A stretch of 64,000 nucleotides of DNA, taken from NCBI GenBank assembly GCA_003134685.1, contig PLCA01000007.1, positions 1 through 64,000 on the forward strand. Reading direction: 5' to 3'. Source of the stretch: Gemmatimonadota bacterium (GTDB taxonomy: Bacteria; Gemmatimonadota; Gemmatimonadetes; Gemmatimonadales; Gemmatimonadaceae). The notes below the pieces were generated by a model that did no database searches, was not told where the DNA came from, and saw only the letters and a list, made by a program, of their open reading frames with translations. The translations under genes were made by a program, and so were the position numbers. This document shows, in pieces, positions 1-64,000 of this stretch (position 1 is its first letter; every line of letters begins with the position of its first letter).

Positions 1-8
1 CCAGCTAG

Positions 9-92
9 GGCAAGAGCAAGATTACCATGACGCGGGAAATGGGCGAGAGGGCCGCCATCCGGGCCCTCGAACCCACCCCACTCTCCGAATGA
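9..92 (+). other. Possible 3' tail of a gene
   Basis: A short open stretch runs to a TGA at 90-92 and would encode a tail ending in ALEPTPLSE. Its third codon positions are rich in G and C, as in the real genes here. An in-frame TAG at 6-8 prevents extension to the window edge. It is therefore either a 21-codon ORF from the ATG at 27, the end of a broken gene, or chance. A weak inverted repeat (GACGACG and CGTCGTC arms) follows at about 91-112. No function can be given. Confidence 0.2.
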
Positions 93-151
93 CGACGACG
101 GCGGGCGTCGTCTGGCCCCTGCGTTCTCCCTCTTCAGCTTAGGAGCGTTTC

Positions 152-808
152 ATGAAAACATCACCTCAGGCTCTCTGGGCTGCATTTCAGGAGTCGTTTT
201 GTGCGGCTATTCAATCCGTGGGAGAAGTCCGCCTTGCCGAAATTTGGGCCACCCAGTACACCCGTACCACTCACTACGCCGAGGAACTTCTACAGAGCGT
301 CGCAAGAGATCTGGGGCTCGACTTCAAGCGAGAATCCTCGAGGGTCGATTATTCGATGTGGGATTGTCGCTCCGATAGCGAACCGACGCCAATGATTTTT
401 ATCGAATCGGAGAACCACGCCATCGGGGCTGACCACGAAGTGAAAACGCTTTGCTGTTTAGCGGCCCCATTAAAGGTCCTCATCACGGCTGGCGAATGGG
501 AGGACAAAATACCGCGCTGGCGTGACGGCGGACACCGCTCCACCCTGGTCACTCGATGGCGCAGCATTCGATCTGCTTACCATGCGGCGTGGCCTGATCA
601 AGGAGTGTTTGGCGTCCTGGTTGCCGAGAGCGACCCGGATGGCGTTCTTAGATTTCACGGATTCGAACTCGATGCTGGGACAGCTTCACCCGTTGGTGAT
701 CGCGTTTTGTTGGAGCTACCAACGATTATCTACCCGATAGCGGCGACTGTCTTCAGAACGCAGAACAATAGGCGGTCAACTGATCGCCAAAATGTAGGAG
801 CAGTATAG
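152..808 (+). CDS. Hypothetical protein, 218 aa, not recognised
   Basis: A 218-residue soluble protein without signal peptide or membrane segment. The most distinctive part is residues 65-110, where a strand ending in IFIESEN is followed by a helix with H and E and then by a hydrophobic strand (APLKVLITAGEW). This strand-acid-strand layout recalls a PD-(D/E)XK nuclease core, but the motif is too weak to assign. An AGGAG stretch lies upstream of the ATG. Base composition looks AT-richer than in the operons further right, and the gene stands alone in a gene-poor strip, which fits acquired DNA. Confidence 0.65.
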   Translation: MKTSPQALWAAFQESFCAAIQSVGEVRLAEIWATQYTRTTHYAEELLQSVARDLGLDFKRESSRVDYSMWDCRSDSEPTPMIFIESENHAIGADHEVKTLCCLAAPLKVLITAGEWEDKIPRWRDGGHRSTLVTRWRSIRSAYHAAWPDQGVFGVLVAESDPDGVLRFHGFELDAGTASPVGDRVLLELPTIIYPIAATVFRTQNNRRSTDRQNVGAV

Positions 809-1159
809 GGTCGACTTAGGCCCTCAGCGCGCTCCTCCCACTGGACAGGCATAGAGATTAGCGTCGCGTTGGCTCTCAATGCCTTAGACGTCGATGGAGA
901 ATTGGTCGGGGCTTAAATTCTCGCTCGGCGAGCCTGCGAATTCTCTTCGGGTAACCGACTTGGACCCAGCATGAAGGGTTCGCAATCATTGCCGTTGCAA
1001 TTAACGGAAATAGACCGAGTTTGGATCATTGGGTTGTTAATGCGCGGGACTTCCCACCAGCCTGCACACCCGATTTCGCCTCGATTTTCGAGGCAGCATT
1101 CCGGCGCTACTGGCGACGCCTTTCTGGCCGCCGCCTGCGGTAATTTATCATGGAGTTTT
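809..1159. other. 351-nt intergenic stretch
   Basis: No convincing gene, RNA or strong hairpin was seen. The frame of the downstream lipoprotein stays open back to an ATG at 971. The residues before 1160 do not look like protein, and the good ribosome binding site lies at 1152-1155. The composition is mixed, with an AT-rich patch around 985-1040 that could hold a promoter for the downstream gene. Confidence 0.4.
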
Positions 1160-1567
1160 ATGCGTCCCTTCCACTTCCTCGCTGGGCTAGGCTTTGCTGC
1201 ATCCCTCTCTCTGGTGGCATGCGCGACGAGTGGCGCTCTGAAACGAGAATCTCTGGATCAGGGCGTCAGCCGGACCTTCATCGGTAACTATGATACGATC
1301 TTGAAGGCAGCTCGGGACGCGACTGTGGCCGCCGGACTACACCTTGAGTCGGTAGACAAAATCGATGATCACACATGGTCGATTCTCGGGAAGAAAGACG
1401 CATCGCTCTGGAGTATGGGTGAGCTCGTGCGAGTTGTAGTTCAGCAGACTGCTCCTGATACAACCGCCGTGCGGATCATCTCGAAGAAGAGAGTGGCTAC
1501 AAATGTCGCCGCTCGGGGTGACTACTCACAGGCAATTCTTAACGACATGGAACTCAAACTGAAATAG
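1160..1567 (+). CDS. Small lipoprotein, 135 aa
   Basis: The protein starts with a lipoprotein signal: MRPF, a hydrophobic stretch, then a lipobox-like LVAC with the cysteine near residue 21. The rest (about 110 residues) is a small alpha/beta domain of the kind seen in DUF3568-like periplasmic proteins. It has a TILKAARDATVAAG helix, a strand pair around WSILGKKD, and a closing strand with TAVRIISKKR. The start was placed at the ATG at 1160 because GGAG sits four bases upstream and the signal peptide begins there. Probably anchored in a membrane facing the periplasm. Function unknown. Confidence 0.65.
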   Translation: MRPFHFLAGLGFAASLSLVACATSGALKRESLDQGVSRTFIGNYDTILKAARDATVAAGLHLESVDKIDDHTWSILGKKDASLWSMGELVRVVVQQTAPDTTAVRIISKKRVATNVAARGDYSQAILNDMELKLK

Positions 1568-1661
1568 CTGAGCGCTAAGACCGTTCACGTCTTTACATGA
1601 CCTTCTCGGGTCTGTTCAAGCTCCAGACGCCGCGCGACCTCTTAGGCGAGTTCCGCCACGA

Positions 1662-1815
1662 TTACAACGTCTGGAAACCAATCCGCTGGATGAGTTCGCG
1701 GCGTTCGACCTCCTCTTGCCGCTCTGAGCGCTGAAGGAATGGAGACACTGCTTTGAGAAGCTGCGGGTCCTGGAGCATTAGCAGTTGGTCTAGAGTGGTT
1801 GCCGCAATCGCACAG
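1662..1815 (-). pseudogene. Possible C-terminal fragment of an unknown protein
   Basis: On the minus strand an open frame runs into the Nudix remnant and ends with a TAA at 1662-1664. Its predicted tail contains LQDPQLLKAVSPFLQRSE and ends RIGFQTL. That charged amphipathic pattern looks like real protein rather than a shadow frame. It is not in frame with the Nudix N-terminus and does not resemble a Nudix C-terminus. It may be the end of a different gene joined to the Nudix fragment by a deletion. Confidence 0.25.
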
Positions 1816-2053
1816 GGTGTGCGCTAATCTGCTCTCGTTTTCCGATGGGGGAACCCGCGGCAACGAGTTGAATCGGCTCCCATAATGGTCGCGATGGTAC
1901 TCGAGCCCGAGTTCCTCGCGGAGCTACCGCGGCCGCTAAGGTTTCGCCAGCATCGAGCTTTCCGCCTGGGAACTCGAATAAACCGCCATGGCGCTTGTGT
2001 GATGGACGTTGGCAGAGAAGGCGTCGATCGCCGCGTCGAATAATTGCGGCCAC
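1800..2053 (-). pseudogene. Broken Nudix (MutT-type) hydrolase
   Basis: The N-terminal part is clearly MutT-like: AAIIRRGDRRLLCQRP, then HGGLFEFPGGKLDAGETLA, the first half of a Nudix box (G-x5-E). The expected continuation R-E-x-x-E-E-x-G is not in the same frame. LREELGLEY appears in another frame immediately downstream (about 1895-1925). A deletion of about 8 nt between GCGGTAG and CTCCGCGAGG would explain this, removing the Arg-Glu of the box. The remaining sequence does not resemble a Nudix C-terminus. Intact relatives remove oxidised nucleotides such as 8-oxo-dGTP. This copy should be inactive. Confidence 0.7.
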
Positions 2054-2146
2054 GACCGGTTGGTCAAGCGGATTCGGGGATGCTCATTCAGCGCTCCCTA
2101 GGGTGCCGGGGGTTTCCTCCGTCGATAAACTAGTCCGAAATCGACG

Positions 2147-2353
2147 CTAGCCGCTCGTTCCACTTCTCTTCTTTGCGGTCTTGTAGCCAGCCCACCCCGC
2201 CCAAACGGTCCCGAATAAAGCTGCGACGTAGTACCCCATATAGGAACCAGTTGGGGCGACCCAGGTGCGTAGGATTACCCATCCCAAACCGAAGCAAACC
2301 AGACCGATTAGGACTGACCCAATCACTGCGTTGCGGGGAGAATGCTGCATCAT
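2147..2353 (-). CDS. Small two-helix membrane protein, 68 aa
   Basis: From an ATG at 2353, preceded by AGGAAACAAA, the protein has two hydrophobic segments. These are roughly residues 9-30 (AVIGSVLIGLVCFGLGWVIL) and 38-58 (MGYYVAALFGTVWAGWAGY). A short basic tail (KTAKKRSG) follows. It is probably an inner-membrane protein. The frame extends upstream to 2416, but those residues lack membrane-protein character and the second start has the ribosome binding site. Family not recognised. Confidence 0.6.
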   Translation of the reverse strand: MMQHSPRNAVIGSVLIGLVCFGLGWVILRTWVAPTGSYMGYYVAALFGTVWAGWAGYKTAKKRSGTSG

Positions 2354-2494
2354 TTTGTTTCCTGTCACGCTATTGTGTTTGAAGGAGGTTGTGGAGAACA
2401 GCCCCGCCAGCGGCAACGGCGGAAGCTCCCGCGGCCTCGGCTGCCCCGGCGGCCCTCAGAATGCGTCAGTTCAACTCGGGAACATCGCAAATAT

Positions 2495-2512
2495 TGCGTC
2501 GGTACCGACGCA
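2495..2512. promoter_or_regulatory. Perfect 18-bp palindrome, possible operator
   Basis: TGCGTCGGTACCGACGCA is identical to its reverse complement and lies in an AT-rich setting. It is about 140 nt upstream of the ATG of the small membrane protein at 2353 (minus strand). A dimeric regulator site is the simplest reading. No cognate regulator is visible. Confidence 0.35.
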
Positions 2513-2670
2513 TGTAAATGTCTGTTTCGTATCAAGAAATGTCGTTTCTCTACCAGTTCTTCGGCATTTAAAGAAAAGCCACTCAGCTCCGCACAGCCAA
2601 GATTCCTCTCGGTAAATCGGACTGCAATAGAACGCCTTGGACGATGTTGGACGGATTTTCCCTCTTGGAA

Positions 2671-2700
2671 AGCAAAACGGCGCCCAGATCGGACGCCGTT
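2671..2700 (-). terminator. Rho-independent terminator after tRNA-Met
   Basis: Read on the minus strand, AACGGCG and CGCCGTT form a 7-bp stem around an 11-nt loop, followed by TTTGC. It begins 25 nt past the 3' end of tRNA-Met and closes the minus-strand run. Confidence 0.6.
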
Positions 2701-2724
2701 GGATTGCGTTGGACTTCCTTCTAA

Positions 2725-2798
2725 TAGCTGGGGGGAGACTCGAACTCCCGACCCCGGCATTATGAGTGCCGTGCTCTAACCAGCTGAGCTACCCAGCC
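2725..2798 (-). tRNA. tRNA-Met(CAU), elongator
   Basis: A 74-nt cloverleaf. The acceptor is GGCTGGG with CCCAGCT (G1-U72 wobble), the D-arm contains GCTCAGCTGGTTAGAGC, and the anticodon stem CGGCA/TGCCG encloses loop CTCATAA, anticodon CAU. The T-arm is GGGAG-TTCGAGT-CTCCC with discriminator A. CCA is not encoded. The paired acceptor end and D-arm follow elongator Met rather than initiator. A tRNA-Ile2 with lysidine at position 34 is the alternative, but the overall pattern fits Met better. Confidence 0.9.
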
Positions 2799-2859
2799 AT
2801 GCTACAAATCTGCGCAACTGTGTGACGCCGGTGAAGCGCTCCCGGTTACTGACACAAAC

Positions 2860-2881
2860 GGCCAGCCCTTTCGGGCCGGCC
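2860..2881 (-). terminator. Hairpin between the two tRNA-Met genes
   Basis: On the minus strand GGCCGGCCC, loop GAAA, GGGCTGGCC, then GTTTGTG: a 9-bp stem with one mismatch, a GNRA tetraloop and a weak T tract. It lies just after the initiator tRNA and may be a terminator or an RNA-processing structure. Confidence 0.45.
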
Positions 2882-2892
2882 GCGTGCTTGAA

Positions 2893-2966
<74 letters not shown>

Positions 2967-3028
2967 ATAAGAGGAGCAATCTACGCTAGCTCAGCTTCAA
3001 GTCAACTGATTGACTTTGCTCTCGCGTC

Positions 3029-3322
3029 CTATTTCCGGTTGCTGCTGTCAGGCGCCTCGCCAAAGCGATAAAGAATCTCCTTGTCGCCCCGCACCATCCC
3101 GAATTCCTCGCGCGCGATCCGCTCCTGGGTGGCGCTGTCGCCCTTCACCAGCTTGAGGAACCGCCCCAGGGAATCGACCTGCCGCTGTAGTGAATCAACC
3201 TCGCGTGTGAGGGTCCGCGTCCGCGTGTGCAGCACGTAGAGATCCCGTGTGCTGTATTCCCCGCCCTGCACCGCGAAAAAGAGCGCGACGGCGATGAGCG
3301 CCCACCAGACGTATCGCTTCAT
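3029..3322 (-). CDS. ftsB: FtsB/DivIC-type septum formation initiator
   Basis: A 97-residue single-pass protein. An N-terminal membrane helix (about 5-20) is followed by a coiled coil (about 30-65) with the heptad-like TLTREVDSLQRQVDSL. After it comes the typical C-terminal segment ending in REEFGMVRGDKEILYRF. Family members sit in the inner membrane with FtsL and FtsQ and help assemble the division machinery. The gene starts 26 nt after the enolase stop codon. The eno-ftsB pairing is also common in other bacteria, which supports the call. Confidence 0.85.
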   Translation of the reverse strand: MKRYVWWALIAVALFFAVQGGEYSTRDLYVLHTRTRTLTREVDSLQRQVDSLGRFLKLVKGDSATQERIAREEFGMVRGDKEILYRFGEAPDSSNRK

Positions 3323-3348
3323 CGAGCTACGCCGGTCGCTTCATCGGG

Positions 3349-5505
<2,157 letters not shown>

Positions 5506-5509
<4 letters not shown>

Positions 5510-6465
5510 TTGTCGCGAAAGTGATCGAAGCCAGGTGGAGCGGTGATGCGCTCACCGCCCTGCAAGAGAACAATACCAGTAGTACCGGCAACAACCCGGC
5601 CGATCTCGGTGAGATCGAGCCCGAACTCCTCTGAAAAATGGCGGGTGTCGATCTCCGGCGCAGTGACGACGATCTCGTATTCCTCCCCCGAGCTCGCCGC
5701 CTGGACAGCCGAGACTCCATCGACGCGCGGGACCCGGTCGGCGTCGATCTCGATGCAGACTCTGCTTGCCGCCGCGATGTGGCCGACGTCCGACATGAGC
5801 CCGTCGGAGATATCGATCGCCGACGTCGCTCCCCGCGCGGCAAGACCAATTGCTGGCTCGATCCTCGGCACCGGATTGGCGAAGCGCGCGCGGTCATTTT
5901 CGGTCGGCTCGCCTCCCGCGATCCAGGCGCGGACAGCGGCGGCGGGACCTCCGAGGCGTCCGGTGACGTAAACCCGCTGGCCGACTTTGGCGCCCGAGCG
6001 CGCGAGGGGATGCGCCGCGCTGCCGAGCGCGGTAATGGTGAGCGAAAGCTCCTTGCCAGAGGAGAGGTCGCCGCCGACGATCGGACACAGAACGGCCGAC
6101 GCACCCTCGCGAATTCCGGTGGCGATCTCACGTGCCTTCTGCTTGTTGGGCTCCGGAAGGGTGAGCGCAATCAGAATCCCGAGGGGACGAGCGGCCATCG
6201 CGGCGAGGTCGCTGAGCGACGCCGCGGTTGCGCGGTAACCGATCTCGAAGCTGTTGAGCCAATCGCGTTGGAAGTGAATGCCTTCCACCGACGTGTCAGT
6301 GCTCACGACGAGGCGCTCACCTACGGGAACGTCGATGACTGCGGCGTCGTCGCCGATCCTTTGCGCGGCTTTCCCCCATTCGGCGAGAAGGATCCGAACG
6401 ATGTCGAATTCCTTCCCGGGTCCGAGGTCGAGATTGCGATCGTTGGCCGGACTGTCAGGGCTCAT
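5506..6465 (-). CDS. thiL: Thiamine-monophosphate kinase
   Basis: A 319-aa ThiL, which phosphorylates thiamine monophosphate to thiamine diphosphate with ATP. The PurM-like N-terminal fold shows IGDDAAVIDV, the Mg/ATP motif STDTSVEGIHF, the phase YRATAASLSDLAAMAA, and GGDLSSGKELSLTITALG. The C-terminal half contains AIDISDGLMSDVGHI, the second metal-binding Asp motif. The ATG at 6465 overlaps the Nnr stop in an ATGA, and its own stop overlaps plsC by 4 nt. No other thiamine genes are nearby. Cytoplasmic. Confidence 0.94.
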
Positions 6466-8021
6466 CGCGCCACTGCCGGCAGCTGAGCAAGCACCGGAGC
6501 CTCGGGTGGGGGCTCGATTTCGTTCCACGCGCGTGGCAGGGCGTAGAGCACGTCCTCCAGAGTGGTGCCGCGCACGTATTCGCAGAATTCCGCCGCGCGA
6601 CCGTGCACCCACGCGGCGCAGCAGCCGGCGGCGGTCGCGTCCTGAGTCTGCGCCAGCATTGTTCCGGCAATTCCGTCCAGAAGATCGCCGCTGCCGCCGG
6701 TTCCGAGAGCAGCTGTCCCTCTGGCGATCACGTGACGATCTCCGTCGGGTGTGAAAATCACGGTCGGCGATCCCTTGAGAAGAACCGTGGCGCCGAGCTG
6801 GCGCGCCAGATCGAGGCCTACCTCGAACCTCTCGGCGAGAACGGATTTCACATCGATGCCGGCGAGTCGCGCGAATTCGGCGGGGTGAGGCGTGATCAGT
6901 GCCGGCCTTCCCTCGAGCAGCTTGCCAAGCGATTTCGCGTCGCCCTCGAACACGTTGAGCGCGTCGGCATCCAGCAGCGCCGGAATCGTGGAGTCGCTCA
7001 GAATCCGCTCGACTAGTGAGCGCGTCTCCTCCGATTTACCCAGACCGGGTCCGATCACTACCGCATGGGCCCACTTCGAGATCTCGGCCTCGATCTGGTT
7101 CTCGCTCGACGGCCAGTCGGTGATGAGGGCCGACGGCACAGCACCCAGAACCGGACTCACGTTTCCCGGCCCCACGAGAACTCGCACCAGGCCGATTCCG
7201 CTGCGCAGGGCCGCGCGCGACGCGAGGACGACCGCGCCCGGCATTCCCTTTCCGCTCCCGACGATCGCGAGATGCTTGCGGGTTCCCTTGTGCGCGTCGA
7301 ACCGGATGGGCGGAATCCGCGATCGCACCCACTCAGCGTCGACGAGCATCGGCAGCGGTGGCACTGACGTCACGCGCTTCTTTCCAGCAGTCGCGCGGGC
7401 GTAATCCAGCCCAATGTCGAGCGCCACGATGTCTCCGCAGAAGTCTCTCGCCAGCAGCGTGCCCCGTTTTACTCCGCCGAAACTAAGAGTGAGATCGGCG
7501 ACCACGCACGCCGAATGCTGGCCCGTCGTTGCATCGAGGCCGCTCGGGACATCGAGCGCGGCGACGCGGGCACCTCGCTCGTGCAATTCATTTATCGTTG
7601 CGATCGCATCGCCGATTTTACCGCGCGGCTCACCCTCGAAGCCCGTGCCGAGCAGCGCGTCGATGACAATGGCGGCGCCATCGGGGGCCGAGTCCGCGAG
7701 CTTCACCGAATCGAGCGCCGCTTCTCTTTCCGCCACAGCGTCGGGCGATTTCGCTGTTTTAGCCTTTGCTACTTCGACGACCGTGACCTCGACGCCGGAG
7801 CGAGCAAGCGTGCCCGCGACGACCCAGCCGTCGCCCCCATTATTCCCGGGACCGGTAAAGACGACGGCACCGCCAGGAAGACGGTCTGAATAGCGGCGCG
7901 AAATCTCTCCGGCTGCCGCGATGCCCGCGCGCTGCATCAACAAGCGTGAAGGGGTTCCTCTTTCAATGGCTGCCCGATCGCGCTCCGCTGATTCCCTGGC
8001 GCTGACCACCCACGCGGGCAT
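6462..8021 (-). CDS. nnr: Bifunctional NAD(P)H-hydrate epimerase/dehydratase
   Basis: A 519-aa fusion that repairs hydrated NADH and NADPH. The N-terminal YjeF_N epimerase domain (about 1-220) contains VVFTGPGNNGGDGWVVA and the catalytic VIDALLGTGFEG. The C-terminal ADP-dependent dehydratase domain (about 235-510) has a ribokinase-like fold, with GSGKGMPGAVVLASRAALR, VIGPGLGKSEET, LLDADALNVF, ITPHPAEFARL and the nucleotide/phosphate loop GTGGSGDLLDGIAG. The start 'MPAWVVSARE' matches the usual N-terminal helix. It is coupled to thiL by a 4-nt overlap. Cytoplasmic metabolite repair. Confidence 0.95.
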   Translation of the reverse strand: MPAWVVSARESAERDRAAIERGTPSRLLMQRAGIAAAGEISRRYSDRLPGGAVVFTGPGNNGGDGWVVAGTLARSGVEVTVVEVAKAKTAKSPDAVAEREAALDSVKLADSAPDGAAIVIDALLGTGFEGEPRGKIGDAIATINELHERGARVAALDVPSGLDATTGQHSACVVADLTLSFGGVKRGTLLARDFCGDIVALDIGLDYARATAGKKRVTSVPPLPMLVDAEWVRSRIPPIRFDAHKGTRKHLAIVGSGKGMPGAVVLASRAALRSGIGLVRVLVGPGNVSPVLGAVPSALITDWPSSENQIEAEISKWAHAVVIGPGLGKSEETRSLVERILSDSTIPALLDADALNVFEGDAKSLGKLLEGRPALITPHPAEFARLAGIDVKSVLAERFEVGLDLARQLGATVLLKGSPTVIFTPDGDRHVIARGTAALGTGGSGDLLDGIAGTMLAQTQDATAAGCCAAWVHGRAAEFCEYVRGTTLEDVLYALPRAWNEIEPPPEAPVLAQLPAVAR

Positions 8022-8039
8022 TGGTGGGAAGGTTGGTTT

Positions 8040-8426
8040 CTAAGCCTGCTGCGCGCAGTTCCAGGGGTAGTCGCGCTCGAATGCCAGATCGAAGTCGAAT
8101 ACGTCCACGAACTCGTCGCGCGTGTCCTGCGGCTGGCTGAGAAGGAACCCTAACTCGACGAGCGTGAACACGATGTCACCGATATCCGCAGTTGAGCCGA
8201 TACCCCAGTGTTCCAAGACGACGCGCGCCATGAGTCCGTACCGGTCGAGCGCGAGATCGCGGGCGGCACGCGCCAGCTCCACTCCGGTGATGTGGCGACG
8301 CACGTTAAGCCGCGCCTGACACACCTCGAGTGCGGAAAGGACGAACAGGTACGCCTGTTCGTCGAACCGCGGCTCACGGATGAGAATCCGGTCCATTATG
8401 CCTTCGCGAAATGCGAGCTCAGCCAT
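8040..8426 (-). CDS. Minf_1886-family conserved protein
   Basis: A 128-aa soluble protein matching the Minf_1886 type (TIGR04138-like). An N-terminal helix is followed by YLFVLSALEVCQAR, RHITGVELARAARDLALDRYG, HWGIGSTADIGDIVFTLVE and a C-terminal FDFDLAF. That order is characteristic of this family, known from Verrucomicrobia, Planctomycetes and related phyla. No biochemical role is established. It sits between glyA (4 nt upstream) and nnr (18 nt downstream) on the same strand, so it is probably co-transcribed with them. Confidence 0.85.
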   Translation of the reverse strand: MAELAFREGIMDRILIREPRFDEQAYLFVLSALEVCQARLNVRRHITGVELARAARDLALDRYGLMARVVLEHWGIGSTADIGDIVFTLVELGFLLSQPQDTRDEFVDVFDFDLAFERDYPWNCAQQA

Positions 8427-8430
8427 TTTG

Positions 8431-9744
8431 CTACTTTTTTTCCGCCATTGAGGGGAAGGATGTGTAGAGAGGAAAGCGATTCGTCAAGTCGAGCACTGCT
8501 TCTTTGACTGCCGACGCGACCGTCACGTCACCGGCGCTGGTGACCACCCGGTCGATGAGCGCGGCGATTTGCTCCATTTCCGGCTCCCTCATGCCCCGGG
8601 TGGTGACCGCCGGCGTTCCGATCCGAATTCCGCTGGTGACGAACGGAGACTGGGTCTCCTTCGGCACCGTGTTCTTGTTGACGGTGATGCCCGCGGAGTC
8701 AAGTGCCTTCTCGGCCACTTTCCCCGTGACGTTCTTGTTCCGGAGATCCACGAGCATCAGGTGATTGTCGGTGCCCCCGGAGACAATGTTGAAGCCGCGC
8801 TCGATCAGCGCGTTCGCCAGCGCCTGCGCGTTGCGGACGATCTGGCCGCAGTAGTCCTTGAAGGATGGATCGAGCGCTTCCTTGAACGCGACCGCCTTAG
8901 CGGCGATGATGTGCTCGAGGGGGCCACCCTGCGTGCCGGGGAACACCGCCTTATCGATGGTCCTGGCGTGCTCTTCCTTGCAGAGGATCAAACCGCCGCG
9001 GGGGCCGCGCAGAGTCTTGTGGGTCGTGGTCGTCACCGCGTCCGCGTGCGGGATCGGCGAAGGATGATATCCGGTCGCGACCAGGCCCGCGAAGTGCGCC
9101 ATGTCCACCACGAATTTTGCGCCTATCTCGCGCGCCACTTCAGCGAACGGCTCGAAGTCGATGATGCGCGAGTACGCGCTCGCGCCGGCGATGATCATTT
9201 TCGGCTTCCGCTCGCGCGCGATCTTCTGCATCTGCGTGTAATCGATGCGGCCGTCTTCGCCCACGCCGTAATGGATGGCGTGATACAGCAGGCCCGAAAA
9301 GTTGACCGGCGATCCATGCGTGAGGTGTCCGCCCTGCGAGAGATCGAGACCGAGAACGACGTCGCCCGGCTTGAGGAACGCGAGGTAGACGGCGGCATTC
9401 GCCTGAGCGCCGGAATGCGGCTGCACGTTGGCGTGGTCGGCGGCGAACAATTTCTTGACGCGGTCGATCGCAAGCTGCTCCACCATGTCCACGAACTCGC
9501 ACCCGCCGTAGTACCGCTTCCCGGGAAGTCCCTCCGCGTATTTGTTGGTCAGAGGAGTTCCCATGGCCTCGAGCACTGCTTGCGACACGAAGTTCTCGCT
9601 CGCGATCAGCTCAAGTCCGTGACGCTGCCGATCGACCTCGAGGTCTATGAATCGGGCAATCTCGGGATCCGATTGCGCCAGCGTGCCCTCGGGCATGGCG
9701 ATTTTCGGCGGTTTCCGTGGTGGTGCTGTCGTCGTCGTCATCAA
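8431..9744 (-). CDS. glyA: Serine hydroxymethyltransferase
   Basis: A 437-aa PLP enzyme that interconverts serine and glycine while charging tetrahydrofolate with a one-carbon unit. It shows [32 protein letters not shown], the substrate loop [18 protein letters not shown], and the PLP-lysine motif [16 protein letters not shown]. The N-terminus carries a short Thr/Lys-rich extension before the conserved part begins near residue 28. The ATG overlaps the rpiB stop by 4 nt. Its one-carbon product feeds PurN and PurH, which are encoded elsewhere in this window. Confidence 0.97.
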
Positions 9745-10187
9745 CTGTCTCCGCGATCGATCTTCTTGACGCGCCGCTCGTGGCGGCCCCCTTCAAATTT
9801 AGTGTCCAGCCAGGCTTTCATGGTCTCGACCCCCTGATCGTCCGTCATGAAGCGAGCCGGAAGGACCAGCACGTTGGAGTCGTTGTGCCTGCGTGACAGT
9901 GCTCCGATCTCGGGCTCCCATGCCAGCGCGGCGCGGACTCCAGGATAACGATTTGCGACGATGTCCATGCCAACCCCACTGCCACAGAGAAGGATGCCCC
10001 GCTTGGCCTTGCCCTCGGAAACTTCCTTGGCGAGCGGATGCGCGTAATCCGGATAGTCATCCGGCTTCGTCGGATCGTTCGCCCCAATGTCGTCAGGGGT
10101 GTAGCCCAACTTCTTCAGCTCGGAGACGAGACGGTTCTTCATCTCGACCCCGGCATGATCAGACGCTATTGGAATCGTTTCGCTCAT
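9741..10187 (-). CDS. rpiB: Ribose-5-phosphate isomerase B
   Basis: A 148-aa RpiB/LacAB-family enzyme that interconverts ribose 5-phosphate and ribulose 5-phosphate. It has [14 protein letters not shown] at the N-terminus, [10 protein letters not shown], and the catalytic cysteine motif [36 protein letters not shown] and the VLPARF segment follow. It overlaps both neighbours by 4 nt (leucine-type dehydrogenase upstream, glyA downstream), so translation is probably coupled. Cytoplasmic, non-oxidative pentose phosphate pathway. Confidence 0.95.
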
Positions 10188-11218
10188 TTTGCCTCCGCCA
10201 GTCTCAGCTCCGCCAGCCGATCCGCCGCCTCGTACGTTGGAATCTTCTTGGCCTCGGCGATATCGAACACTTTCAGAATTGTATCATAAATATCGTCGGC
10301 TTTGTCGAGCGCGCGCTGGGCGTCCCAGCCGGCAACCTCGCCGTAGACGTTGATTACCCCGCCGGCATTGGCGACATAATCCGGAGCGTACAGAATGCCG
10401 CGGCGCTGGAGCTCGTCCCCATGGCGCTCCTCGAGGAGCTGGTTGTTAGCTCCGCCCGCGACGATCTCGACCTTGAGCTTCGGGATCGTCTTGTCGTTGA
10501 TGATCCCGCCGAGCGCGCACGGCGAGAAGATGTCGGCAACTGCGGTGAAGATGGCATTCCCTTTCACTACCTTCGCCCCAGTCGCCTTGGACACCTTCTC
10601 GGTCTTGGCAGCGTCGATATCGGACACGATAAGCTTTGCGCCGGCTTCGTGAAGCTCCTTGGCGAGATAGCTCCCCACGCTGCCGCAGCCCTGAATCGCT
10701 ACGGTCTTTCCCTCGAGACTATCGGAGCCCCACTTGCGGTTCGCCGACGCCTGCACGGCGCGAAAAACTCCGTGCGCCGTAACTGGCGACGGATCGCCAG
10801 ACTTGCCAGCGAGGCCGGCGACGTGCTTCGTTTCCATTTGCACGTATGACATGTCCTTTGTGCTCGTGCCCACGTCCTCGGCCGTGATGTAGCGGCCCCC
10901 AAGTGTCTCGACGAAACGACCGTGGGCCCGGAAAATCTTCTCACGGTTCTTGGTCTTGTTGTCGCCGATGATGATCGACTTGCCGCCGCCAAGATAAAGT
11001 CCCGCCACCGCGTTCTTGTAAGTCATGCCGCGCGAAAGTCGGAGCGCGTCGGTAATCGCTTCTTCGTCGGTCGCGTACTCCCAGAATCTGGTTCCACCGA
11101 GGGCGGGTCCGAGCTTCGTGCTATGAACCGCGAGAATGCCCTTGTATCCAACAGATGGATCGCTGCACATCACGATTTCCTCGTGTCCCATCTCAGCCAG
11201 CGTGTCGAACAGCTTCAT
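10184..11218 (-). CDS. Glu/Leu/Phe/Val dehydrogenase, leucine-dehydrogenase type
   Basis: A 344-aa NAD-dependent amino acid dehydrogenase, shorter than glutamate dehydrogenases and matching leucine/phenylalanine dehydrogenase length. Motifs are GGTRFWEY, the catalytic-lysine regions RGMTYKNAVAGLYLGGGKS and GGRYITAEDVGTS, and the Rossmann signature IQGCGSVGSYLA at about 180. It deaminates branched-chain or aromatic amino acids to 2-oxo acids. Lying next to acyl-CoA dehydrogenase, hydroxyacyl-CoA dehydrogenase and thiolase, it would fit branched-chain amino acid breakdown. That context is suggestive, not proof. The exact substrate cannot be read from sequence alone. Confidence 0.9.
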   Translation of the reverse strand: MKLFDTLAEMGHEEIVMCSDPSVGYKGILAVHSTKLGPALGGTRFWEYATDEEAITDALRLSRGMTYKNAVAGLYLGGGKSIIIGDNKTKNREKIFRAHGRFVETLGGRYITAEDVGTSTKDMSYVQMETKHVAGLAGKSGDPSPVTAHGVFRAVQASANRKWGSDSLEGKTVAIQGCGSVGSYLAKELHEAGAKLIVSDIDAAKTEKVSKATGAKVVKGNAIFTAVADIFSPCALGGIINDKTIPKLKVEIVAGGANNQLLEERHGDELQRRGILYAPDYVANAGGVINVYGEVAGWDAQRALDKADDIYDTILKVFDIAEAKKIPTYEAADRLAELRLAEAK

Positions 11219-11238
11219 TTAGTTCGTGTTCCTCAAAA

Positions 11239-12402
11239 TCATGATTGTCCGTAGAGAGCGCGCGCGATCACGATCCTCTGGATCTCGGACGTGCCCTCAT
11301 AAATCTCGGTGACTTTCGCATCGCGCATAAGGCGCTCCACCGGATAATCCTTTATGTAGCCGTAGCCGCCGAAGATCTGCACGGCCTGCGTCGTTACCCA
11401 CATCGCTGTCTCGCTCGCCATCAGCTTCGCCATCGAGCTGAACTGGCGGATGTTCTGTCCGCGATCCTTCGCCGCGGCCGCCGCGTGCAATAGCGCTCTC
11501 GAGGCGGCCACCCTCATTGCCATGTCGGCGAGCTTGAACTGAATTGCCTCGAATTCCTTGATCGCTTTTCCGAACTGCTTGCGTTCGGCTGCATAGGCGA
11601 CCGAGTGCTCGAGAGCGGCGCGAGCGATACCTATCGCTTGTGCCGCAATTCCCAGGCGACCGTTGTCGAGCGACTGCATGGCATAGATAAAGCCCTGCGC
11701 CTCATCGCCGAGGAGATTCTCGGCCGGCACGCGCAAGTTGTCGAAGGTGAGCTGCACCGTGGGTGATGCGCGGAGCCCGAGCTTGTCTTCCTTTTTGCCG
11801 ACTGTGAAGCCGGGAAGATCCGGCGTGATGATGAACGCACCGATCCCGCGTGCTCCGCGTCGGACTCCGCTTGTATCCGTACGTGCCATGGTGAGAATCG
11901 CGCCGGCGGTGTTGCCGTTCGTAACCCAACTCTTGGTGCCGTTCAGGATCCACGACTTGCCGTCCTTCACCGCTTGCGTCGCAACCGCCGACGCATCGGA
12001 TCCGGCGTCCGGCTCGGACAAAGCAAAGGCACCCAGTATCTCACCGCGCGCCATCTTCTTGAGGAACCTGTCCTTCTGCGCATCCGTTCCGTAGCGGAGG
12101 ATCATCTGCGTCGGAAGCGAGTTGTGAACGCTCATGAGCACAGCCACGGATGCATCGGCGGCAGCGATCTCCTCGAGAGCGATCAAATACGTTCCGGTGT
12201 CCGTGCCGAGCCCATCGTATTCCTCGGGCAGCATCATCCCCAGGAATCCCAGCTCGCCCAGCTTCTTTACCAGCGACGGCTCGAAGTAGGCCCGCTGATC
12301 CCAGTCCGCTGCGTAAGGCGTAATCTCTGCGCGGGCAAACTCGCGCGCGAGCTTCTGCACCTCGGTTTGTTCTTCGGTGAGTGGGTGGAGAGCCCAGGAC
12401 AC
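11239..12402 (-). CDS. Acyl-CoA dehydrogenase
   Basis: A 387-aa FAD enzyme that introduces the alpha-beta double bond into acyl-CoA. It has the helical N-terminal domain (LTEEQTEVQKLAREFA), the FAD/substrate region FALSEPDAGSDASAV with W-I-L-N-G-T-K-S-W, and the C-terminal helical domain. The last includes QIFGGYGYIKDYPVERLMRD and the catalytic-glutamate motif IYEGTSEIQR at about 365. It most resembles short-chain (butyryl-type) or branched-chain members. It starts 6 nt after hbd. Electrons would pass to ETF, which is not encoded in this window. Confidence 0.93.
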   Translation of the reverse strand: MSWALHPLTEEQTEVQKLAREFARAEITPYAADWDQRAYFEPSLVKKLGELGFLGMMLPEEYDGLGTDTGTYLIALEEIAAADASVAVLMSVHNSLPTQMILRYGTDAQKDRFLKKMARGEILGAFALSEPDAGSDASAVATQAVKDGKSWILNGTKSWVTNGNTAGAILTMARTDTSGVRRGARGIGAFIITPDLPGFTVGKKEDKLGLRASPTVQLTFDNLRVPAENLLGDEAQGFIYAMQSLDNGRLGIAAQAIGIARAALEHSVAYAAERKQFGKAIKEFEAIQFKLADMAMRVAASRALLHAAAAAKDRGQNIRQFSSMAKLMASETAMWVTTQAVQIFGGYGYIKDYPVERLMRDAKVTEIYEGTSEIQRIVIARALYGQS

Positions 12403-12408
12403 GTCGGG

Positions 12409-13260
12409 CTACTGACTATAGGTATAGAAGCCGCGACCGCTCTTCCTGCCGAGCCAGCCCGCGGCGACGTACTTCTTGAGCAAAGGACAGGGACGATACT
12501 TGGGATCCCCGAGGCCCTCTTGCAGCACTTGTAGAATTGCAAGGCAAGTATCCAGTCCGATCAGATCAGCCAGAGCGAGCGGGCCCATCGGATGGTTCAT
12601 GCCGAGCGTCATCACCTGATCGATGGCTGCGGCCTCGCCAACTCCTTCCATCAGGCAGTAGACCGCTTCGTTGATCATCGGCATCAGCACGCGATTGGAG
12701 ACGAAGCCGGGATAGTCGTTTACTTCGACCGGCGTCTTCCCGAGCCGGGTCGCGATGTCGGTGACGTACTTGGTCGTCTTGTCGGACGTCGCGAGTCCGC
12801 GAATGATCTCGACCAGCTTCATCACCGGCACGGGATTCATGAAATGCATGCCAATGACCTTGTCGGGGCGCGAAGTTCGGCGTCCGATCTCGGTGATCGG
12901 GATGGAGCTCGTGTTGGTGGCGAGCACGGCGGCCGGCTTTGCGATGCGGTCGAGATCTGTGAAGATGCGATACTTGAGACCGCTGTCCTCGCTCGCCGCT
13001 TCGATGATGAGCGACGCTTCACCCGCTGCATCGAGATCCATGTTGAGGTCGATCCGGGAGAGGATCTCCACCTGTTGCTCGGGAGGAATTATCCCCTTCT
13101 TGACCTGGCGCTCGATGTTCTTCGCGACCGTCGCGCGCCCTTTGTCGAGCGCGTCCTGGGAAACGTCGATCATCACGACGTTGAACCCGGATTGCGCGAA
13201 CACGTGCGCGATCCCGTTCCCCATCTGTCCCGCTCCGACAACCGCGACGCGGTCGGTCAT
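12409..13260 (-). CDS. hbd: 3-hydroxybutyryl-CoA dehydrogenase
   Basis: A 283-aa short form of the 3-hydroxyacyl-CoA dehydrogenase family, without a hydratase domain. The NAD-binding loop [19 protein letters not shown] is at residues 7-25. [19 protein letters not shown] and the catalytic His segment [17 protein letters not shown] follow, then [16 protein letters not shown] and the C-terminal dimerisation domain with GLDTCLAIL. It oxidises 3-hydroxyacyl-CoA to 3-oxoacyl-CoA. The ATG at 13260 overlaps the CPBP stop by 4 nt. With the thiolase and acyl-CoA dehydrogenase it covers three steps of a short-chain beta-oxidation or butyryl-CoA route. Confidence 0.95.
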
Positions 13261-14156
13261 GCTTTCCACTCCATCTGGCGCTGGTAGCGCCCGTACAGGT
13301 AAAAGAGAACGACGAACATTGCCACGACCGCTGCAAGTCCGCCCTCGGGGCCCCACCGCCCGCCGGTGAGCCAGTCGGGACCGGAATCTACGACACGGTA
13401 GTCCGGGTCACCCGACGGCAATCCGCTCACTGCAATGTGGAGCGCGCCCGACATCACCCAATTCCAGGCGAAGTGCGCGGCCCCAGCTGCGTAAAGGCTT
13501 CGCGTCACCAACAGAATTGCCCCGAGGAAAAACCCGGCGACGATAACAGCCAGAATGGATTCGGCATCGGGGTTCGGGTTGGCCGCGTGCAGCAGTCCGA
13601 ACACAATACTCGTGGCGATCAGCGCGAATTTCCATCCCGCCGCGCGTCTTAGTACGGCAAAGACATAGCCACGAATGAATAGCTCCTCGAAGAACGCTGC
13701 CGGAAGAAAGAAGATCGTCGAGTGACCGGCCTCGCCCCACCAGCTTCCCGGCGCGGTGGAGTCGATGCGCAGCATGTGGGTCGCGAGCAGGCCCACGCAC
13801 GCCAGTCCGATGGTAAGTCCGCCGAACGCTGCGCCTTTTACGAGAGCCGGGGGCGACGCGGCCGGGCGATCGAGTCCAGCTTCGCGCCAGGGGAGCCTGT
13901 CGACTTGTCGCAGCATGATCCACGTCGCGACGATCACTCCCCCCAGGCTGATCCACTGGGACAGGACGCTCAACGGATTCGCTGCGCCCGGCCCCACCGT
14001 CGCCACGGCGATTGACTGCAGAACGAAGATGGCGACCAGGCAGATCGCGTAGAACGCGACGATCCGCCACACCACCCCGAGGAGCTTCTTCGCCCTTGGT
14101 GGCAGCGTTGCGGACGGTCTCCGGTGCTTTGCTGCTGATTGCGGCGGGGCGGTCAA
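13257..14156 (-). CDS. CPBP-family intramembrane protease
   Basis: A 299-aa polytopic protein with about seven or eight hydrophobic segments. The first strong one begins near residue 30. The CPBP (Abi/Rce1-like) motifs are present: [17 protein letters not shown] with the paired glutamates and Arg, [10 protein letters not shown] with a conserved His, and [12 protein letters not shown] as the third motif. The conserved E-E and two His imply an active glutamate-type membrane protease. It lies inside the thiolase-hbd-acyl-CoA dehydrogenase run and overlaps hbd by 4 nt. The substrate is unknown, and the context gives no obvious link to fatty-acid metabolism. Confidence 0.88.
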
Positions 14157-14162
14157 TCCGTG

Positions 14163-15374
14163 CTAGTTCGCGCGCTCGACGCTGAGCGCCACCGCGTCGC
14201 CGCCGCCGAGACAGAGCGTGGCTAGTCCCTTCTTCGCGCCACGCTCTTTCATGGCGTAAAGGAGCGTGGTGAGCACGCGCGCGCCGCTCGCGCCGAGCGG
14301 GTGCCCGAGCGCGATTGCGCCTCCGTTGACGTTGACGCGCTTCCAGTCCCAGCCCAGCTCCTCGCCATCGGCGATGGCCTGCGAGGCGAACGCCTCGTTG
14401 GCTTCGATGAGATCGTAGTCGCCGATTTTGGCGCCGGTCTTCTTCATGAGGTTTCGCACAGCTTTGATCGGTGCGAAGAACAGATCCTCGGGATTGGTGG
14501 CGCCCGTCGCGTAGCCGGTGATGCGGCCGAGTATCTCGAGATTGTGGGATTCTGCGTATTCCTCGGAGACGACGACGAGTGCGGCGGCGCCATCGTTCAA
14601 ACTCGATGCGTTTCCGGCGGTCACGGTGAGATCATCGTTCTCGCCGTTCTTTCCGGGAAATGCGGGGCGAAGCTTGGCGAGGGTCACAGCGGTGGTGTCC
14701 TTGCGCGGACCTTCATCGGTCTCGACGACGGTCGGCCCTTTCTTGCCCGGAATTTCTACGCGCGCGATCTCGCTCTTGAACTTTCCAGATTCGATCGCGC
14801 TCACGGCTTTGCGGTGGGACGTTGCCGCAAACTCATCCTGATCTTCTCTGGATGCTTGTGCTTTCTTCGCCGTGTACTCGGCGTGTCGGCCCATGTGCAC
14901 GTCACACGAGGCGCACCAGAGTCCGTCCTTGATCATGCCATCGACCATCTTCTGGTCGGTGAGCTTGACGCCATTGCGCATGCCGTAGACGTAGTACGGC
15001 GCGTTTGACATCGACTCCTGTCCGCCAGCGATGATGACCTGCGCGTCGCCCGCCTTTATTGCCTGCGAGGCGAGCATCACCGCCTTGAGTCCTGAACCGC
15101 AGACCTTGTTGACCGTGACAGCCGAGACCGTTGCGGGAAGTCCCGCTCTGAGCGCGGCCTGGCGTGCGGGCGCCTGTCCGGTGCCGCCCTGGATCACGTG
15201 TCCCATGATGACTTCCTGGACGTCTTCCGCTGGAACCTTGGACCGTTTGAGCGCTTCGCGGATCGCGATGGCGCCCAGCTCGGGCGCGCTGAGCGGGGAG
15301 AGAGCGCCGAGGAATTTGCCGATGGGGGTTCGTGCGGCGCCGACGATTACTGGGATGCGGGATTTATCGGGCAT
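14163..15374 (-). CDS. Acetyl-CoA C-acetyltransferase (thiolase)
   Basis: A 403-aa thiolase, usual length for the family. The acyl-accepting cysteine is in [17 protein letters not shown] near residue 92. The other catalytic elements are NEAFASQA, the histidine motif [16 protein letters not shown], and the C-terminal cysteine [13 protein letters not shown]. It condenses two acetyl-CoA or cleaves 3-oxoacyl-CoA. It is the first gene of the minus-strand run, with a divergent gluconate operon on the other side. Its start follows a weak GAAGTAACC. Degradative or biosynthetic direction cannot be decided from the protein. Confidence 0.95.
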
Positions 15375-15425
15375 GGTTACTTCGTTGATAAGGTTGCCTA
15401 CATGTTGAAGTTAACGGGAGGCGGA

Positions 15426-15471
15426 AGTGCCGGACAGCATTCGGCGTCCTGAGGCGTCCTGAGAGTGCCGG
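15426..15471. repeat. Tandem 10-nt repeat flanked by AGTGCCGG copies
   Basis: GGCGTCCTGA occurs twice in direct succession (15443-15462). AGTGCCGG brackets it at 15426-15433 and 15464-15471. The element lies between the divergent thiolase and gluconokinase genes and could be a regulator-binding site for either. No regulator gene is adjacent. Confidence 0.35.
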
Positions 15472-15544
15472 GGCGCAAGAACGCGGTCGACCGTTGGTGG
15501 GCCGGGGTGCTCCCGGCGCCAGCCAAGCGAGCAAATTGGAGCCG

Positions 15545-16048
15545 ATGAACAAGGGCCTTTATGTCGTAATGGGGGTTTCGGGATGCGGCAAGAGCTTGAT
15601 CGGCACGGCGCTCGCCCGTGCGCTCGACATCGATTTCGTCGAAGGAGATGATTATCACTCCGCCGAAAACGTGCAGCGCATGTCTTCAGGAATCCCACTC
15701 ACCGACGATGACCGGTCGCAATGGCTTCGCGCGCTCGCCGGGCGACTGCGCGAGGCGAAAGCCGCGGGCACCGGGCTGGTGATGACGTCTTCCGCCCTAA
15801 AACGATCGTACCGGGAAGTCCTTCGCGCTGGAGCGAGCGACGTGCGATTTGTTTTTCTCCGCGGGCCCCGAGCGTTGCTGGCCGAGCGCATCGCGGGCCG
15901 ACGCGGGCATTTCATGCCGCCATCACTGCTCGATAGCCAACTCGCCACGCTCGAGGAACCGACGCCGGACGAGCACGCGTGGGTGTGCGACATCAGTGAG
16001 TCGCCACAGGATCTCGTCGCCGATCTCGTGGCGCGCGCATCAGCATGA
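15545..16048 (+). CDS. gntK: Gluconokinase
   Basis: A 167-aa P-loop kinase that phosphorylates gluconate to 6-phosphogluconate. The Walker A loop GVSGCGKSLIG lies at residues 9-19. VEGDDYHSAENVQRMSSGIPLTDDDR is the GntK substrate region, shown here by its key residues E, D-D-Y-H and P-L-T-D-D-D-R. CSALKR is represented as TSSALKRSYRE, and RRGHFMPPSLLDSQLATLE follows. The ATG at 15545 was chosen because upstream residues are not conserved. It overlaps gntP by 4 nt, so kinase and permease are translationally coupled. Confidence 0.94.
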   Translation: MNKGLYVVMGVSGCGKSLIGTALARALDIDFVEGDDYHSAENVQRMSSGIPLTDDDRSQWLRALAGRLREAKAAGTGLVMTSSALKRSYREVLRAGASDVRFVFLRGPRALLAERIAGRRGHFMPPSLLDSQLATLEEPTPDEHAWVCDISESPQDLVADLVARASA

Positions 16049-17391
16049 CGCCGGACACTCGCCTCCTCCTCTTCGCGCTGGGCGCGGTGATCGCGCTCAT
16101 CGTGCTCATCGCGCACTTCAAGTGGCACCCGTTCATCGCGCTGATCGTCGTCTCGCTTGTGATGGGTGTGGCGGCCGGGATGCCGCCTGGCGACGCGGTC
16201 AAATCCTTCCAGGATGGCGTGGGTGGCACGCTCGGGTTCATCGCCGTCGTAGTGGGACTCGGCACCATGCTGGGCAAGATGATGGCGGAGTCGGGCGCTG
16301 CCACACGCATCGCGACCACTCTCATCGATCTCTTCGGCGTTCCGCGCGTGCACTGGGCGATCATGTTTGTCGCTTTTATCGTCGGGATCCCTGTTTTCTT
16401 CCAGGTGGGTTTCGTTCTCCTCATTCCGCTCGTGTTCACCATTGCGCGGCGCACGGGGGTGTCGCTCATAAAGATCGGGATTCCGCTCGTGGCCGGACTT
16501 TCGGTTGTGCACGGAATGCTGCCGCCACACCCGGCGGCGATGCTCGCCGTTGGTTTGTACAAGGCGGATGTCGGGCGCACGATTCTCTACGGTCTGCTCG
16601 TCGGCATCCCGACCGCCGCGCTTGCGGGGCCCGTCTTCGGCGCCTGGATTTCGCCTCGCATTGTGCTGCCCGCTGAGAACCCGGTCGCGGCACAACTGGA
16701 CAGCGCCTCCGGTGAGATCCAGGAGATGCCGAGCTTCGGCATCTCCGTCTTCACGGTGTTGATCCCCGTCATTCTCATGCTCCTCGCCAGCGCGGCCGAC
16801 CTCGCCCTCGACTCGGCGAGCTCGGTGCGCTCGGCGCTGCACTTCATCGGGCAGCCGATCGTCGCGCTGCTCCTCGCACTGCTCTTCTCGTTCTGGTCTC
16901 TGGGCAGGGCGCGACATTTTACACGAGTTGAAGTGATGAAGTTCTGCAACGACTGCCTGGCCCCGACGGCGACGATCCTGTTGGTGATCGGCGCCGGTGG
17001 TGGCTTCAATCAGGTGCTCGTGCAGAGCGGTGTGGGACGCGCAATCGCCGACGTGGCAATCGGATCACACGCGTCGCCGCTCGTGCTCGCATGGATCGTG
17101 GCAGCGCTCATACGCGTGGCCACCGGATCGGCGACGGTGGCGATGACGACCGCCGCTGGAATCGTCGCACCGATTGCGATGGCCACGCCCGGCACGCATG
17201 CCGAGCTGCTGGTGCTCGCGACGGGGGCCGGTTCGCTCGTGTTGTCGCACGTGAACGACGCCGGGTTCTGGCTCATCAAGGAATTTTTCAATATGACTGT
17301 CCCGCAGACGCTCAAGACGTGGACGGTGGCGGAGACCATCATCGGCGTGGCGGGACTGGGGTTCACCTTGCTTCTGAGTCTTGCGATCTAA
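16045..17391 (+). CDS. gntP: Gluconate:H+ symporter, GntP family
   Basis: A 448-aa polytopic inner-membrane transporter with a dozen or so hydrophobic segments spread over the whole length. GntP/GntT family features include FHWHPFIAL-like FKWHPFIALIVVSLVMG near the N-terminus, GGTLGFIAVVVGLGTMLGKMM, and MLPPHPAAMLAVG around residue 157. The C-terminal AALIRVATGSATVAMTTAAGI and HVNDAGFWLIKEFF complete the pattern. It brings gluconate or a related sugar acid into the cell, where the coupled gluconokinase phosphorylates it. The gluconate repressor gene is not nearby. Confidence 0.94.
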   Translation: MTPDTRLLLFALGAVIALIVLIAHFKWHPFIALIVVSLVMGVAAGMPPGDAVKSFQDGVGGTLGFIAVVVGLGTMLGKMMAESGAATRIATTLIDLFGVPRVHWAIMFVAFIVGIPVFFQVGFVLLIPLVFTIARRTGVSLIKIGIPLVAGLSVVHGMLPPHPAAMLAVGLYKADVGRTILYGLLVGIPTAALAGPVFGAWISPRIVLPAENPVAAQLDSASGEIQEMPSFGISVFTVLIPVILMLLASAADLALDSASSVRSALHFIGQPIVALLLALLFSFWSLGRARHFTRVEVMKFCNDCLAPTATILLVIGAGGGFNQVLVQSGVGRAIADVAIGSHASPLVLAWIVAALIRVATGSATVAMTTAAGIVAPIAMATPGTHAELLVLATGAGSLVLSHVNDAGFWLIKEFFNMTVPQTLKTWTVAETIIGVAGLGFTLLLSLAI

Positions 17392-17403
17392 TTCGGAGGT
17401 TAC

Positions 17404-18177
17404 ATGGGGGTGGAGATGAGCAGCATTCGGCGCGGTTGGACCATAGTGACGGTGGCGGCACTGGGCGCTGCGGCATGCACGCCATCGCAGCAAGCGGTGT
17501 CCGGCGCGAGCGGCCCGCAGATGCTGATGTCGAACGGATGGATCGATGTGACTGCGACCCTCGATCCGGCGACAACCCCGGTGTACGAGGGCGATGCGCC
17601 GATGAAGTTCGACTTCCTCAAGGACATGCGTAAAGGCGATGCGCTGACATTGTCGGCGTATTCGATGGGCGCGCACAGCGGAACGCACATTGACGCGCCA
17701 ATGCACTTCGTGCTCGGCGGCGCATCGATCGAGCGGGTGCCGTTGGAGCCGCTGATCGGATCGGCACGGGTGATCGAAATCCCTGACGGCGTCCAGGCGA
17801 TCGACGCCGCGGAGCTGAACCAGCACGAGTGGAAGGGCGCGCAGCGGGTGCTCTTCCGGACGAGGAGCTCGCTGCGCGGCTGGATGTCATCGTCCACCTT
17901 TCATCGCGACTTCGCGTATGTCGCTCCAGATGCGGCGCAGCTACTGGCCGACGCGGGCGTGCAGCTCGTGGGCGTTGACTACATCTCGGCCGAGCAGTTC
18001 GGCGCCCCGGCGCCGATGACACATCGGATTCTTCTTGGCAAGGGGATCCCGATTGTAGAGGGATTGTCGCTCGCTGGCGTGAGTGGCGGGGACTACGACC
18101 TGATCGTATTGCCGATCAAGATAGGTGGACACGAAGGTGCGCCGGCGAGGGCGATCTTGCGGCGGCGAATGCAATAG
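17404..18177 (+). CDS. Cyclase-family (kynurenine formamidase-like) lipoprotein
   Basis: A 257-aa protein with a lipoprotein signal: a basic start, then VTVAALGAAAC with the cysteine near residue 25. The mature part is the cyclase/KynB fold with the metal-binding motif AHSGTHIDAPMHF (H-x-G-T-H-x-D-x-P-x-H). VRVLFRTRSS, DAGVQLVGVDYISAEQF and HRILLGKGIPIVEGLSL follow. Relatives hydrolyse cyclic or formamide substrates using divalent metal. Export is unusual for KynB itself, so a tryptophan role should not be assumed. GGAGG lies 5 nt before the ATG, 12 nt after gntP, so it may belong to that operon. Confidence 0.88.
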   Translation: MGVEMSSIRRGWTIVTVAALGAAACTPSQQAVSGASGPQMLMSNGWIDVTATLDPATTPVYEGDAPMKFDFLKDMRKGDALTLSAYSMGAHSGTHIDAPMHFVLGGASIERVPLEPLIGSARVIEIPDGVQAIDAAELNQHEWKGAQRVLFRTRSSLRGWMSSSTFHRDFAYVAPDAAQLLADAGVQLVGVDYISAEQFGAPAPMTHRILLGKGIPIVEGLSLAGVSGGDYDLIVLPIKIGGHEGAPARAILRRRMQ

Positions 18178-18216
18178 ACGGCGCGCGCACGCCGAACTCA
18201 GCTGAGGAATCTCCGG

Positions 18217-18744
18217 ATGACGGTATCTGTCTTTATCGCGACCAGCGTCGACGGCTTCATTGCGCGACCGAATGGCGATCTCGACTGGCTGCCCGCAGAA
18301 GGCGGCGAACCGCACGGCTATAACGAGTTCATAGCGGGCATCGATGCGATTGTGGTCGGTCGCAAAACGTTCGAGACGGTTCTTGCCTTTCCTTCGTGGC
18401 CATACGGTGACAAGCGCGTGGTGGTCCTGAGTAGTCGCCCCGTCGACTTGTCCGCGACCGTTGGAGGCGTCGCTGAGCAGATGTCCGGGACTCCGGCTGA
18501 GATCGTTGCGCGACTCGCTGCCAGTGGATCCCACCACCTTTACATCGACGGCGGGATCACGATTCAAGGATTTCTGCGCGCCGGACTCATTCAACGTCTC
18601 ATCGTCACCAGGGTGCCCGTGCTGCTTGGAGACGGCGTTCCTCTGTTCGGCGCCCTACCGGAAGACGTGCGGCTCCGTCATATATCGACTCGGCACTATC
18701 CAAGCGGCCTGGTTCAAAGCGAGTACCACGTTGGTGGTCAATGA
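18217..18744 (+). CDS. Dihydrofolate reductase-like (RibD C-terminal) protein
   Basis: A 175-aa protein of the RibD C-terminal / YyaP-type reductase family. It has VSVFIATSVDGFIARPNGDLDWL at the N-terminus (substrate and NADPH site, seen as S-V-D-G-F-I), VVGRKTFETVLAF, VVVLSSRPVD, and HHLYIDGGITIQGFLRAGL with the nucleotide-binding D-G-G. Family members are NADPH-dependent reductases of folate- or pyrimidine-like substrates. The physiological substrate is generally unknown. It lies 39 nt after the cyclase gene. It is too short for a full bifunctional RibD and lacks the deaminase domain. Confidence 0.9.
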   Translation: MTVSVFIATSVDGFIARPNGDLDWLPAEGGEPHGYNEFIAGIDAIVVGRKTFETVLAFPSWPYGDKRVVVLSSRPVDLSATVGGVAEQMSGTPAEIVARLAASGSHHLYIDGGITIQGFLRAGLIQRLIVTRVPVLLGDGVPLFGALPEDVRLRHISTRHYPSGLVQSEYHVGGQ

Positions 18745-18883
18745 GCCTGCGCCAACACCTCCAGGACGCCACCAAGCCACGATCCATGCTCGCCTCCGAT
18801 TGGACGCCTCTTCACCTCTGCCGCCCTTAGTGCTGCACGGTTCACAGCTAAAAGGAAGTGACGGCGCTCCTTCCCGCCGATCG

Positions 18884-20074
18884 TTGAGCTCGACGAACGA
18901 TTTTCGCCTGGCGTTCGCCTCGGGTCGTGCCCGCATTGAATCGGTCGACGTCGCCCGCGGCGTGATCATGATCATCATGGCGCTCGATCACACCCGGGAT
19001 TTTTTCGGCATCCCGGGACAGAATCCTACGGATCTGGCCACCGCCACGTCCGCGTTATTCCTCACTCGTTGGATTACACACTTCTGCGCTCCAGTGTTTT
19101 TTCTGCTCACCGGCACAGGCGCGTACCTCTCGTTGCGGCGGAAATCGCCGGGTAACCTGTCCGGGTTCCTCTTCACACGTGGGATGTGGCTGATCTTCCT
19201 CGAGGTCACGCTGGTCCGTTGCTTGTCCTACCAGTTCAATTTCGACTATCGCGTAACGATGCTCCTCGTCCTGTGGGCGCTCGGCTGGGCGATGATCACG
19301 CTCTCAGCTCTCGTTCGACTGCCGGCGCTCGTCGCCACCGCGCTCGGCGTTCTCATGATCGCGGGTCACAACCTCTTCGATTCAGTGAGAGCGGCGAACC
19401 CCCTCTGGGCGATCCTGCATTCACCGGGTTTCGTCCTGAACACGCCGGACCACGTCGTGTTCGTGGCCTATCCGCTCATTCCCTGGATCGGCGTCACCGC
19501 CGTGGGATACGGACTCGGGCAGGTCTACGACTGGGACGCGGATCGCCGGCGCGCATTTCTTCTGCGCCTGGGACTGGCGTTGAGTCTCGCGTTTCTCGTG
19601 ATTCGCGGGCTCAACATTTACGGCGACCCCTCGCGCTGGATGCGGCAGAAGACTGCGGTGCTCACCGTGCTCTCGTTCCTCAACACGACCAAGTACCCGC
19701 CGTCGCTGCTTTTCCTGCTGATGACGCTCGGTCCGGCGATGGTCCTTCTCTGGGCTGTGGACCGCGGAACGCCACGACTGCTTCGGCCTGCGCTCGTGAT
19801 CGGCAAGGTGCCCATGTTCTATTACGTGTTGCACTTTGCCCTGATACACCTCCTCGCTGTCATCACCTGTTATGTGCGCTATGGATCGGCGCACTGGATG
19901 TTCGAATCACCGGATCTCGCGCACTATCCTTTCAGCGCGCCGCCCGGCTGGGGATACTCGTTGCCGGTTGTCTATCTGGCGTGGGCGTTCGTGGTGGTCG
20001 CGATGTATCCGCTCTGCCGGTGGTTCGCTGCGCTCAAGCAGCGCCGGAGCGATCCCTGGCTGAGTTATCTCTGA
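18884..20074 (+). CDS. DUF1624 / heparan N-acetyltransferase-like membrane protein
   Basis: A polytopic protein of about 396 aa. It begins with the DUF1624 signature RIESVDVARG, then MIIMALDHTRDFFG, TRWITHFCAPVFFLLTGTGA and WLIFLEVTLVR. About nine or ten further hydrophobic segments follow, including FYYVLHFALIHLLAV near the end. Relatives include heparan-alpha-glucosaminide N-acetyltransferase, a membrane acyltransferase with a catalytic His. The start is uncertain: no ATG precedes the conserved region, so TTG at 18884 is used. GTG at 18830 is the alternative and neither has a good ribosome site. It converges on the next gene with 3 nt between them. Confidence 0.82.
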   Translation: MSSTNDFRLAFASGRARIESVDVARGVIMIIMALDHTRDFFGIPGQNPTDLATATSALFLTRWITHFCAPVFFLLTGTGAYLSLRRKSPGNLSGFLFTRGMWLIFLEVTLVRCLSYQFNFDYRVTMLLVLWALGWAMITLSALVRLPALVATALGVLMIAGHNLFDSVRAANPLWAILHSPGFVLNTPDHVVFVAYPLIPWIGVTAVGYGLGQVYDWDADRRRAFLLRLGLALSLAFLVIRGLNIYGDPSRWMRQKTAVLTVLSFLNTTKYPPSLLFLLMTLGPAMVLLWAVDRGTPRLLRPALVIGKVPMFYYVLHFALIHLLAVITCYVRYGSAHWMFESPDLAHYPFSAPPGWGYSLPVVYLAWAFVVVAMYPLCRWFAALKQRRSDPWLSYL

Positions 20075-20077
20075 TGC

Positions 20078-20539
20078 TCACCGTCGAAGCGCGCGGGTAA
20101 GCGCACGGTCGAGGGCGTTTGCGAATGCCTGTTTCTCGCGCGCACCGTAGGCGGCGTGGCCACCCGTCTCGACGCCCGCCGTCCGGAGTCCGTCCATGAA
20201 ATTCCGCACCGACAGGCGCTCCCCAATGATCTCCGCTGTGTATTCCTCGCCGCGAGGGTCGAGGACTACGACTCCCTTGGGCACCAGGAGCGCGGCAAGC
20301 GGGATGTCGGCTGTGACCGCGACGTCACCGCGAACGGCGTGCTCCACGATATAGCGGTCGGCCACGTCGGCGCCGCCGTCGACACGCACGGCCGACACGT
20401 TCGCGTACCCGGGCGGAAGCTGTAGCCGCTGATTTGCCACAAGGACAGTCGGGAGCTTAAGCCGCTCGGATGCGCGGAGGCAGATCTCCTTGACCGGCTG
20501 CGGAGCAGCGTCGGCGTCGATCCAGAGCGTCATGGTCAT
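20078..20539 (-). CDS. YaiI/YqxD-family (UPF0178, DUF188) protein
   Basis: A 153-aa protein of the UPF0178 family. The N-terminus MTLWIDADAAPQPVKEI contains the metal-binding-like D-A-D. VRVDGGADVADRYIVEHAV, VAVTADIPLAALLVPKG, LDPRGEEYTAEIIGERL and the C-terminal KQAFANALDRAL helix follow. The layout resembles PIN/NYN-like nuclease folds, but activity is not established for the family. ATG codons at 20539 and 20533 are both possible. Divergent from the SnoaL/NTF2 gene and convergent with the DUF1624 gene. Confidence 0.9.
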   Translation of the reverse strand: MTMTLWIDADAAPQPVKEICLRASERLKLPTVLVANQRLQLPPGYANVSAVRVDGGADVADRYIVEHAVRGDVAVTADIPLAALLVPKGVVVLDPRGEEYTAEIIGERLSVRNFMDGLRTAGVETGGHAAYGAREKQAFANALDRALTRALRR

Positions 20540-20683
20540 GCAGTGTCACCGGATTGGGGGGACGAGCGGACGGGCCGGCCAAGCATCCGCCGGCGCGCAA
20601 AGCCACACCCGTGCGCAAGATCCATATTAAAGGATCCGGAATCGAGATACCTGCGCCGGTTTGGTCTCCAGGAGAACGACCTG

Positions 20684-21172
20684 ATGCACCGTAACGCCGA
20701 GCTGATTCGCAGGTTCTACACGTCCTTCGGCAATCGTGACGCTCGTGGAATGGCTGCGTGCTATCATCCCGCCGTCAAGTTCTCGGATGAGGTTTTCCCG
20801 GATCTCGAGGGAGCACGAGCTGACGGGATGTGGCAGATGCTCTGCGAGCGCGGCAAAGATCTGAAGGTCGAGTTCCGTGACATCAAGGCCGACGACTCCA
20901 CCGGGCGAGCGCACTGGGAGGCCTGGTACACGTTCTCAACCACGGGCCGGCGGGTTCACAACAAGATCGACGCCCGCTTCGAGTTCAAAGACGGAAAAAT
21001 CATTCGGCACCACGACAGCTTCGATTTCTGGGCCTGGGCATCACAGGCGCTCGGCCCGACAGGACGGTTGCTTGGATGGTCTGGCTTCGTAAAGAATCGG
21101 GTTCGCACACAGGCGGCCAAGAGCCTCGCGGCTTTCATGCGGGAGCGTTCGCACAGCGATATCCAACGGTGA
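20684..21172 (+). CDS. NTF2/SnoaL-like protein
   Basis: A 162-aa protein whose first 115 residues form an NTF2-like cone domain: NAELIRRFYTSFGNRDARGM, ACYHPAVKFSDEVF, then strands ending in GRAHWEAWYTF, GRRVHNKIDARFEF and GKIIRHHDSFDFWAWA. The C-terminal segment GPTGRLLGWSGFVKNRVR is common in this subgroup. The ATG at 20684 has GGAG about 9 nt upstream. The family holds many small-molecule binders and isomerases, so no substrate is assigned. Its stop overlaps a GTG that opens the truncated GNAT gene. Confidence 0.85.
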   Translation: MHRNAELIRRFYTSFGNRDARGMAACYHPAVKFSDEVFPDLEGARADGMWQMLCERGKDLKVEFRDIKADDSTGRAHWEAWYTFSTTGRRVHNKIDARFEFKDGKIIRHHDSFDFWAWASQALGPTGRLLGWSGFVKNRVRTQAAKSLAAFMRERSHSDIQR

Positions 21173-21423
21173 CACGGACAACGTCGATTGCCGACTATTT
21201 CGTGGCGTTGAGCGATGACAACATCGCGGAGACGGTCCGTGGCCTTCTCGCCCGCGCATTCAGCTCTCCCACCGTGCGACGTGTCATCGCGGAAACCCTG
21301 CCTGAGCTGGAGGGTTCGATCGGCGTCCTCCGCAAGTGTGGCTTCACTCTCATCGACGGCGGGTCCGAGCCCGGAGTCATCCGGTTCGAGCTCGACCGCG
21401 CTGCTTACGCGATGCGAGCGTAG
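21169..21423 (+). pseudogene. Truncated GNAT acetyltransferase (C-terminal part only)
   Basis: The last 60 residues match the end of RimJ/RimL-type GNAT proteins: ETVRGLLARAF, VRRVIAETLPELEGSIGVLRKCGF, and a terminal EPGVIRFEL. The acetyl-CoA-binding part that normally precedes this is absent. In its place are about 20 unrelated residues. A GTG at 21169 overlaps the preceding stop (GTGA), so an 84-aa product could still be made. Without the acetyl-CoA loop it should not be catalytic. Probably a deletion remnant fused to the end of the NTF2-like gene. Confidence 0.65.
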
Positions 21424-21470
21424 CGACTACGATTAGCAACTGGATCAGGCAGACACGACAGAGGGCATCG

Positions 21471-21716
21471 ATGCGTTCAGGATTGGCTGCGGGTTTGATG
21501 GGTATTGGCGGGATTTTCATGTCGTTTGGTGCGGTGATCGTCGTCCTCGCACTTTTCGCCAGGCAGGGCGGAGAAACTCGTCAGCAGTTGCCGGCAATGA
21601 CTACGCTTGCGATGGGAGCTCTCGTGGGTGGAGCCGTCTTGTTCGGCGCAGGTTATCTCCTCGGACGCGTCGGCCGGAATTCCGACCAGTCCGACGGCGA
21701 TCGCAGCACCGCCTAA
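21471..21716 (+). CDS. Small two-helix membrane protein, 81 aa
   Basis: From the ATG at 21471 the protein has hydrophobic segments at about residues 5-28 (LAAGLMGIGGIFMSFGAVIV) and 43-66 (TTLAMGALVGGAVLFGAGYL), then a polar tail rich in Asp and Ser. It probably sits in the inner membrane with both ends on the same side. Family not recognised. A coiled hypothetical gene follows 11 nt later and may be co-transcribed. Confidence 0.6.
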   Translation: MRSGLAAGLMGIGGIFMSFGAVIVVLALFARQGGETRQQLPAMTTLAMGALVGGAVLFGAGYLLGRVGRNSDQSDGDRSTA

Positions 21717-21727
21717 TTCGGCAGTCG

Positions 21728-22201
21728 ATGCTTCCGAGGGACTATCCCGGTGTGATCGACGACGGCATTGCCGCGCTCAACTGGGGCGGAGCGGCATTGG
21801 AGCAAGCGTTACAGCGCATCCCTGAATGGGTTGCTGAGCAGGCTCCCGCCAACGAAAAGGCTCTCGCGGAGGCAAAGGAAAAAGCCAAGAGGGAGCGTAC
21901 GCAGCTGGCGGTGTCGTTCTCCGACGCCGCCGAGTGGAAGCGCGCCTTAACGGATCAGCGAGCAGAAGTCTCGGAGTTGGCGACTCGCCTAGAGAGACGT
22001 ACCCGCGCCGATTGGCAAAGCGGAAACGCCGCTCAATACTTCAGCGGAGTGGAGCTGAAGATCGTCGAGAGTTGGGCTCACGGGGCCAACGACAGGCTCA
22101 TTGCCTGGCTCGGCGAGAAGCCGGAACAGATTCAACGACGCAAGATGGAATTCGCCGCTCTCGGGCAATGGTTGCGGGAATACCTTACCGGGAATCCGTG
22201 A
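21728..22201 (+). CDS. Hypothetical helical protein, 157 aa
   Basis: A soluble, mostly helical protein. After a short N-terminal part (YPGVIDDGIAALNWGG), residues 40-60 form a lysine/glutamate-rich coiled segment (ALAEAKEKAKRERTQ). Further helices include LATRLERRT and RRKMEFAALGQWLREYL. No signal or membrane segment was seen. The codon third positions and the closeness to the preceding membrane gene support expression. Function not recognised. It converges on the Gfo/Idh/MocA gene. Confidence 0.6.
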   Translation: MLPRDYPGVIDDGIAALNWGGAALEQALQRIPEWVAEQAPANEKALAEAKEKAKRERTQLAVSFSDAAEWKRALTDQRAEVSELATRLERRTRADWQSGNAAQYFSGVELKIVESWAHGANDRLIAWLGEKPEQIQRRKMEFAALGQWLREYLTGNP

Positions 22202-22222
22202 GCCCCCGGCCTAAGAAAGCTG

Positions 22223-23575
22223 TCATCCCTTGATTGTCTTCGAGGCCCCGTCCCACGTGACAGAGCCGCCTCGAAAATAAGACTCGTTCGCCATGTGGCA
22301 CGCCAGCGCCGCGTGATGGCCGAACACCACATCCTCGACGACGGGCTTTCGTGAGCGCACCGCGTTGAAGTAGTTCGCGAGGTGTGGCCGGGTGTCGTCG
22401 AAGTCGGGCATGCGGTATGAGATCGATTCCTGAACCGCCAGCTTTGACAGCTTTTCGTCGTTCTCCTGATGCCACTTGCGCTCGTACTCTTCGCGCATCG
22501 CGCGGGGAAAGCTGCCCGTGTAGTAGCTGGGATAAGTGTTGATCCCCAGCTGCGGAGTAAAGCTCAGGCTGGACCCACCGACCTCGAGAAGTCCCTTCGA
22601 TCCCTGAATCCGATACGTCTCCGGCATCTCGCAAGCGAGATTGAGCCGCATGTAAACCGGCAGATCACCGAAGTAGTATACGGCCGCCTGGACGTCGGGC
22701 ATGTTGCGTCCGTCCTTCCAGTGCCTGATCCCTCCGACCGCCGACGCCTGCCGCGGCGCCTCGTTGATCCCCACCATGAACATCATTCCGCTGATCAAAT
22801 GCACGAGGAGATCGCCCGCGACCCCCGTCCCATATTGCTTCCAGCAGCGCCAGCGGGCGAAGTACAGCGGATTGAACGGCACTTTGGGAACGTTTCCTTG
22901 CCAGGTATCCCAGTCGAGGTTTTGAGGAGAGAGATCGAACGGCGGCGGATACTGCCACGCTCCGGTTGGATCGTTGCGGCCCATATACCCTTCCACCAGC
23001 ATGAGATCGCCGAGCATTCCCTGCGCGATCATTTCCTTCGCCTTGGCGCAGACCTGGGAGCTCACACGCTGCGAACCGATCTGCACGATACGGCCGCTCT
23101 TCTTTACCGCGTCGACCATCGCTACGCCGTCGGCGGCGGTATGCGACATCGGCTTCTCGCAGTAGATGTCCTTTCCCGCGCTCACCGCATCGATCACAAC
23201 CTGCCGGTGCCAGTGATCGGGGACCGCCGCCACAATGCAATCGATGTCCTTGTTGTCCAGAAGCTCTCGATAGCGCCGGGTGACGGGGAGGTTGGGGCGG
23301 ACGATCTCGCGCGCGAGGGTGTGCCGGCCATCATACAGGTCAGCAGCCGCGACACATTCGACTCCCGGAAGCGTGATCGATGTGCCGAGCAGACCGGAGC
23401 CCTGCATGCCTATGCCGATCATACCGAAGCGAATCGTGTCGCTGGGAGCCATCGGTCGTGCGGGCGTGTCCAGCGGTTCCGGACTCAGGAGCACGCTTCT
23501 CGCCGCAACTGATCCTCCTGCCGCGGCCGCGCTCATTTCCAAAAATTCGCGTCGCGAGAAGTTGCTCTTCGTCAT
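22223..23575 (-). CDS. Tat-exported Gfo/Idh/MocA-family oxidoreductase
   Basis: A 450-aa protein with a twin-arginine signal (SRREFLEMSAAAAGG, residues 6-20). The Rossmann domain follows (IRFGMIGIGMQGSGLLG), with the family's E-K-P in IYCEKPMSHTAADGVAMVD at about 145 and IVQIGSQRVSS. The C-terminal alpha/beta domain carries WQYPPPFDLSPQNLDWDTW and HLISGMMFMVG, typical of the exported Gfo/Idh group in which the dinucleotide remains tightly bound. The substrate is probably a sugar or glycan derivative. The divergent neighbour is an exported sugar-phosphate-isomerase-like protein, a common pairing. Confidence 0.92.
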   Translation of the reverse strand: MTKSNFSRREFLEMSAAAAGGSVAARSVLLSPEPLDTPARPMAPSDTIRFGMIGIGMQGSGLLGTSITLPGVECVAAADLYDGRHTLAREIVRPNLPVTRRYRELLDNKDIDCIVAAVPDHWHRQVVIDAVSAGKDIYCEKPMSHTAADGVAMVDAVKKSGRIVQIGSQRVSSQVCAKAKEMIAQGMLGDLMLVEGYMGRNDPTGAWQYPPPFDLSPQNLDWDTWQGNVPKVPFNPLYFARWRCWKQYGTGVAGDLLVHLISGMMFMVGINEAPRQASAVGGIRHWKDGRNMPDVQAAVYYFGDLPVYMRLNLACEMPETYRIQGSKGLLEVGGSSLSFTPQLGINTYPSYYTGSFPRAMREEYERKWHQENDEKLSKLAVQESISYRMPDFDDTRPHLANYFNAVRSRKPVVEDVVFGHHAALACHMANESYFRGGSVTWDGASKTIKG

Positions 23576-23633
23576 GGCATCTCCCGGTGTGATGTTTTCG
23601 CCGGCCAGTGCGTCAGCCTGTCATTTGTTCGCC

Positions 23634-23786
23634 ACATACAATATCCTTTTCGCGGTGATGCTGCAGCACGCCCACCAGCTTGGCGCGACCGCGGTGATCG
23701 GGATCCAGTACGATGCCACTGAAGTGATGCAGGGCGTGACCGAGGTTCTCTGCTACGGTACCGCGATCGTCGCCGATCGCACATAG
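23634..23786 (+). pseudogene. C-terminal fragment of a YbjQ/DUF74 protein
   Basis: The frame ending at 23786 encodes VMLQHAHQLGATAVIGIQYD, ATEVMQGVTEVLCYGTAI, which is the second half of the YbjQ (heavy-metal-binding-like) fold. The conserved first half is missing. Upstream the frame enters the start region of the oppositely oriented oxidoreductase. A product could start at the ATG at 23658 (42 aa) or at 23574 (70 aa), but neither restores the domain. Probably a deletion remnant. Confidence 0.65.
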
Positions 23787-23797
23787 GGGGATATCAC

Positions 23798-24652
23798 ATG
23801 GACCGCCGCACTTTTCTGTCAACCCTCGGCCTCGCGGTCGCCACGCAGCAGCTGGCCTGCGCGCCGAGAGCAGGTAGCATGACGGCTACACCGCGCCGTC
23901 TCCGTCGAGTGGGGCTTCAGCTTTACACCTTGCGCGACGACGCGCGGCGCGATCTTGAGGGCACGCTCGTCGCCATCGCGCAGGCCGGCTACAACGACGT
24001 CGAGCTGCTCAGCTCGATGAACGATTTCGGAATGGCGCCGGCCAAGTTGCGGGCAATCCTCGACCGCAATGGACTGCGCTCGCCATCTACACACCTGAGC
24101 GGCGAGTCGTTCGATAATCTCGATCGGGAGATCGAGAATGCGAAGATCCTTGGCCACGAGTACCTGGTCCTCGCAAGCCTTCCAACCGACAAACCCACGC
24201 TCGACGACTATCGTCACTGGGCCGATCGTCTAAATGAGGCGGGACGCCGGGCTCTCCCGACCGGTATTCGGATCGCCTTTCACGACGAATCCATCGATTT
24301 CAAAAAGATCGACGGCGTCGTTCCTTACGACTTGCTCGTGGAGCGCACCGACCCCGCTTACGTGCGCCTGCAGCTTGACACCGGCAATCTCGCGTTGGCC
24401 GGCGGTGATCCCCTCGACTATATGAAGCGTTTTGGCTCGCGCTACTGGCTCTTTCACATCAAGGACGCTCCGGCTTTCGGGGCGGAGCACGATACGGACC
24501 TTGGAAAGGGCGTAATCGATTTCAAGCGGCTGTTCGCGAGCATCGATCACATCGACGACAAGGTGCTTTACGTCGAGCAGGAGTCGTATCCCGTCACCCC
24601 GCTCGACAGCGCCAAGGCCGACTATAAGTACATCTCGACACTCGAGTTCTGA
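23798..24652 (+). CDS. Exported sugar phosphate isomerase/epimerase-like TIM-barrel protein
   Basis: A 284-aa AP-endonuclease-2-type TIM barrel. The N-terminus MDRRTFLSTLGLAVATQQLAC carries two arginines before a hydrophobic stretch and a final cysteine, so it is a Tat substrate and perhaps a lipoprotein. The mature domain shows VGLQLYTLRDDARRD, AQAGYNDVELL, NGLRSPSTHLSGE, FHDESIDF, LQLDTGNLALAGGDP and WLFHIKDAPAF, which carry the metal ligands of the family. It probably works on a sugar with the neighbouring Gfo/Idh/MocA oxidoreductase. The exact substrate is unknown. Confidence 0.9.
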   Translation: MDRRTFLSTLGLAVATQQLACAPRAGSMTATPRRLRRVGLQLYTLRDDARRDLEGTLVAIAQAGYNDVELLSSMNDFGMAPAKLRAILDRNGLRSPSTHLSGESFDNLDREIENAKILGHEYLVLASLPTDKPTLDDYRHWADRLNEAGRRALPTGIRIAFHDESIDFKKIDGVVPYDLLVERTDPAYVRLQLDTGNLALAGGDPLDYMKRFGSRYWLFHIKDAPAFGAEHDTDLGKGVIDFKRLFASIDHIDDKVLYVEQESYPVTPLDSAKADYKYISTLEF

Positions 24653-24672
24653 GCTATTCGCGGTCTTCCGTA

Positions 24673-24711
24673 AGATGGCCCACCAACTCAATCATGGTTG
24701 GTGGGCCATCT
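24673..24711. terminator. Bidirectional terminator, 15-bp stem
   Basis: AGATGGCCCACCAAC and its perfect reverse complement GTTGGTGGGCCATCT enclose a 9-nt loop. It lies between two convergent genes, and the loop contains the stop codon of the SolA-type gene. There is no long T run on either side, but position and perfect stem support termination or mRNA end protection. Confidence 0.7.
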
Positions 24712-25842
24712 GCCAATGCGAAATGGCGACAGGTCGAATCGCGACTTCCCCGTCGTGAGAAGATCCGCCTGCAGCTCGCCGATCGCGCTCGCGAATTTGA
24801 ATCCGTGCCCCGAGCATGGGCTGGAGATCAGCACCTGCCGATGGAGCGGATGGAAGTCGATGATGAAATCGTGATCCGGCGTGTTGGTGAACAGGCAGAC
24901 GCCGCGGTCACGAACGGGCGCCTCCGCCAGACCGGGTAGCACCGGGCGCAACGCGGCACGGAGCGGCTTTACTTCATCGTCATTCACCGTGCGCTCGACG
25001 GTATCGGCATCGCGCGACGTATCTCCTGAGTGCATTACCGACGCCTTCACTCCGCGTGGAAGTCGAGGGAAGCCGTAGCAGATGTGGCCCGCTTTGTATT
25101 CGTACGCGTAAATGGGAAAGCGCTCAGCTTCGTAGCTGTCAGGCGGTCCGCCGGGCTCGAGCCAGAATACCGACTGACGCTCGACCGTTAGCGGCAACCG
25201 AAGATCGCGGGCGAATCCGGCGGTCCACGCCCCCGCGGCGAGCACCAGACGATTCGCCGAGTATGCGCCTGCGCCGGTTCGTACTCGAACTCCTTCGGCA
25301 TCCGGACTCCAATCGAGCACATGCTCCCCGAACCGGGTTTCCGCGCCCGCGGCTCGCGCGGCCCCGAGATGCGCCTTGTTGCACGCCTCCGGATCCAGGT
25401 AGCCCGCTCTTGGGTCTAGTACCGCGACCAGGTTCGACGCGAGCTGAAACGCCGGGAATCTCTCATGAACCTGCGCCGGAGTCAGAACTTCGTGTGGGAG
25501 ATTGTGCTCGCGCGCGCTTCGCAACGTGCCGGTAACCACCATTCCCTCGCGCGGGCCGATCATGAGCCCGCCCGTGATCTGCATCAGAGACGTTTCGCTC
25601 GTCTCCTCCAGCTCGCGCCACAGTTCGTGCGCCCGGCGGACCAGTGGCACATACAGAGGATGCTCGAAGTAGGTCTCGCGAATGATGCGGCTGTCCCCGT
25701 GAGAGGAACCGAGCTGGTGTCCCTCTGAGAACTGCTCGAGTCCCAGAACGCGGAGACCTCGGCGCGCGAGATGGAACAGCGTCGCGCTTCCCATGGCGCC
25801 CAGTCCGACGACGATGGCATCGTAACCACGCGGTATGCTCAT
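24688..25842 (-). CDS. solA: N-methyl-tryptophan/sarcosine oxidase-type FAD enzyme
   Basis: A 384-aa monomeric sarcosine oxidase-family flavoprotein. The dinucleotide-binding start DAIVVGLGAMGSATLFHLAR, GLEQFSEGHQLGSSHGDSRI and the ILDPRAGYLDPE-like AVLDPRAGYLDPE are all present. The cysteine that binds FAD covalently in this family is seen in SSPCSGHGFKFA at about residue 344. It oxidises N-methyl amino acids, releasing formaldehyde and hydrogen peroxide. N-methyltryptophan oxidase and sarcosine oxidase cannot be separated by eye. Signal peptide absent, so cytoplasmic. Confidence 0.9.
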   Translation of the reverse strand: MSIPRGYDAIVVGLGAMGSATLFHLARRGLRVLGLEQFSEGHQLGSSHGDSRIIRETYFEHPLYVPLVRRAHELWRELEETSETSLMQITGGLMIGPREGMVVTGTLRSAREHNLPHEVLTPAQVHERFPAFQLASNLVAVLDPRAGYLDPEACNKAHLGAARAAGAETRFGEHVLDWSPDAEGVRVRTGAGAYSANRLVLAAGAWTAGFARDLRLPLTVERQSVFWLEPGGPPDSYEAERFPIYAYEYKAGHICYGFPRLPRGVKASVMHSGDTSRDADTVERTVNDDEVKPLRAALRPVLPGLAEAPVRDRGVCLFTNTPDHDFIIDFHPLHRQVLISSPCSGHGFKFASAIGELQADLLTTGKSRFDLSPFRIGRWPTNHD

Positions 25843-25934
25843 GACTTCAGTAATTTGAATCGGGTCCCGGAAACCTGCTCGGGTGCGTTACGTAGGTAGA
25901 TGTGAGATCCCGACAACCCTTTGCCGAATTACTC

Positions 25935-26219
25935 ATGGATCCTGAAGTTGCGAACTTTGCGGTAGTCGCCGTCATCATCGTTGTCATGGTGGGCGCGCTT
26001 TCCAGCATCACAGTAGGGCTCGTTCGTGGGCTCTCTGCGTTCTCGAAGAAGATGCCCCAGCGCGATCAGCCAAACGTACTCCAGATGGAACAGCGCTTCG
26101 ACCAGCTGCAACAATCGGTCGACGCCATCGCCGTGGAGGTCGAGCGCATTGCCGAAGCGCAGCGATTCTCGGCCAAGCTGCTCGCCGAGCGGGGCGAAAC
26201 GCCGGCGCTGCCCAGATAG
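25935..26219 (+). CDS. Single-pass membrane protein with coiled coil, 94 aa
   Basis: From the ATG at 25935, an N-terminal membrane helix (VVAVIIVVMVGALSSITVGL, about residues 9-29) is followed by a polar region. A coiled-coil tail ends it (MEQRFDQLQQSVDAIAVEVERIAEAQRF, seen from its Q/L heptads at 49-75). The layout is that of a small membrane-anchored coiled protein. No named family is recognised. Alternative in-frame ATG at 25902 would add 11 residues. Divergent from solA. Confidence 0.65.
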   Translation: MDPEVANFAVVAVIIVVMVGALSSITVGLVRGLSAFSKKMPQRDQPNVLQMEQRFDQLQQSVDAIAVEVERIAEAQRFSAKLLAERGETPALPR

Positions 26220-26291
26220 CCGGAGGCGCAGCACGCGCGCGCTACCAGTCGTATTTTTCAGCAGACAGATGACGAACCTCCGACATCCGTG

Positions 26292-26726
26292 ATGAGACTT
26301 CCCTTCCGACGCTGGCGCCCGTCGTACATGCTCCTGGCCTGGGCCGCGTACTGGCTCGGACTCGTTCTCGTTACGCTTAGCCCGGCGATTGCCGCCGGCT
26401 GGCGCTTGTCGCAACAGCCCCACGGGCGCGGAAGCGCGAGCGCCGGATTCGGTAATGGCATGCTCAGCGCCAACATCATCGACAGCGGACGGACCGTCTG
26501 GGCAGGATCCATCTCCGTCCTCACGCTGGCGCTGTTCGTTGCTGTACCGCCGCTTCTCCTCTGGCTCGTCTGGCTGACCGGCTCGCCTCGCACGAACAAT
26601 GCGGGTGGTATGTCCGTGAAAAACGAACGGGCACGGAGCGAGCTCGACGCGGCAAAACCAAGAATCGGGATCATCGACACTTCTGCATCCTCCACTTCGA
26701 AGCGCCGCGCGCGCGAGGAATCCTGA
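26292..26726 (+). CDS. Two-pass membrane protein, 144 aa
   Basis: Basic N-terminus (RLPFRRWRPSY) then a hydrophobic segment at about 12-35 (LLAWAAYWLGLVLVTLSPAI). A second lies at about 70-95 (SVLTLALFVAVPPLLLWLVW). The C-terminal 50 residues are polar and charged, probably cytoplasmic. A GTG at 26289 is an alternative start. The next gene begins 3 nt after the stop, so the pair is probably one transcript. Family not recognised. Confidence 0.6.
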   Translation: MRLPFRRWRPSYMLLAWAAYWLGLVLVTLSPAIAAGWRLSQQPHGRGSASAGFGNGMLSANIIDSGRTVWAGSISVLTLALFVAVPPLLLWLVWLTGSPRTNNAGGMSVKNERARSELDAAKPRIGIIDTSASSTSKRRAREES

Positions 26727-26729
26727 CCG

Positions 26730-27002
26730 ATGCCCTGCATCATGACTCTGATGGCCCTGGCCGCTCCGCGACTCGTGGTCGCGCTGCTCTGGTTCTTCAC
26801 CCACTGGTACCGCGGCGTATTCGACAATCTACTCTGGCCGGTCATTGGCTTCGTCTTCCTGCCCACGACTCTCCTCTGGTATTCAGCCGTCCATAACTGG
26901 TTCGGCGGGCACTGGACCTTCTGGCCGATTGCCGGACTCGTGATCGCCCTCATGATCGATCTCGGGCCAGTCAGCGGGCGCCGCATGCCGAACAAGCGCT
27001 AA
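26730..27002 (+). CDS. Small membrane protein, 90 aa
   Basis: A mostly hydrophobic protein with segments at about 8-25 (MALAAPRLVVALLWFF), 38-55 (VIGFVFLPTTLLWYSAV) and 62-78 (WTFWPIAGLVIALMI). Conserved-looking aromatic residues (HWYRGVF, HNWFGGHWTFW) lie in the loops. Such Trp-rich small proteins are usually of unknown function. It follows the previous membrane gene after 3 nt. Confidence 0.6.
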   Translation: MPCIMTLMALAAPRLVVALLWFFTHWYRGVFDNLLWPVIGFVFLPTTLLWYSAVHNWFGGHWTFWPIAGLVIALMIDLGPVSGRRMPNKR

Positions 27003-27058
27003 CGCGACAGGACGCTCCTTTTACTCTGGAATTTGAGACTCTCAGCGGAGAAGTCGAC

Positions 27059-28480
27059 ATGATTTACGGAAGGAAGTTGGTGCCCGGACTTCGTGGTCCT
27101 TTTCAGTCGCTGGCTTTAGCCGCGGCACTCATCGCGCCGATGGCGTGCGTCAAGACCGAGGGGACGAGCTCCGGCGACTCTACCGTCGGCAGCAGCACCC
27201 AAAACGCGAACACTTCCGCGTGCGTGGGAGACAACGGTGGTATCACATTGCCCCCTGGTTTCTGCGCGACAGTGTTTGCCGACACGATCGGCCACGTCAG
27301 GCACATTGTCGTCGCCTCGAACGGCGATGTTTACGTCAACACCTGGAGCGGCCCGTACTATACTGGCCCGACTCATCCAGGCGGCTTCCTGGTCGCGCTA
27401 CGCGATACGAACAACGATGGAAAGGCCGACATCATCAAACGGTTCGGTCCCGACGCCCAGCAAAAGAATGGCGGGGGCACCGGCATTGGCCTCTACAAGG
27501 GATCGCTCTACGCCGAAGAAGGCGACACGACCGCGAAGAGGATCGTGCGCTACGCGATCTCGACCGACAGCATGACTCCGACATCCGCTACTTCGGAGAC
27601 GATTGTCAGCGGTCTTCCGTTCAACGGCGATCATCCGATGCATCCGTTCGTGATCGACGTGACCGGCAACATCTACATGGACGTCGGCACCGCGACCAAC
27701 GCGTGTCAGCTCAAGAATCGCGTTCTCGAGTCTCCCGGCCACAAGCCGTGCACCGAGCTTCGGACGCGCGGCGGGATCTGGCGTTATGACGCGAACAAGA
27801 CGAACCAGAAGTTCTCGCCGGCGGAGAGGTACGCCATGGGGATCCGGAACGCGGTCGGAATCGCCTTCGATACCGGTGGTCAGCTCTACTCCACCCAGCA
27901 CGGGCGCGACCAGTTATTTGACATCTGGCCGAAGCTGTACACCGCCGATCAAGGCCAGAATCTGCCCGCCGAAGAGCTGTTGAAGATCGAGCAGGGCGGT
28001 GACTATGGATGGCCGACCTGCTATTTCGATAACCAGCAGGCCAAGCTGGTGCTCGCGCCCGAGTATGGCGGCGACGGCGGCAAGGCTGTCGGGGATTGCG
28101 CGACGAAGAAGGGACCCGAAGCATACTTCCCAGCGCACTGGGCGCCCGACGGACTGGTCTTCTATTCCGGCTCGTTGTTCCCTGCCCACTACAAGGGTGG
28201 CGCTTTCATCGCCTTCCACGGCTCCTGGAACCGCGCCCCCGGACCGCAGCAGGGATACAACGTCGTGTTCGTTCCCTTTGCCGCAGGAAACCCGGCCGAT
28301 CCGGCCAAGTACGAGATCTTTGCCGACGGCTTCGCCGGGGGTCCTCTCGGGCCTGATGCCAATGACAAGGCGGCGCACCGCCCGGCTGGGGTTACACAGG
28401 GACCCGACGGCGCCCTTTACATCACCGACGACAAGGGCGGACGAATCTGGAAGGTCATCTACAAGGGTTCGAGAAAGTAG
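27059..28480 (+). CDS. PQQ-dependent sugar dehydrogenase-like lipoprotein
   Basis: A 473-aa secreted beta-propeller protein of the sorbosone/glucose dehydrogenase (GSDH-like) family. It has a lipoprotein-like signal with LIAPMAC at about 25-31 and a Ser/Thr-rich linker. The propeller then contains GFCATVFADTIGHVRHIVVA, GDVYVNTW, HPFVIDVTGNIYMDVG, GIRNAVGIAFDTGGQLYSTQHGRD with the family's His-Gly-Arg-Asp, and GGDYGWPTCY. FPAHWAPDGLVFYSGSLFP, AFHGSWNRAPGPQQGYNVVF and a C-terminal DGALYITDDKGGRIWKV follow. It probably oxidises a sugar in the periplasm using PQQ. No PQQ-biosynthesis gene is present in the window. Confidence 0.88.
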   Translation: MIYGRKLVPGLRGPFQSLALAAALIAPMACVKTEGTSSGDSTVGSSTQNANTSACVGDNGGITLPPGFCATVFADTIGHVRHIVVASNGDVYVNTWSGPYYTGPTHPGGFLVALRDTNNDGKADIIKRFGPDAQQKNGGGTGIGLYKGSLYAEEGDTTAKRIVRYAISTDSMTPTSATSETIVSGLPFNGDHPMHPFVIDVTGNIYMDVGTATNACQLKNRVLESPGHKPCTELRTRGGIWRYDANKTNQKFSPAERYAMGIRNAVGIAFDTGGQLYSTQHGRDQLFDIWPKLYTADQGQNLPAEELLKIEQGGDYGWPTCYFDNQQAKLVLAPEYGGDGGKAVGDCATKKGPEAYFPAHWAPDGLVFYSGSLFPAHYKGGAFIAFHGSWNRAPGPQQGYNVVFVPFAAGNPADPAKYEIFADGFAGGPLGPDANDKAAHRPAGVTQGPDGALYITDDKGGRIWKVIYKGSRK

Positions 28481-28530
28481 CAACGCCAGGCGTAACTCTC
28501 GCGCCCGCCTGTCGTCTAGGTAGTGAATAA

Positions 28531-28556
28531 AGCGGCGGCCCATCGTGGCCGCCGCT
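28531..28556. terminator. Strong hairpin between the dehydrogenase and the next lipoprotein
   Basis: AGCGGCGGCC and GGCCGCCGCT form a perfect 10-bp stem around CATCGT. There is no T tract on the plus strand, while the minus strand reads TTTATT after the stem. It could be a terminator for the dehydrogenase gene ending at 28480 or a mRNA-stabilising element. It lies 31 nt before the next ATG. Confidence 0.5.
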
Positions 28557-28586
28557 GCTCGCATCTACCTGAACGGGACAATCATA

Positions 28587-29303
28587 ATGAATGCGTCTTC
28601 GCTGCGCTCCAGCCGCTACAGAGCGCGTGTGCTCGCCGTCGTGTGCTCGATCGTGGCAACGCTCCCCGCCTGCGGAGGCGGACATCACCTCGCCGAGTAT
28701 CCCTTTGCCAGCCGGACGCTCGCGGTGGTCTACATTGCGCCACCCTCTCCCGAGCTGCTCACGAGCTACTACGATCTCGGCAATTCACAGAACCCGATCC
28801 AAGCCGTCGTGAGAGCCGGCGCCGATGTCGCGCGCGAGCGCGAAGGACGTCGTGCGAACGCGCGTCTCGACAGCGCCGCCGCGCGGATCGACATTCCCGC
28901 CGTTCTTGCCCAACGCACGCTCGAGCGCGCCAGCAGGTACCTCGGCACCCGTCCCGTTACGGACGAGAACCAGGCCGACTACCTGCTGGAGGTCCGAATG
29001 GAGCGATTCGGCATCAACGCGAAGGCTGACGAGGCGGCGTATCTGTTCACCTTCGCCGAGGCAGTGCTGCTCGATCGTCGCACCGGTCGCGAGATCTGGA
29101 ACGTCAAAATTCACGGACGCGATCGCCTGACCCCGTACGTCGAGAGCTCGAGCCCAATCCCCGGATCCGTGATCACCGCGAGCACGCTCGGGAGCGTCAG
29201 TGTCGCCGATTTCCAGGGAGCGCTCAATCAGCTGATGGATTCCTCGTCCAATCTCATCACGAATGAGCTGCGCTCCGCGCTGAGGGACGTCCGCAACAAC
29301 TAG
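28587..29303 (+). CDS. Lipoprotein of unknown function, 238 aa
   Basis: The signal has a basic N-terminus (SSRYRARVLAVV) and LPAC at about 27-30, so it is probably a lipoprotein. The mature part carries a segment around NARLDSAAARIDIPAVLAQR, then EVRMERFGINAKADEAAYLFTFAEAVLLDRRTGREIW, shown by its R-x-x-R-F and L-D-R-R-T-G-R-E-I-W pattern. This is typical of periplasmic lipoproteins that carry a strand-rich domain, such as DUF4136-like proteins. No function can be given. The ATG at 28587 follows the hairpin described above. Confidence 0.7.
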   Translation: MNASSLRSSRYRARVLAVVCSIVATLPACGGGHHLAEYPFASRTLAVVYIAPPSPELLTSYYDLGNSQNPIQAVVRAGADVAREREGRRANARLDSAAARIDIPAVLAQRTLERASRYLGTRPVTDENQADYLLEVRMERFGINAKADEAAYLFTFAEAVLLDRRTGREIWNVKIHGRDRLTPYVESSSPIPGSVITASTLGSVSVADFQGALNQLMDSSSNLITNELRSALRDVRNN

Positions 29304-29360
29304 CTGCTACGAACAATTGTCTCCGCGAGTCGAGGACTTCGCGCGCAACGCAAGGAGTGA

Positions 29361-30011
29361 GTGGCCGAGGGATTGCTCCCGCCTTCTGACTCGATGCTTC
29401 ATTGGATCTCGTATCTAGTCGGCACCCTGAATTACTGGGGGGTCGCCATCCTCATGGCGATCGAGAACATCTTCCTGCCGCTTCCGTCAGAGTTGATCAT
29501 GCCGCTGGCGGGATTCGAGACAGCGAATGGTCGTCTCGGCCTTTCGGGAGTCATTCTAGCGGGAACCATTGGATCGGTGCTCGGTGCCCTTCCATTGTAC
29601 TACGCCGGCCGGGCGCTGGGCGAAGAGCGGCCCGAGAAATGGCTGGAGCGCTACAGTCGGTGGACCCTCCTCCGCGCGAAGGATCTGGAGCGCGCGACAG
29701 CACGCTTCTCCGGCAACAGCTTCGTCGACGTAATCATCGCCCAGATGGTGCCGGGAGTACGCGGATTGATATCCATTCCGGCCGGAATCGCGCGCATGAA
29801 TCTCGGCCTCTTCCTGGTAGCGAATTTCATCGGCACGGTTGTCTGGTGCGCGGTGCTCGCCCTCGCGGGCAGAATACTCGGCGCGAACTTTACGAGAATT
29901 CACCAGTTCCTCGGTCCCGTCGGCTGGACGATTCTGGGCATCCTGATCGCGGGACTCGGCGTCTGGGCGTTCGCGCGAAAAAGAAGGCGGGCGCAGGGAC
30001 AGCGCGCCTGA
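29361..30011 (+). CDS. DedA-family membrane protein
   Basis: A 216-aa DedA/VTT protein. It contains NYWGVAILMAIENIFLPLPSELIMPLAGFE with the membrane-embedded acidic and proline residues. GTIGSVLGALPLYYAGRALGEER, ARFSGNSFVDVIIAQMVPGVRGLISIPAGIARMNLGLF and a C-terminal helix pair follow. Conserved E, G-x-x-x-G, R and P-G-x-R positions are all visible. Family members act in the inner membrane and are linked to phospholipid scrambling. A GTG at 29361 with AAGGAG 3 nt before it is used. ATG at 29394 is the other possible start. Confidence 0.9.
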   Translation: MAEGLLPPSDSMLHWISYLVGTLNYWGVAILMAIENIFLPLPSELIMPLAGFETANGRLGLSGVILAGTIGSVLGALPLYYAGRALGEERPEKWLERYSRWTLLRAKDLERATARFSGNSFVDVIIAQMVPGVRGLISIPAGIARMNLGLFLVANFIGTVVWCAVLALAGRILGANFTRIHQFLGPVGWTILGILIAGLGVWAFARKRRRAQGQRA

Positions 30012-30110
30012 CAGCCAGGTATCTTGCCGCCGAACCATGCCTGCCGTACGTTCGTTTGACTCGGCACGACGCCGAGCGAAGGCCGTCCGTCACCTGAATT
30101 GGGGGGGTTT

Positions 30111-30620
30111 ATGTTGACGCTGCACCGTACCACCCGCATCGCGATCTGCTGCTCCGCAGCGGTCCTCGCCGGATGCGCCAAGAAGGACAACGCCGCGGTA
30201 GACACCACGAGCGCAATGGCCTCCTCGACGACTTCCACCGCCACCACCACCACCACCGTGGCTCCGGCGCCTGTCAACCTGGCGGACGTAGCCGGCAAGT
30301 GGGACATGCGATCTGTGCCTACCACAGGCGACACGACCCCTACGACGTTCGTTCTCACCGCCACGGGAACCACGTCCGGCTGGACGATCAAGTTCCCCGG
30401 GCGCGCGGCGATCGCCGAGCGAGTCGTCGTCAGCGGCGACAGCCTCATGCTCGAGGCCGGGCCGTATCAGAGTGTTCGCCGCAAAGGAGTCCAAGTAGTA
30501 ACGAATGGTGCTCTGCGCCTGCAGGGCGGCAACCTCGTTGGAACCAATACCGCCCACTACAAGGTGAAGACGGCGGATTCTGTCCTCGCGCTGACCACTA
30601 CTGGCACTCGCGCCAAGTAG
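30111..30620 (+). CDS. Lipoprotein with Thr-rich linker, 169 aa
   Basis: The signal peptide ends in VLAGC (cysteine near residue 21) and is followed by a low-complexity Ser/Thr linker (about 35-50). The remaining 110 residues form a beta-rich domain with ADVAGKWDMRSVP, FVLTATGTTSGWTIKFPG, RVVVSGDSLMLEAGPYQS and KVKTADSVLALTTTGT. This resembles small periplasmic sandwich domains. Function unknown. It is convergent with the VOC-family gene. Confidence 0.7.
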   Translation: MLTLHRTTRIAICCSAAVLAGCAKKDNAAVDTTSAMASSTTSTATTTTTVAPAPVNLADVAGKWDMRSVPTTGDTTPTTFVLTATGTTSGWTIKFPGRAAIAERVVVSGDSLMLEAGPYQSVRRKGVQVVTNGALRLQGGNLVGTNTAHYKVKTADSVLALTTTGTRAK

Positions 30621-30648
30621 GAGGTTGACCGTGTTAAGACCAAAAGGA

Positions 30649-31623
30649 CTATAGCCGCGCGCCTGATTCCGCCGGCGGCTTGATCGGGGGGAGGGCTGCC
30701 TCGATCTCGCCGCGCTGCGGTTCCAGCCAGGGAGGGAGCACGAGGCGCTCACCGAGCGAGCCCGGGTCTTCATCTACGGTGAAGCCTGGTCCGTCGGTGG
30801 CAATCTCGAAAAGCACGCCGCCCGGCTCGAGAAAGTAGACGGACTTGAACCAGAACCGATCGATCACTTCTGTCGGATGTCGGCGCGCGCGATCAATCCG
30901 CTCGCGCATTTCCAGCTCTGCCTTGTCGTCAGGCACGCGCCACGCGACGTGGTGCACTGCGCCTGTTCCCCACCTTCCGCGATCGGCATCGGGAATTTCG
31001 CGAATCTCGAGATAGCGGCCCGAGCCGCCGCCCCCGATCTCAAAACCGCGCCACTCGCCCTCCTCGCCAATGTCCACGAATCCGAGAACGCCGGTGAGAA
31101 AGCTCGAGGTGGCCGCGAGGTCGCGCTCCCACAAGCGAACGGAGTGGAGTCCGCGGATCTGCTTTTCGACCGAAACCGGGCTCTCCCGCCAGGGAGTGAA
31201 GTCGCGCTGGTCCCCCGTTTCGTGCAACACGAGAGGGAGACCGTGCGGATCGGTGAACGGAAGCGCCGAGGTTCCACGTCTGATCTCGATCTCGCCGACA
31301 GCCAGATGATGCTCCGCCAACCGCTCTCCCCAGTAGTCCATGCTGCCCAGGGGAACGGCGAGCGAGATTTCCATCGCCAGCCCCACGCCCGGCTTGGCGC
31401 CGGGCATCTCCGGCCAGGGGAAGAAGGTGATGTCGGTTCCCGGGTGGCCTTCCCCGTCGGCGTAGAAGAGGTGATAGGTTCCGGGCGAGTCCTGGTTGAC
31501 GCTCTTCTTGACCAGGCGCATACCGAGCACGCCTGAGTAGAAATCGACGTTGTCCTGCGCATCCCCGGCGATGCAGGTGACGTGGTGGAGTCCGGTTACG
31601 CCAGTCATGAAGGTGTCCGCCAT
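30649..31623 (-). CDS. VOC-family ring-cleaving dioxygenase, MhqO type
   Basis: A 324-aa protein with two VOC halves. The first half begins GVTGLHHVTCIAGDAQDNVDFY and continues GMRLVKKSVNQDSPGTYHLF and GDITFFPWP (here G-T-D-I-T-F-F). The second half contains GLHSVRLWERDL, FLTGVLGFVDIGEEGEW, VHHVAWRVPDD and YFLEPGGVLFEIATDGPGF, with metal-ligand H and E positions. Relatives such as MhqO cleave or detoxify hydroquinones and catechols. The ATG at 31623 or the one at 31608 could start it, with weak ribosome sites at both. Divergent from the acyl-CoA ligase gene. Confidence 0.88.
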   Translation of the reverse strand: MADTFMTGVTGLHHVTCIAGDAQDNVDFYSGVLGMRLVKKSVNQDSPGTYHLFYADGEGHPGTDITFFPWPEMPGAKPGVGLAMEISLAVPLGSMDYWGERLAEHHLAVGEIEIRRGTSALPFTDPHGLPLVLHETGDQRDFTPWRESPVSVEKQIRGLHSVRLWERDLAATSSFLTGVLGFVDIGEEGEWRGFEIGGGGSGRYLEIREIPDADRGRWGTGAVHHVAWRVPDDKAELEMRERIDRARRHPTEVIDRFWFKSVYFLEPGGVLFEIATDGPGFTVDEDPGSLGERLVLPPWLEPQRGEIEAALPPIKPPAESGARL

Positions 31624-31784
31624 GTAAACGTCCAAATTCTTGCGTAACTCTACGCTGCTACGTAGGTCTACGTACAGCGTGTCCATTCAGAATGCGGCAT
31701 CCTTTGAATCAGTAATGACCGAGAGCTGCCGCACGGATTCGCTCCGGCGGCAGAAAGAGTAGCTGACGAGCGATGGAGGCTGCA

Positions 31785-33518
31785 ATGACCGCACTCAAAT
31801 GGCTCGCGAACTATGACGACGGGGTTCCGTCGACGCTGGAGCCTTATCCCAGCCGAAGCCTCTCCGACTACCTGCGCGAATCGGCCGGCCGATGGCCCGG
31901 GCGTCCTGCCCTGCTGTTCAAGGGCTTGACTATCAACTACCAGCGGGTCGAACAGGAGAGCAATGCGCTCGGGTCAGCGCTCCGCGAGATGGGAGTGAAG
32001 CGCGGCGACCGGGTTGGCATTTGTCTGCCCAACTGTCCGCAATTCCTGATCGCCGAGTTCGCCGCGTGGAAGGTGGGCGCGATCGTATGTCCCTTCAATC
32101 CGACCTACAGCGAGCGCGAGATGGAAGACGCCCTTCAGGCAACGGGTGCGGAGACGGTGGTCGTGCTCAATCGCTTTTACGGGAAGGTGAAGAACATCCA
32201 GTCGCGAACGTCCGTGAAGCGGGTCATCGCCACCAGCATCAAGGAATACCTGCCATGGACTCTTCGCTTCGCCTACACTCTGCTCAAGGAGAAGAAGGAA
32301 GGCGAGCGCATCAATGTCGTCGCGGGGGATTTTCGTTTCGGGGGACTGCTGCGACGATTCCGACGTTCGGCGCCACCGATCTCTGACACAAGTCTTGATG
32401 ATCCGGCGGTCATTCTGATGAGCGGCGGCACGACAGGTACGCCGAAGGGGGTGACCGGATCGCACCGGGGAATGGTTGTCGCGGGACATCAGCTTCGGGC
32501 CTGGCTCCGCCCCGCAATGAATGAGTGGACGGACAAGATCATGCTTCCGCTTCCGCTGTTCCACGTGTATGGGAACATCGGTGTCCAGAGCCTCGCCTTC
32601 GTCAATCACAATCCGATCGCGCTCATTCCCAACCCACGCGATTTGCGCGACGTGTTGAAGGAGATAAATGAGCTCAAGCCGGCCTTCATCTGCACGGTAC
32701 CGACGCTGCTCAACGGAATCATGAATCACGCGATGGCCCGCGAGGGGAAGGTGGATTTCCGCTCGATCAAGCTGTGTTTCTCGGGCGCGGCGCCGCTCAT
32801 GGCGGAGACGAAGAAACGATTCGAGGAGCTGACGGGCGGAGTAATCGTGGAAGGTTATTCGCTCACCGAGGCGCAGATGGCCGTCGTCGCAAACCCCGTC
32901 CTGGGGAAGAAGAAAATCGGCTCGGTGGGAATGCCGCTGCCCGATGTCCGCATTGAAATACTCGACTCGGATGACGGGCACACGCCGGTTCCGGAGGGCG
33001 AGGTAGGCGAGATCGTGATGAGCGCCCCGCAGCTGATGCGTGGCTACTGGCAGCGGCCCGACGAGACCAACGAGATGCTACGCACCAATGCCCGGGGCGA
33101 GCGCCGGCTCTACACCGGCGACCTCGGATACCTCGACGAAGACGGCTATCTCTTCATTGTCGACCGAAAGAAAGATCTGATCAAGACGTGCGGCTTCCAG
33201 GTGTGGCCGCGCGAGATCGAGGAGGTCATTTCAACACACCCCGCAGTGGCCGAGGTGGGAGTTGTCGGATTGCCGGACAACATGCGCGGTGAAGTCGTAA
33301 AGGCGTGGGTCGTCCTGCGAGCGGATTGCGCGCTGACTCCCGCCGACTTGAAGTTGTACTGCCGCGATCGACTCGCCCCCTACAAGATTCCCGCGAAGTA
33401 CGAGTTTGTAGCGGACCTGCCGAAGACGCAGATCGGAAAAGTCCTGCGCCGCGTGCTTCGACAGACGCCGGACAAGAGTGATGAACTTGTTGAGGTGGCA
33501 GCAGAGGGGAAGGCCTAG
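31785..33518 (+). CDS. Fatty acyl-CoA ligase (AMP-forming)
   Basis: A 577-aa adenylate-forming enzyme. The ATP-binding loop MSGGTTGTPKGVTGSHRGM is at about 215. GYSLTEAQMAVVANP carries the adenylation T-E. The C-terminal hinge YTGDLGYLDEDGYLFIVDRKKDL and QVWPREIEEVI, and the catalytic lysine in KTQIGKVLRRVLR complete the pattern. Long-chain fatty acids are the likely substrates, giving acyl-CoA for degradation or lipid synthesis. GGAGG at 31775-31779 sets the ATG at 31785 as start; an upstream ATG at 31773 overlaps that site. Cytoplasmic or membrane-associated. Confidence 0.9.
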   Translation: MTALKWLANYDDGVPSTLEPYPSRSLSDYLRESAGRWPGRPALLFKGLTINYQRVEQESNALGSALREMGVKRGDRVGICLPNCPQFLIAEFAAWKVGAIVCPFNPTYSEREMEDALQATGAETVVVLNRFYGKVKNIQSRTSVKRVIATSIKEYLPWTLRFAYTLLKEKKEGERINVVAGDFRFGGLLRRFRRSAPPISDTSLDDPAVILMSGGTTGTPKGVTGSHRGMVVAGHQLRAWLRPAMNEWTDKIMLPLPLFHVYGNIGVQSLAFVNHNPIALIPNPRDLRDVLKEINELKPAFICTVPTLLNGIMNHAMAREGKVDFRSIKLCFSGAAPLMAETKKRFEELTGGVIVEGYSLTEAQMAVVANPVLGKKKIGSVGMPLPDVRIEILDSDDGHTPVPEGEVGEIVMSAPQLMRGYWQRPDETNEMLRTNARGERRLYTGDLGYLDEDGYLFIVDRKKDLIKTCGFQVWPREIEEVISTHPAVAEVGVVGLPDNMRGEVVKAWVVLRADCALTPADLKLYCRDRLAPYKIPAKYEFVADLPKTQIGKVLRRVLRQTPDKSDELVEVAAEGKA

Positions 33519-33552
33519 CTCTCTCAAATGCAACAGTTGCTTGGCCGAGCAG

Positions 33553-35469
33553 TTACGGTTTGAGCGCCCTCGTCGCCAACTCGTCTTCGAGACGCGCCGC
33601 AAAATCTGCGACTGTGATGATCTCCTGCTTCTTCCCCGCCCCGCGCACTCTGAGCGCGATGGAATCCGCCTCGCCTTCACGCTTTCCGACAACCGCCATG
33701 TAGGGGATCTTCAGCATCTCGCCTTCGCGGATCCGGTAGTTCAGCGTGTCCGAGCGATCGTCCAGATGCACGCGCACGCCGCGCGCCTTCAGACGCTCGA
33801 CCACCGACTGCGCAAATGTCTTCAGCTCGTCGGCGATCGGAATGACACGCACCTGCTCCGGCGCGAGCCAGAGCGGGAATGCGCCGGCGAAGTGCTCGAT
33901 CAATCCGCCGACGAACCGCTCCATCGAGCCAACGAGAACGCGGTGAAGCATGATCGGACGATGAGGCGTGTTGTCGGCGCCCGTGTACTCGAGCCCGAAC
34001 CTCTCGGGCAGATTGAAATCGAGCTGCACCGTTGGCCCCTGCCACTTTCGTCCGATCGCGTCGATCAGCTTGAAGTCGAGCTTGGGACCGTAGAACGCGC
34101 CGCCGCCCGCGTCGTAGGTGAAGGCCTGCCCGCGCTTGTTGAGTACGTCGGCGAGAGTCTTCTCCCCCTCCTTCCACTGCTCGGCGGTTCCGAGCGCTTT
34201 GTCGGGGCGAGTTGCGAGCTCGATCGTGTACGGATAGCCGAACGTCTTCAGCATCTCGTCGCACAGGTCGAGCAGCCGCTCGATCTCCGACGGAATCTGC
34301 TCGGGCGTGCAGAAGATGTGCGCATCATCCTGCGTAAAGCCGCGGACGCGCATCATCCCGTGCAGCACTCCGCTCCGCTCGTACCGATACACCGCGCCGA
34401 ACTCGGCGTACCGGATCGGCAGGTCGCGATACGACCGCGGATGCGACTGATAGATGCAGATGTGCCCCGGACAGTTCATCGGCTTGGGACGATATCCGGC
34501 GCCCTCGACATCCATCGAGCCGAACATGTTCTCCTTGAAATTCTCCAGGTGCCCGGAGATCTGGAACAGCTTCTCGCTCATGATGTGCGGAGTAAAAACG
34601 AGATCATACCCGTGCCGAAGAATCAGTGCCTTCTCGTATTCCTCGATCTCGTTGCGGATTATCGAGCCCCGCGGGTGCCAGAGGATGAGACCTGGCCCAA
34701 CCCGGGGATCGGTCGAGTAGAGATCGAGCTGTTGCGCCAACACACGGTGATCCCGTCGCTTCGCCTCCTCCAGCCGATGTAGGTGCGCCTCGAGATCTTC
34801 CTTCTTCCAGAACGCCGTGGCGTAGATGCGCTGGAGCATCTGCCGATGCTCGTCGCCCCGCCAGTACGCGCCGGCGGTGTGCAGCAGCTTGAAGTTCTTG
34901 AGATACGACGTGTCAGGGACGTGCGGACCCTTGCACAGATCTATGAACTGCCCGTCGGTGTAGGTCGAGATGATCTCACCGTCGGGGAATTCACCGAGCC
35001 GCTCGAGCTTGAGCGGGTCGTCGGAGAAGCGCTTCCGCGCCTCCGGCTGAGACACCTCCTCGCGGACGAACGGATGCTTCTCCGCGATCACCTTCTTCAT
35101 TTCCGCGTCGAATTGCTCGAGGTCTTCCGGGGTGAACGGCTGCGCGACCTCAAAATCGTAGTAGAACCCGTCCTCGATGGCGGGGCCGAAGCCGATTTTT
35201 GCGTCGGGCCGGAGCCGGCGAACGGCCGTGGCCAGGATGTGAGCGCCCGAATGCCGAAGCACAGGAAGAGATTCGGGGTCCTTCTCGGTAAGAACCCGGA
35301 ACTCCCCGCCTTTCCGAAGCGGAGTGTTCAGATCGATGATTTCGCCGTCCACCACTACCGCAATCGCGTCCCGGAGCAGCCGGGGTCCTATGGATGCGAC
35401 GATGTCGCGCGGCAGGGCGCCTTCGGGAGCTTCGCGGGTGGCGCCGTCGGGGAGCCTCAGCGTCAACAT
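33553..35469 (-). CDS. thrS: Threonyl-tRNA synthetase
   Basis: A 638-aa class II synthetase. The TGS domain occupies residues 1-62. The editing domain follows with HSGAHILATAVRRL and, further on, GFGPAIEDGFYYDF. The catalytic core then has PMNCPGHICIYQSHPRSYRDLP with the zinc Cys, RYAEFGAVYRYERSGVLHGM, VRGFTQDDAHIF and the C-terminal zinc/His region ending PHRPIMLHRVLVGSMERFV. The anticodon-binding domain (about 540-638) closes the protein. It charges tRNA-Thr and edits mischarged Ser. No T-box leader was seen. Divergent from the BON-domain gene. Confidence 0.97.
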   Translation of the reverse strand: MLTLRLPDGATREAPEGALPRDIVASIGPRLLRDAIAVVVDGEIIDLNTPLRKGGEFRVLTEKDPESLPVLRHSGAHILATAVRRLRPDAKIGFGPAIEDGFYYDFEVAQPFTPEDLEQFDAEMKKVIAEKHPFVREEVSQPEARKRFSDDPLKLERLGEFPDGEIISTYTDGQFIDLCKGPHVPDTSYLKNFKLLHTAGAYWRGDEHRQMLQRIYATAFWKKEDLEAHLHRLEEAKRRDHRVLAQQLDLYSTDPRVGPGLILWHPRGSIIRNEIEEYEKALILRHGYDLVFTPHIMSEKLFQISGHLENFKENMFGSMDVEGAGYRPKPMNCPGHICIYQSHPRSYRDLPIRYAEFGAVYRYERSGVLHGMMRVRGFTQDDAHIFCTPEQIPSEIERLLDLCDEMLKTFGYPYTIELATRPDKALGTAEQWKEGEKTLADVLNKRGQAFTYDAGGGAFYGPKLDFKLIDAIGRKWQGPTVQLDFNLPERFGLEYTGADNTPHRPIMLHRVLVGSMERFVGGLIEHFAGAFPLWLAPEQVRVIPIADELKTFAQSVVERLKARGVRVHLDDRSDTLNYRIREGEMLKIPYMAVVGKREGEADSIALRVRGAGKKQEIITVADFAARLEDELATRALKP

Positions 35470-35564
35470 TTTTTCGGTATGATTTCGAGTACTGCGGATG
35501 GCCTTTATTTTGCTCCCCGTTAAGCTATCGTTTGCAGATACCCTTCGCCACAGGCCATCACGCT

Positions 35565-36434
35565 ATGTCGCCCTTCCGCTTTCGAAACGAGCCGCCGTAC
35601 ATCTACCAGGAAGAAGAGGAAGAGTCTTCTTCCCGCAATGCGATCTTCATCGCGATCGGAGCCGCGGCCGGCTTTGCGGCGGGCGTTCTCATGGCGGAGC
35701 GATTCGGAGGATTCAAGGGTTTGACTGACAGAATCAAGGACACATTCGGAGGCGGTACCGCGGGAGAAGGAGAGGAGTTCGACTACGAGGGGCTCGACGA
35801 GGATGAGTTCGACCCCGACTTCGACGACGACATCGACACCCCCAAGGCATCGCTCAACGGCGCCGAGGCGCTGGAGGAGAGAGTTCTCGAGGCTTTCAAG
35901 AACGATCCAACGCTGAGCGAGCGCGCGATCGACATCGGCGCCGTGGAAGACGGCATCATCGAGCTCACCGGCACGGTGAACTCGGAAGAGGAGGCTCACC
36001 AGGCGATCGTCGTGGCCCGTGGGACTCCCGGGGTGGCCACGGTCGTGAACCGGCTCACCATCCGCACCGATGAAGATCTCTTCGACGACGCGGCACATCA
36101 CTATGAAGATGGCGATCCTCCGTTCACCGAGCGCCACTGGGATGGCCAGCAGGTTGGCATTGGCCGGCGCCGTCAGGGCAGTTCCGATGAGATCGACCGG
36201 CACGCCGATCCAAAAAACATTCTCGAGGACCGGTCACTCTCGGAAGACAAAGCCTTCATGGCCGCTGCCGACGACATCCCCGATGCGACTGTGCGAGGGA
36301 AATCGACCAAGAAAGCGCGCGGTGGTCGCACCGACGGCTCCCCTGTGGCGCCGAGCGGAGTGCCGAAGGCGGATCACGTCGCGGACCCCGAGCACGCTCC
36401 CGGCAACGGCAAGCGCCCCAGAACTGGCGCGTAG
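35565..36434 (+). CDS. BON-domain protein with membrane anchor and acidic region
   Basis: A 289-aa protein from the ATG at 35565. Short N-terminal part, then a membrane helix at about 24-44 (NAIFIAIGAAAGFAAGVLM). A strongly acidic stretch follows (EEFDYEGLDEDEFDPDFDDD), and then a BON domain at about 100-165 (LEERVLEAFKNDPTLSERAIDI, IIELTGTVNSEEEAHQAIVVAR, VATVVNRLTI). The tail is long, charged and probably disordered. BON domains bind membranes or lipids, often at the envelope. It lies between thrS and valS on the plus strand and its link to translation is unclear. Confidence 0.8.
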   Translation: MSPFRFRNEPPYIYQEEEEESSSRNAIFIAIGAAAGFAAGVLMAERFGGFKGLTDRIKDTFGGGTAGEGEEFDYEGLDEDEFDPDFDDDIDTPKASLNGAEALEERVLEAFKNDPTLSERAIDIGAVEDGIIELTGTVNSEEEAHQAIVVARGTPGVATVVNRLTIRTDEDLFDDAAHHYEDGDPPFTERHWDGQQVGIGRRRQGSSDEIDRHADPKNILEDRSLSEDKAFMAAADDIPDATVRGKSTKKARGGRTDGSPVAPSGVPKADHVADPEHAPGNGKRPRTGA

Positions 36435-36453
36435 CGGCGTCACGGAGGCTCGT

Positions 36454-36484
36454 CGCGGGTAAGACGCGCGGTCTTACCCGCGAA
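36454..36484. promoter_or_regulatory. Perfect 13-bp inverted repeat upstream of valS
   Basis: TCGCGGGTAAGAC and GTCTTACCCGCGA flank a 5-nt loop (GCGCG), 27 nt before the valS ATG. No T tract follows on either strand, so a simple rho-independent terminator is unlikely. A second small repeat, GGCGC and GCGCC, surrounds the start-proximal region just before GGAG. Possible leader-level control of valS or mRNA end of the BON gene. Confidence 0.45.
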
Positions 36485-36511
36485 AATGGCGCCCGTTAAC
36501 TTGCGCCGGAG

Positions 36512-39316
36512 ATGAGCACAACACAGCAGCTTCACGACTTGCCGGCGCAGTACGACCCCGGCCAGACCGAGCGCGCCATCTACGAGCGCTGGATCGAGGC
36601 CGGAATTTTTTCGGCCGAAGAGAAGCGTAGCCGGCGCAACGGCGGCGACCGCGACCCGTTCGTGATCGTGATGCCCCCACCCAATGTGACAGCCGTGCTG
36701 CACATGGGGCACGGACTCAACACCACCGTCCAGGACGTGACCATCCGCTGGCGCCGCATGATCGGGGATGAGACGCTCTGGGTTCCGGGCACCGACCACG
36801 CCGGGATCGCCACCCAGAACATCATCGAGAAGCAGCTCGCGGCCGAGGGCAAGACCAAGTTCGATCTCGGTAGGTCTGCATTCACTGAACGCACCGTTGC
36901 CTTCGTCGAGGAGACCGGCGGCGAGATTCTGCGCCAGCTGCGCGCGATCGGTGCGTCCGCCGACTGGAACCGGACGGCGTACACGCTCTCGCCCGAGCTG
37001 TCGCGCGCGGTACGCGAAGCGTTCGTCCAGCTCTACGAGCGCGGGCTCATCTACCGCGGCCACCGGGTCATTCACTGGTGCCCGCGCTGCCTCACGTCGT
37101 TGAGCGACGAAGAGGCCCAGCACAGCGAGGAGATGGGCATGCTGTACCACATCGCCTATCCGATCGTCGGCGCGAAGGACCACGCGCGTCTCGCCGTCGC
37201 GACCACTCGCCCGGAAACGATGCTCGGCGATGTCGCCGTCGCCGTTCATCCGGATGACGAGCGCTACAAAAAGCTGATCGGCAAGTCAGTCCTGCTCCCG
37301 ATCGCCGACGTCGAGATTCCGATCATTGCCGACGAATATGTGGATCCCGCGTTCGGAACTGGCGTCGTCAAGATCACGCCGGCGCACGATCCCAATGATT
37401 TCGAGGTCGGCATGCGGCACAAGCTGCCGATGCCCGTGATCATGGCGCCCGACGGTAAGATGGCGAATGGCACCGACGCCGGTTCGCGCGTGCCGCCGGA
37501 GCTGCTTGGCATCGACAGATTCGAGGCGCGCGAGCGGATCATTAAAACGCTCGAGAACTCTCGTTTGCTCATCAAGGTCGAGCCCCATCAGCACGCCATT
37601 CGCCATTGTTATCGTTGCGACACGGTTGTCGAGCCTCGTCTCTCCGATCAGTGGTTCGTGAAGATGGAGCCGCTTGCAAAACCGGCTCTCAAGGCAGTCC
37701 GAGACGGCACTATCCGGATCCTACCCGAGCGCTGGGAGGCGGTCTACATCAACTGGCTCGAGAACATCCGCGACTGGAACATCTCGCGTCAACTGTGGTG
37801 GGGCCATCGCATCCCTGTTTGGTATTGCGACCGCTGCAACAAGCACATCGTCAGCCGCACCGACGTCGCCACGTGCGACAAGTGCGCTGGCCCTTTGCGC
37901 CAGGACGAGGACGTGCTCGACACCTGGTTCTCGTCGTGGCTCTTCCCCATCTCGACACTCGGTTGGCCCGACAAGAGCTCGGCCGCGCTGGCTGCGTTCT
38001 ATCCGACCGACGATCTGATTACAGCGCCGGAGATCCTGTTCTTCTGGGTGTCGCGGATGATCATGGCCGGCTACGCGTTCATGGATGCCGCGCCCTTCCA
38101 TACCGTCTATCTGCACGGAACGGTGCGGGACACCGATCACGTGAAGATGTCGAAGTCGCTTGGCAACGGCATCGATCCGCTCGATGTCGTCGCGAAATAC
38201 GGCGCCGATGCGCTTCGCTATACAGTGGTCGCGGGCATGGGCATGGGAGCGGATCTGATGCTCGACCACAGGGATCTCGAGCGCTCGTTCGCGCCTGGCC
38301 GCAACTTCGCGACGAAGCTGTGGAACATCGGAAGATTCCTGCTCGTCAACGTCGGCACTACCCCGGTGAGAAGCGTCGACGAGCTCCGCGACAACGAGCT
38401 CACGTTGGCCGACAGGTGGATCCTCGGACGCCTCAACGCCACGATTCTCGAGTGCGATGCGGCGCTCGGGCCAGCGCGGCCGGAGAAAGGGAAATGGCGC
38501 CTGGAAGAGCGTTATTCCGGCCTTCGCCTCAGCGAATTCGCTGAGGCCGCGCGACGTTTCGTGTGGAATGACGTCGCCGACTGGTATCTGGAGACCACCA
38601 AGGGGCGCATCGGCGCGTCCGGCACCGACAGCGAGGTCGCGCGGGCCGTGCTCACGCACGTCTTCGACTTCGCACTCCGGCTGCTGCATCCGATCATGCC
38701 GTTCATCACGGAGACACTCTGGCAACGGCTTCCCTTCCCGGTAGCCGCTGAACGCTGCGAATTCCTGGCGATCGCGCCGTGGCCGATTCCCCATCCTCGG
38801 TCAAAGAAGGAGGACGATGATATGGCCCGCTTCGACCTCGTTCGCGAAGCGGTAGGAGCTGTTCGCCAGATCCGCTCCGATTATGCGATCCCGCCCGGGA
38901 AATCGGTTGATGCAATGATCCAGTCGCCGACAAGCGGGCAGCTTTTCGAGCAACAGGCCGGACAGATCGGCCAATTATCGCGCGCCAACGTCAACATCAC
39001 CGGCACCGGCTCGATGGCTGTTCCCGTTCCCTCGCTTAGCGGAGCGGGCGCCGCCCACTCGGTTCTGTCAGATGGCAGCGAGGTCATCGTTCCGCTCGGT
39101 GGACTCGTGGATCTCACCAAGGAATGTGGCAAGCTGCGAGCGGAGCTGGCACAGCTGGAGGTTCAGCTGGAAACGCTGTCGAAGCGTCTCCGCAATCCGG
39201 GATTTACGAGCAGAGCGCCGGCCGCCGTGGTCGAAGGCGAGCGAACGAAGGAAGAGGAATGGATCAAGCGACGCGAGCAGCTCGCTGAAAAGGTGAAAGC
39301 GCTTTGCGGCGGCTGA
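36512..39316 (+). CDS. valS: Valyl-tRNA synthetase
   Basis: A 934-aa class I synthetase. The HIGH-type motif PPPNVTAVLHMGHGLN is at about residues 52-67 and the KMSKS loop KMSKSLGNGIDPLDV at about 545. The CP1 editing domain is visible in TTRPETMLGDVAVAVHP and ITPAHDPNDFEVGMRH. WCPRCLTSLSDEEAQ and CYRCDTVVEPRLSDQWFV flank the core. The C-terminal coiled coil (about 870-930) binds tRNA. It charges tRNA-Val and hydrolyses Thr-tRNA-Val. Its stop overlaps the next TTG start by 13 nt. Confidence 0.97.
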   Translation: MSTTQQLHDLPAQYDPGQTERAIYERWIEAGIFSAEEKRSRRNGGDRDPFVIVMPPPNVTAVLHMGHGLNTTVQDVTIRWRRMIGDETLWVPGTDHAGIATQNIIEKQLAAEGKTKFDLGRSAFTERTVAFVEETGGEILRQLRAIGASADWNRTAYTLSPELSRAVREAFVQLYERGLIYRGHRVIHWCPRCLTSLSDEEAQHSEEMGMLYHIAYPIVGAKDHARLAVATTRPETMLGDVAVAVHPDDERYKKLIGKSVLLPIADVEIPIIADEYVDPAFGTGVVKITPAHDPNDFEVGMRHKLPMPVIMAPDGKMANGTDAGSRVPPELLGIDRFEARERIIKTLENSRLLIKVEPHQHAIRHCYRCDTVVEPRLSDQWFVKMEPLAKPALKAVRDGTIRILPERWEAVYINWLENIRDWNISRQLWWGHRIPVWYCDRCNKHIVSRTDVATCDKCAGPLRQDEDVLDTWFSSWLFPISTLGWPDKSSAALAAFYPTDDLITAPEILFFWVSRMIMAGYAFMDAAPFHTVYLHGTVRDTDHVKMSKSLGNGIDPLDVVAKYGADALRYTVVAGMGMGADLMLDHRDLERSFAPGRNFATKLWNIGRFLLVNVGTTPVRSVDELRDNELTLADRWILGRLNATILECDAALGPARPEKGKWRLEERYSGLRLSEFAEAARRFVWNDVADWYLETTKGRIGASGTDSEVARAVLTHVFDFALRLLHPIMPFITETLWQRLPFPVAAERCEFLAIAPWPIPHPRSKKEDDDMARFDLVREAVGAVRQIRSDYAIPPGKSVDAMIQSPTSGQLFEQQAGQIGQLSRANVNITGTGSMAVPVPSLSGAGAAHSVLSDGSEVIVPLGGLVDLTKECGKLRAELAQLEVQLETLSKRLRNPGFTSRAPAAVVEGERTKEEEWIKRREQLAEKVKALCGG

Positions 39317-40539
39317 TACCCGTCGCACTGCTCGCGTCGGCTTGCGCGTCTCCCGGCATGCCGCCCGGTGGACCACCCGATGTCGCCGCGCCCCAGATAG
39401 TCTCGATCAATCCAGACTCGGGCGCGGTCGGCGTCAAGCCGAAGGAAGTATTGTTCCACTTCGACGAGGTCGTGTCCGAGCGCCCTCCCGCGGTTACGAC
39501 TCTGGGCGACCTGTTCCTGATCTCTCCCCGCGACGGAGTCCCGGATGCGTCCTGGCATCGCGACGCAATCGGGGTCAAGCCAGCGCACGGCTGGCGCGCC
39601 AATACGCCTTACACAGTGATCATGATGAAGGGTCTGGCCGATCTTCGGGGAAATGTCCGCAACACCGGAGCGACGACCTTCTTTTCGACGGGGACGACGA
39701 TCCCGCGAACAACAATCGCCGGCCACGTATTCGATTGGGTGTCGGGCTTGCCCGCCAATGGCGCGCTGATCGAATCGTACGTTCCGCCTGATACCCTTCA
39801 CCCTTACGTGGCGCTCGCCGATTCCAACGGCGCGTTCGTCATCGAGCATGTCCCGCCCGCGCGCTACACGGTGCGCGCGTATCTCGATCGTAACAGGAAT
39901 CTGACAATCGATCCGAGCGAGCCATGGGACAGCCTCTCTGTCAGTCTGGCGGACAGCGTGCGCACTGATCTCGTGATCTTTACGCACGACACGGTGCCGC
40001 CGAGGATTCGTGACGTGAGGGCGGTTGATTCGCTGACGCTGCAACTGTCCTTCGACAAGCCCGTGGATCCGGCGCAGACGCTCACCGTCGCCAACTTCGC
40101 TGTAATCGCGCCCGACTCGTCGCCGGTTCCGATCGTGAGCGCGGGTCCGACTCCCAAGGACACTGCTGCCGGTGTGAACCCAGCCGCCCGGATAAATCCA
40201 GCCGCCGGCGTAAACCCCGGTGCTGCGCCAAGGCCGGCCGCCGCCGTTCCAGCCCGAGGGCGCGTTGCGCCTGCGGGTCGTCGCGACACGTCGCTCGTGG
40301 CGAAACCCGTGATGCCGCGCCCTGTGCCGATCAACGATGCGACAATCAAGCTGCAACATCCGCTTACGCCAAAGCTCGCGTACCACGTGCGCGCGATAGG
40401 CATACGCGGATTGCTCGGACGAACAGGCAACAGCGAGCGCCCCTACACGCCGCCCGCACCCGCGCCCGCGCCAAAGGTTGTGCCCGCCACCAAGCCGGCG
40501 GCCGTACCCCCACCAACACCGCCAGCGGTCAAGAAATGA
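39304..40539 (+). CDS. Ig-like domain lipoprotein with Pro/Ala-rich regions
   Basis: A 411-aa protein starting at a TTG, with a short signal RRLIPVALLASACAS (lipobox ASAC at about 11-14). An Ig-like domain of the SbsA/Big_5 type follows (about 29-120): PQIVSINPDSGAVGVKPKEVLFHFDEVV, and then a carboxypeptidase-regulatory-like segment (FVIEHVPPARYTVRAYLDRN at about 180). Near residue 290 there is a low-complexity run of NPAA repeats, and the C-terminus is Pro/Ala/Lys-rich. It overlaps valS by 13 nt and selA by 4 nt. The surface or periplasmic protein is thus embedded in a translation operon. Confidence 0.78.
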   Translation: MRRLIPVALLASACASPGMPPGGPPDVAAPQIVSINPDSGAVGVKPKEVLFHFDEVVSERPPAVTTLGDLFLISPRDGVPDASWHRDAIGVKPAHGWRANTPYTVIMMKGLADLRGNVRNTGATTFFSTGTTIPRTTIAGHVFDWVSGLPANGALIESYVPPDTLHPYVALADSNGAFVIEHVPPARYTVRAYLDRNRNLTIDPSEPWDSLSVSLADSVRTDLVIFTHDTVPPRIRDVRAVDSLTLQLSFDKPVDPAQTLTVANFAVIAPDSSPVPIVSAGPTPKDTAAGVNPAARINPAAGVNPGAAPRPAAAVPARGRVAPAGRRDTSLVAKPVMPRPVPINDATIKLQHPLTPKLAYHVRAIGIRGLLGRTGNSERPYTPPAPAPAPKVVPATKPAAVPPPTPPAVKK

Positions 40540-41891
40540 AGGACCAGCGGCGCGATCTGCCTAGCGTCAACACGCTGCTCGAGACGTCGGGGGTGAAATG
40601 GCTGCTCGATCAACACCCGAGAAGAGTCGTCGTCGACGCAGTCCGAAGCGCGGTCGAGGCCGCGCGGACTGCTGGGGGCGCGCAGCCGACAGATGAGCAA
40701 TGGGTCGAGACGATCGCGTCGGCCGTGCGTGATGCCACCCGCCCATCGCTCAAGCGCGTGATCAACGCCACGGGAGTGGTGCTCCACACCAATCTCGGAC
40801 GCGCACCACTCGCTGACGTAGCGATCCGCGCGATCGGTCACGTCGCGGAAGGCTATAGCAATCTCGAGTACGACATCGAGACTGGGCAGCGCGGATCGCG
40901 CTATTCGCACTGTGTCGGCCTGCTGCGTCAGCTCACGGACGCTGAGGATGCGCTCGTAGTCAACAACTGCGCGGCGGCGCTGGTGCTCACCCTCAACGCG
41001 CTCGCCCAGAAGAAGGAAGTCCTGGTCTCGAGGGGAGAGCTCGTCGAAATCGGCGGCAGCTTCCGGATTCCGGACATCATGGCGCGCAGCGGCGCTAAGC
41101 TCGTCGAGGTCGGCACCACCAATCGCACGCACGACGACGACTACCGGCGGGCCATCACCCCGAAGACGGCCGCGATCGTAAAGGTGCATCGCAGCAACTT
41201 CACGATCGAGGGCTTCACGGCTGAGGTGAGCGTCGATCGTCTGGCCTTCATCGCCGCCGAGCACGGCCTGCCCGTCATTCACGATCTCGGCAGCGGGCTC
41301 CTTCTTCCGCTGGACGATTACGGACTCTCGGGCGAGCCCACCGCGTCCGCCGCGCTGGCGTCGGGCGCGACACTCGTGCTCATGAGTGGAGACAAGCTCC
41401 TTGGCGGTCCACAGGCTGGAATCATACTCGGCCGCAGCGCCGCGATTGCCAAGCTCCGAAAGAATCCCTTTGCACGGGCGATGCGGGTGGACAAGCTTAC
41501 CCTCTCCGCGCTCGAAGCGACACTCAGGCTCTACCTCGAGCCCGGGCGCGCGCTCAAGGAGGTTCCCATTCTGGCGATGCTCACCGAAAGTGTGGATCAG
41601 CTCGAGTCGCGCGCGCGTTCTGTGGCCAGCTCCCTTCGCTCCAGCAACATCGATGCGGAAGTGGCTCCGAGTACGGCGAGCGTCGGCGGAGGCGCCTTCC
41701 CCACCGCCGACATCCCATCGAGAGCGGTCGTGCTGAGCAAGGATGTGGAGCGCACGGAAGAAAGGCTCAGACGCGGTGAGCCGGCGGTGATCGGACGGAT
41801 CGCCGATGGAAAGCTGCTGCTCGACCTCCGCAGCGTGCTTCCGCGCGAGGACGGGGTGCTCGTCCAGGCGATCGTCAAGGCGCGCTCGTGA
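40536..41891 (+). CDS. selA: L-seryl-tRNA(Sec) selenium transferase
   Basis: A 451-aa SelA, which converts Ser-tRNA(Sec) to Sec-tRNA(Sec) using selenophosphate. The N-terminal SelA domain is visible (RDLPSVNTLLETSGVKWLL), and RVINATGVVLHTNLGRAPL at about 70-90 is diagnostic. The PLP-binding lysine is in MSGDKLLGGPQAGIILGR near residue 285, and the core carries NNCAAALVLTLNALA. The gene overlaps the Ig-like gene by 4 nt and the GmhB gene by 4 nt. No selB, selD or tRNA-Sec was found in the window, and both tRNA-Ser genes read UGA and GCU. Confidence 0.93.
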   Translation: MKDQRRDLPSVNTLLETSGVKWLLDQHPRRVVVDAVRSAVEAARTAGGAQPTDEQWVETIASAVRDATRPSLKRVINATGVVLHTNLGRAPLADVAIRAIGHVAEGYSNLEYDIETGQRGSRYSHCVGLLRQLTDAEDALVVNNCAAALVLTLNALAQKKEVLVSRGELVEIGGSFRIPDIMARSGAKLVEVGTTNRTHDDDYRRAITPKTAAIVKVHRSNFTIEGFTAEVSVDRLAFIAAEHGLPVIHDLGSGLLLPLDDYGLSGEPTASAALASGATLVLMSGDKLLGGPQAGIILGRSAAIAKLRKNPFARAMRVDKLTLSALEATLRLYLEPGRALKEVPILAMLTESVDQLESRARSVASSLRSSNIDAEVAPSTASVGGGAFPTADIPSRAVVLSKDVERTEERLRRGEPAVIGRIADGKLLLDLRSVLPREDGVLVQAIVKARS

Positions 41892-42439
41892 AGAGCGGTC
41901 CCGACGCGGTCTTTCTCGACCGCGACGGCACGATCATGGAAGACGCGCACTTCATCAAGTCACCAAGCCAGGTGCGCCTCATTCCCGGCGCCGCGGCCGC
42001 TGTCAAGAGAATCAACGACGCGAAGGTCCCGGCAATAGTCGTCACGAACCAGTCGGGGATCGCGCGCGGCATTTTCAAAGTTGAAGACTACGAGTCCGTC
42101 CGACGCCATTTCGAGTCGCTCCTCGAAGCGGAGGGCGCTCACATCGATGCGAGCTACTATTGTCCGCACCACCCGAGCGTCGCGCCCTGCGATTGCCGGA
42201 AGCCGGCGACCAAGATGTTCGAGGACGCAATGCGCGATTTCGGGCTCGACACGAGAAAAGTGGCCTACGTGGGAGATCGCTGGCGCGACGTGATCGCATC
42301 GAAAACGCTCGGCGGCCGCGGAATCATGATCTCCTCCCACATGACCACGGACGAAGATCGCCGCAAAGCGCAAGGGGACGGGATCGAGACCGCGGCATCC
42401 CTCAAAGACGCCGTCGAGATGCTTTTTCGGTCTTCCTGA
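41888..42439 (+). CDS. gmhB: D-glycero-D-manno-heptose-1,7-bisphosphate 7-phosphatase
   Basis: A 183-aa HAD-IIIA phosphatase. The nucleophile motif VFLDRDGTIMED is at about 8-19, TNQSGIARGIF is the second motif, and the zinc-binding cluster YYCPHHPSVAPCDCRKP at about 92-110 has the Cys/His order typical of GmhB. KVAYVGDRWRDVIAS supplies the final acidic motif. It removes the 7-phosphate during ADP-heptose synthesis for lipopolysaccharide cores, supporting a Gram-negative envelope. Overlaps selA by 4 nt. Histidinol phosphatase is the main alternative within this family. Confidence 0.9.
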   Translation: MKSGPDAVFLDRDGTIMEDAHFIKSPSQVRLIPGAAAAVKRINDAKVPAIVVTNQSGIARGIFKVEDYESVRRHFESLLEAEGAHIDASYYCPHHPSVAPCDCRKPATKMFEDAMRDFGLDTRKVAYVGDRWRDVIASKTLGGRGIMISSHMTTDEDRRKAQGDGIETAASLKDAVEMLFRSS

Positions 42440-42466
42440 GAGACACGGCGCGGCGTAAAATCGGGG

Positions 42467-43066
42467 ATGCCGTCACGCCTCGCCGTGCTCGCCTCCGGGC
42501 GCGGCTCAAATCTCCAGGCAATCATTGACCACTTCGACAACATCGCGCGTGAGCGGGTCGCGAAGGTCGCGCTCGTCGCGTCGAATCGCGCTGATTCCCC
42601 GGCGCTCATTCGCGCCGCCACGGCCTCGATCGACATCGCGCATTTCGACGGGGCCGACGATGGGACTCAACTCCTTGCCCTCCTACAGAAGTTTCGGATT
42701 GACCTGGTTGTGCTTGCCGGATACCTGAAGAAGATCCCGAGCACAGTCATACGCGAGTACGCTGGGCGGATCATGAATATCCATCCCGCCCTCCTCCCCG
42801 CGTTCGGGGGCGAGGGCATGTATGGTGCGCGCGTTCATGAGGCTGTGATCGCTGCGGGCGCGAAGGAGTCCGGTGTGACCGTCCATCTGGTCGACGACGA
42901 CTACGACCGTGGCTCCATCCTCGCTCAGTGGCGTGTTCCGGTCGAGAAATCGGACACGGCGGAATCGCTCGCCGCGCGCGTGCTCAACGTGGAGCATATC
43001 GTTTACCCGCGCACAGTCGAGATGGTCGCGATGCTACAGCAACTCGAATCGAAAACTTCTTCCTGA
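42467..43066 (+). CDS. purN: Phosphoribosylglycinamide formyltransferase
   Basis: A 199-aa PurN, which formylates GAR with 10-formyl-THF in purine synthesis. Sequence signatures are VLASGRGSNLQAIID with the phosphate loop, FRIDLVVLAGYLKKI, MNIHPALLPAFGG with the catalytic His, and VTVHLVDDDYDRGSILAQ carrying the catalytic Asp. purH begins 2 nt after the stop codon. The formyl donor originates from one-carbon units made by GlyA, encoded in the minus-strand run of this window. Confidence 0.95.
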   Translation: MPSRLAVLASGRGSNLQAIIDHFDNIARERVAKVALVASNRADSPALIRAATASIDIAHFDGADDGTQLLALLQKFRIDLVVLAGYLKKIPSTVIREYAGRIMNIHPALLPAFGGEGMYGARVHEAVIAAGAKESGVTVHLVDDDYDRGSILAQWRVPVEKSDTAESLAARVLNVEHIVYPRTVEMVAMLQQLESKTSS

Positions 43067-43067
43067 C

Positions 43068-44597
43068 ATGCCCACCGCTCTACTCTCCGTCTCCGACAAG
43101 ACCGGTCTCGTTGACTTCGCCAAAGGCCTGATCACCCTCGGGTGGGACCTCGTCTCAACCGGCGGCACCGCCAAAGCTTTGCGCGCTGCGGGCGTCGCAG
43201 TGCGAGATGTCAGCGATGTGACGCATTTTCCCGAAATGCTGGACGGCCGCGTCAAGACGCTCCATCCGGCGATACACGGCGCGTTGCTGGCGCGTCGTGA
43301 TTCTCCCGAGCACTTGAAGGCGCTCGCCGATCACGACATCGCGCCGATAGACCTGGTGGCCGTGAGTCTCTATCCGTTCGAGGAGACGGCGGCGCGCGCC
43401 GGCGCCAAACCGGAGGAGATCATCGAGCAGATAGACATCGGCGGACCGTCGATGCTCAGGTCCGCCGCCAAGAACTTTGCGTCCGTTACGGTGGTGGTCG
43501 ATCCCGCCGACTACGGGCGTGTCCTCGCCGCGCTGGAAGCGAAGGACGACGACATGGACCTGCGACGCCTGCTCGCGGAGAAGGTGTTCGCGCGCACGGC
43601 GGCCTACGACGCCGCCATCGCGTTTTGGTTCGGTCGCGAGCGCTCGGAGGTATTTCCCGATCGCACCACGATATCACTCGAGAAAGAGACCACCCTCCGG
43701 TACGGCGAGAACCCCGGCCAGCGAGCCGCCTTTTACGTCGAGCGCCGGGGCGAAGGGATCGCCGCACTGGAGAAGAAGGGCGGAAAGGAGCTTTCGTTCA
43801 ACAACCTGCTCGACCTCGAGGGAGCTCTGTTCGCCACCGATCCATTTGCGGACGAGATCGCTTGTGCCATCGTCAAGCACACCACGCCGTGCGGACTCGC
43901 GACCGGCACCAGCGCTCTCGACTCCTACAAGAAGGCGCTCGCCTGCGATCCGGTTTCGGCCTTTGGCTCCGTGATCTCGTTCACGGTCCCCGTCGATGAC
44001 GAGACCGCCGAGGCGGTATCGAGCCTTTTCGTCGAGTGCGTAGTCGCGCCTCAGTTCACGCCGGGCGCTCTCGAGATACTCGGCCGCAAGAAGAATCTTC
44101 GCGTGCTGGAAGGCCGGGCACAGTGGCGTGAGCACTCGCTCGATTACAAGCGGGTACGCGGCGGATTTCTCGCGCAGGAGCGCGCCGCGCGCGACGGGGG
44201 AGAACAGTGGCGCGTCGTAACCAAGCGTCAGCCGACCGAGACGGAGCTCAAGAACCTTCAGTTCGCGTGGCGCGCTGTCGGGAGCGTCAAGTCCAACGCG
44301 ATCGTTCTCGCGCGCGACGGCGCCACGATTGGGATCGGCGCTGGACAGATGTCGCGGGTCGACGCGGCGTTTCTCTCCGTCTACAAGGCGCGTCTCACGG
44401 GCCACGACACCAAAGGCGCGGTAATGGGATCCGACGCGTTCTTCCCGTTTCGCGACGGAGTCGAGCAGGCGGCTGAGGCGGGAGTGGCCGCAATCGTCCA
44501 GCCCGGGGGATCGGTGCGCGACGAGGAGGTGATTCAGGCCGCCGACGAGTACAACATCGCCATGGTATTCACGGGAAAGCGGCAGTTCCGTCACTAG
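43068..44597 (+). CDS. purH: Bifunctional AICAR transformylase/IMP cyclohydrolase
   Basis: A 509-aa PurH with an N-terminal IMP cyclohydrolase (about 1-195) and a C-terminal AICAR transformylase. The first domain carries [21 protein letters not shown] and [19 protein letters not shown]. The second contains [13 protein letters not shown], the catalytic [11 protein letters not shown] with Lys-His, [22 protein letters not shown] and [18 protein letters not shown]. It performs the last two steps of IMP synthesis. The ATG at 43068 is 2 nt after purN. Upstream extension in frame lacks family similarity. Confidence 0.97.
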
Positions 44598-44599
44598 CG

Positions 44600-46843
44600 A
44601 TGACAGCGACACCCCTCACGTCCGAAGAGCTCGACTACCAGCCGTCGTATCGCGCCGCGGCAATAGTATCGGCGCTCGTCCTCGTTCTCTATGTGATCAC
44701 GCTCGCGCCGTCGACGGCGATGTGGGATACGAGCGAGTACATCGCGGCTGCTTATACGCTGGGACTGCCGCACCCGCCGGGGAATCCGCTGTTCGTTCTG
44801 CTGGGACGCTTCTTCGCGATTCTCCCGATCGCGCCCAACGTCGCTATGCGAATCAACATTCTCGCCGCGCTATGCAGTGCGGGCGCGGCGGGAATGTGGT
44901 TCCTGATCACCGAGCGGGTTCTCGTGGGTTGGCTGCCGGAGCGGTGGCAGAGGATTGCCGGCGGATCTCTCGCGGCGCTGATCGGCGCGACGGCGTTTAC
45001 CGTCTGGGCGCAATCGGTGGTCAACGAAAAGGTCTACACCGTTTCGCTCCTGGGACTGGCGGTCGTCTCGTGGCTGATCGTCCGCTGGTGCGACGATCCA
45101 GACGGACGCAAGGCGGACCGACTCCTCGTGTTGATCGCGTACCTGAGTGGACTCGGCTTCGCGAATCACATGGCCGGCTTTCTCGCTCTGCCGGCGGTCG
45201 GAGCCGCGGTTGCCATTATCCGCCCGGCCACGCTGCTCCGCCCGAAGCTTCTGCTTGCAATTGCCGGCGCGCTTCTGCTCGGCATGACGCCGTTCCTGAC
45301 GCAGCCGCTCCGCGCAGCGTACTTCCCCGCCATCAATGAGGGCGAACCGACAGGCTGCGCCACTCGAATCGGCGTCGGCTGCACACTCAGCAAGGCGACG
45401 TACGATCGGTTCATGTACAACTTCAATCGCGGCCAGTATGGGAAGCCGGGTTTGACCGAAAGGCAGGCGCCGTTCTTCGCCCAGGTCGAGATGTGGTGGC
45501 TGTACTTCCGGTGGCAATGGCTCAGAGACCCGTTTGATAACTATCCCGGGTTTCAGAAGACGCTCGCGACGCTCTTCCTCCTGCTCGGCGGACTCGGCGG
45601 TTACGTGCATTGGAAGCGCGACCGGAAGTCATTCTGGTACTTTGGCCCGCTCATGTTCATGGTGACGCTCGCGCTCATTACTTACATGAACTTCAAGTAC
45701 GGCTCGTCGCAGTCTCCGGAGCTGGGCGACTCCGTTGAGCGCGAGGTGCGCGATCGCGACTACTTCTATCTCTGGAGCTTCTCGGCATTGAGCGTGTGGA
45801 TCGCGCTCGGTCTCGTCTTCGTGTGGGAGACCGTCGCTGCGCTGATCGGCTCGGAGAAAGTCCGCGTGCGCGACGAAACGCTCGATCTCCCGCGCCGACG
45901 AAGCTGGCTGCTCGCCACTCCGGTGCTGGCGCTCGCGATCATCCCGCTTTTTGCGAACTGGAAGTCCGCTTCCCGCGCTGGTCAGACGGACACCGCGGAT
46001 TTTGCCGCCGATCTCCTCAACTCCGTCGAGCCCTACGGGATTCTCGTCACCGCCGGCGACAACGACACCTTCCCCCTTTGGTACGCGCAGGAAGTCGAGG
46101 GAATCCGCCGCGATGTCATCGTCGCATGCCTCTCGCTGCTGAGGACCGACTGGTACACACGCCAGCTGCTGCGTCGCCCCATTTACGAGTACGATTCGCT
46201 GCGTGGCCCCGCGATCTACCGCGGCAAGACCTGGATAAAACCAAACGGGCCGCCACTCAAGCTGACGATGGCCGAGGCGGACGCGGTGCCATCGGTGGTC
46301 GAGCTGTCGTCGCCGCAGACCTTTCGCAGGGAAAAGACTGACATCGTCGTCAAGATCCAGCCGCGGTCGTACGGAGATTTCACAGGCCTCGGCCGCGAAG
46401 ATCTGTTCGTCCTGTACATGGTCCGCGATGGATATCCGGAGCGGCCGTTCTTCTTCAGCCGGACGACGGGCGGATACGCCGAGGAGATGGGATTCGCCCC
46501 TTACACCATCGCGGTCGGGCTCGCGCGAAAGCTCGTCCCCCACATTCCAACAGCGGGAACGGGAATCGTGTCGGTGCCGGGGGAAGGGTGGTTCGATCTC
46601 GAGACGACTCGCACGCTCTGGGAGACGGCGTTTAAGGCACCCCAATCGATCGGGAAGCGCGATCTGTGGGTTGATCGTCCGTCGGCGGGCATTCCGTTCC
46701 TTTATCTGCGGACGGGGCTGGTGCTCACCTCAGCGCTGGCGCAGATGGGGCGCACCGATGAAGCGGCGCGCATCCGCGGCCAGGTCCAGAAAATCGCGCG
46801 CGCGGCTCAGCTCGAGGATGTGCTGGCCAGAGCGTCGCAGTAG
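44600..46843 (+). CDS. DUF2723 (GT117-like) membrane protein
   Basis: A 747-aa polytopic protein with roughly ten hydrophobic segments in the first 450 residues. The DUF2723 signature APSTAMWDTSEYIAAAYTLG and LPHPPGNPLFVLLGRF at about 36-70 is diagnostic. A soluble C-terminal portion contains SVEPYGILVTAGDNDTFPLWYAQEVEG, which matches this family. Members are GT-C-like membrane enzymes thought to use lipid-linked sugars on exported proteins. It begins 2 nt after purH, so it is probably co-transcribed with purine genes. tRNA-Ser(UGA) lies 73 nt past its end. Confidence 0.85.
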   Translation: MTATPLTSEELDYQPSYRAAAIVSALVLVLYVITLAPSTAMWDTSEYIAAAYTLGLPHPPGNPLFVLLGRFFAILPIAPNVAMRINILAALCSAGAAGMWFLITERVLVGWLPERWQRIAGGSLAALIGATAFTVWAQSVVNEKVYTVSLLGLAVVSWLIVRWCDDPDGRKADRLLVLIAYLSGLGFANHMAGFLALPAVGAAVAIIRPATLLRPKLLLAIAGALLLGMTPFLTQPLRAAYFPAINEGEPTGCATRIGVGCTLSKATYDRFMYNFNRGQYGKPGLTERQAPFFAQVEMWWLYFRWQWLRDPFDNYPGFQKTLATLFLLLGGLGGYVHWKRDRKSFWYFGPLMFMVTLALITYMNFKYGSSQSPELGDSVEREVRDRDYFYLWSFSALSVWIALGLVFVWETVAALIGSEKVRVRDETLDLPRRRSWLLATPVLALAIIPLFANWKSASRAGQTDTADFAADLLNSVEPYGILVTAGDNDTFPLWYAQEVEGIRRDVIVACLSLLRTDWYTRQLLRRPIYEYDSLRGPAIYRGKTWIKPNGPPLKLTMAEADAVPSVVELSSPQTFRREKTDIVVKIQPRSYGDFTGLGREDLFVLYMVRDGYPERPFFFSRTTGGYAEEMGFAPYTIAVGLARKLVPHIPTAGTGIVSVPGEGWFDLETTRTLWETAFKAPQSIGKRDLWVDRPSAGIPFLYLRTGLVLTSALAQMGRTDEAARIRGQVQKIARAAQLEDVLARASQ

Positions 46844-46880
46844 GCGGCTGCGCGTCGTGATGACGCGCCAAAATCGTGCG

Positions 46881-46909
46881 TTGCTCGTGCGAATAGCCAC
46901 ACCTACATT
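46881..46909 (+). promoter_or_regulatory. Promoter of tRNA-Ser(UGA)
   Basis: TTGCTC (46881-46886), a 17-nt spacer and TACATT (46904-46909) form a sigma-70-type promoter. The -10 box matches the consensus at five of six positions. The tRNA begins 8 nt after the -10 box, at the expected transcription start. Confidence 0.65.
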
Positions 46910-46916
46910 GAGTATT

Positions 46917-46999
46917 GGAGGGTTGGCAGAATGGCTATTGCACCAGTCTTGAAAACTGGCGCCCGTAAGGGCTTGGGGGTTCGAGTCCCTCACCCTCCG
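46917..46999 (+). tRNA. tRNA-Ser(UGA)
   Basis: An 83-nt class II tRNA. The acceptor pairs GGAGGGT with ACCCTCC (discriminator G), the D-arm has GCAGAATGGCTATTGC, and the anticodon stem CCAGT/ACTGG encloses loop CTTGAAA, anticodon UGA. A long variable arm (GCCCGTAAGGGC) and T-arm GGGGG-TTCGAGT-CCCTC follow. CCA is not encoded. The anticodon is UGA, so this is Ser, not selenocysteine. Confidence 0.95.
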
Positions 47000-47050
47000 T
47001 CAACGATTTGCAGGATTCACTCGAAGTAGATCGGTGAAGGCGGATAAGCA

Positions 47051-47083
47051 AAAACGGGGGCGGCGCGAAGGCCGTCCCCGTTT
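47051..47083 (-). terminator. Terminator of the type IV pilin gene
   Basis: On the minus strand AAACGGGGACGGC and a complementary GCCGCCCCCGTTT enclose a short loop (CTTCGC region), followed by TTGCTTA. It lies about 40 nt past the pilin stop. It is also a weak stop for read-through from tRNA-Ser. Confidence 0.65.
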
Positions 47084-47123
47084 CTCATTGCCAGAGCTGT
47101 TACAGCTCTCGATCTGTTACCGA

Positions 47124-47492
47124 TTACACGCAGGTAATGACGCCGTTGGTCATGGTGCAGACCTTGGCAGACTGCGAGTGCGTGGCAGTGCCGCTCCACG
47201 AAGCCGGCGGGCCGGCGAGGTTCGTGATGACGACCGTCACGTTCTGCGACGGGCTGAAACCCTGCAGAGGAGCCAGGCTGGTGGCGGTTCCACCGAAATA
47301 CGCGCCGTTGTTGTCCGCGGCGTACTGCTCTTCGTAGGTCGCCATGTTGCGCAGGTCAGACTTCATCGCTGCCACATACGCCTTGTCCTTCGTGTTCGCG
47401 AACTTAGGAATCGCAATCGCGGCAAGAATGCCGATGATGACGACCACGATCAAAAGCTCAATAAGGGTAAAACCCTTTTTGTTGCGTGTCAT
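47124..47492 (-). CDS. pilA: Type IV pilin (PilA-like)
   Basis: A 122-aa pilin. The prepilin site is MTRNKKG-FTLIELLIVVVIIG. Cleavage after Gly-7 would leave N-methyl-Phe at the start and Glu at mature position 5. The hydrophobic helix continues with ILAAIAIPKFANTKDKA. Two cysteines near the C-terminus (KVCTMTNGVITCV) can form the usual D-region disulfide. The fibre is assembled by machinery encoded elsewhere. Start set by AAGGAG ahead of the ATG at 47492. No convincing sigma-54 promoter was found upstream. Confidence 0.92.
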   Translation of the reverse strand: MTRNKKGFTLIELLIVVVIIGILAAIAIPKFANTKDKAYVAAMKSDLRNMATYEEQYAADNNGAYFGGTATSLAPLQGFSPSQNVTVVITNLAGPPASWSGTATHSQSAKVCTMTNGVITCV

Positions 47493-47739
47493 GAAAGTCT
47501 CCTTAAGCGGTTGGGAACGGCGAGAGATGCTGCCGTCAACACTCAAAAGACGGGACGTTCGGCGATTCTGCAACACCTGAATAAAGCAAGCAGACTGCCG
47601 AATCAGGCCTTAACGCTAATCCCTTGCTGTATAGGCAGTTATACTGCTGAGCTAACCTACTTTGGGAGTCGAATTTGCCGCAAATTGCCTCATCCGTGCA
47701 ATATGCCGGAGCGACCCTGACCGCAAACGCAAGAACAAA

Positions 47740-47770
47740 CCCCACTCGGTGCCATGCGCGCCGAGTGGGG
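47740..47770. terminator. Bidirectional terminator, CCCCACTCGG stem
   Basis: CCCCACTCGG and CCGAGTGGGG pair perfectly around an 11-nt loop. On the minus strand it is followed by TTTGTTCTT, on the plus strand by TTTCG. It ends the minus-strand M48 gene, whose stop codon lies 23 nt upstream in the direction of transcription. Confidence 0.75.
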
Positions 47771-47792
47771 TTTCGCATGCGACCGCAAATCT

Positions 47793-48599
47793 CTACTGCC
47801 CTTGCACTCTGGGCGCAGGCGCAAGCTGCGAGAGTCTAGCTTTCATCGAGCTGAATCCGGCATCGTTTGTCGCCAGGCTGTTCAACGTCTGGGCCGGAAC
47901 CTGATTCAACATCCGCTGGATGTCGACGATGCGGTCCTGCGTGCCCGGGTGATCCGCGAACCAGGCCGACGCGTTTCCCCCGCCAGAGCTCTGCTCCTCG
48001 GCCAGCAGCTTCTGGAAGAAAGTGTACATCCCGCGCGGACTGATCCCGGCGTGAATCACGTTGTTGAAGCCGCCCTCGTCGGCCTGTATCTCGTCGGTGC
48101 GGCTGAATTTCGCGAAGACCGCGGTGCCGCCGACGTTGATCGCCGCCTGTGCGACCCCACTCTGGCAGACCCCCGTCAGCGCGCAGAGAATCCCGACTCC
48201 GACATTGGCGGTCTGCGCCTGCTCCATCTGCTGGACGGAATGGCGCCTCACTACGTGCTCGATTTCGTGTCCCAGCACGCCGGCTACCTCCGACATGTTG
48301 CTGGCGCGCGCCAGCACCCCGCGATTGACGTAGACGAACCCGCCCGGCAGCGCGAAGGCGTTCACCACGTCTGAGTTCACGACCTGGAATTGCCAGTTGA
48401 GATCGCTGCGCGATGTGGTCCTGGCAATCCGGTTGCCCAACGCATTTACATAATTCTGAATCTGGGCATCCTGAACCATCGGAAGCTGCGCGTTGACCTG
48501 CCGCGCCTCATCCTGCCCCATTTGGACTTCCTGCTGGGTGGAGACCCCACACCCGGCGAGCAGCGCGATCGCGCCGATTGTGACTGTGACATTCCGCAC
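47793..48599 (-). CDS. M48-family metalloprotease, lipoprotein
   Basis: A 268-aa peptidase with a lipoprotein signal ending in LAGC (cysteine at residue 17). The zinc motif H-E-x-x-H is HEIEH at residues 111-115 within VAGVLGHEIEHVVRRHS. The third ligand region is DEIQADEGGF. The substrate cleft segment AFALPGGFVYVNRGVL is typical of the BepA/LoiP-type periplasmic M48 group, which degrades misfolded outer-membrane proteins. No TPR domain follows, so it is the short form. A terminator follows directly. Confidence 0.92.
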   Translation of the reverse strand: MRNVTVTIGAIALLAGCGVSTQQEVQMGQDEARQVNAQLPMVQDAQIQNYVNALGNRIARTTSRSDLNWQFQVVNSDVVNAFALPGGFVYVNRGVLARASNMSEVAGVLGHEIEHVVRRHSVQQMEQAQTANVGVGILCALTGVCQSGVAQAAINVGGTAVFAKFSRTDEIQADEGGFNNVIHAGISPRGMYTFFQKLLAEEQSSGGGNASAWFADHPGTQDRIVDIQRMLNQVPAQTLNSLATNDAGFSSMKARLSQLAPAPRVQGQ

Positions 48600-48679
48600 C
48601 GAGTTAGCCCTCGAAAGTTATGTTCGTCGCTGGAATGGCCGGCGCGACATTGTTTCTCGCGCCGGCCCGAACCATGTGG

Positions 48680-49234
48680 CTATCTCGCAACTACGATCGT
48701 GCGCTTCGCGTCCGTGAAGACGGAAAACTGCGTTCCCGCAGGGATGACGGCGGAAAGTCCCTTCTTGGTTGCGCCGATTCCGAACGTTAGAACGCCCAGT
48801 GCCGCGGCCTGACCCTGGCGGTTCTTGCCAGAGACTTTCGTGGTGCCGCGGAGCGGAATCCTCGTACCATCGACTGCGCGTACGGAGGTCACCGACACGG
48901 TCACAGCCCCGGGATTTCCGCCCGCGCTACGGCGTGCAACATGAGCCACCGTTCCCCGCACTGGTGTTCCCGACGCGATCAGCACGTGGCCGAACTCCGA
49001 ATAGTCCGCGGGCAGGTGAAACGCCACCTGCTGGCCCTGGGTGACCGACGCGCTCGAAAGATCCTCATCGATTGAGACGGTAAGAGGCGTGCCGGCCGGT
49101 ATAATGACGGGCATTTGTGTGCTCGAGTTGGCGGCTGCTCTGGCGCGCTCACCTGATTGCGGGTTTTGAGCGCTGAGTGGAACCGCGGCTAGCGTCGCCG
49201 CAAGTAGCACGATCGAGCGTAGGTAATACTTCAT
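48680..49234 (-). CDS. Secreted protein of unknown function, 184 aa
   Basis: A signal peptide (MKYYLRSIVLLAATLAAVPL, cleavage near residue 22 after LSA) is followed by a polar linker. A beta-rich domain follows, with PVIIPAGTPLTVSIDEDLSSA, VAFHLPADYSEFGHVLIA, PVRGTVAHVARRSAGG, RIPLRGTTKVSGK and VIPAGTQFSVFTDAK. The repeated IPAGTxx pattern at both ends suggests a two-fold barrel-like arrangement. Probably periplasmic. AGGAG lies 7-10 nt ahead of the ATG. Function not recognised. Confidence 0.7.
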   Translation of the reverse strand: MKYYLRSIVLLAATLAAVPLSAQNPQSGERARAAANSSTQMPVIIPAGTPLTVSIDEDLSSASVTQGQQVAFHLPADYSEFGHVLIASGTPVRGTVAHVARRSAGGNPGAVTVSVTSVRAVDGTRIPLRGTTKVSGKNRQGQAAALGVLTFGIGATKKGLSAVIPAGTQFSVFTDAKRTIVVAR

Positions 49235-49550
49235 ACATTACTCTCCTAAGAAGTTGCTGCCGCGAAGTCGCGGAATGCATGACTTGATAGTCAAGGAGAG
49301 TGCCAAGACTAAGCTCAGCGGCGGGGCCTGCGACGCTCGTAAGTGGGCATTGTGGGAAAACCACCTTCCACTAGCCCAAAAGCCACTCCGTAAAGTCAGG
49401 GCGTAGTGAACTATCTCCTGTACACTGTGCACTCTCGCCTCCTACCCGTTCAGTTGCAGTTAAAACTCTCAACCCCGGTCGGAGCCTTTCCCGCTGGCGC
49501 CCGCCCGTCCGCTCCATCACTTTGTAGTTCTCGCAACCGGAGCCCCGCCA
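49235..49550. other. 316-nt divergent intergenic region
   Basis: Between the minus-strand secreted protein and a plus-strand 59-codon gene. It holds a short hairpin (CCGCG-AAGT-CGCGG, 49260-49273) and an inverted repeat TGACT-tgat-AGTCA at 49280-49293. Both lie near the minus-strand start. No clear sigma-70 promoter was found, though an AT-rich patch at about 49450-49480 is a candidate for plus-strand transcription. Confidence 0.4.
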
Positions 49551-49730
49551 ATGGCCGACTTCAGCAAGGAATGGATCGAGCATCTCAAGACGCAGATCTC
49601 GGGACGCATGACCGTCGTCGCGGACAAAGTGGATCCGCAGACCTACGACGAGCTCGTGACCGATCTTGCGTGGTTTACTTTCCGCTTCGCGCGCGATCCC
49701 GATACCAAAATGAGGAAAGTCTTCCGCTGA
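49551..49730 (+). CDS. Small helical protein, 59 aa
   Basis: An ATG at 49551 opens 59 codons ending in TGA at 49728-49730. The protein begins MADFSKEWIEHLKTQISGRM and ends DTKMRKVFR. It is an acidic/basic helix-rich protein without membrane segment. Codon third positions are GC-rich, and the C-terminal pattern (LVTDLAWFTFRFARDPD) looks ordered. It was missed by ordinary 60-aa cut-offs. Possible operon with the following metallothionein-like gene. Function unknown. Confidence 0.6.
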   Translation: MADFSKEWIEHLKTQISGRMTVVADKVDPQTYDELVTDLAWFTFRFARDPDTKMRKVFR

Positions 49731-49794
49731 AATCCCCGCAGCGGCATTAGATTCGCCGTAGAGGGCACATCGGCAACCGGGCCGGGAGCGCCAA

Positions 49795-50028
49795 ATGGCG
49801 GTGTGCGAAGTCTGCGGCAACGACTATGACAAGTCGTTCACCGTTACGACGAAGGGGAAAGCCCACACCTTCGACTCATTCGAGTGCGCAATCCACGCCC
49901 TGGCGCCGCAGTGCTCGCACTGCGGCTGCAAGATCATCGGCCACGGCGTCGAGAATAACGGAATTTTCTATTGTTGCGCGAGCTGCGCCGAGATGTCTGG
50001 CGTCAAGGGACTCGAAGACCGCATCTAG
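49795..50028 (+). CDS. Metallothionein-like cysteine-rich protein, 77 aa
   Basis: A protein with nine Cys: C-x2-C near the N-terminus (CEVCGNDYDKSF), then SFECAIHALAP, CSHCGCKIIGHG and YCCASCAEMSG. This order matches the prokaryotic metallothionein (PMT/YHS-like) type, which binds zinc or other metals. Histidines in HTFDSFE and IHAL may add ligands. Probably a cytoplasmic metal-binding or storage protein. A small basic protein gene follows 23 nt later. Confidence 0.8.
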   Translation: MAVCEVCGNDYDKSFTVTTKGKAHTFDSFECAIHALAPQCSHCGCKIIGHGVENNGIFYCCASCAEMSGVKGLEDRI

Positions 50029-50051
50029 GTGCAGAAGCGAGGGGAAACAGC

Positions 50052-50291
50052 GTGAAGTGGAAGAATAGAAGTGATCCGCACGGCAAGCTCGGTGACGAGC
50101 GAGTGCGCACTAAGTTCGCCTGGCTGCCGGTTGAAGCGGATGATGGATTCACATATTGGCTCGCCCCTGTGGTGGTGCGCGAAAAGCTCCTGCCTAAGGT
50201 CACCCGTGGCGGTTTTGAGGACGACGACGAATCCTGGCAAATCGTCGAGGCCAAGCCGGTGAACGGCGGGAAGAAAGGCCGTAAGAAATAG
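50052..50291 (+). CDS. Small basic protein, 79 aa
   Basis: From the GTG at 50052, with AGGGGA ahead of it, the protein starts MKWKNRSDPHGKLGDERVRTK. It continues with FAWLPVEADDGFTYWLAPVVVREKLLP and a lysine-rich tail GGKKGRKK. Its termini are basic, and the middle is a strand-like segment. A nucleic-acid or ribosome-associated role is possible but not shown. It ends 12 nt before pxpA. Function not recognised. Confidence 0.6.
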   Translation: MKWKNRSDPHGKLGDERVRTKFAWLPVEADDGFTYWLAPVVVREKLLPKVTRGGFEDDDESWQIVEAKPVNGGKKGRKK

Positions 50292-50303
50292 CGGCCGGCC
50301 TGC

Positions 50304-51068
50304 TTGCCACTCACGATAGATCTGAACGCCGACCTCGGAGAGGGCTTCGGCCTCTCCCGCGCCGCGCAGGACGAGGCACTGCTCGACCTCGTGTCTTCCG
50401 CCAACATTGCCTGTGGCTTCCATGCCGGCGACGCGACCACCATGCGGGACACGGTGAGGGCGGCGAAGCTCCGCGGAGTCACGATCGGCGCGCACCCTTC
50501 GTATCCGGACATTCCCGGCTTCGGCAGGCGTGAGCTCGGTCTGCCCGCGAAAGAGATCCTGCACCACGTGGCTTACCAGATCAACGCCCTGCGCGAGGTG
50601 TGCGGATCCGAGGGAGCGAGACTCTCCTACGTAAAGCCGCACGGCGCACTGTACAATCGGGCCGCCCGCGATCGCGAAGCGGCAACCGCGGTCGTGACGG
50701 CAATTCGTGATGTCGAAGCATCACTCACTTTGCTGGGACTTCCGCACAGCGAGATGGCTCGCGCCGCGGAGCGCGCCGGGATCGCGTTCGCAACCGAAGC
50801 TTTCGTCGACAGAGCCTACAAGCCAGATGGAACGCTGGTGTCGCGCGACGAGCCTGGCGCGATAATCCGCGATGTGAAGAGCGCAGTCCAGCGCGCGGTA
50901 ATGCTCGTCAAAGGCCAGACGATCACCGCGGACGACGGCTCCGAGTTGCACATTGCAGCTCAATCGCTCTGTGTTCACGGAGACAATCCCGACGCATCAT
51001 CGATCTTGCGCGCGCTGAACGCCCGGCTCAAAGAATCTGGCGTGACAATCGGGCCGTTCGCCGCTTGA
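50304..51068 (+). CDS. pxpA: 5-oxoprolinase subunit A (LamB/YcsF family)
   Basis: A 254-aa PxpA. With PxpB and PxpC it opens 5-oxoproline to glutamate using ATP. Family signatures are IDLNADLGEGFGLS at the N-terminus, ANIACGFHAGDATTMRDTV, HPSYPDIPGFGRRE, and VKPHGALYNRAARD. The C-terminal AQSLCVHGDNPDA is also diagnostic. A TTG at 50304 is the start. Its stop codon overlaps the TTG start of pxpB by 4 nt. Confidence 0.94.
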   Translation: MPLTIDLNADLGEGFGLSRAAQDEALLDLVSSANIACGFHAGDATTMRDTVRAAKLRGVTIGAHPSYPDIPGFGRRELGLPAKEILHHVAYQINALREVCGSEGARLSYVKPHGALYNRAARDREAATAVVTAIRDVEASLTLLGLPHSEMARAAERAGIAFATEAFVDRAYKPDGTLVSRDEPGAIIRDVKSAVQRAVMLVKGQTITADDGSELHIAAQSLCVHGDNPDASSILRALNARLKESGVTIGPFAA

Positions 51069-51721
51069 CACCCGCCCCGTTGCGCGCCCATCCGCTCGGC
51101 GACTCGGCCGTAACCATTGTGTTCGGCGCAGAGCGGAGCGTCGAGCTTCTCCGCCGGGTGCATTCGGCGGCGCGCTCGCTCGAAGCAGCGAAGATTCCGC
51201 ACGTCGATGATGTCGTTCCCGCGTATCTCGCGGTCACCGTGTTTTACGATCCGCGCAATGCGTCGTACGAGGAGATCTCAGCGAAGCTTATGGCCGCGTG
51301 CGATCGCGCGACTCACTCGAGCGCCAGATCGCCGAAGTCGCGGGAGCACCGAATCCCTGTCCGTTACGACGGAATAGACCTCGAGGCGGTGGCCACTTCC
51401 ACTGGCCTTTCAGTGCAAGATGTCATCGCGCGGCATTCGGCCAGGGCTTACACGGTCGACCTGCTCGGATTCGTCCCGGGGTTTGCCTATCTGAGCGAGC
51501 TCGACCGATCATTGCACTTGCCCCGCCGCGCGCAGCCCCGCCCCCGTATTGCGGCGGGCAGCGTCGCCATCGCGGCGGCACAGACCGGGGTCTATCCGCT
51601 CGACACGCCGGGCGGCTGGCACATCATCGGCAGCACGCAGACCGTGATGTTCGACCCGACGCGCGATGCTCCGGCGCTCCTCGCTCCCGGTGACACGGTG
51701 CGCTTCGAGCGCGTTCCATGA
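51065..51721 (+). CDS. pxpB: 5-oxoprolinase subunit B (KipI-like)
   Basis: A 218-aa PxpB/KipI-type carboxyltransferase half. It starts at a TTG (TTGA overlap with pxpA): APLRAHPLGDSAVTIVFG. The family core shows HVDDVVPAYLAVTVFYDP, IDLEAVATSTGLSVQDVI, LGFVPGFAYLSELD and LPRRAQPRPRIAAGSVAIA, with TPGGWHIIG near the end. It forms a complex with PxpC. ATG of pxpC overlaps its stop, giving a tightly coupled three-gene operon. Confidence 0.93.
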   Translation: MTPAPLRAHPLGDSAVTIVFGAERSVELLRRVHSAARSLEAAKIPHVDDVVPAYLAVTVFYDPRNASYEEISAKLMAACDRATHSSARSPKSREHRIPVRYDGIDLEAVATSTGLSVQDVIARHSARAYTVDLLGFVPGFAYLSELDRSLHLPRRAQPRPRIAAGSVAIAAAQTGVYPLDTPGGWHIIGSTQTVMFDPTRDAPALLAPGDTVRFERVP

Positions 51722-52668
51722 TCACGATCACGCGGGCGCCGCCGTACATGACCGTGCAGAACGGCGGGCGAAAGCATTCGCGCGCTTTCGGAGTGCCCCG
51801 CGGCGGTGCCATGGACACGTTTGCGATCCGCGCCGTCAACGCCATCGTTGGCAATTCTCTCGATGCGGCGGCACTGGAATGGGCGCTCGGCGGCGGGTCC
51901 GTCCGTTTCGATCGCGATTGTCTCTTTGCGATCGGCGGCGCGACCGCGCGTGCGACGCTCTCCGGAAAAGGCGTCGCGCCATGCACGACCACCTTCGCGC
52001 GGGCCGGTGAAGAGTTCACCGTCGAGCAGATCTCGAGCGGCCGTTTTCTTTATCTCGCGTGCGACGGAGGTTTCGACGTGCCGGTCATCCTCGGCAGCCG
52101 GTCCACCTATCTCCCCGGCCATTTCGGAGGACACGAAGGCCGAATGCTGAGAAGCGGTGATTCGGTCGCCCTTGGTGCGCGGCCGACCACCCTTCCGGCA
52201 GAAGGATTCCACTCTGCCGCCGATCTAATGCCGCGCTACGATAGCGCGATAGTTCACATCACTTCGGGCACGCAGGAAGATTCATTCGATGAATCAGCGT
52301 GGCGCACGCTGACCGAAAGTGACTACAGAATTTCCACCGCGTCAGATCGCACCGGCTACAAACTCGAGGGCCCTGCTCTCGGAAACTCCCTGGGTATGCT
52401 CCCCTCAGAGGCCGGGTGCCCGGGCGCAATCCAGATACCGGGGGACGGACTTCCAATCGCGCTGATGGCCGACGCGCCCACGATTGGTGGGTACCCCAAG
52501 ATCGCCGTCGTCAGCGAGGCCGACCTTCCGATCCTGGCCCAACGGCGCCCCGGCGAGAGTATCAGGTTCCAGCTCATCACGATCGAGCAGAGCCAGCGCG
52601 CTCTCAAGCGCCGAGCGTCGGACATCCACACGATTAGTCAGCTGGCGAGCCGATCTTCCAGAGGCTGA
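51718..52668 (+). CDS. pxpC: 5-oxoprolinase subunit C (KipA-like)
   Basis: A 316-aa biotin-dependent-carboxyltransferase-like PxpC. It begins ITRAPPYMTVQNGGRKHSRAFGV, then the PRGGAMD motif near residue 30, ALEWALGGGSVRF, VILGSRSTYLPGHFGG and a C-terminal GGYPKIAVVSEADLPILAQR. The subunit joins PxpB and PxpA to hydrolyse 5-oxoproline, a product of glutamine cyclisation and of pyroglutamyl peptide turnover. The peptidase genes further right could supply such peptides, although no pyroglutamyl peptidase was seen. ATGA overlap with pxpB. Confidence 0.93.
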   Translation: MITITRAPPYMTVQNGGRKHSRAFGVPRGGAMDTFAIRAVNAIVGNSLDAAALEWALGGGSVRFDRDCLFAIGGATARATLSGKGVAPCTTTFARAGEEFTVEQISSGRFLYLACDGGFDVPVILGSRSTYLPGHFGGHEGRMLRSGDSVALGARPTTLPAEGFHSAADLMPRYDSAIVHITSGTQEDSFDESAWRTLTESDYRISTASDRTGYKLEGPALGNSLGMLPSEAGCPGAIQIPGDGLPIALMADAPTIGGYPKIAVVSEADLPILAQRRPGESIRFQLITIEQSQRALKRRASDIHTISQLASRSSRG

Positions 52669-52841
52669 AAACGCGCGCGGCGCCCTCGGCGGAGGCTAGC
52701 TCCTGGGAACGCCCGCAGACAGCCAGTATGGTGAAAGGATGATAGGACATTTAGCAGGATCCTGACTGTACGGCGCAACCGGGCTGCGGTATTCTCTTGC
52801 CTCGTCGGTCCCGTCTCACCCTCGCCCATGCGGAGGTAACG

Positions 52842-53717
52842 TTGCGTCCTCGGATTCATGTCGGAGAAGCTGTCCTCCTCATGCTCTTGCTCGCAGCGGT
52901 CGAGCGCGCGATGGCTCGCTCGGAATCCTCCGCTTTTGCGCAGCAGACGCAAAAGCCGCGCGTTCCCTTCCGCGTTCCTTCGGTTGACGAGCTGAAAGAC
53001 AGCACATACCGGGCGTCGGCGCTCCGGGGGCGTGCAATACTACTGGCGACGCGCGACAGCCTTCCGCACAACGTCGGCAATTCTCTCCGCTGTGCGAGTT
53101 GTCATCTCGATGGCGGGCTGCGCCGGGACGCGATGTCCTGGGTCGGCAGCTTCGCGCGGTTCCCGCAATACCGTGCGAGGAGCGGCAAGGTCGATCTGAT
53201 CGAGGACAGGATCAACGACTGCTTCCGGCGGAGCATGAATGGCAGAGCGCTAACACCCGAGGGCGGGGACATGCGCGACATTGTCACCTACCTCGCATTT
53301 CTGTCGAGCGGAACGCCGGTCGGCGCGGAGACCGAGGGCCAGGGCTTGCCACGCCTTCAGCCGCTCAAGGGTGATCCCGTGCGCGGTGCCGCCGTCTTCA
53401 CAGCGGTGTGCTCCCGCTGCCATGGCGCGAACGGCCAGGGCACTCCGCTGGCGCCCCCAACGTGGGGACCGCATTCGTTCAACGTCGGAGCTGGCATGGC
53501 GAGAATCAACACCGCCGCATCGTTCATTCACGCAGTCATGCCGATCGATCGCGCCCAGCACCTAAGCGCACAACAGGCTTTCGACGTCGCGACGTATATC
53601 AACACGCGGCCCCGCCCCGATTTTCCGGCGAAGGCGCGCGACTGGCCCCGCGGCGGAAAGCCTGATGACGCAGACTATCACGTCCTAACCACGATTCCGC
53701 AGGCGAAGTCACGATGA
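52842..53717 (+). CDS. Dihaem cytochrome c, TsdA-like
   Basis: A 291-aa exported cytochrome. The TTG at 52842 has GGAGG six bases before it. A hydrophobic segment (AVLLMLLLAAVERA) forms the signal peptide. Two haem-binding motifs are present, CASCH at about residue 85 and CSRCH at about 190. The first is followed by LDGGLRRDAMSWVGSFARFPQYR and EDRINDCFRRSMNG, the TsdA (thiosulfate dehydrogenase) pattern. The second haem domain contains GANGQGTPLAPPTWGP. Thiosulfate oxidation is the family role; other electron donors are possible. A truncated Tat-signal gene follows immediately. Confidence 0.88.
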   Translation: MRPRIHVGEAVLLMLLLAAVERAMARSESSAFAQQTQKPRVPFRVPSVDELKDSTYRASALRGRAILLATRDSLPHNVGNSLRCASCHLDGGLRRDAMSWVGSFARFPQYRARSGKVDLIEDRINDCFRRSMNGRALTPEGGDMRDIVTYLAFLSSGTPVGAETEGQGLPRLQPLKGDPVRGAAVFTAVCSRCHGANGQGTPLAPPTWGPHSFNVGAGMARINTAASFIHAVMPIDRAQHLSAQQAFDVATYINTRPRPDFPAKARDWPRGGKPDDADYHVLTTIPQAKSR

Positions 53718-53799
53718 GCGCATCTCGTCATCCAAACGCAGAGAGTTTCTTGGCAGCCTTGCGCTCGGTGCAGTCGCACTCGGCCTTACCGCCGTCTAA
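53714..53799 (+). pseudogene. Remnant of a Tat-exported protein
   Basis: Right after the cytochrome gene (overlapping its last codon by 4 nt) an ATG at 53714 precedes, with a 1-nt frame shift, a typical Tat signal: SKRREFLGSLALGAVALGLT. It ends in a stop at 53797-53799, after which nothing of a mature protein remains. The missing gene was probably part of the cytochrome operon, such as a sulfur-oxidation or redox partner. The shift and the early stop mark it as decayed. Confidence 0.6.
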
Positions 53800-53819
53800 A
53801 CCTGTATAGGCTTCCGACG

Positions 53820-56072
53820 CTAGCGCCCCGGCGCAAGCGCCGGCGGACTACCAATTTTGAGGTACCGCGCGAGATAAGAGTCCGTCACCTGCCTGATGAG
53901 TCTCGCGCTCACGGCATCGTACGCCGCTCCGTGACGGCCCGGCGGATAAATGCGCAGCTCGGCGTCGCGACCCGCATTGGTAAGCGCCGTCAGCAGCTGC
54001 ATCGTGTTCTGCGGGTGCACGTTGTCGTCCATCATCGAGTGGATGAGAAGCAGATTGCCGCGCATCTTCGCCGCCTGCTCGATCGGCGCGCTCTCGACGT
54101 ATCCACTCAGGTTGTCGTTGAGCAGGCTCATGTAGCGCTCGGTGTAGATCGTGTCGTAAAGTCGCCAGTCACCGACCGCGGAGTTCGCCACTCCCACCGG
54201 GAACAGCTCGGGATACATCTCCATCGTGAACACGGTGCTGTAGCCGCCGTAGCTCGTGCCGATGATCGCTACCCGTTTTGAATCGACATACGTCTGCTTC
54301 GCCAGGTATCGCGCGGTTTCCGCGAAGTCGAGCGCCTCGTATTTGCCGAGGTGCTTGTAGACGACCTTCATGAACGCACTGCCGTAGTTGTTGGTCCCGC
54401 GGTTGTTGGCGCCTACGACGATGTAGCCTTCCTGCGCCAACCACTGCGTCCAGCCGCTTGTTGCGAACGAATCGTAAACCTGCTGCGAGCCCGGTCCTCC
54501 GTAGATGTCGAAGATGACGGGGTAGCGCTTGCTGGGATCGAACGGAATCGGCTTGACGATGCTGCCGTCGACGTGAGCGCCGTCGGACGTCGTGAACGAA
54601 AAGATCTCGGCGGGAGAGTAAGCGTGGGTCTCGAGCCACTTCGTCACCGCCGCGTTGTTCTCGATCGTGCGCAGCTTCTGGCCCGAAGCCGCCCAGAGCT
54701 CCACCTGAGTCGGCTGCTTGAGCGAGGAATAGCGATCGAGGAAAAACGTCGCCGTCGGCGACATGTTGATCCGATGATTCCCTTCCGCCGTCGTGATTCG
54801 CCGCTGATCAGTGCCGTCGAATCGAATCGAGTACAGCTGGCGTTGGAGCGGAGACGCTTCGGTCGACGTGTAGTAGACCGTCTGCTTCTTCGCGTCACTC
54901 CCCTCGACGCGCGTCACGCTCCAGTTTCCGTGAGTCACCTGGTTGATCAGCTTTCCGGAATAGTCGTAACGGTAGAGATGCTGGAATCCGTCGCGATCGG
55001 AGAGCCAGAAAAACTCGTGCGAATCCGACGGGAACGTCATCATGTCGTCGACGCCCGCGTAGAAGTCGTAAACATCAAGCCAGGTCTTCGATGTCTCGGT
55101 CATCACCTGACGGCGCCCGCCGGTTTTCACATCGAAGAAGAAGAGCTTCATCACGTTCTGCTGGCGGTTGAGCGTGATAACCGCCAGCGTGTCCGGCCTG
55201 CTCGTCCAGTAGATCCGTGGAACGTAGAACTCGCCCTTCTCGCCCGTATCGAGCCACGTATTCTGGCCGGTGGAGACGTTGACCACGCCGATGCGCACCG
55301 TCGCATTCGAATCGCCGACCTGCGGAATGTGCAGCTTCTCCCACTCCTGATGCAGGCCTGAGTAGTCGGAGATCTGGATCTCGGGTTCCGCGGAATCGTT
55401 CAGCTGCCAGTAGGCGATGTAACGGCTCTCGGGCGACCACTTCCATGCCTGCGCGAGCCCGTACTCCTCCTCGTACACCCAATCGAAGTGGCCGTCGTAG
55501 ATGTGCTCCGCCGCATCGTGTGTCAGGCGCTTCTCCTGGTGCGTCGAGAGATCGGTGACGTACATGTCGCCGTCGCGCTCGAAGCCGAGCATGGCGCCAT
55601 TCGGAGAGAGCTCACCCGTTCTCGCACCCTTGGTAGCGAGCTGCATGCTGCGGTCGGCAAGCGAGTAGATGTAGAAGTCGGAGATCCCCGACCGGCGGTA
55701 GATCGGCTGGAAGTTCGACTGAAAGACGAGGTGCTTCGAGTCCTGCGCCCACTCGAACCCGTCGTAGCTGAACGGCTTATTCGTTCCGGGAAACGTGACG
55801 CCGGTGGTGGCGAAGAGAACCGTGTCTCGGCCGGTGGCGGGGTCGTAGGCACGAATGACCGGCGTGCCGGTGCGCGCATCGCGATCCGTGTAGGAGAAAC
55901 GCATTCCCCCTTCTATCCAGTTCACGCCCCGCGGGCCCTGGCGGCCGCTGAGGATCGCGCCTGCCTGCATCGCCTCGTCCATGTTCGCGAACCGTTGCTT
56001 CTCCTGGCCGCCGGCGACAAGGGGTAGACAAATGACGAGCCCGACAAAGTAGAGCCTGGAAAGTTTTTTCAT
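53820..56072 (-). CDS. Dipeptidyl peptidase IV-type prolyl oligopeptidase (S9)
   Basis: A 750-aa S9B peptidase with an N-terminal signal (MKKLSRLYFVGLVICLPLVAG). The eight-bladed propeller (about 60-470) contains the double-Glu motif HFDWVYEEEYGLAQ that binds the substrate N-terminus. The alpha/beta hydrolase domain has the serine motif GTSYGGYSTVF at about 595, the Asp in DDNVHPQNTMQLL and the His in PGRHGAAYD. It cleaves Xaa-Pro dipeptides from peptide N-termini, probably in the periplasm or outside. Convergent with the truncated Tat gene. No dedicated transporter adjoins it. Confidence 0.95.
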   Translation of the reverse strand: MKKLSRLYFVGLVICLPLVAGGQEKQRFANMDEAMQAGAILSGRQGPRGVNWIEGGMRFSYTDRDARTGTPVIRAYDPATGRDTVLFATTGVTFPGTNKPFSYDGFEWAQDSKHLVFQSNFQPIYRRSGISDFYIYSLADRSMQLATKGARTGELSPNGAMLGFERDGDMYVTDLSTHQEKRLTHDAAEHIYDGHFDWVYEEEYGLAQAWKWSPESRYIAYWQLNDSAEPEIQISDYSGLHQEWEKLHIPQVGDSNATVRIGVVNVSTGQNTWLDTGEKGEFYVPRIYWTSRPDTLAVITLNRQQNVMKLFFFDVKTGGRRQVMTETSKTWLDVYDFYAGVDDMMTFPSDSHEFFWLSDRDGFQHLYRYDYSGKLINQVTHGNWSVTRVEGSDAKKQTVYYTSTEASPLQRQLYSIRFDGTDQRRITTAEGNHRINMSPTATFFLDRYSSLKQPTQVELWAASGQKLRTIENNAAVTKWLETHAYSPAEIFSFTTSDGAHVDGSIVKPIPFDPSKRYPVIFDIYGGPGSQQVYDSFATSGWTQWLAQEGYIVVGANNRGTNNYGSAFMKVVYKHLGKYEALDFAETARYLAKQTYVDSKRVAIIGTSYGGYSTVFTMEMYPELFPVGVANSAVGDWRLYDTIYTERYMSLLNDNLSGYVESAPIEQAAKMRGNLLLIHSMMDDNVHPQNTMQLLTALTNAGRDAELRIYPPGRHGAAYDAVSARLIRQVTDSYLARYLKIGSPPALAPGR

Positions 56073-56120
56073 TCTCGCGTTATTGAGGAGGGGGAGGAAG
56101 CGGTCAATCGCAGCGGATGC

Positions 56121-56321
56121 TCACGCGCTCCGCTTGTTGCGAGGGTCAGCCCGCTGCTCATCGCATTTCCGGCACGTGACGACGCCCCGGAACGTACAGA
56201 TGATGCAGATGAACGTCCCGCAGTTCTCGCAGGGATAACCTTCCGACGCGCGCTCCTCGTTGCTGCAGGACCGGCAAGTCATCGCGTCGCGTTCGCGCAG
56301 GATCTGGCGGGTTTGGGCCAT
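56121..56321 (-). CDS. Small zinc-ribbon protein, 66 aa
   Basis: From the ATG at 56321: MAQTRQILRERDAMTCRSC, then CENCGTFICIICT and VVTCRKCDEQ. Four C-x2-C pairs give a zinc-ribbon arrangement. The protein ends with a basic tail. An upstream ATG at 56411 would add 30 residues but these look random. The small Cys-rich protein may bind nucleic acid or a protein partner. Function unknown. Confidence 0.6.
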   Translation of the reverse strand: MAQTRQILRERDAMTCRSCSNEERASEGYPCENCGTFICIICTFRGVVTCRKCDEQRADPRNKRSA

Positions 56322-56379
56322 CTTGCTCGCGGGCCTGGTTGAGGGAGATCGGAGAGCGCTCCGAGGGGCTGAATCTATA

Positions 56380-56724
56380 TCACGGCGCACATTTGACAAC
56401 GCGCTTCGCACTCTGAAGCCACGTGGTCAGCCGGTCAGGCCCCGCCTCATTCCACCCCTTCGGCACTGGGGCGAGGCGCCTCTTCTCCCCCTCGCCCTCA
56501 AAACAGAGCCAGCCGCTGCTGTATTCGCTCGCGACTTCCACAGTTCGGTGGAATGGATTCCTGCGCCGCTCCGGGGTGCGCCGCCGGTCCGAATAGCCCG
56601 GAAAATCGTCGGCCCCGCCGCCCGCCGCGCGTCGGTCAACCTTTCGTCTTTCCGCGGCGGCTGGGGTCACCAGCCAGACTTCCCACCGCTTCCCCGCAGG
56701 GTCAATAAAGGTCCGATAACTCAC
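56380..56724 (-). CDS. Hypothetical protein, 114 aa
   Basis: Begins MSYRTFIDPAGKRWEVWLV. It has a central Arg-rich stretch (RRKVDRRAAGGG, YSDRRRTPERRRNPF) and a C-terminal GWLCFEGEGEKRRLAPVPKGW. The latter pattern, W-x-C-F-E, followed by EKRRLAP, recurs in small Gemmatimonadota-type proteins as I recall. It is 58 nt upstream of the small zinc-ribbon gene on the same strand. Function unknown. Confidence 0.6.
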   Translation of the reverse strand: MSYRTFIDPAGKRWEVWLVTPAAAERRKVDRRAAGGGADDFPGYSDRRRTPERRRNPFHRTVEVASEYSSGWLCFEGEGEKRRLAPVPKGWNEAGPDRLTTWLQSAKRVVKCAP

Positions 56725-56866
56725 TGCGTTTCCTCCCGCCGGCTACGCACGGATGTCCGCGCTAACGAGCTATTAGTTTAGCAGGGCGGGTGCCAAAAAA
56801 CGCTTGATTCCCTCTTTGATGGCGATTGTTTTTCGGCGGAAACGTATGTGTTCGTCGGCGCGATGC

Positions 56867-59800
56867 TCACCGTTGATCGAGTTTTCTCCCGGTATCCAGC
56901 CGATCGAAGTTGAGAAGCGCGTTGAACACCAGGAAATAGCTGCCGATCGTTTCGCCGCGGTACATGGGATTGTTGGCGAAGAGAATCACGTGTCCCTTTG
57001 CCAGTGGGACGTCCACGACCGCTGGCCGTTGAGCGACATCGGTGCCGTCGAGAAGGCCCGATGCCAGCAGCTCGCGTTGGTCGGAGAACCGAAGAATCAC
57101 GCGCGGCCTGAGCGCTGGCGGAATGACCGCGAGCGGATTGCGCAGCTGTTCGTCAGTCACCGGTGCCGCCTGCCATGGCTCAACTGGTCTTCGCCGCGCA
57201 ACGTCATTCCGCGGATCGAGCGGTAACCGCCCTTGCGGCGCGTCCACATCGTCCGCCGTCCCCCGGCCAGTCGGTCGTGCCGTCGCCGAGTCGGAAAATC
57301 TCCCGCCGCGAGTGCCCAGGACGTTTGTCACGCTGAAGCTCCCGCCGTCATCGCTGTAAAGGGCGAGGCTGTCGCGGATGCCGTACGCGAGCGGGCTCGC
57401 ATCATCCACCACTTTGCTCCGCAAGAGACTTCCGACGACGTGCAGCCGTCCAGCCTCGTTGAGCGACACGCCACTGGCAAGTCCAAACGTGACCGCCATC
57501 TCGGCGGTGTTCTCGACCGTCACCAGCACGCCGCCGTTTTTCACGAAGGTGCTGAGATTGTCGACTCCCCTGAGCCCCAGTCCCGGGCGAATGTCATCGG
57601 TCTGGTCGATCCCCATATTGGGCGTGAGGTCGGTTTTCTTCCACGGCATCGGGTTTCGCCACATCGGCAGCCCGGCTACGATCTGCTGCGGGCTGCCTCC
57701 GCCAGGTGGAAAGATGATCACGTCGTATTTCGCGTTGAGATTCGGATCCGCGGCCGCATTCTGAACGTTGATGTACGAGTAAGGAATGTGGAGGAAGTCG
57801 AACGCCTGCCTCCACCATCCCTCGGTCTGGGTGCTGATCCAGGTGTGCATGATGGCGACGCGCGGCGCCCGCGCCGGGTGCATGGGAACCGACGGAGCAG
57901 CATCGAGAGCATAGACCTTGAGTCCCAGGTCGCGCGCGGCTTTGTCCAGATCGCCCGAAGAGATGCGACGGACGATGAACGACCCGCGCCCAAACTTCTG
58001 CCCTGCTGCTTCGAACGGTTGCTCGGCTATCTGAAAATCGGCGTCCTTGATTCTGTAGCGAAGAGTCGCCAATGCGATGTCGGCGTTGTGATTGATGGCG
58101 AAGACAGAACCGCTCCCGACGACGCCGCCGGGAGCTTTGATCTCGCCGGTCACTGATTCCATTGGCACAGCCAGAACCTTGGGATCCGTCACGCGGACGG
58201 AGCGCACGGCAAAATTCTCCGGAAAGGTCCACCCGGTGTCGTCATACGGAGTGCGCTGCGGATCGGTCGGGCTCCAGTATTGATAATCGAGCAGCGCGTC
58301 CGCGATTCTCGAGTACGGCTGGTCCATGCGGATGATGTAGCTCCCCGCTGGAAACTGACGCAGCTCAGTGCGCTGCACCGAGAGCGGCAGAGTGTCGAAG
58401 GGAGTGATCGCCGGTTTGATCGTGTCCGCTCGCGCGCTGTCCGTTCGCGGCCGAGGTGCGACCCGCGCGCTGTCTGCAACTCGCGGACGGTCGGCGGCCC
58501 TCGTGGTGTCGGTGCGCTTGACGCTGTCCGCCGGACGATCTCCACCAGAGGTCGCGGCACTCGGCGGCGTTCGCGGCCGCGGTACTGGAACAATCGCACT
58601 GAACGGTGCCGTCGCGCGCGAGATCTCGACGTGCTGCTTCTGAAGAATCCGGAGCAACTCCGCCTGCGCGCCCGGCCGCCTGTCGTCGGCCGGCAAGATG
58701 TACGCGGCCGGACCTTCCACTCGCGCCTTGAGAATCGATCTCTTGCTCTTCTCCCAGAAGTTCTCGAGGAACTGCTGGCGGTTGTTGGCGAAATAGCTGA
58801 GCGAGACAAGCAAGCCGGTCTCTTCGTAATTGTTGTTGTTGCGGAGCGACCATTTCACTTTGGGGAGCGGCGGACTCTGCCGGTACCAAGTGCGCGACGT
58901 CTCTGTAGGCGACAGCGTGCGCTCGACCGTTTCGGCCGTTCCTCCGTTTCCGAACGTCTCGTAAAGGCGGCTGATTCCGTTGTGGGTGGCGGCCATGAAC
59001 ATGAGATAGCCAGGCGACCAGGTATCGAAGTTTCCGTGCGTGAAGACGCCCGGCATTCCCAGTCGCGTCATCTCCTGGACGTTGTTCCAGCCGATCATCT
59101 GCCATTCGTTCGTGAGCAGCGGATCGAGCCAGGCGTTGTACGGACCATCGCCGACCGTGTTGTCGTAGAGGTATGGAACCGACTCGTGCAGGTCGTGCAG
59201 TACTTGGGCCTTCCAGTCGAGATAAGTGTTCATGACGTTCTCGGACAGCTTAAGCGTCATTGCCATCGCGTCGCGATTGTTGTCGTGCCCGACGTAGTGC
59301 CCCCAGTAGATAAGCGGCGGAGCAGTCTCGCCCGGATGCGCCATTCGCCAGCGGAAGAGATCCACCTGCCGGTCGCGCCCATCCACCTCGACGATGGGAG
59401 TGATGAGCGTGATCAGATGATCGCGGATGTTCTTGATGTAGGGGCTCTCATCCACAGCCAGTCGGTACGCGAGCTCCATCAGCGCCGTGGGCGCCCCCGA
59501 TTCCGGAGAGTGAATCGTGCCCGTGATGTAGTAGACGGGCGTCGTCTGCGTGACGATTCGCGCGGCCTCAGCATCGTCCATGTTGATCGAGCGCGGATCG
59601 GCGAGCTTCGCAAGATTCGCCTTGTTTCGTTCGAGATTCGCGAACAGCGATTCCGATGCGACCGCGACGGCGATCATCTCGCGTCCCTCTTCGGTCGTCC
59701 CGATCGAATACACCCTCACGCGCGGACTCGCCTTGGCGAGCATGCGCATATAGGTGTAGACCTCTTTCGAGTAGGGAAGATTATTGCGCGCGCCGGCGAT

Positions 59801-60085
59801 GTCGCCCAGCACTGCCTTGGGTGTCGGCACCGTCGCCGATGCCGGCAGATAGTCTACGAGTGGTGAGAGGAAGAACGACTCAGTCGTATACTCGCGGATT
59901 TTTCGCGTGTACTCCTCGTCGATCGGCTGATTCGGATCGCGGCCAGGGCGCGTGGCGGAAGGCGGAAGACCCGGCGAGTTGATCGGCGTGGCGTCCGCTG
60001 CCTGCGCGTGCAGCCGCGCGGCACCGGCCGCTATGAAAAACGAGAAGAAGAATGCGAGTTTGCGTACTGACGGTCTCATTTCCAA
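56867..60085 (-). CDS. M14-family zinc carboxypeptidase-like protein, 1072 aa
   Basis: A very large secreted M14 peptidase. The signal peptide (SVRKLAFFFSFFIAAGAARLHA) is followed by the catalytic domain at about 90-480. Its zinc ligand motif is TGTIHSPESGAPTALMEL (H-x-x-E), with GHYVGHDNNRDAMAM and VLHDLHESVPYLYD supplying further His/Glu. A long C-terminal half has Ser/Arg-rich linkers and beta-rich domains. Such large M14 proteins are thought to act outside the cytoplasm on peptides or peptidoglycan. The start at ATG 60085 includes the signal. A hairpin at 60178-60203 separates it from the next gene. Confidence 0.88.
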   Translation of the reverse strand: MEMRPSVRKLAFFFSFFIAAGAARLHAQAADATPINSPGLPPSATRPGRDPNQPIDEEYTRKIREYTTESFFLSPLVDYLPASATVPTPKAVLGDIAGARNNLPYSKEVYTYMRMLAKASPRVRVYSIGTTEEGREMIAVAVASESLFANLERNKANLAKLADPRSINMDDAEAARIVTQTTPVYYITGTIHSPESGAPTALMELAYRLAVDESPYIKNIRDHLITLITPIVEVDGRDRQVDLFRWRMAHPGETAPPLIYWGHYVGHDNNRDAMAMTLKLSENVMNTYLDWKAQVLHDLHESVPYLYDNTVGDGPYNAWLDPLLTNEWQMIGWNNVQEMTRLGMPGVFTHGNFDTWSPGYLMFMAATHNGISRLYETFGNGGTAETVERTLSPTETSRTWYRQSPPLPKVKWSLRNNNNYEETGLLVSLSYFANNRQQFLENFWEKSKRSILKARVEGPAAYILPADDRRPGAQAELLRILQKQHVEISRATAPFSAIVPVPRPRTPPSAATSGGDRPADSVKRTDTTRAADRPRVADSARVAPRPRTDSARADTIKPAITPFDTLPLSVQRTELRQFPAGSYIIRMDQPYSRIADALLDYQYWSPTDPQRTPYDDTGWTFPENFAVRSVRVTDPKVLAVPMESVTGEIKAPGGVVGSGSVFAINHNADIALATLRYRIKDADFQIAEQPFEAAGQKFGRGSFIVRRISSGDLDKAARDLGLKVYALDAAPSVPMHPARAPRVAIMHTWISTQTEGWWRQAFDFLHIPYSYINVQNAAADPNLNAKYDVIIFPPGGGSPQQIVAGLPMWRNPMPWKKTDLTPNMGIDQTDDIRPGLGLRGVDNLSTFVKNGGVLVTVENTAEMAVTFGLASGVSLNEAGRLHVVGSLLRSKVVDDASPLAYGIRDSLALYSDDGGSFSVTNVLGTRGGRFSDSATARPTGRGTADDVDAPQGRLPLDPRNDVARRRPVEPWQAAPVTDEQLRNPLAVIPPALRPRVILRFSDQRELLASGLLDGTDVAQRPAVVDVPLAKGHVILFANNPMYRGETIGSYFLVFNALLNFDRLDTGRKLDQR

Positions 60086-60177
60086 GCCTCGGTAACGATC
60101 ATCGGGTTGTTCTCATTCGACCATGGAGGTCGGGACCCGAAGCTAGTCCGCGGAAATGGCTGGAGCAACACGGTGGC

Positions 60178-60203
60178 GCGAGGGCGCGCACGAGCGCCCT
60201 CGC
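60178..60203. terminator. Hairpin between the propeller gene and the M14 gene
   Basis: GCGAGGGCGC and GCGCCCTCGC form a perfect 10-bp stem around a 6-nt loop. There is no T tract. It lies 12 nt past the stop of the minus-strand propeller gene and ahead of the M14 gene start, and probably separates the two transcripts. Confidence 0.5.
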
Positions 60204-60214
60204 CTACTGCGCCG

Positions 60215-61195
60215 TCACTTGAGCTCGATCTTGCCGATGCGGCCGGTGCCGCTCAACGCGAGCCAGATGCGGCCACGTGTGCTGTCGACTGAGACATTCC
60301 GAACGATCGACCCAGGCGTCGGAATCCTGATCGTCTCCGTTTTACCCGTCTTTCGATCGAACGCGACGATGGTACCGGAACGTGCTTCGTCGTAGAAGAT
60401 CCGTCCGTCGGGGGCAATCGCGATCCCGTAGGGCGCGGAGCTTGTTCCGCCGGGCGAGAGCCATTCCTTGAACGCGCCGTTCTTCGGATTGTAGGAGCCG
60501 AGGTAGCCGCGCGCGAAATCGCTGTACCACACCATGCCGGACTCGTCGACGACGAGGCGTCGTGGACGCGCGCCGCCGTCGGGCAGAGTGATTTCGCGAA
60601 GTGCTCCAGTCTCGCCGTCGATCCGCCCCAGTTTGTTCGTTCCAAACATCGCAACCCAAATCGAGCCGTCGGGAGCGTTGACCATCCCATACGGAAGCGC
60701 GCGGCTCGTCGGCACCGTCCACACCTTGGCCTGGCGCGTTCGCGGGTCGAACCGGCCGTACATGTTGCTCTGTTGAACCGTGAACCAGACAACTCCTTTG
60801 CGAATGAGCGGAGTGTGCGGGTCACGGGCGGCGGCCGGTAGCGAATACTCCTCGATGTGCCCGGTTTTTGGATCGAGGCGACCGAGCTTGGCGATCCGTT
60901 GCGCCGTGTACCAGACGCCTCCGTCCGGAGCGACGACAATGCCGTGCGGTCCCGACTCGGGCGTCGGCGTCGCATAGTCGGTGATCTTTCCGGTCGCAGG
61001 ATCGAGTCGCCCGATGAAACTGTTCTGCTGGTCCGTGTACCAGACGATTCCGTCAGCACCGACGGCAGGATCGTGCGGGAATGCCTGGCTGCGCGGAATC
61101 TGATACTCGACGACGGCGAGCGGCGACGCGACAGCGCCGATCAAGCCGAGCGCGGGCAGCAGTTTAGCCAGGCTGCGAGTATTGCGGAAAATCAT
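60215..61195 (-). CDS. Virginiamycin B lyase-like beta-propeller protein
   Basis: A 326-aa exported propeller. It has a signal-like N-terminus (LAKLLPALGLIGAVASPLA). Six or seven blades repeat the pattern GxVWYTDxxxxxIGRLDPxTGxIxEY, such as GIVWYTDQQNSFIGRLDPA, and FTVQQSNMYGRFDPRT. The Vgb lyase catalytic His is not obvious in the repeats, so lyase activity should not be assumed. The start at 61195 has GGAGGGTAAG before the ATG. Likely periplasmic, perhaps as a binding or hydrolase protein. Confidence 0.82.
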   Translation of the reverse strand: MIFRNTRSLAKLLPALGLIGAVASPLAVVEYQIPRSQAFPHDPAVGADGIVWYTDQQNSFIGRLDPATGKITDYATPTPESGPHGIVVAPDGGVWYTAQRIAKLGRLDPKTGHIEEYSLPAAARDPHTPLIRKGVVWFTVQQSNMYGRFDPRTRQAKVWTVPTSRALPYGMVNAPDGSIWVAMFGTNKLGRIDGETGALREITLPDGGARPRRLVVDESGMVWYSDFARGYLGSYNPKNGAFKEWLSPGGTSSAPYGIAIAPDGRIFYDEARSGTIVAFDRKTGKTETIRIPTPGSIVRNVSVDSTRGRIWLALSGTGRIGKIELK

Positions 61196-61361
61196 CTTAC
61201 CCTCCAGCAAATGCGTTCCCAAATTGATGCACGAACGCACTTCGGTTCGCCAGCATCTCTGAATGATGACGCGTTGGAGAAGTCTCCCGGCAACAATAAG
61301 CGCCCTAGTTCAGCTACGAGACCAGGGTTTGACCCTGCCATGATGAGTATCCCGCTTATCG

Positions 61362-61949
61362 TCAGCTGCATTGTAGCGTCAGCATGGGTCCCGGCACACA
61401 GGTAAAGTGCCGGATATTCGTCGATGTCGAACGAAGCAGACAGAGCGGTTGGCGACGCCACGTCAGGCGCACTACTACTACTCCACTGCTGTCCTGAAGC
61501 AGTCGGATGGGACCTTTCCACCAAAGTTGATATCCGACTGTAGAATCGGTACGCTGGACCAGAAACCGGATATCGAAGCCACCTTCGATCTCCGGAGGCG
61601 ATGGCTTCCCATAGAGCGTGTCGCGGCGCACTACGTGATTCGCGATCATCAGCCAGACAGAGTCGGCGCCCAGCTCCGGAGGAATCGTTGCACCAGGCGC
61701 CGAGTGGAGTGTGATTTCGGCCCAAAGCACACGGAACTTACGACTCTCCGGTGGCGGGTCGGGGTCGTCAGGCAAGTAGTAAGGTCTAACTTCGATATTC
61801 GCGGCGACGCTGATCGCAACGCCGCCAACCGTGGCCCGCTTAGCAGCGGCGAGGAGATCCCTCCGCGACGGCGAAGCCGGAGCGGACTGGGCCCTCAAGC
61901 TGCACGCTGAGGCGCAGAAGAGTAGTACGACAAAGAGAATGCTTCGCAT
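61362..61949 (-). CDS. Secreted protein of unknown function, 195 aa
   Basis: The N-terminus MRSILFVVLLFCASACSLRAQ is a signal peptide and may carry a lipobox (ASAC). The mature region has ANIEVRPYYLPDDPDPPPES, FRVLWAEITLHSAPGATIP, GADSVWLMIANHVVRRDTLYG and FDIRFLVQRTDSTVGYQLWW, a strand-rich pattern. The last 30 residues look less ordered and may reflect a frame slip near the end. The gene has lower GC than most of the window. No family recognised. Confidence 0.55.
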   Translation of the reverse strand: MRSILFVVLLFCASACSLRAQSAPASPSRRDLLAAAKRATVGGVAISVAANIEVRPYYLPDDPDPPPESRKFRVLWAEITLHSAPGATIPPELGADSVWLMIANHVVRRDTLYGKPSPPEIEGGFDIRFLVQRTDSTVGYQLWWKGPIRLLQDSSGVVVVRLTWRRQPLCLLRSTSTNIRHFTCVPGPMLTLQCS

Positions 61950-62165
61950 GAAATACGGAGCGTGTGTGACGGGCTAACGTCTAGGTTCAACCTGTAAGCA
62001 CACTACCTCATTGCGGCGAAGTCGTAATGAACTTTTCGGGTCTGGCGATAACGCGGATTGCGAGAGTCTACCTGAAATGCTGCCTAGTACTGCGTACACA
62101 TACTTTCGTCGCACACTCAAAGGGTTGAAGAAGTGTATGTGGGAGAATAGCTTGCGAAGCTCTCT

Positions 62166-62254
62166 GGAGAGATGGCCGAGAGGCTGAAGGCACCGGTTTG
62201 CTAAACCGGCATACGTGGAAACGCGTATCGAGGGTTCGAATCCCTCTCTCTCCG
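62166..62254 (+). tRNA. tRNA-Ser(GCU)
   Basis: An 89-nt class II tRNA. The acceptor pairs GGAGAGA with TCTCTCC (discriminator G), the D-arm has GCCGAGAGGCTGAAGGC, and the anticodon stem CCGGT/ACCGG encloses loop TTGCTAA, anticodon GCU. The long variable arm (ATACGTGGAAACGCGTAT) and T-arm GAGGG-TTCGAAT-CCCTC follow. CCA is not encoded. Confidence 0.95.
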
Positions 62255-62258
62255 CTCG

Positions 62259-62291
62259 GCGGGTCCGCGCATCCAGTGTGGGCCCGCTTTT
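62259..62291 (+). terminator. Terminator of tRNA-Ser(GCU)
   Basis: GCGGGTCC pairs with GGGCCCGC (one G-U) around a 13-nt loop and is followed by TTTT. It begins 5 nt past the tRNA end and separates it from gltX. Confidence 0.65.
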
Positions 62292-62301
62292 CATTCTCGA
62301 G

Positions 62302-62362
62302 TCGCTGATGACAACAGGCACCAGACCCAGATCGAATCGCTGATGACAACGGGAACTAGACC
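62302..62362 (+). repeat. Imperfect 35-nt tandem duplication covering the gltX start
   Basis: TCGCTGATGACAAC appears at 62302 and again at 62337, offset by 35 nt. The similarity continues for about 26 nt with three mismatches. The first copy carries a start codon that lies out of frame with gltX, so the duplication creates a short ORF ahead of the real gene. Confidence 0.8.
62308..62343 (+). CDS. Upstream ORF overlapping the gltX start, 11 aa
   Basis: From the first duplicated ATG, MTTGTRPRSNR is encoded and ends in TGA at 62341-62343. The gltX ATG begins at 62343, so the two share one base in a TGATG context, typical of translational coupling. The first six residues are identical to those of gltX. 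This may be a leader that influences gltX translation or merely a by-product of the duplication. Confidence 0.4.
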   Translation: MTTGTRPRSNR

Positions 62363-63791
62363 ACGGCTCCGCTTCGCTCCCTCGCCGACCGGATATCTCC
62401 ACGTCGGAGGAGCGCGCACGGCGCTCTTCAATTGGCTCTACGCGCGCAAGTTCGGCGGAGAGTTCCTGCTCCGCATAGAGGACACGGACAAGGCGCGGAG
62501 CACCGACGAGAGCACGCGCGCGATCTTCGAAGGGATGGAGTGGCTCGGCCTGCTTTGGGACGATGGCGTCGTCTATCAGGGTGCGAACCTCGAGCGCCAT
62601 CAGGCGGATGCCAAAAAACTCCTCGACAGCGGAGCTGCCTATCGTTGCTTCTGTACTCCGGCCGAGCTCGACGCACGACGCCGCGAAGCGGAATCGCGCA
62701 AGGAGGCGTTCAAGTACGATCGTCGCTGCGAGCGCCTGCCCCGGGACGAGGTAGAACGCAGAGTCGCTGCAGGCGAGCCGTACGTAGTGCGCTTCCGCGT
62801 CCCCGAAGGCACGACGGAGTGGGACGACATGGTCCACGAGCGGATCGCGTTCCCGAACAAGGACATCGAGGACTTCGTCATTCTCCGCTCGGACGGGACG
62901 CCGATCTACAACCTCGCGGTCGTGTCCGACGACATCGCGATGGGAATCACCATCGTGATGCGCGGCGACGACCACATCTCCAACACGCCCAAACAGATTT
63001 TGCTCTACCGCGCGCTCGGCGCCTCGCTACCGACGTTCGCGCACCTGCCGATGATTCACGGGCTCGACGGAAAAAAGCTGAGCAAGCGGCACGGCGCGAC
63101 GGCCGTCGGAGATTACCAGCACTACGGGCTTCTTCCCGGCGCGTTGCTGAACTTCCTCGCGCTTCTCGGCTGGTCGCCGGGCGGTGATCGCGAGATCATG
63201 ACAGTTCCCGAGATGATCGAGCTCTTCAGCGTCGATGGCCTCCAGAAAAAGGCGGCGATCTTCGACCCTCAAAAGCTCGAATGGATGAATGGCCAGCACC
63301 TCTCGATGATTCCGCTCGAAGAGCTGGAGCTGCGCGTCACGCCCGCGATCGTGACGGCGCGTCTTGCTACCGAAGAAGAGCTGGTGGAGAGGCGCGATTG
63401 GTATTTCCGGTTGCTCGATCTCCTGCGCGTCCGCTCGCGCACGATCGACGACATCGTGCGCCAGGCCGGCCCCTATTTCCTCGAAAACATCGAATACGAT
63501 CCGGTCGCCGTCGCCAAGAACTGGAAGGATCCGGTCGAGGCGACCGCGCTGCTGCGCGCCACACGGGAGGCTCTCGCACAAGTCTCCGACTGGCAAACGG
63601 AGCCCCTCGAGACTGCTCTCCGATCGCTGGCCGAGTCGCACGGAATTTCGGCCGGAAAGGTCTTTCAGCCCCTCAGGGTGGCTTTAACCGGCCTTCCTGT
63701 GAGTCCCGGCATCTTCGAGATGCTGATTCAGATGGGGCGCGACCTGTCCCTAAACCGGATCGACAAAGCCCTGGCGGTCCTGGCCACGTAA
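62343..63791 (+). CDS. gltX: Glutamyl-tRNA synthetase
   Basis: A 482-aa class Ic synthetase. The HIGH-type motif FAPSPTGYLHVGGARTALFNW is at about residues 11-30, and the KMSKS-type loop KLSKRHGA is at about 245. RIEDTDKARSTDES and VMRGDDHISNTPKQILLYRAL are conserved catalytic segments. The C-terminal helical anticodon-binding region follows. It charges tRNA-Glu and may be non-discriminating. The ATG is the second copy in a tandem duplication and is overlapped by a short upstream ORF. No ribosome site is obvious next to it. Confidence 0.97.
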   Translation: MTTGTRPRLRFAPSPTGYLHVGGARTALFNWLYARKFGGEFLLRIEDTDKARSTDESTRAIFEGMEWLGLLWDDGVVYQGANLERHQADAKKLLDSGAAYRCFCTPAELDARRREAESRKEAFKYDRRCERLPRDEVERRVAAGEPYVVRFRVPEGTTEWDDMVHERIAFPNKDIEDFVILRSDGTPIYNLAVVSDDIAMGITIVMRGDDHISNTPKQILLYRALGASLPTFAHLPMIHGLDGKKLSKRHGATAVGDYQHYGLLPGALLNFLALLGWSPGGDREIMTVPEMIELFSVDGLQKKAAIFDPQKLEWMNGQHLSMIPLEELELRVTPAIVTARLATEEELVERRDWYFRLLDLLRVRSRTIDDIVRQAGPYFLENIEYDPVAVAKNWKDPVEATALLRATREALAQVSDWQTEPLETALRSLAESHGISAGKVFQPLRVALTGLPVSPGIFEMLIQMGRDLSLNRIDKALAVLAT

Positions 63792-63800
63792 GAAACTTAC
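63788..63800 (+). other. Small inverted repeat at the gltX stop
   Basis: GTAAG-AAA-CTTAC spans the gltX stop codon. The stem is only 5 bp, with no T tract, so it is noted as a possible mRNA-end structure only. Confidence 0.2.
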
Positions 63801-63817
63801 AGGCAGCTAACAAACTG

Positions 63818-63846
63818 TTGACCAGGTACGCTTTCGTACACAAATT
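63818..63846 (+). promoter_or_regulatory. lexA promoter with palindromic operator candidate
   Basis: A -35 box TTGACC (63818-63823) and a weak -10 CAAATT (63841-63846) are separated by 17 nt. Inside the spacer lies GTACG-CTTT-CGTAC (63826-63839), a perfect inverted repeat. This location is where an SOS box would repress transcription by LexA. The motif differs from the best known LexA boxes, so binding is inference. Confidence 0.5.
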
Positions 63847-63904
63847 ACCATTTGACGCGACCCGCTGGACCCGCGGCCCGGCTTCGCCTTTCAAAGGACT
63901 TCAA

Positions 63905-64000
63905 ATGGCCGAGCAACTAACAAAGCTTGAGAGCTCGGTATATCACTACCTTCTCGACTTCACGGCCGAGAACACCTACCAGCCCAGCATTCGGGACATC
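63905..64000 (+). CDS. lexA: LexA repressor, N-terminal part (runs off the window)
   Basis: Only the first 32 residues are in the window: LTKLESSVYHYLLDFTAE, then YQPSIRDI. This is the start of the winged helix-turn-helix domain of LexA, whose N-terminal helix and following Pro-Ser-Ile-Arg-Asp-Ile match the family. LexA represses SOS genes and cleaves itself with RecA. The peptidase domain lies outside the window. The palindrome upstream suggests autoregulation. Confidence 0.82.
   Translation, partial: MAEQLTKLESSVYHYLLDFTAENTYQPSIRDI

Follow-up and report, generated by a model that had tools for sequence, protein, structure and literature searches.

Organization of the gltX locus

The DNA analysed here, a stretch of 64,000 nucleotides (the window), belongs to a soil-dwelling member of the Gemmatimonadaceae, whose genome (G000, 3.63 Mb) is related to Gemmatimonadaceae MAGs. 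On its forward strand, a tRNA-Ser gene with anticodon GCU (62166–62255; found by ARAGORN and matched by Rfam RF00005 with 59.8 bits) is followed by an intrinsic-terminator-like hairpin with 13 pairs, a 5-nt loop and a T-rich tail (62258–62288; located by scan and folding) and by gltX, which encodes a glutamyl-tRNA synthetase of 482 aa (62343–63791; homologues at 63–97% identity). This layout is widely conserved. The tRNA-Ser(GCU) gene lies immediately 5′ of gltX at 71 of 78 loci of the family, and the tRNA–gltX order recurs in 16 of the 19 genomes sampled from two other families of the same bacterial order. A hairpin of at least 7 pairs with a T-rich tail is present between the two genes in 57 of 69 distinct family spacers, often ending 15–30 nt before gltX. 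A scan of positions 61950–62450 with a sigma-70 model, which may not suit this phylum, yielded no promoter for gltX. The conserved succession of tRNA, hairpin and gltX suggests that gltX is probably transcribed, at least partly, by terminator read-through from the tRNA-Ser unit. This gene order is a more general feature than the duplication of the gltX start to which we now turn.

The start region of gltX contains a direct repeat, TCGCTGATGACAAC, at position 62302 and a second time at 62337, that is, with the offset of 35 nt that had been noticed in an earlier note on this DNA. In its full ungapped extent the repeat measures 31 nt with 87% identity (27/31; 62297–62327 and 62332–62362). With ungapped scoring of +1 per match and −2 per mismatch, it reaches a score of 19, compared with best scores of 10–15 per window in 20 Markov-simulated windows of 64 kb. 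Given this score and the occurrence of the same repeat in a sister species (see below), it is not a chance similarity. It was picked up by the ungapped scans and is absent from the output of Tandem Repeats Finder.

The first copy of the 35-nt unit (62297–62331), defined by the repeat scan together with the sister and outgroup sequences, corresponds to the ancestral gltX start region and includes an ATG codon at 62308 (ATG1). The second copy (62332–62366), defined by the repeat scan and comparison with relatives, holds the present gltX start at 62343 (ATG2). ATG1 opens an 11-codon upstream ORF (uORF), MTTGTRPRSNR (62308–62343), the TGA of which overlaps ATG2 by 1 nt, giving TGATG at 62341–62345. 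Both the peptide and the overlap had been read correctly in the earlier note. The N-terminus common to the two copies, for which six residues had been counted, in fact comprises eight (MTTGTRPR), and the arginines singled out near the end of the leader, although present, are merely those of the gltX N-terminus (R6 and R8) plus one read out of the junction (R11). Since no ATG, GTG or TTG lies in frame with gltX between the upstream stop at 62202 and ATG2, ATG2 is the sole start codon of these three types available to gltX.

Comparison with related genomes

The gltX 5′ regions of relatives, the comparison of which the earlier note had proposed, differ in the number of starts. The MAG palsa_1244 (G014; L004, L033 and L134), a sister species and the closest relative with a sequenced genome, carries the same repeat with the same 35-nt spacing and the same TGATG overlap, together with substitutions of its own; its locus reads ...CTCGAGTCGCTG ATGACAACAGGCACCAAGCCCAGATCGAATCGCTG ATGACAACTGGCACTAGACCCCGG, and its uORF encodes MTTGTKPRSNR followed by a stop codon. 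The next relative, the MAG Chersky.7_28 (G002; L003, L032 and L135), has a single copy, CTCGAATCGCTG ATGACAACAGGCACCAGACCCAGGCTC. Three further congeners (G009, G010 and G011) have one gltX start each, and in another genome (G005) a run of N falls exactly at this site. In the codon-aligned gltX tree, the window sequence groups with palsa_1244 (support 100/99) and Chersky.7_28 branches next (100/99). Differences at fourfold sites of gltX amount to 0.18 between the window and palsa_1244, 0.30 between the window and Chersky.7_28 and 0.27 between palsa_1244 and Chersky.7_28. The two copies are arranged head to tail in the window, and the outgroup has no such pair at the equivalent site, as expected of a short tandem duplication. 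In a check for flanking microhomology, a mark of replication slippage, CTC was found to flank both sides in Chersky.7_28, and the junction CAGATCGAA is one base short of CTC.

The two copies have not changed to the same extent. Over ATGACAACAGGCACCAGACCCAG, the first copy in the window is identical to the single start of Chersky.7_28 (23/23), while the second copy shows 5 changes in 23 nt, all of them synonymous in gltX. In palsa_1244, the second copy has three changes from the Chersky.7_28 start, all silent, and the first copy has two, which replace Arg by Lys (R6K). The short leader differs from that of Chersky.7_28 at 2 of 52 sites in each carrier.

It would be tempting to read the purely synonymous differences between the two copies in the window as a sign of selection on the leader peptide. 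This inference was rejected, because the first copy equals the outgroup start and the changes sit in the second copy, which is the real and constrained beginning of gltX; the differences therefore reflect constraint on gltX rather than on the peptide. The five synonymous changes are in line with the fourfold-site divergence of 0.30. In the window lineage, the contrast of 0 versus 5 changes in 23 nt (Fisher about 0.05, hand-calculated) may give a faint hint that the nucleotides of the first copy are constrained, but the leader as a whole changes just as slowly, and in palsa_1244 the corresponding numbers are 2 versus 3. As the pace of the first copy is that of the remaining short leader, there is no evidence of selection on the peptide.

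Signals for translation initiation

Neither ATG1 nor ATG2 is preceded by a Shine–Dalgarno (SD) motif. In the window genome, an SD-like 4-mer accompanies 24% of genes (crude gene calls), versus 12% at control positions. The start of gltX is weakly structured: of all gene starts, 96% show as much structure as the 70 nt around ATG2 or more, and the segment 62295–62400 folds less stably than all 200 of its shuffled versions (z +2.7). Weak structure at the start is expected where initiation proceeds without an SD motif (PMC5397173).

The TGATG overlap in the window and in palsa_1244 has the geometry of translationally coupled gene pairs. Overlaps of stop and start codons couple translation in Haloferax volcanii and Escherichia coli (PMC6728339), and coupling between the uORF and gltX through TGATG, with ATG1 in the ancestral start context, is plausible. 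As in the pairs described there, the uORF ends on the start of the next gene on the same strand; unlike them, it is not a gene but an 11-codon, cut-off copy of the gltX start, it has no internal SD motif, and its coupling is predicted from sequence. A short first cistron ahead of a second start is likewise found in synthetic bicistronic designs that use a short leader peptide (for example PMC5995908 and PMC10367133), from which the present case differs in being natural, born of a duplication and devoid of an SD motif.

Discussion

The presence of the same repeat with distinct substitutions in palsa_1244, the single copy in Chersky.7_28 and the support for the gltX tree argue for one tandem duplication in a recent ancestor rather than an assembly error. 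The suggestion of a recent slippage event made in the earlier note has thus held up in the form of a recent tandem duplication, shared with one sister species and missing from the outgroup and more distant congeners. We consider it quite probable that a single recent event of this kind, with ATG1 still in use, restart at ATG2 and a small, near-neutral effect on GltX, accounts for the locus. A unit of 35 nt, consisting of TCGAATCGCTG and the first 24 nt of gltX, would have been copied once, with a single G-to-A substitution where the copies join, and the downstream ATG2 would have taken over as the gltX start. Because 35 is not divisible by 3, ATG1 lost gltX and turned into the start of the 11-codon uORF. 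Since it keeps the ancestral context, ATG1 probably still initiates; ribosomes terminating at the TGA would then lie on ATG2 and may partly restart there, alongside direct initiation at ATG2, which is equally possible. The net effect on the level of GltX is probably small, and the duplication, carried by two genomes only, was probably an ordinary copying accident that is harmless or near-neutral. At most, the locus would offer a clean and datable example of the one-step birth of a bacterial uORF with a stop–start overlap, by duplication of a start region in a unit of a length not divisible by three.

Alternatively, the duplication may be older, having arisen in the common ancestor of the window genome, palsa_1244 and Chersky.7_28, and been lost from the latter by deletion between the repeats. 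This scenario calls for a similar number of events and would accommodate one variable site, which reads TCGAG in the first copy of the window and in G010, and TCGAA in the second copy and in Chersky.7_28. However, the deletion would have had to leave exactly the second copy, and no trace of the repeat is seen in G009–G011, so that we regard an older origin as unlikely.

Less probable still is that the uORF is a selected leader cistron, which would recruit ribosomes, pass them to gltX by termination–reinitiation and thereby tune GltX, as a natural bicistronic design. The length and frame of the ORF and its TGATG overlap are kept in both carriers, the first copy of the unit has hardly changed since the split from Chersky.7_28, and the weak structure around ATG2 would suit such a role. 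Yet the carriers are two species only, one of which has acquired the non-synonymous R6K change, gltX of close relatives does without a leader ORF, neither start has an SD motif, and short ORFs overlap many gene starts of the same genome (see below). That the duplicated start already serves as a functional leader cistron feeding ribosomes into gltX, as a freshly born regulatory uORF, seems to us more doubtful again; if it were true, the birth of this uORF could be dated between sister species.

In pheM–pheST, a synthetase gene is controlled by a leader-peptide attenuator, and the earlier note had likewise supposed that the present arrangement could attenuate gltX. A short ORF does lie directly 5′ of the aminoacyl-tRNA synthetase gene, as in pheM–pheST, and it holds AGA codons, which are rare in this genome (4.8 per 1000 codons). 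Unlike leaders of the pheM–pheST type, however, MTTGTRPRSNR has no codon for the cognate amino acid, neither Glu nor Gln, and no terminator–antiterminator follows it: scanning and folding revealed neither a terminator nor an alternative hairpin between the leader and gltX, the sole terminator-like hairpin precedes the leader, and the region folds less stably than its shuffled versions. The first AGA codon is merely copied from the gltX N-terminus, and close relatives have no leader ORF. Among matches passing the Rfam gathering score there was only the tRNA, and thus no T-box or other known cis-regulatory RNA, and the literature search on gltX leader ORFs returned nothing relevant. The supposition was therefore not upheld, and an amino-acid-responsive attenuator acting through stalling on the leader peptide is highly improbable. 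Hardly any weight can be given to an assembly artefact either: the compared genomes are MAGs and the palsa_1244 scaffold has a gap close by (nn at L134:161–162), but two separately assembled genomes have the repeat in common with distinct substitutions, and the two copies are not identical, as those of an assembly duplication would be.

Short repeats and overlapping ORFs elsewhere in the genome

Taken alone, neither a short tandem duplication nor an overlapping short ORF is unusual in the window genome. A census of 1.18 Mb of this genome, sampled as stretches and searched for spacings of 12–120 nt, gave about 25 short tandem repeats in non-genic DNA or at gene edges; in 11 cases the spacing is 34–38 nt. 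Likewise, at 49 of 553 gene starts (crude gene calls) the start codon is overlapped by the stop of a short ATG ORF, in 9 cases as TGATG. The same genome also harbours a dispersed, mostly intergenic repeat with the core AACTGAACGGGATCCGAGATCTCAG, often in tandem copies 29–37 nt apart (L151:6060–6141, L151:18646–18746, L184:13817–13868, L181:11818–11877, L169:417–475 and L137:6590–6654); its core GGATCCGAGATCT does not occur in the window. The clustering of non-genic tandem duplications at 34–38 nt (11/25) is partly due to this dispersed family.
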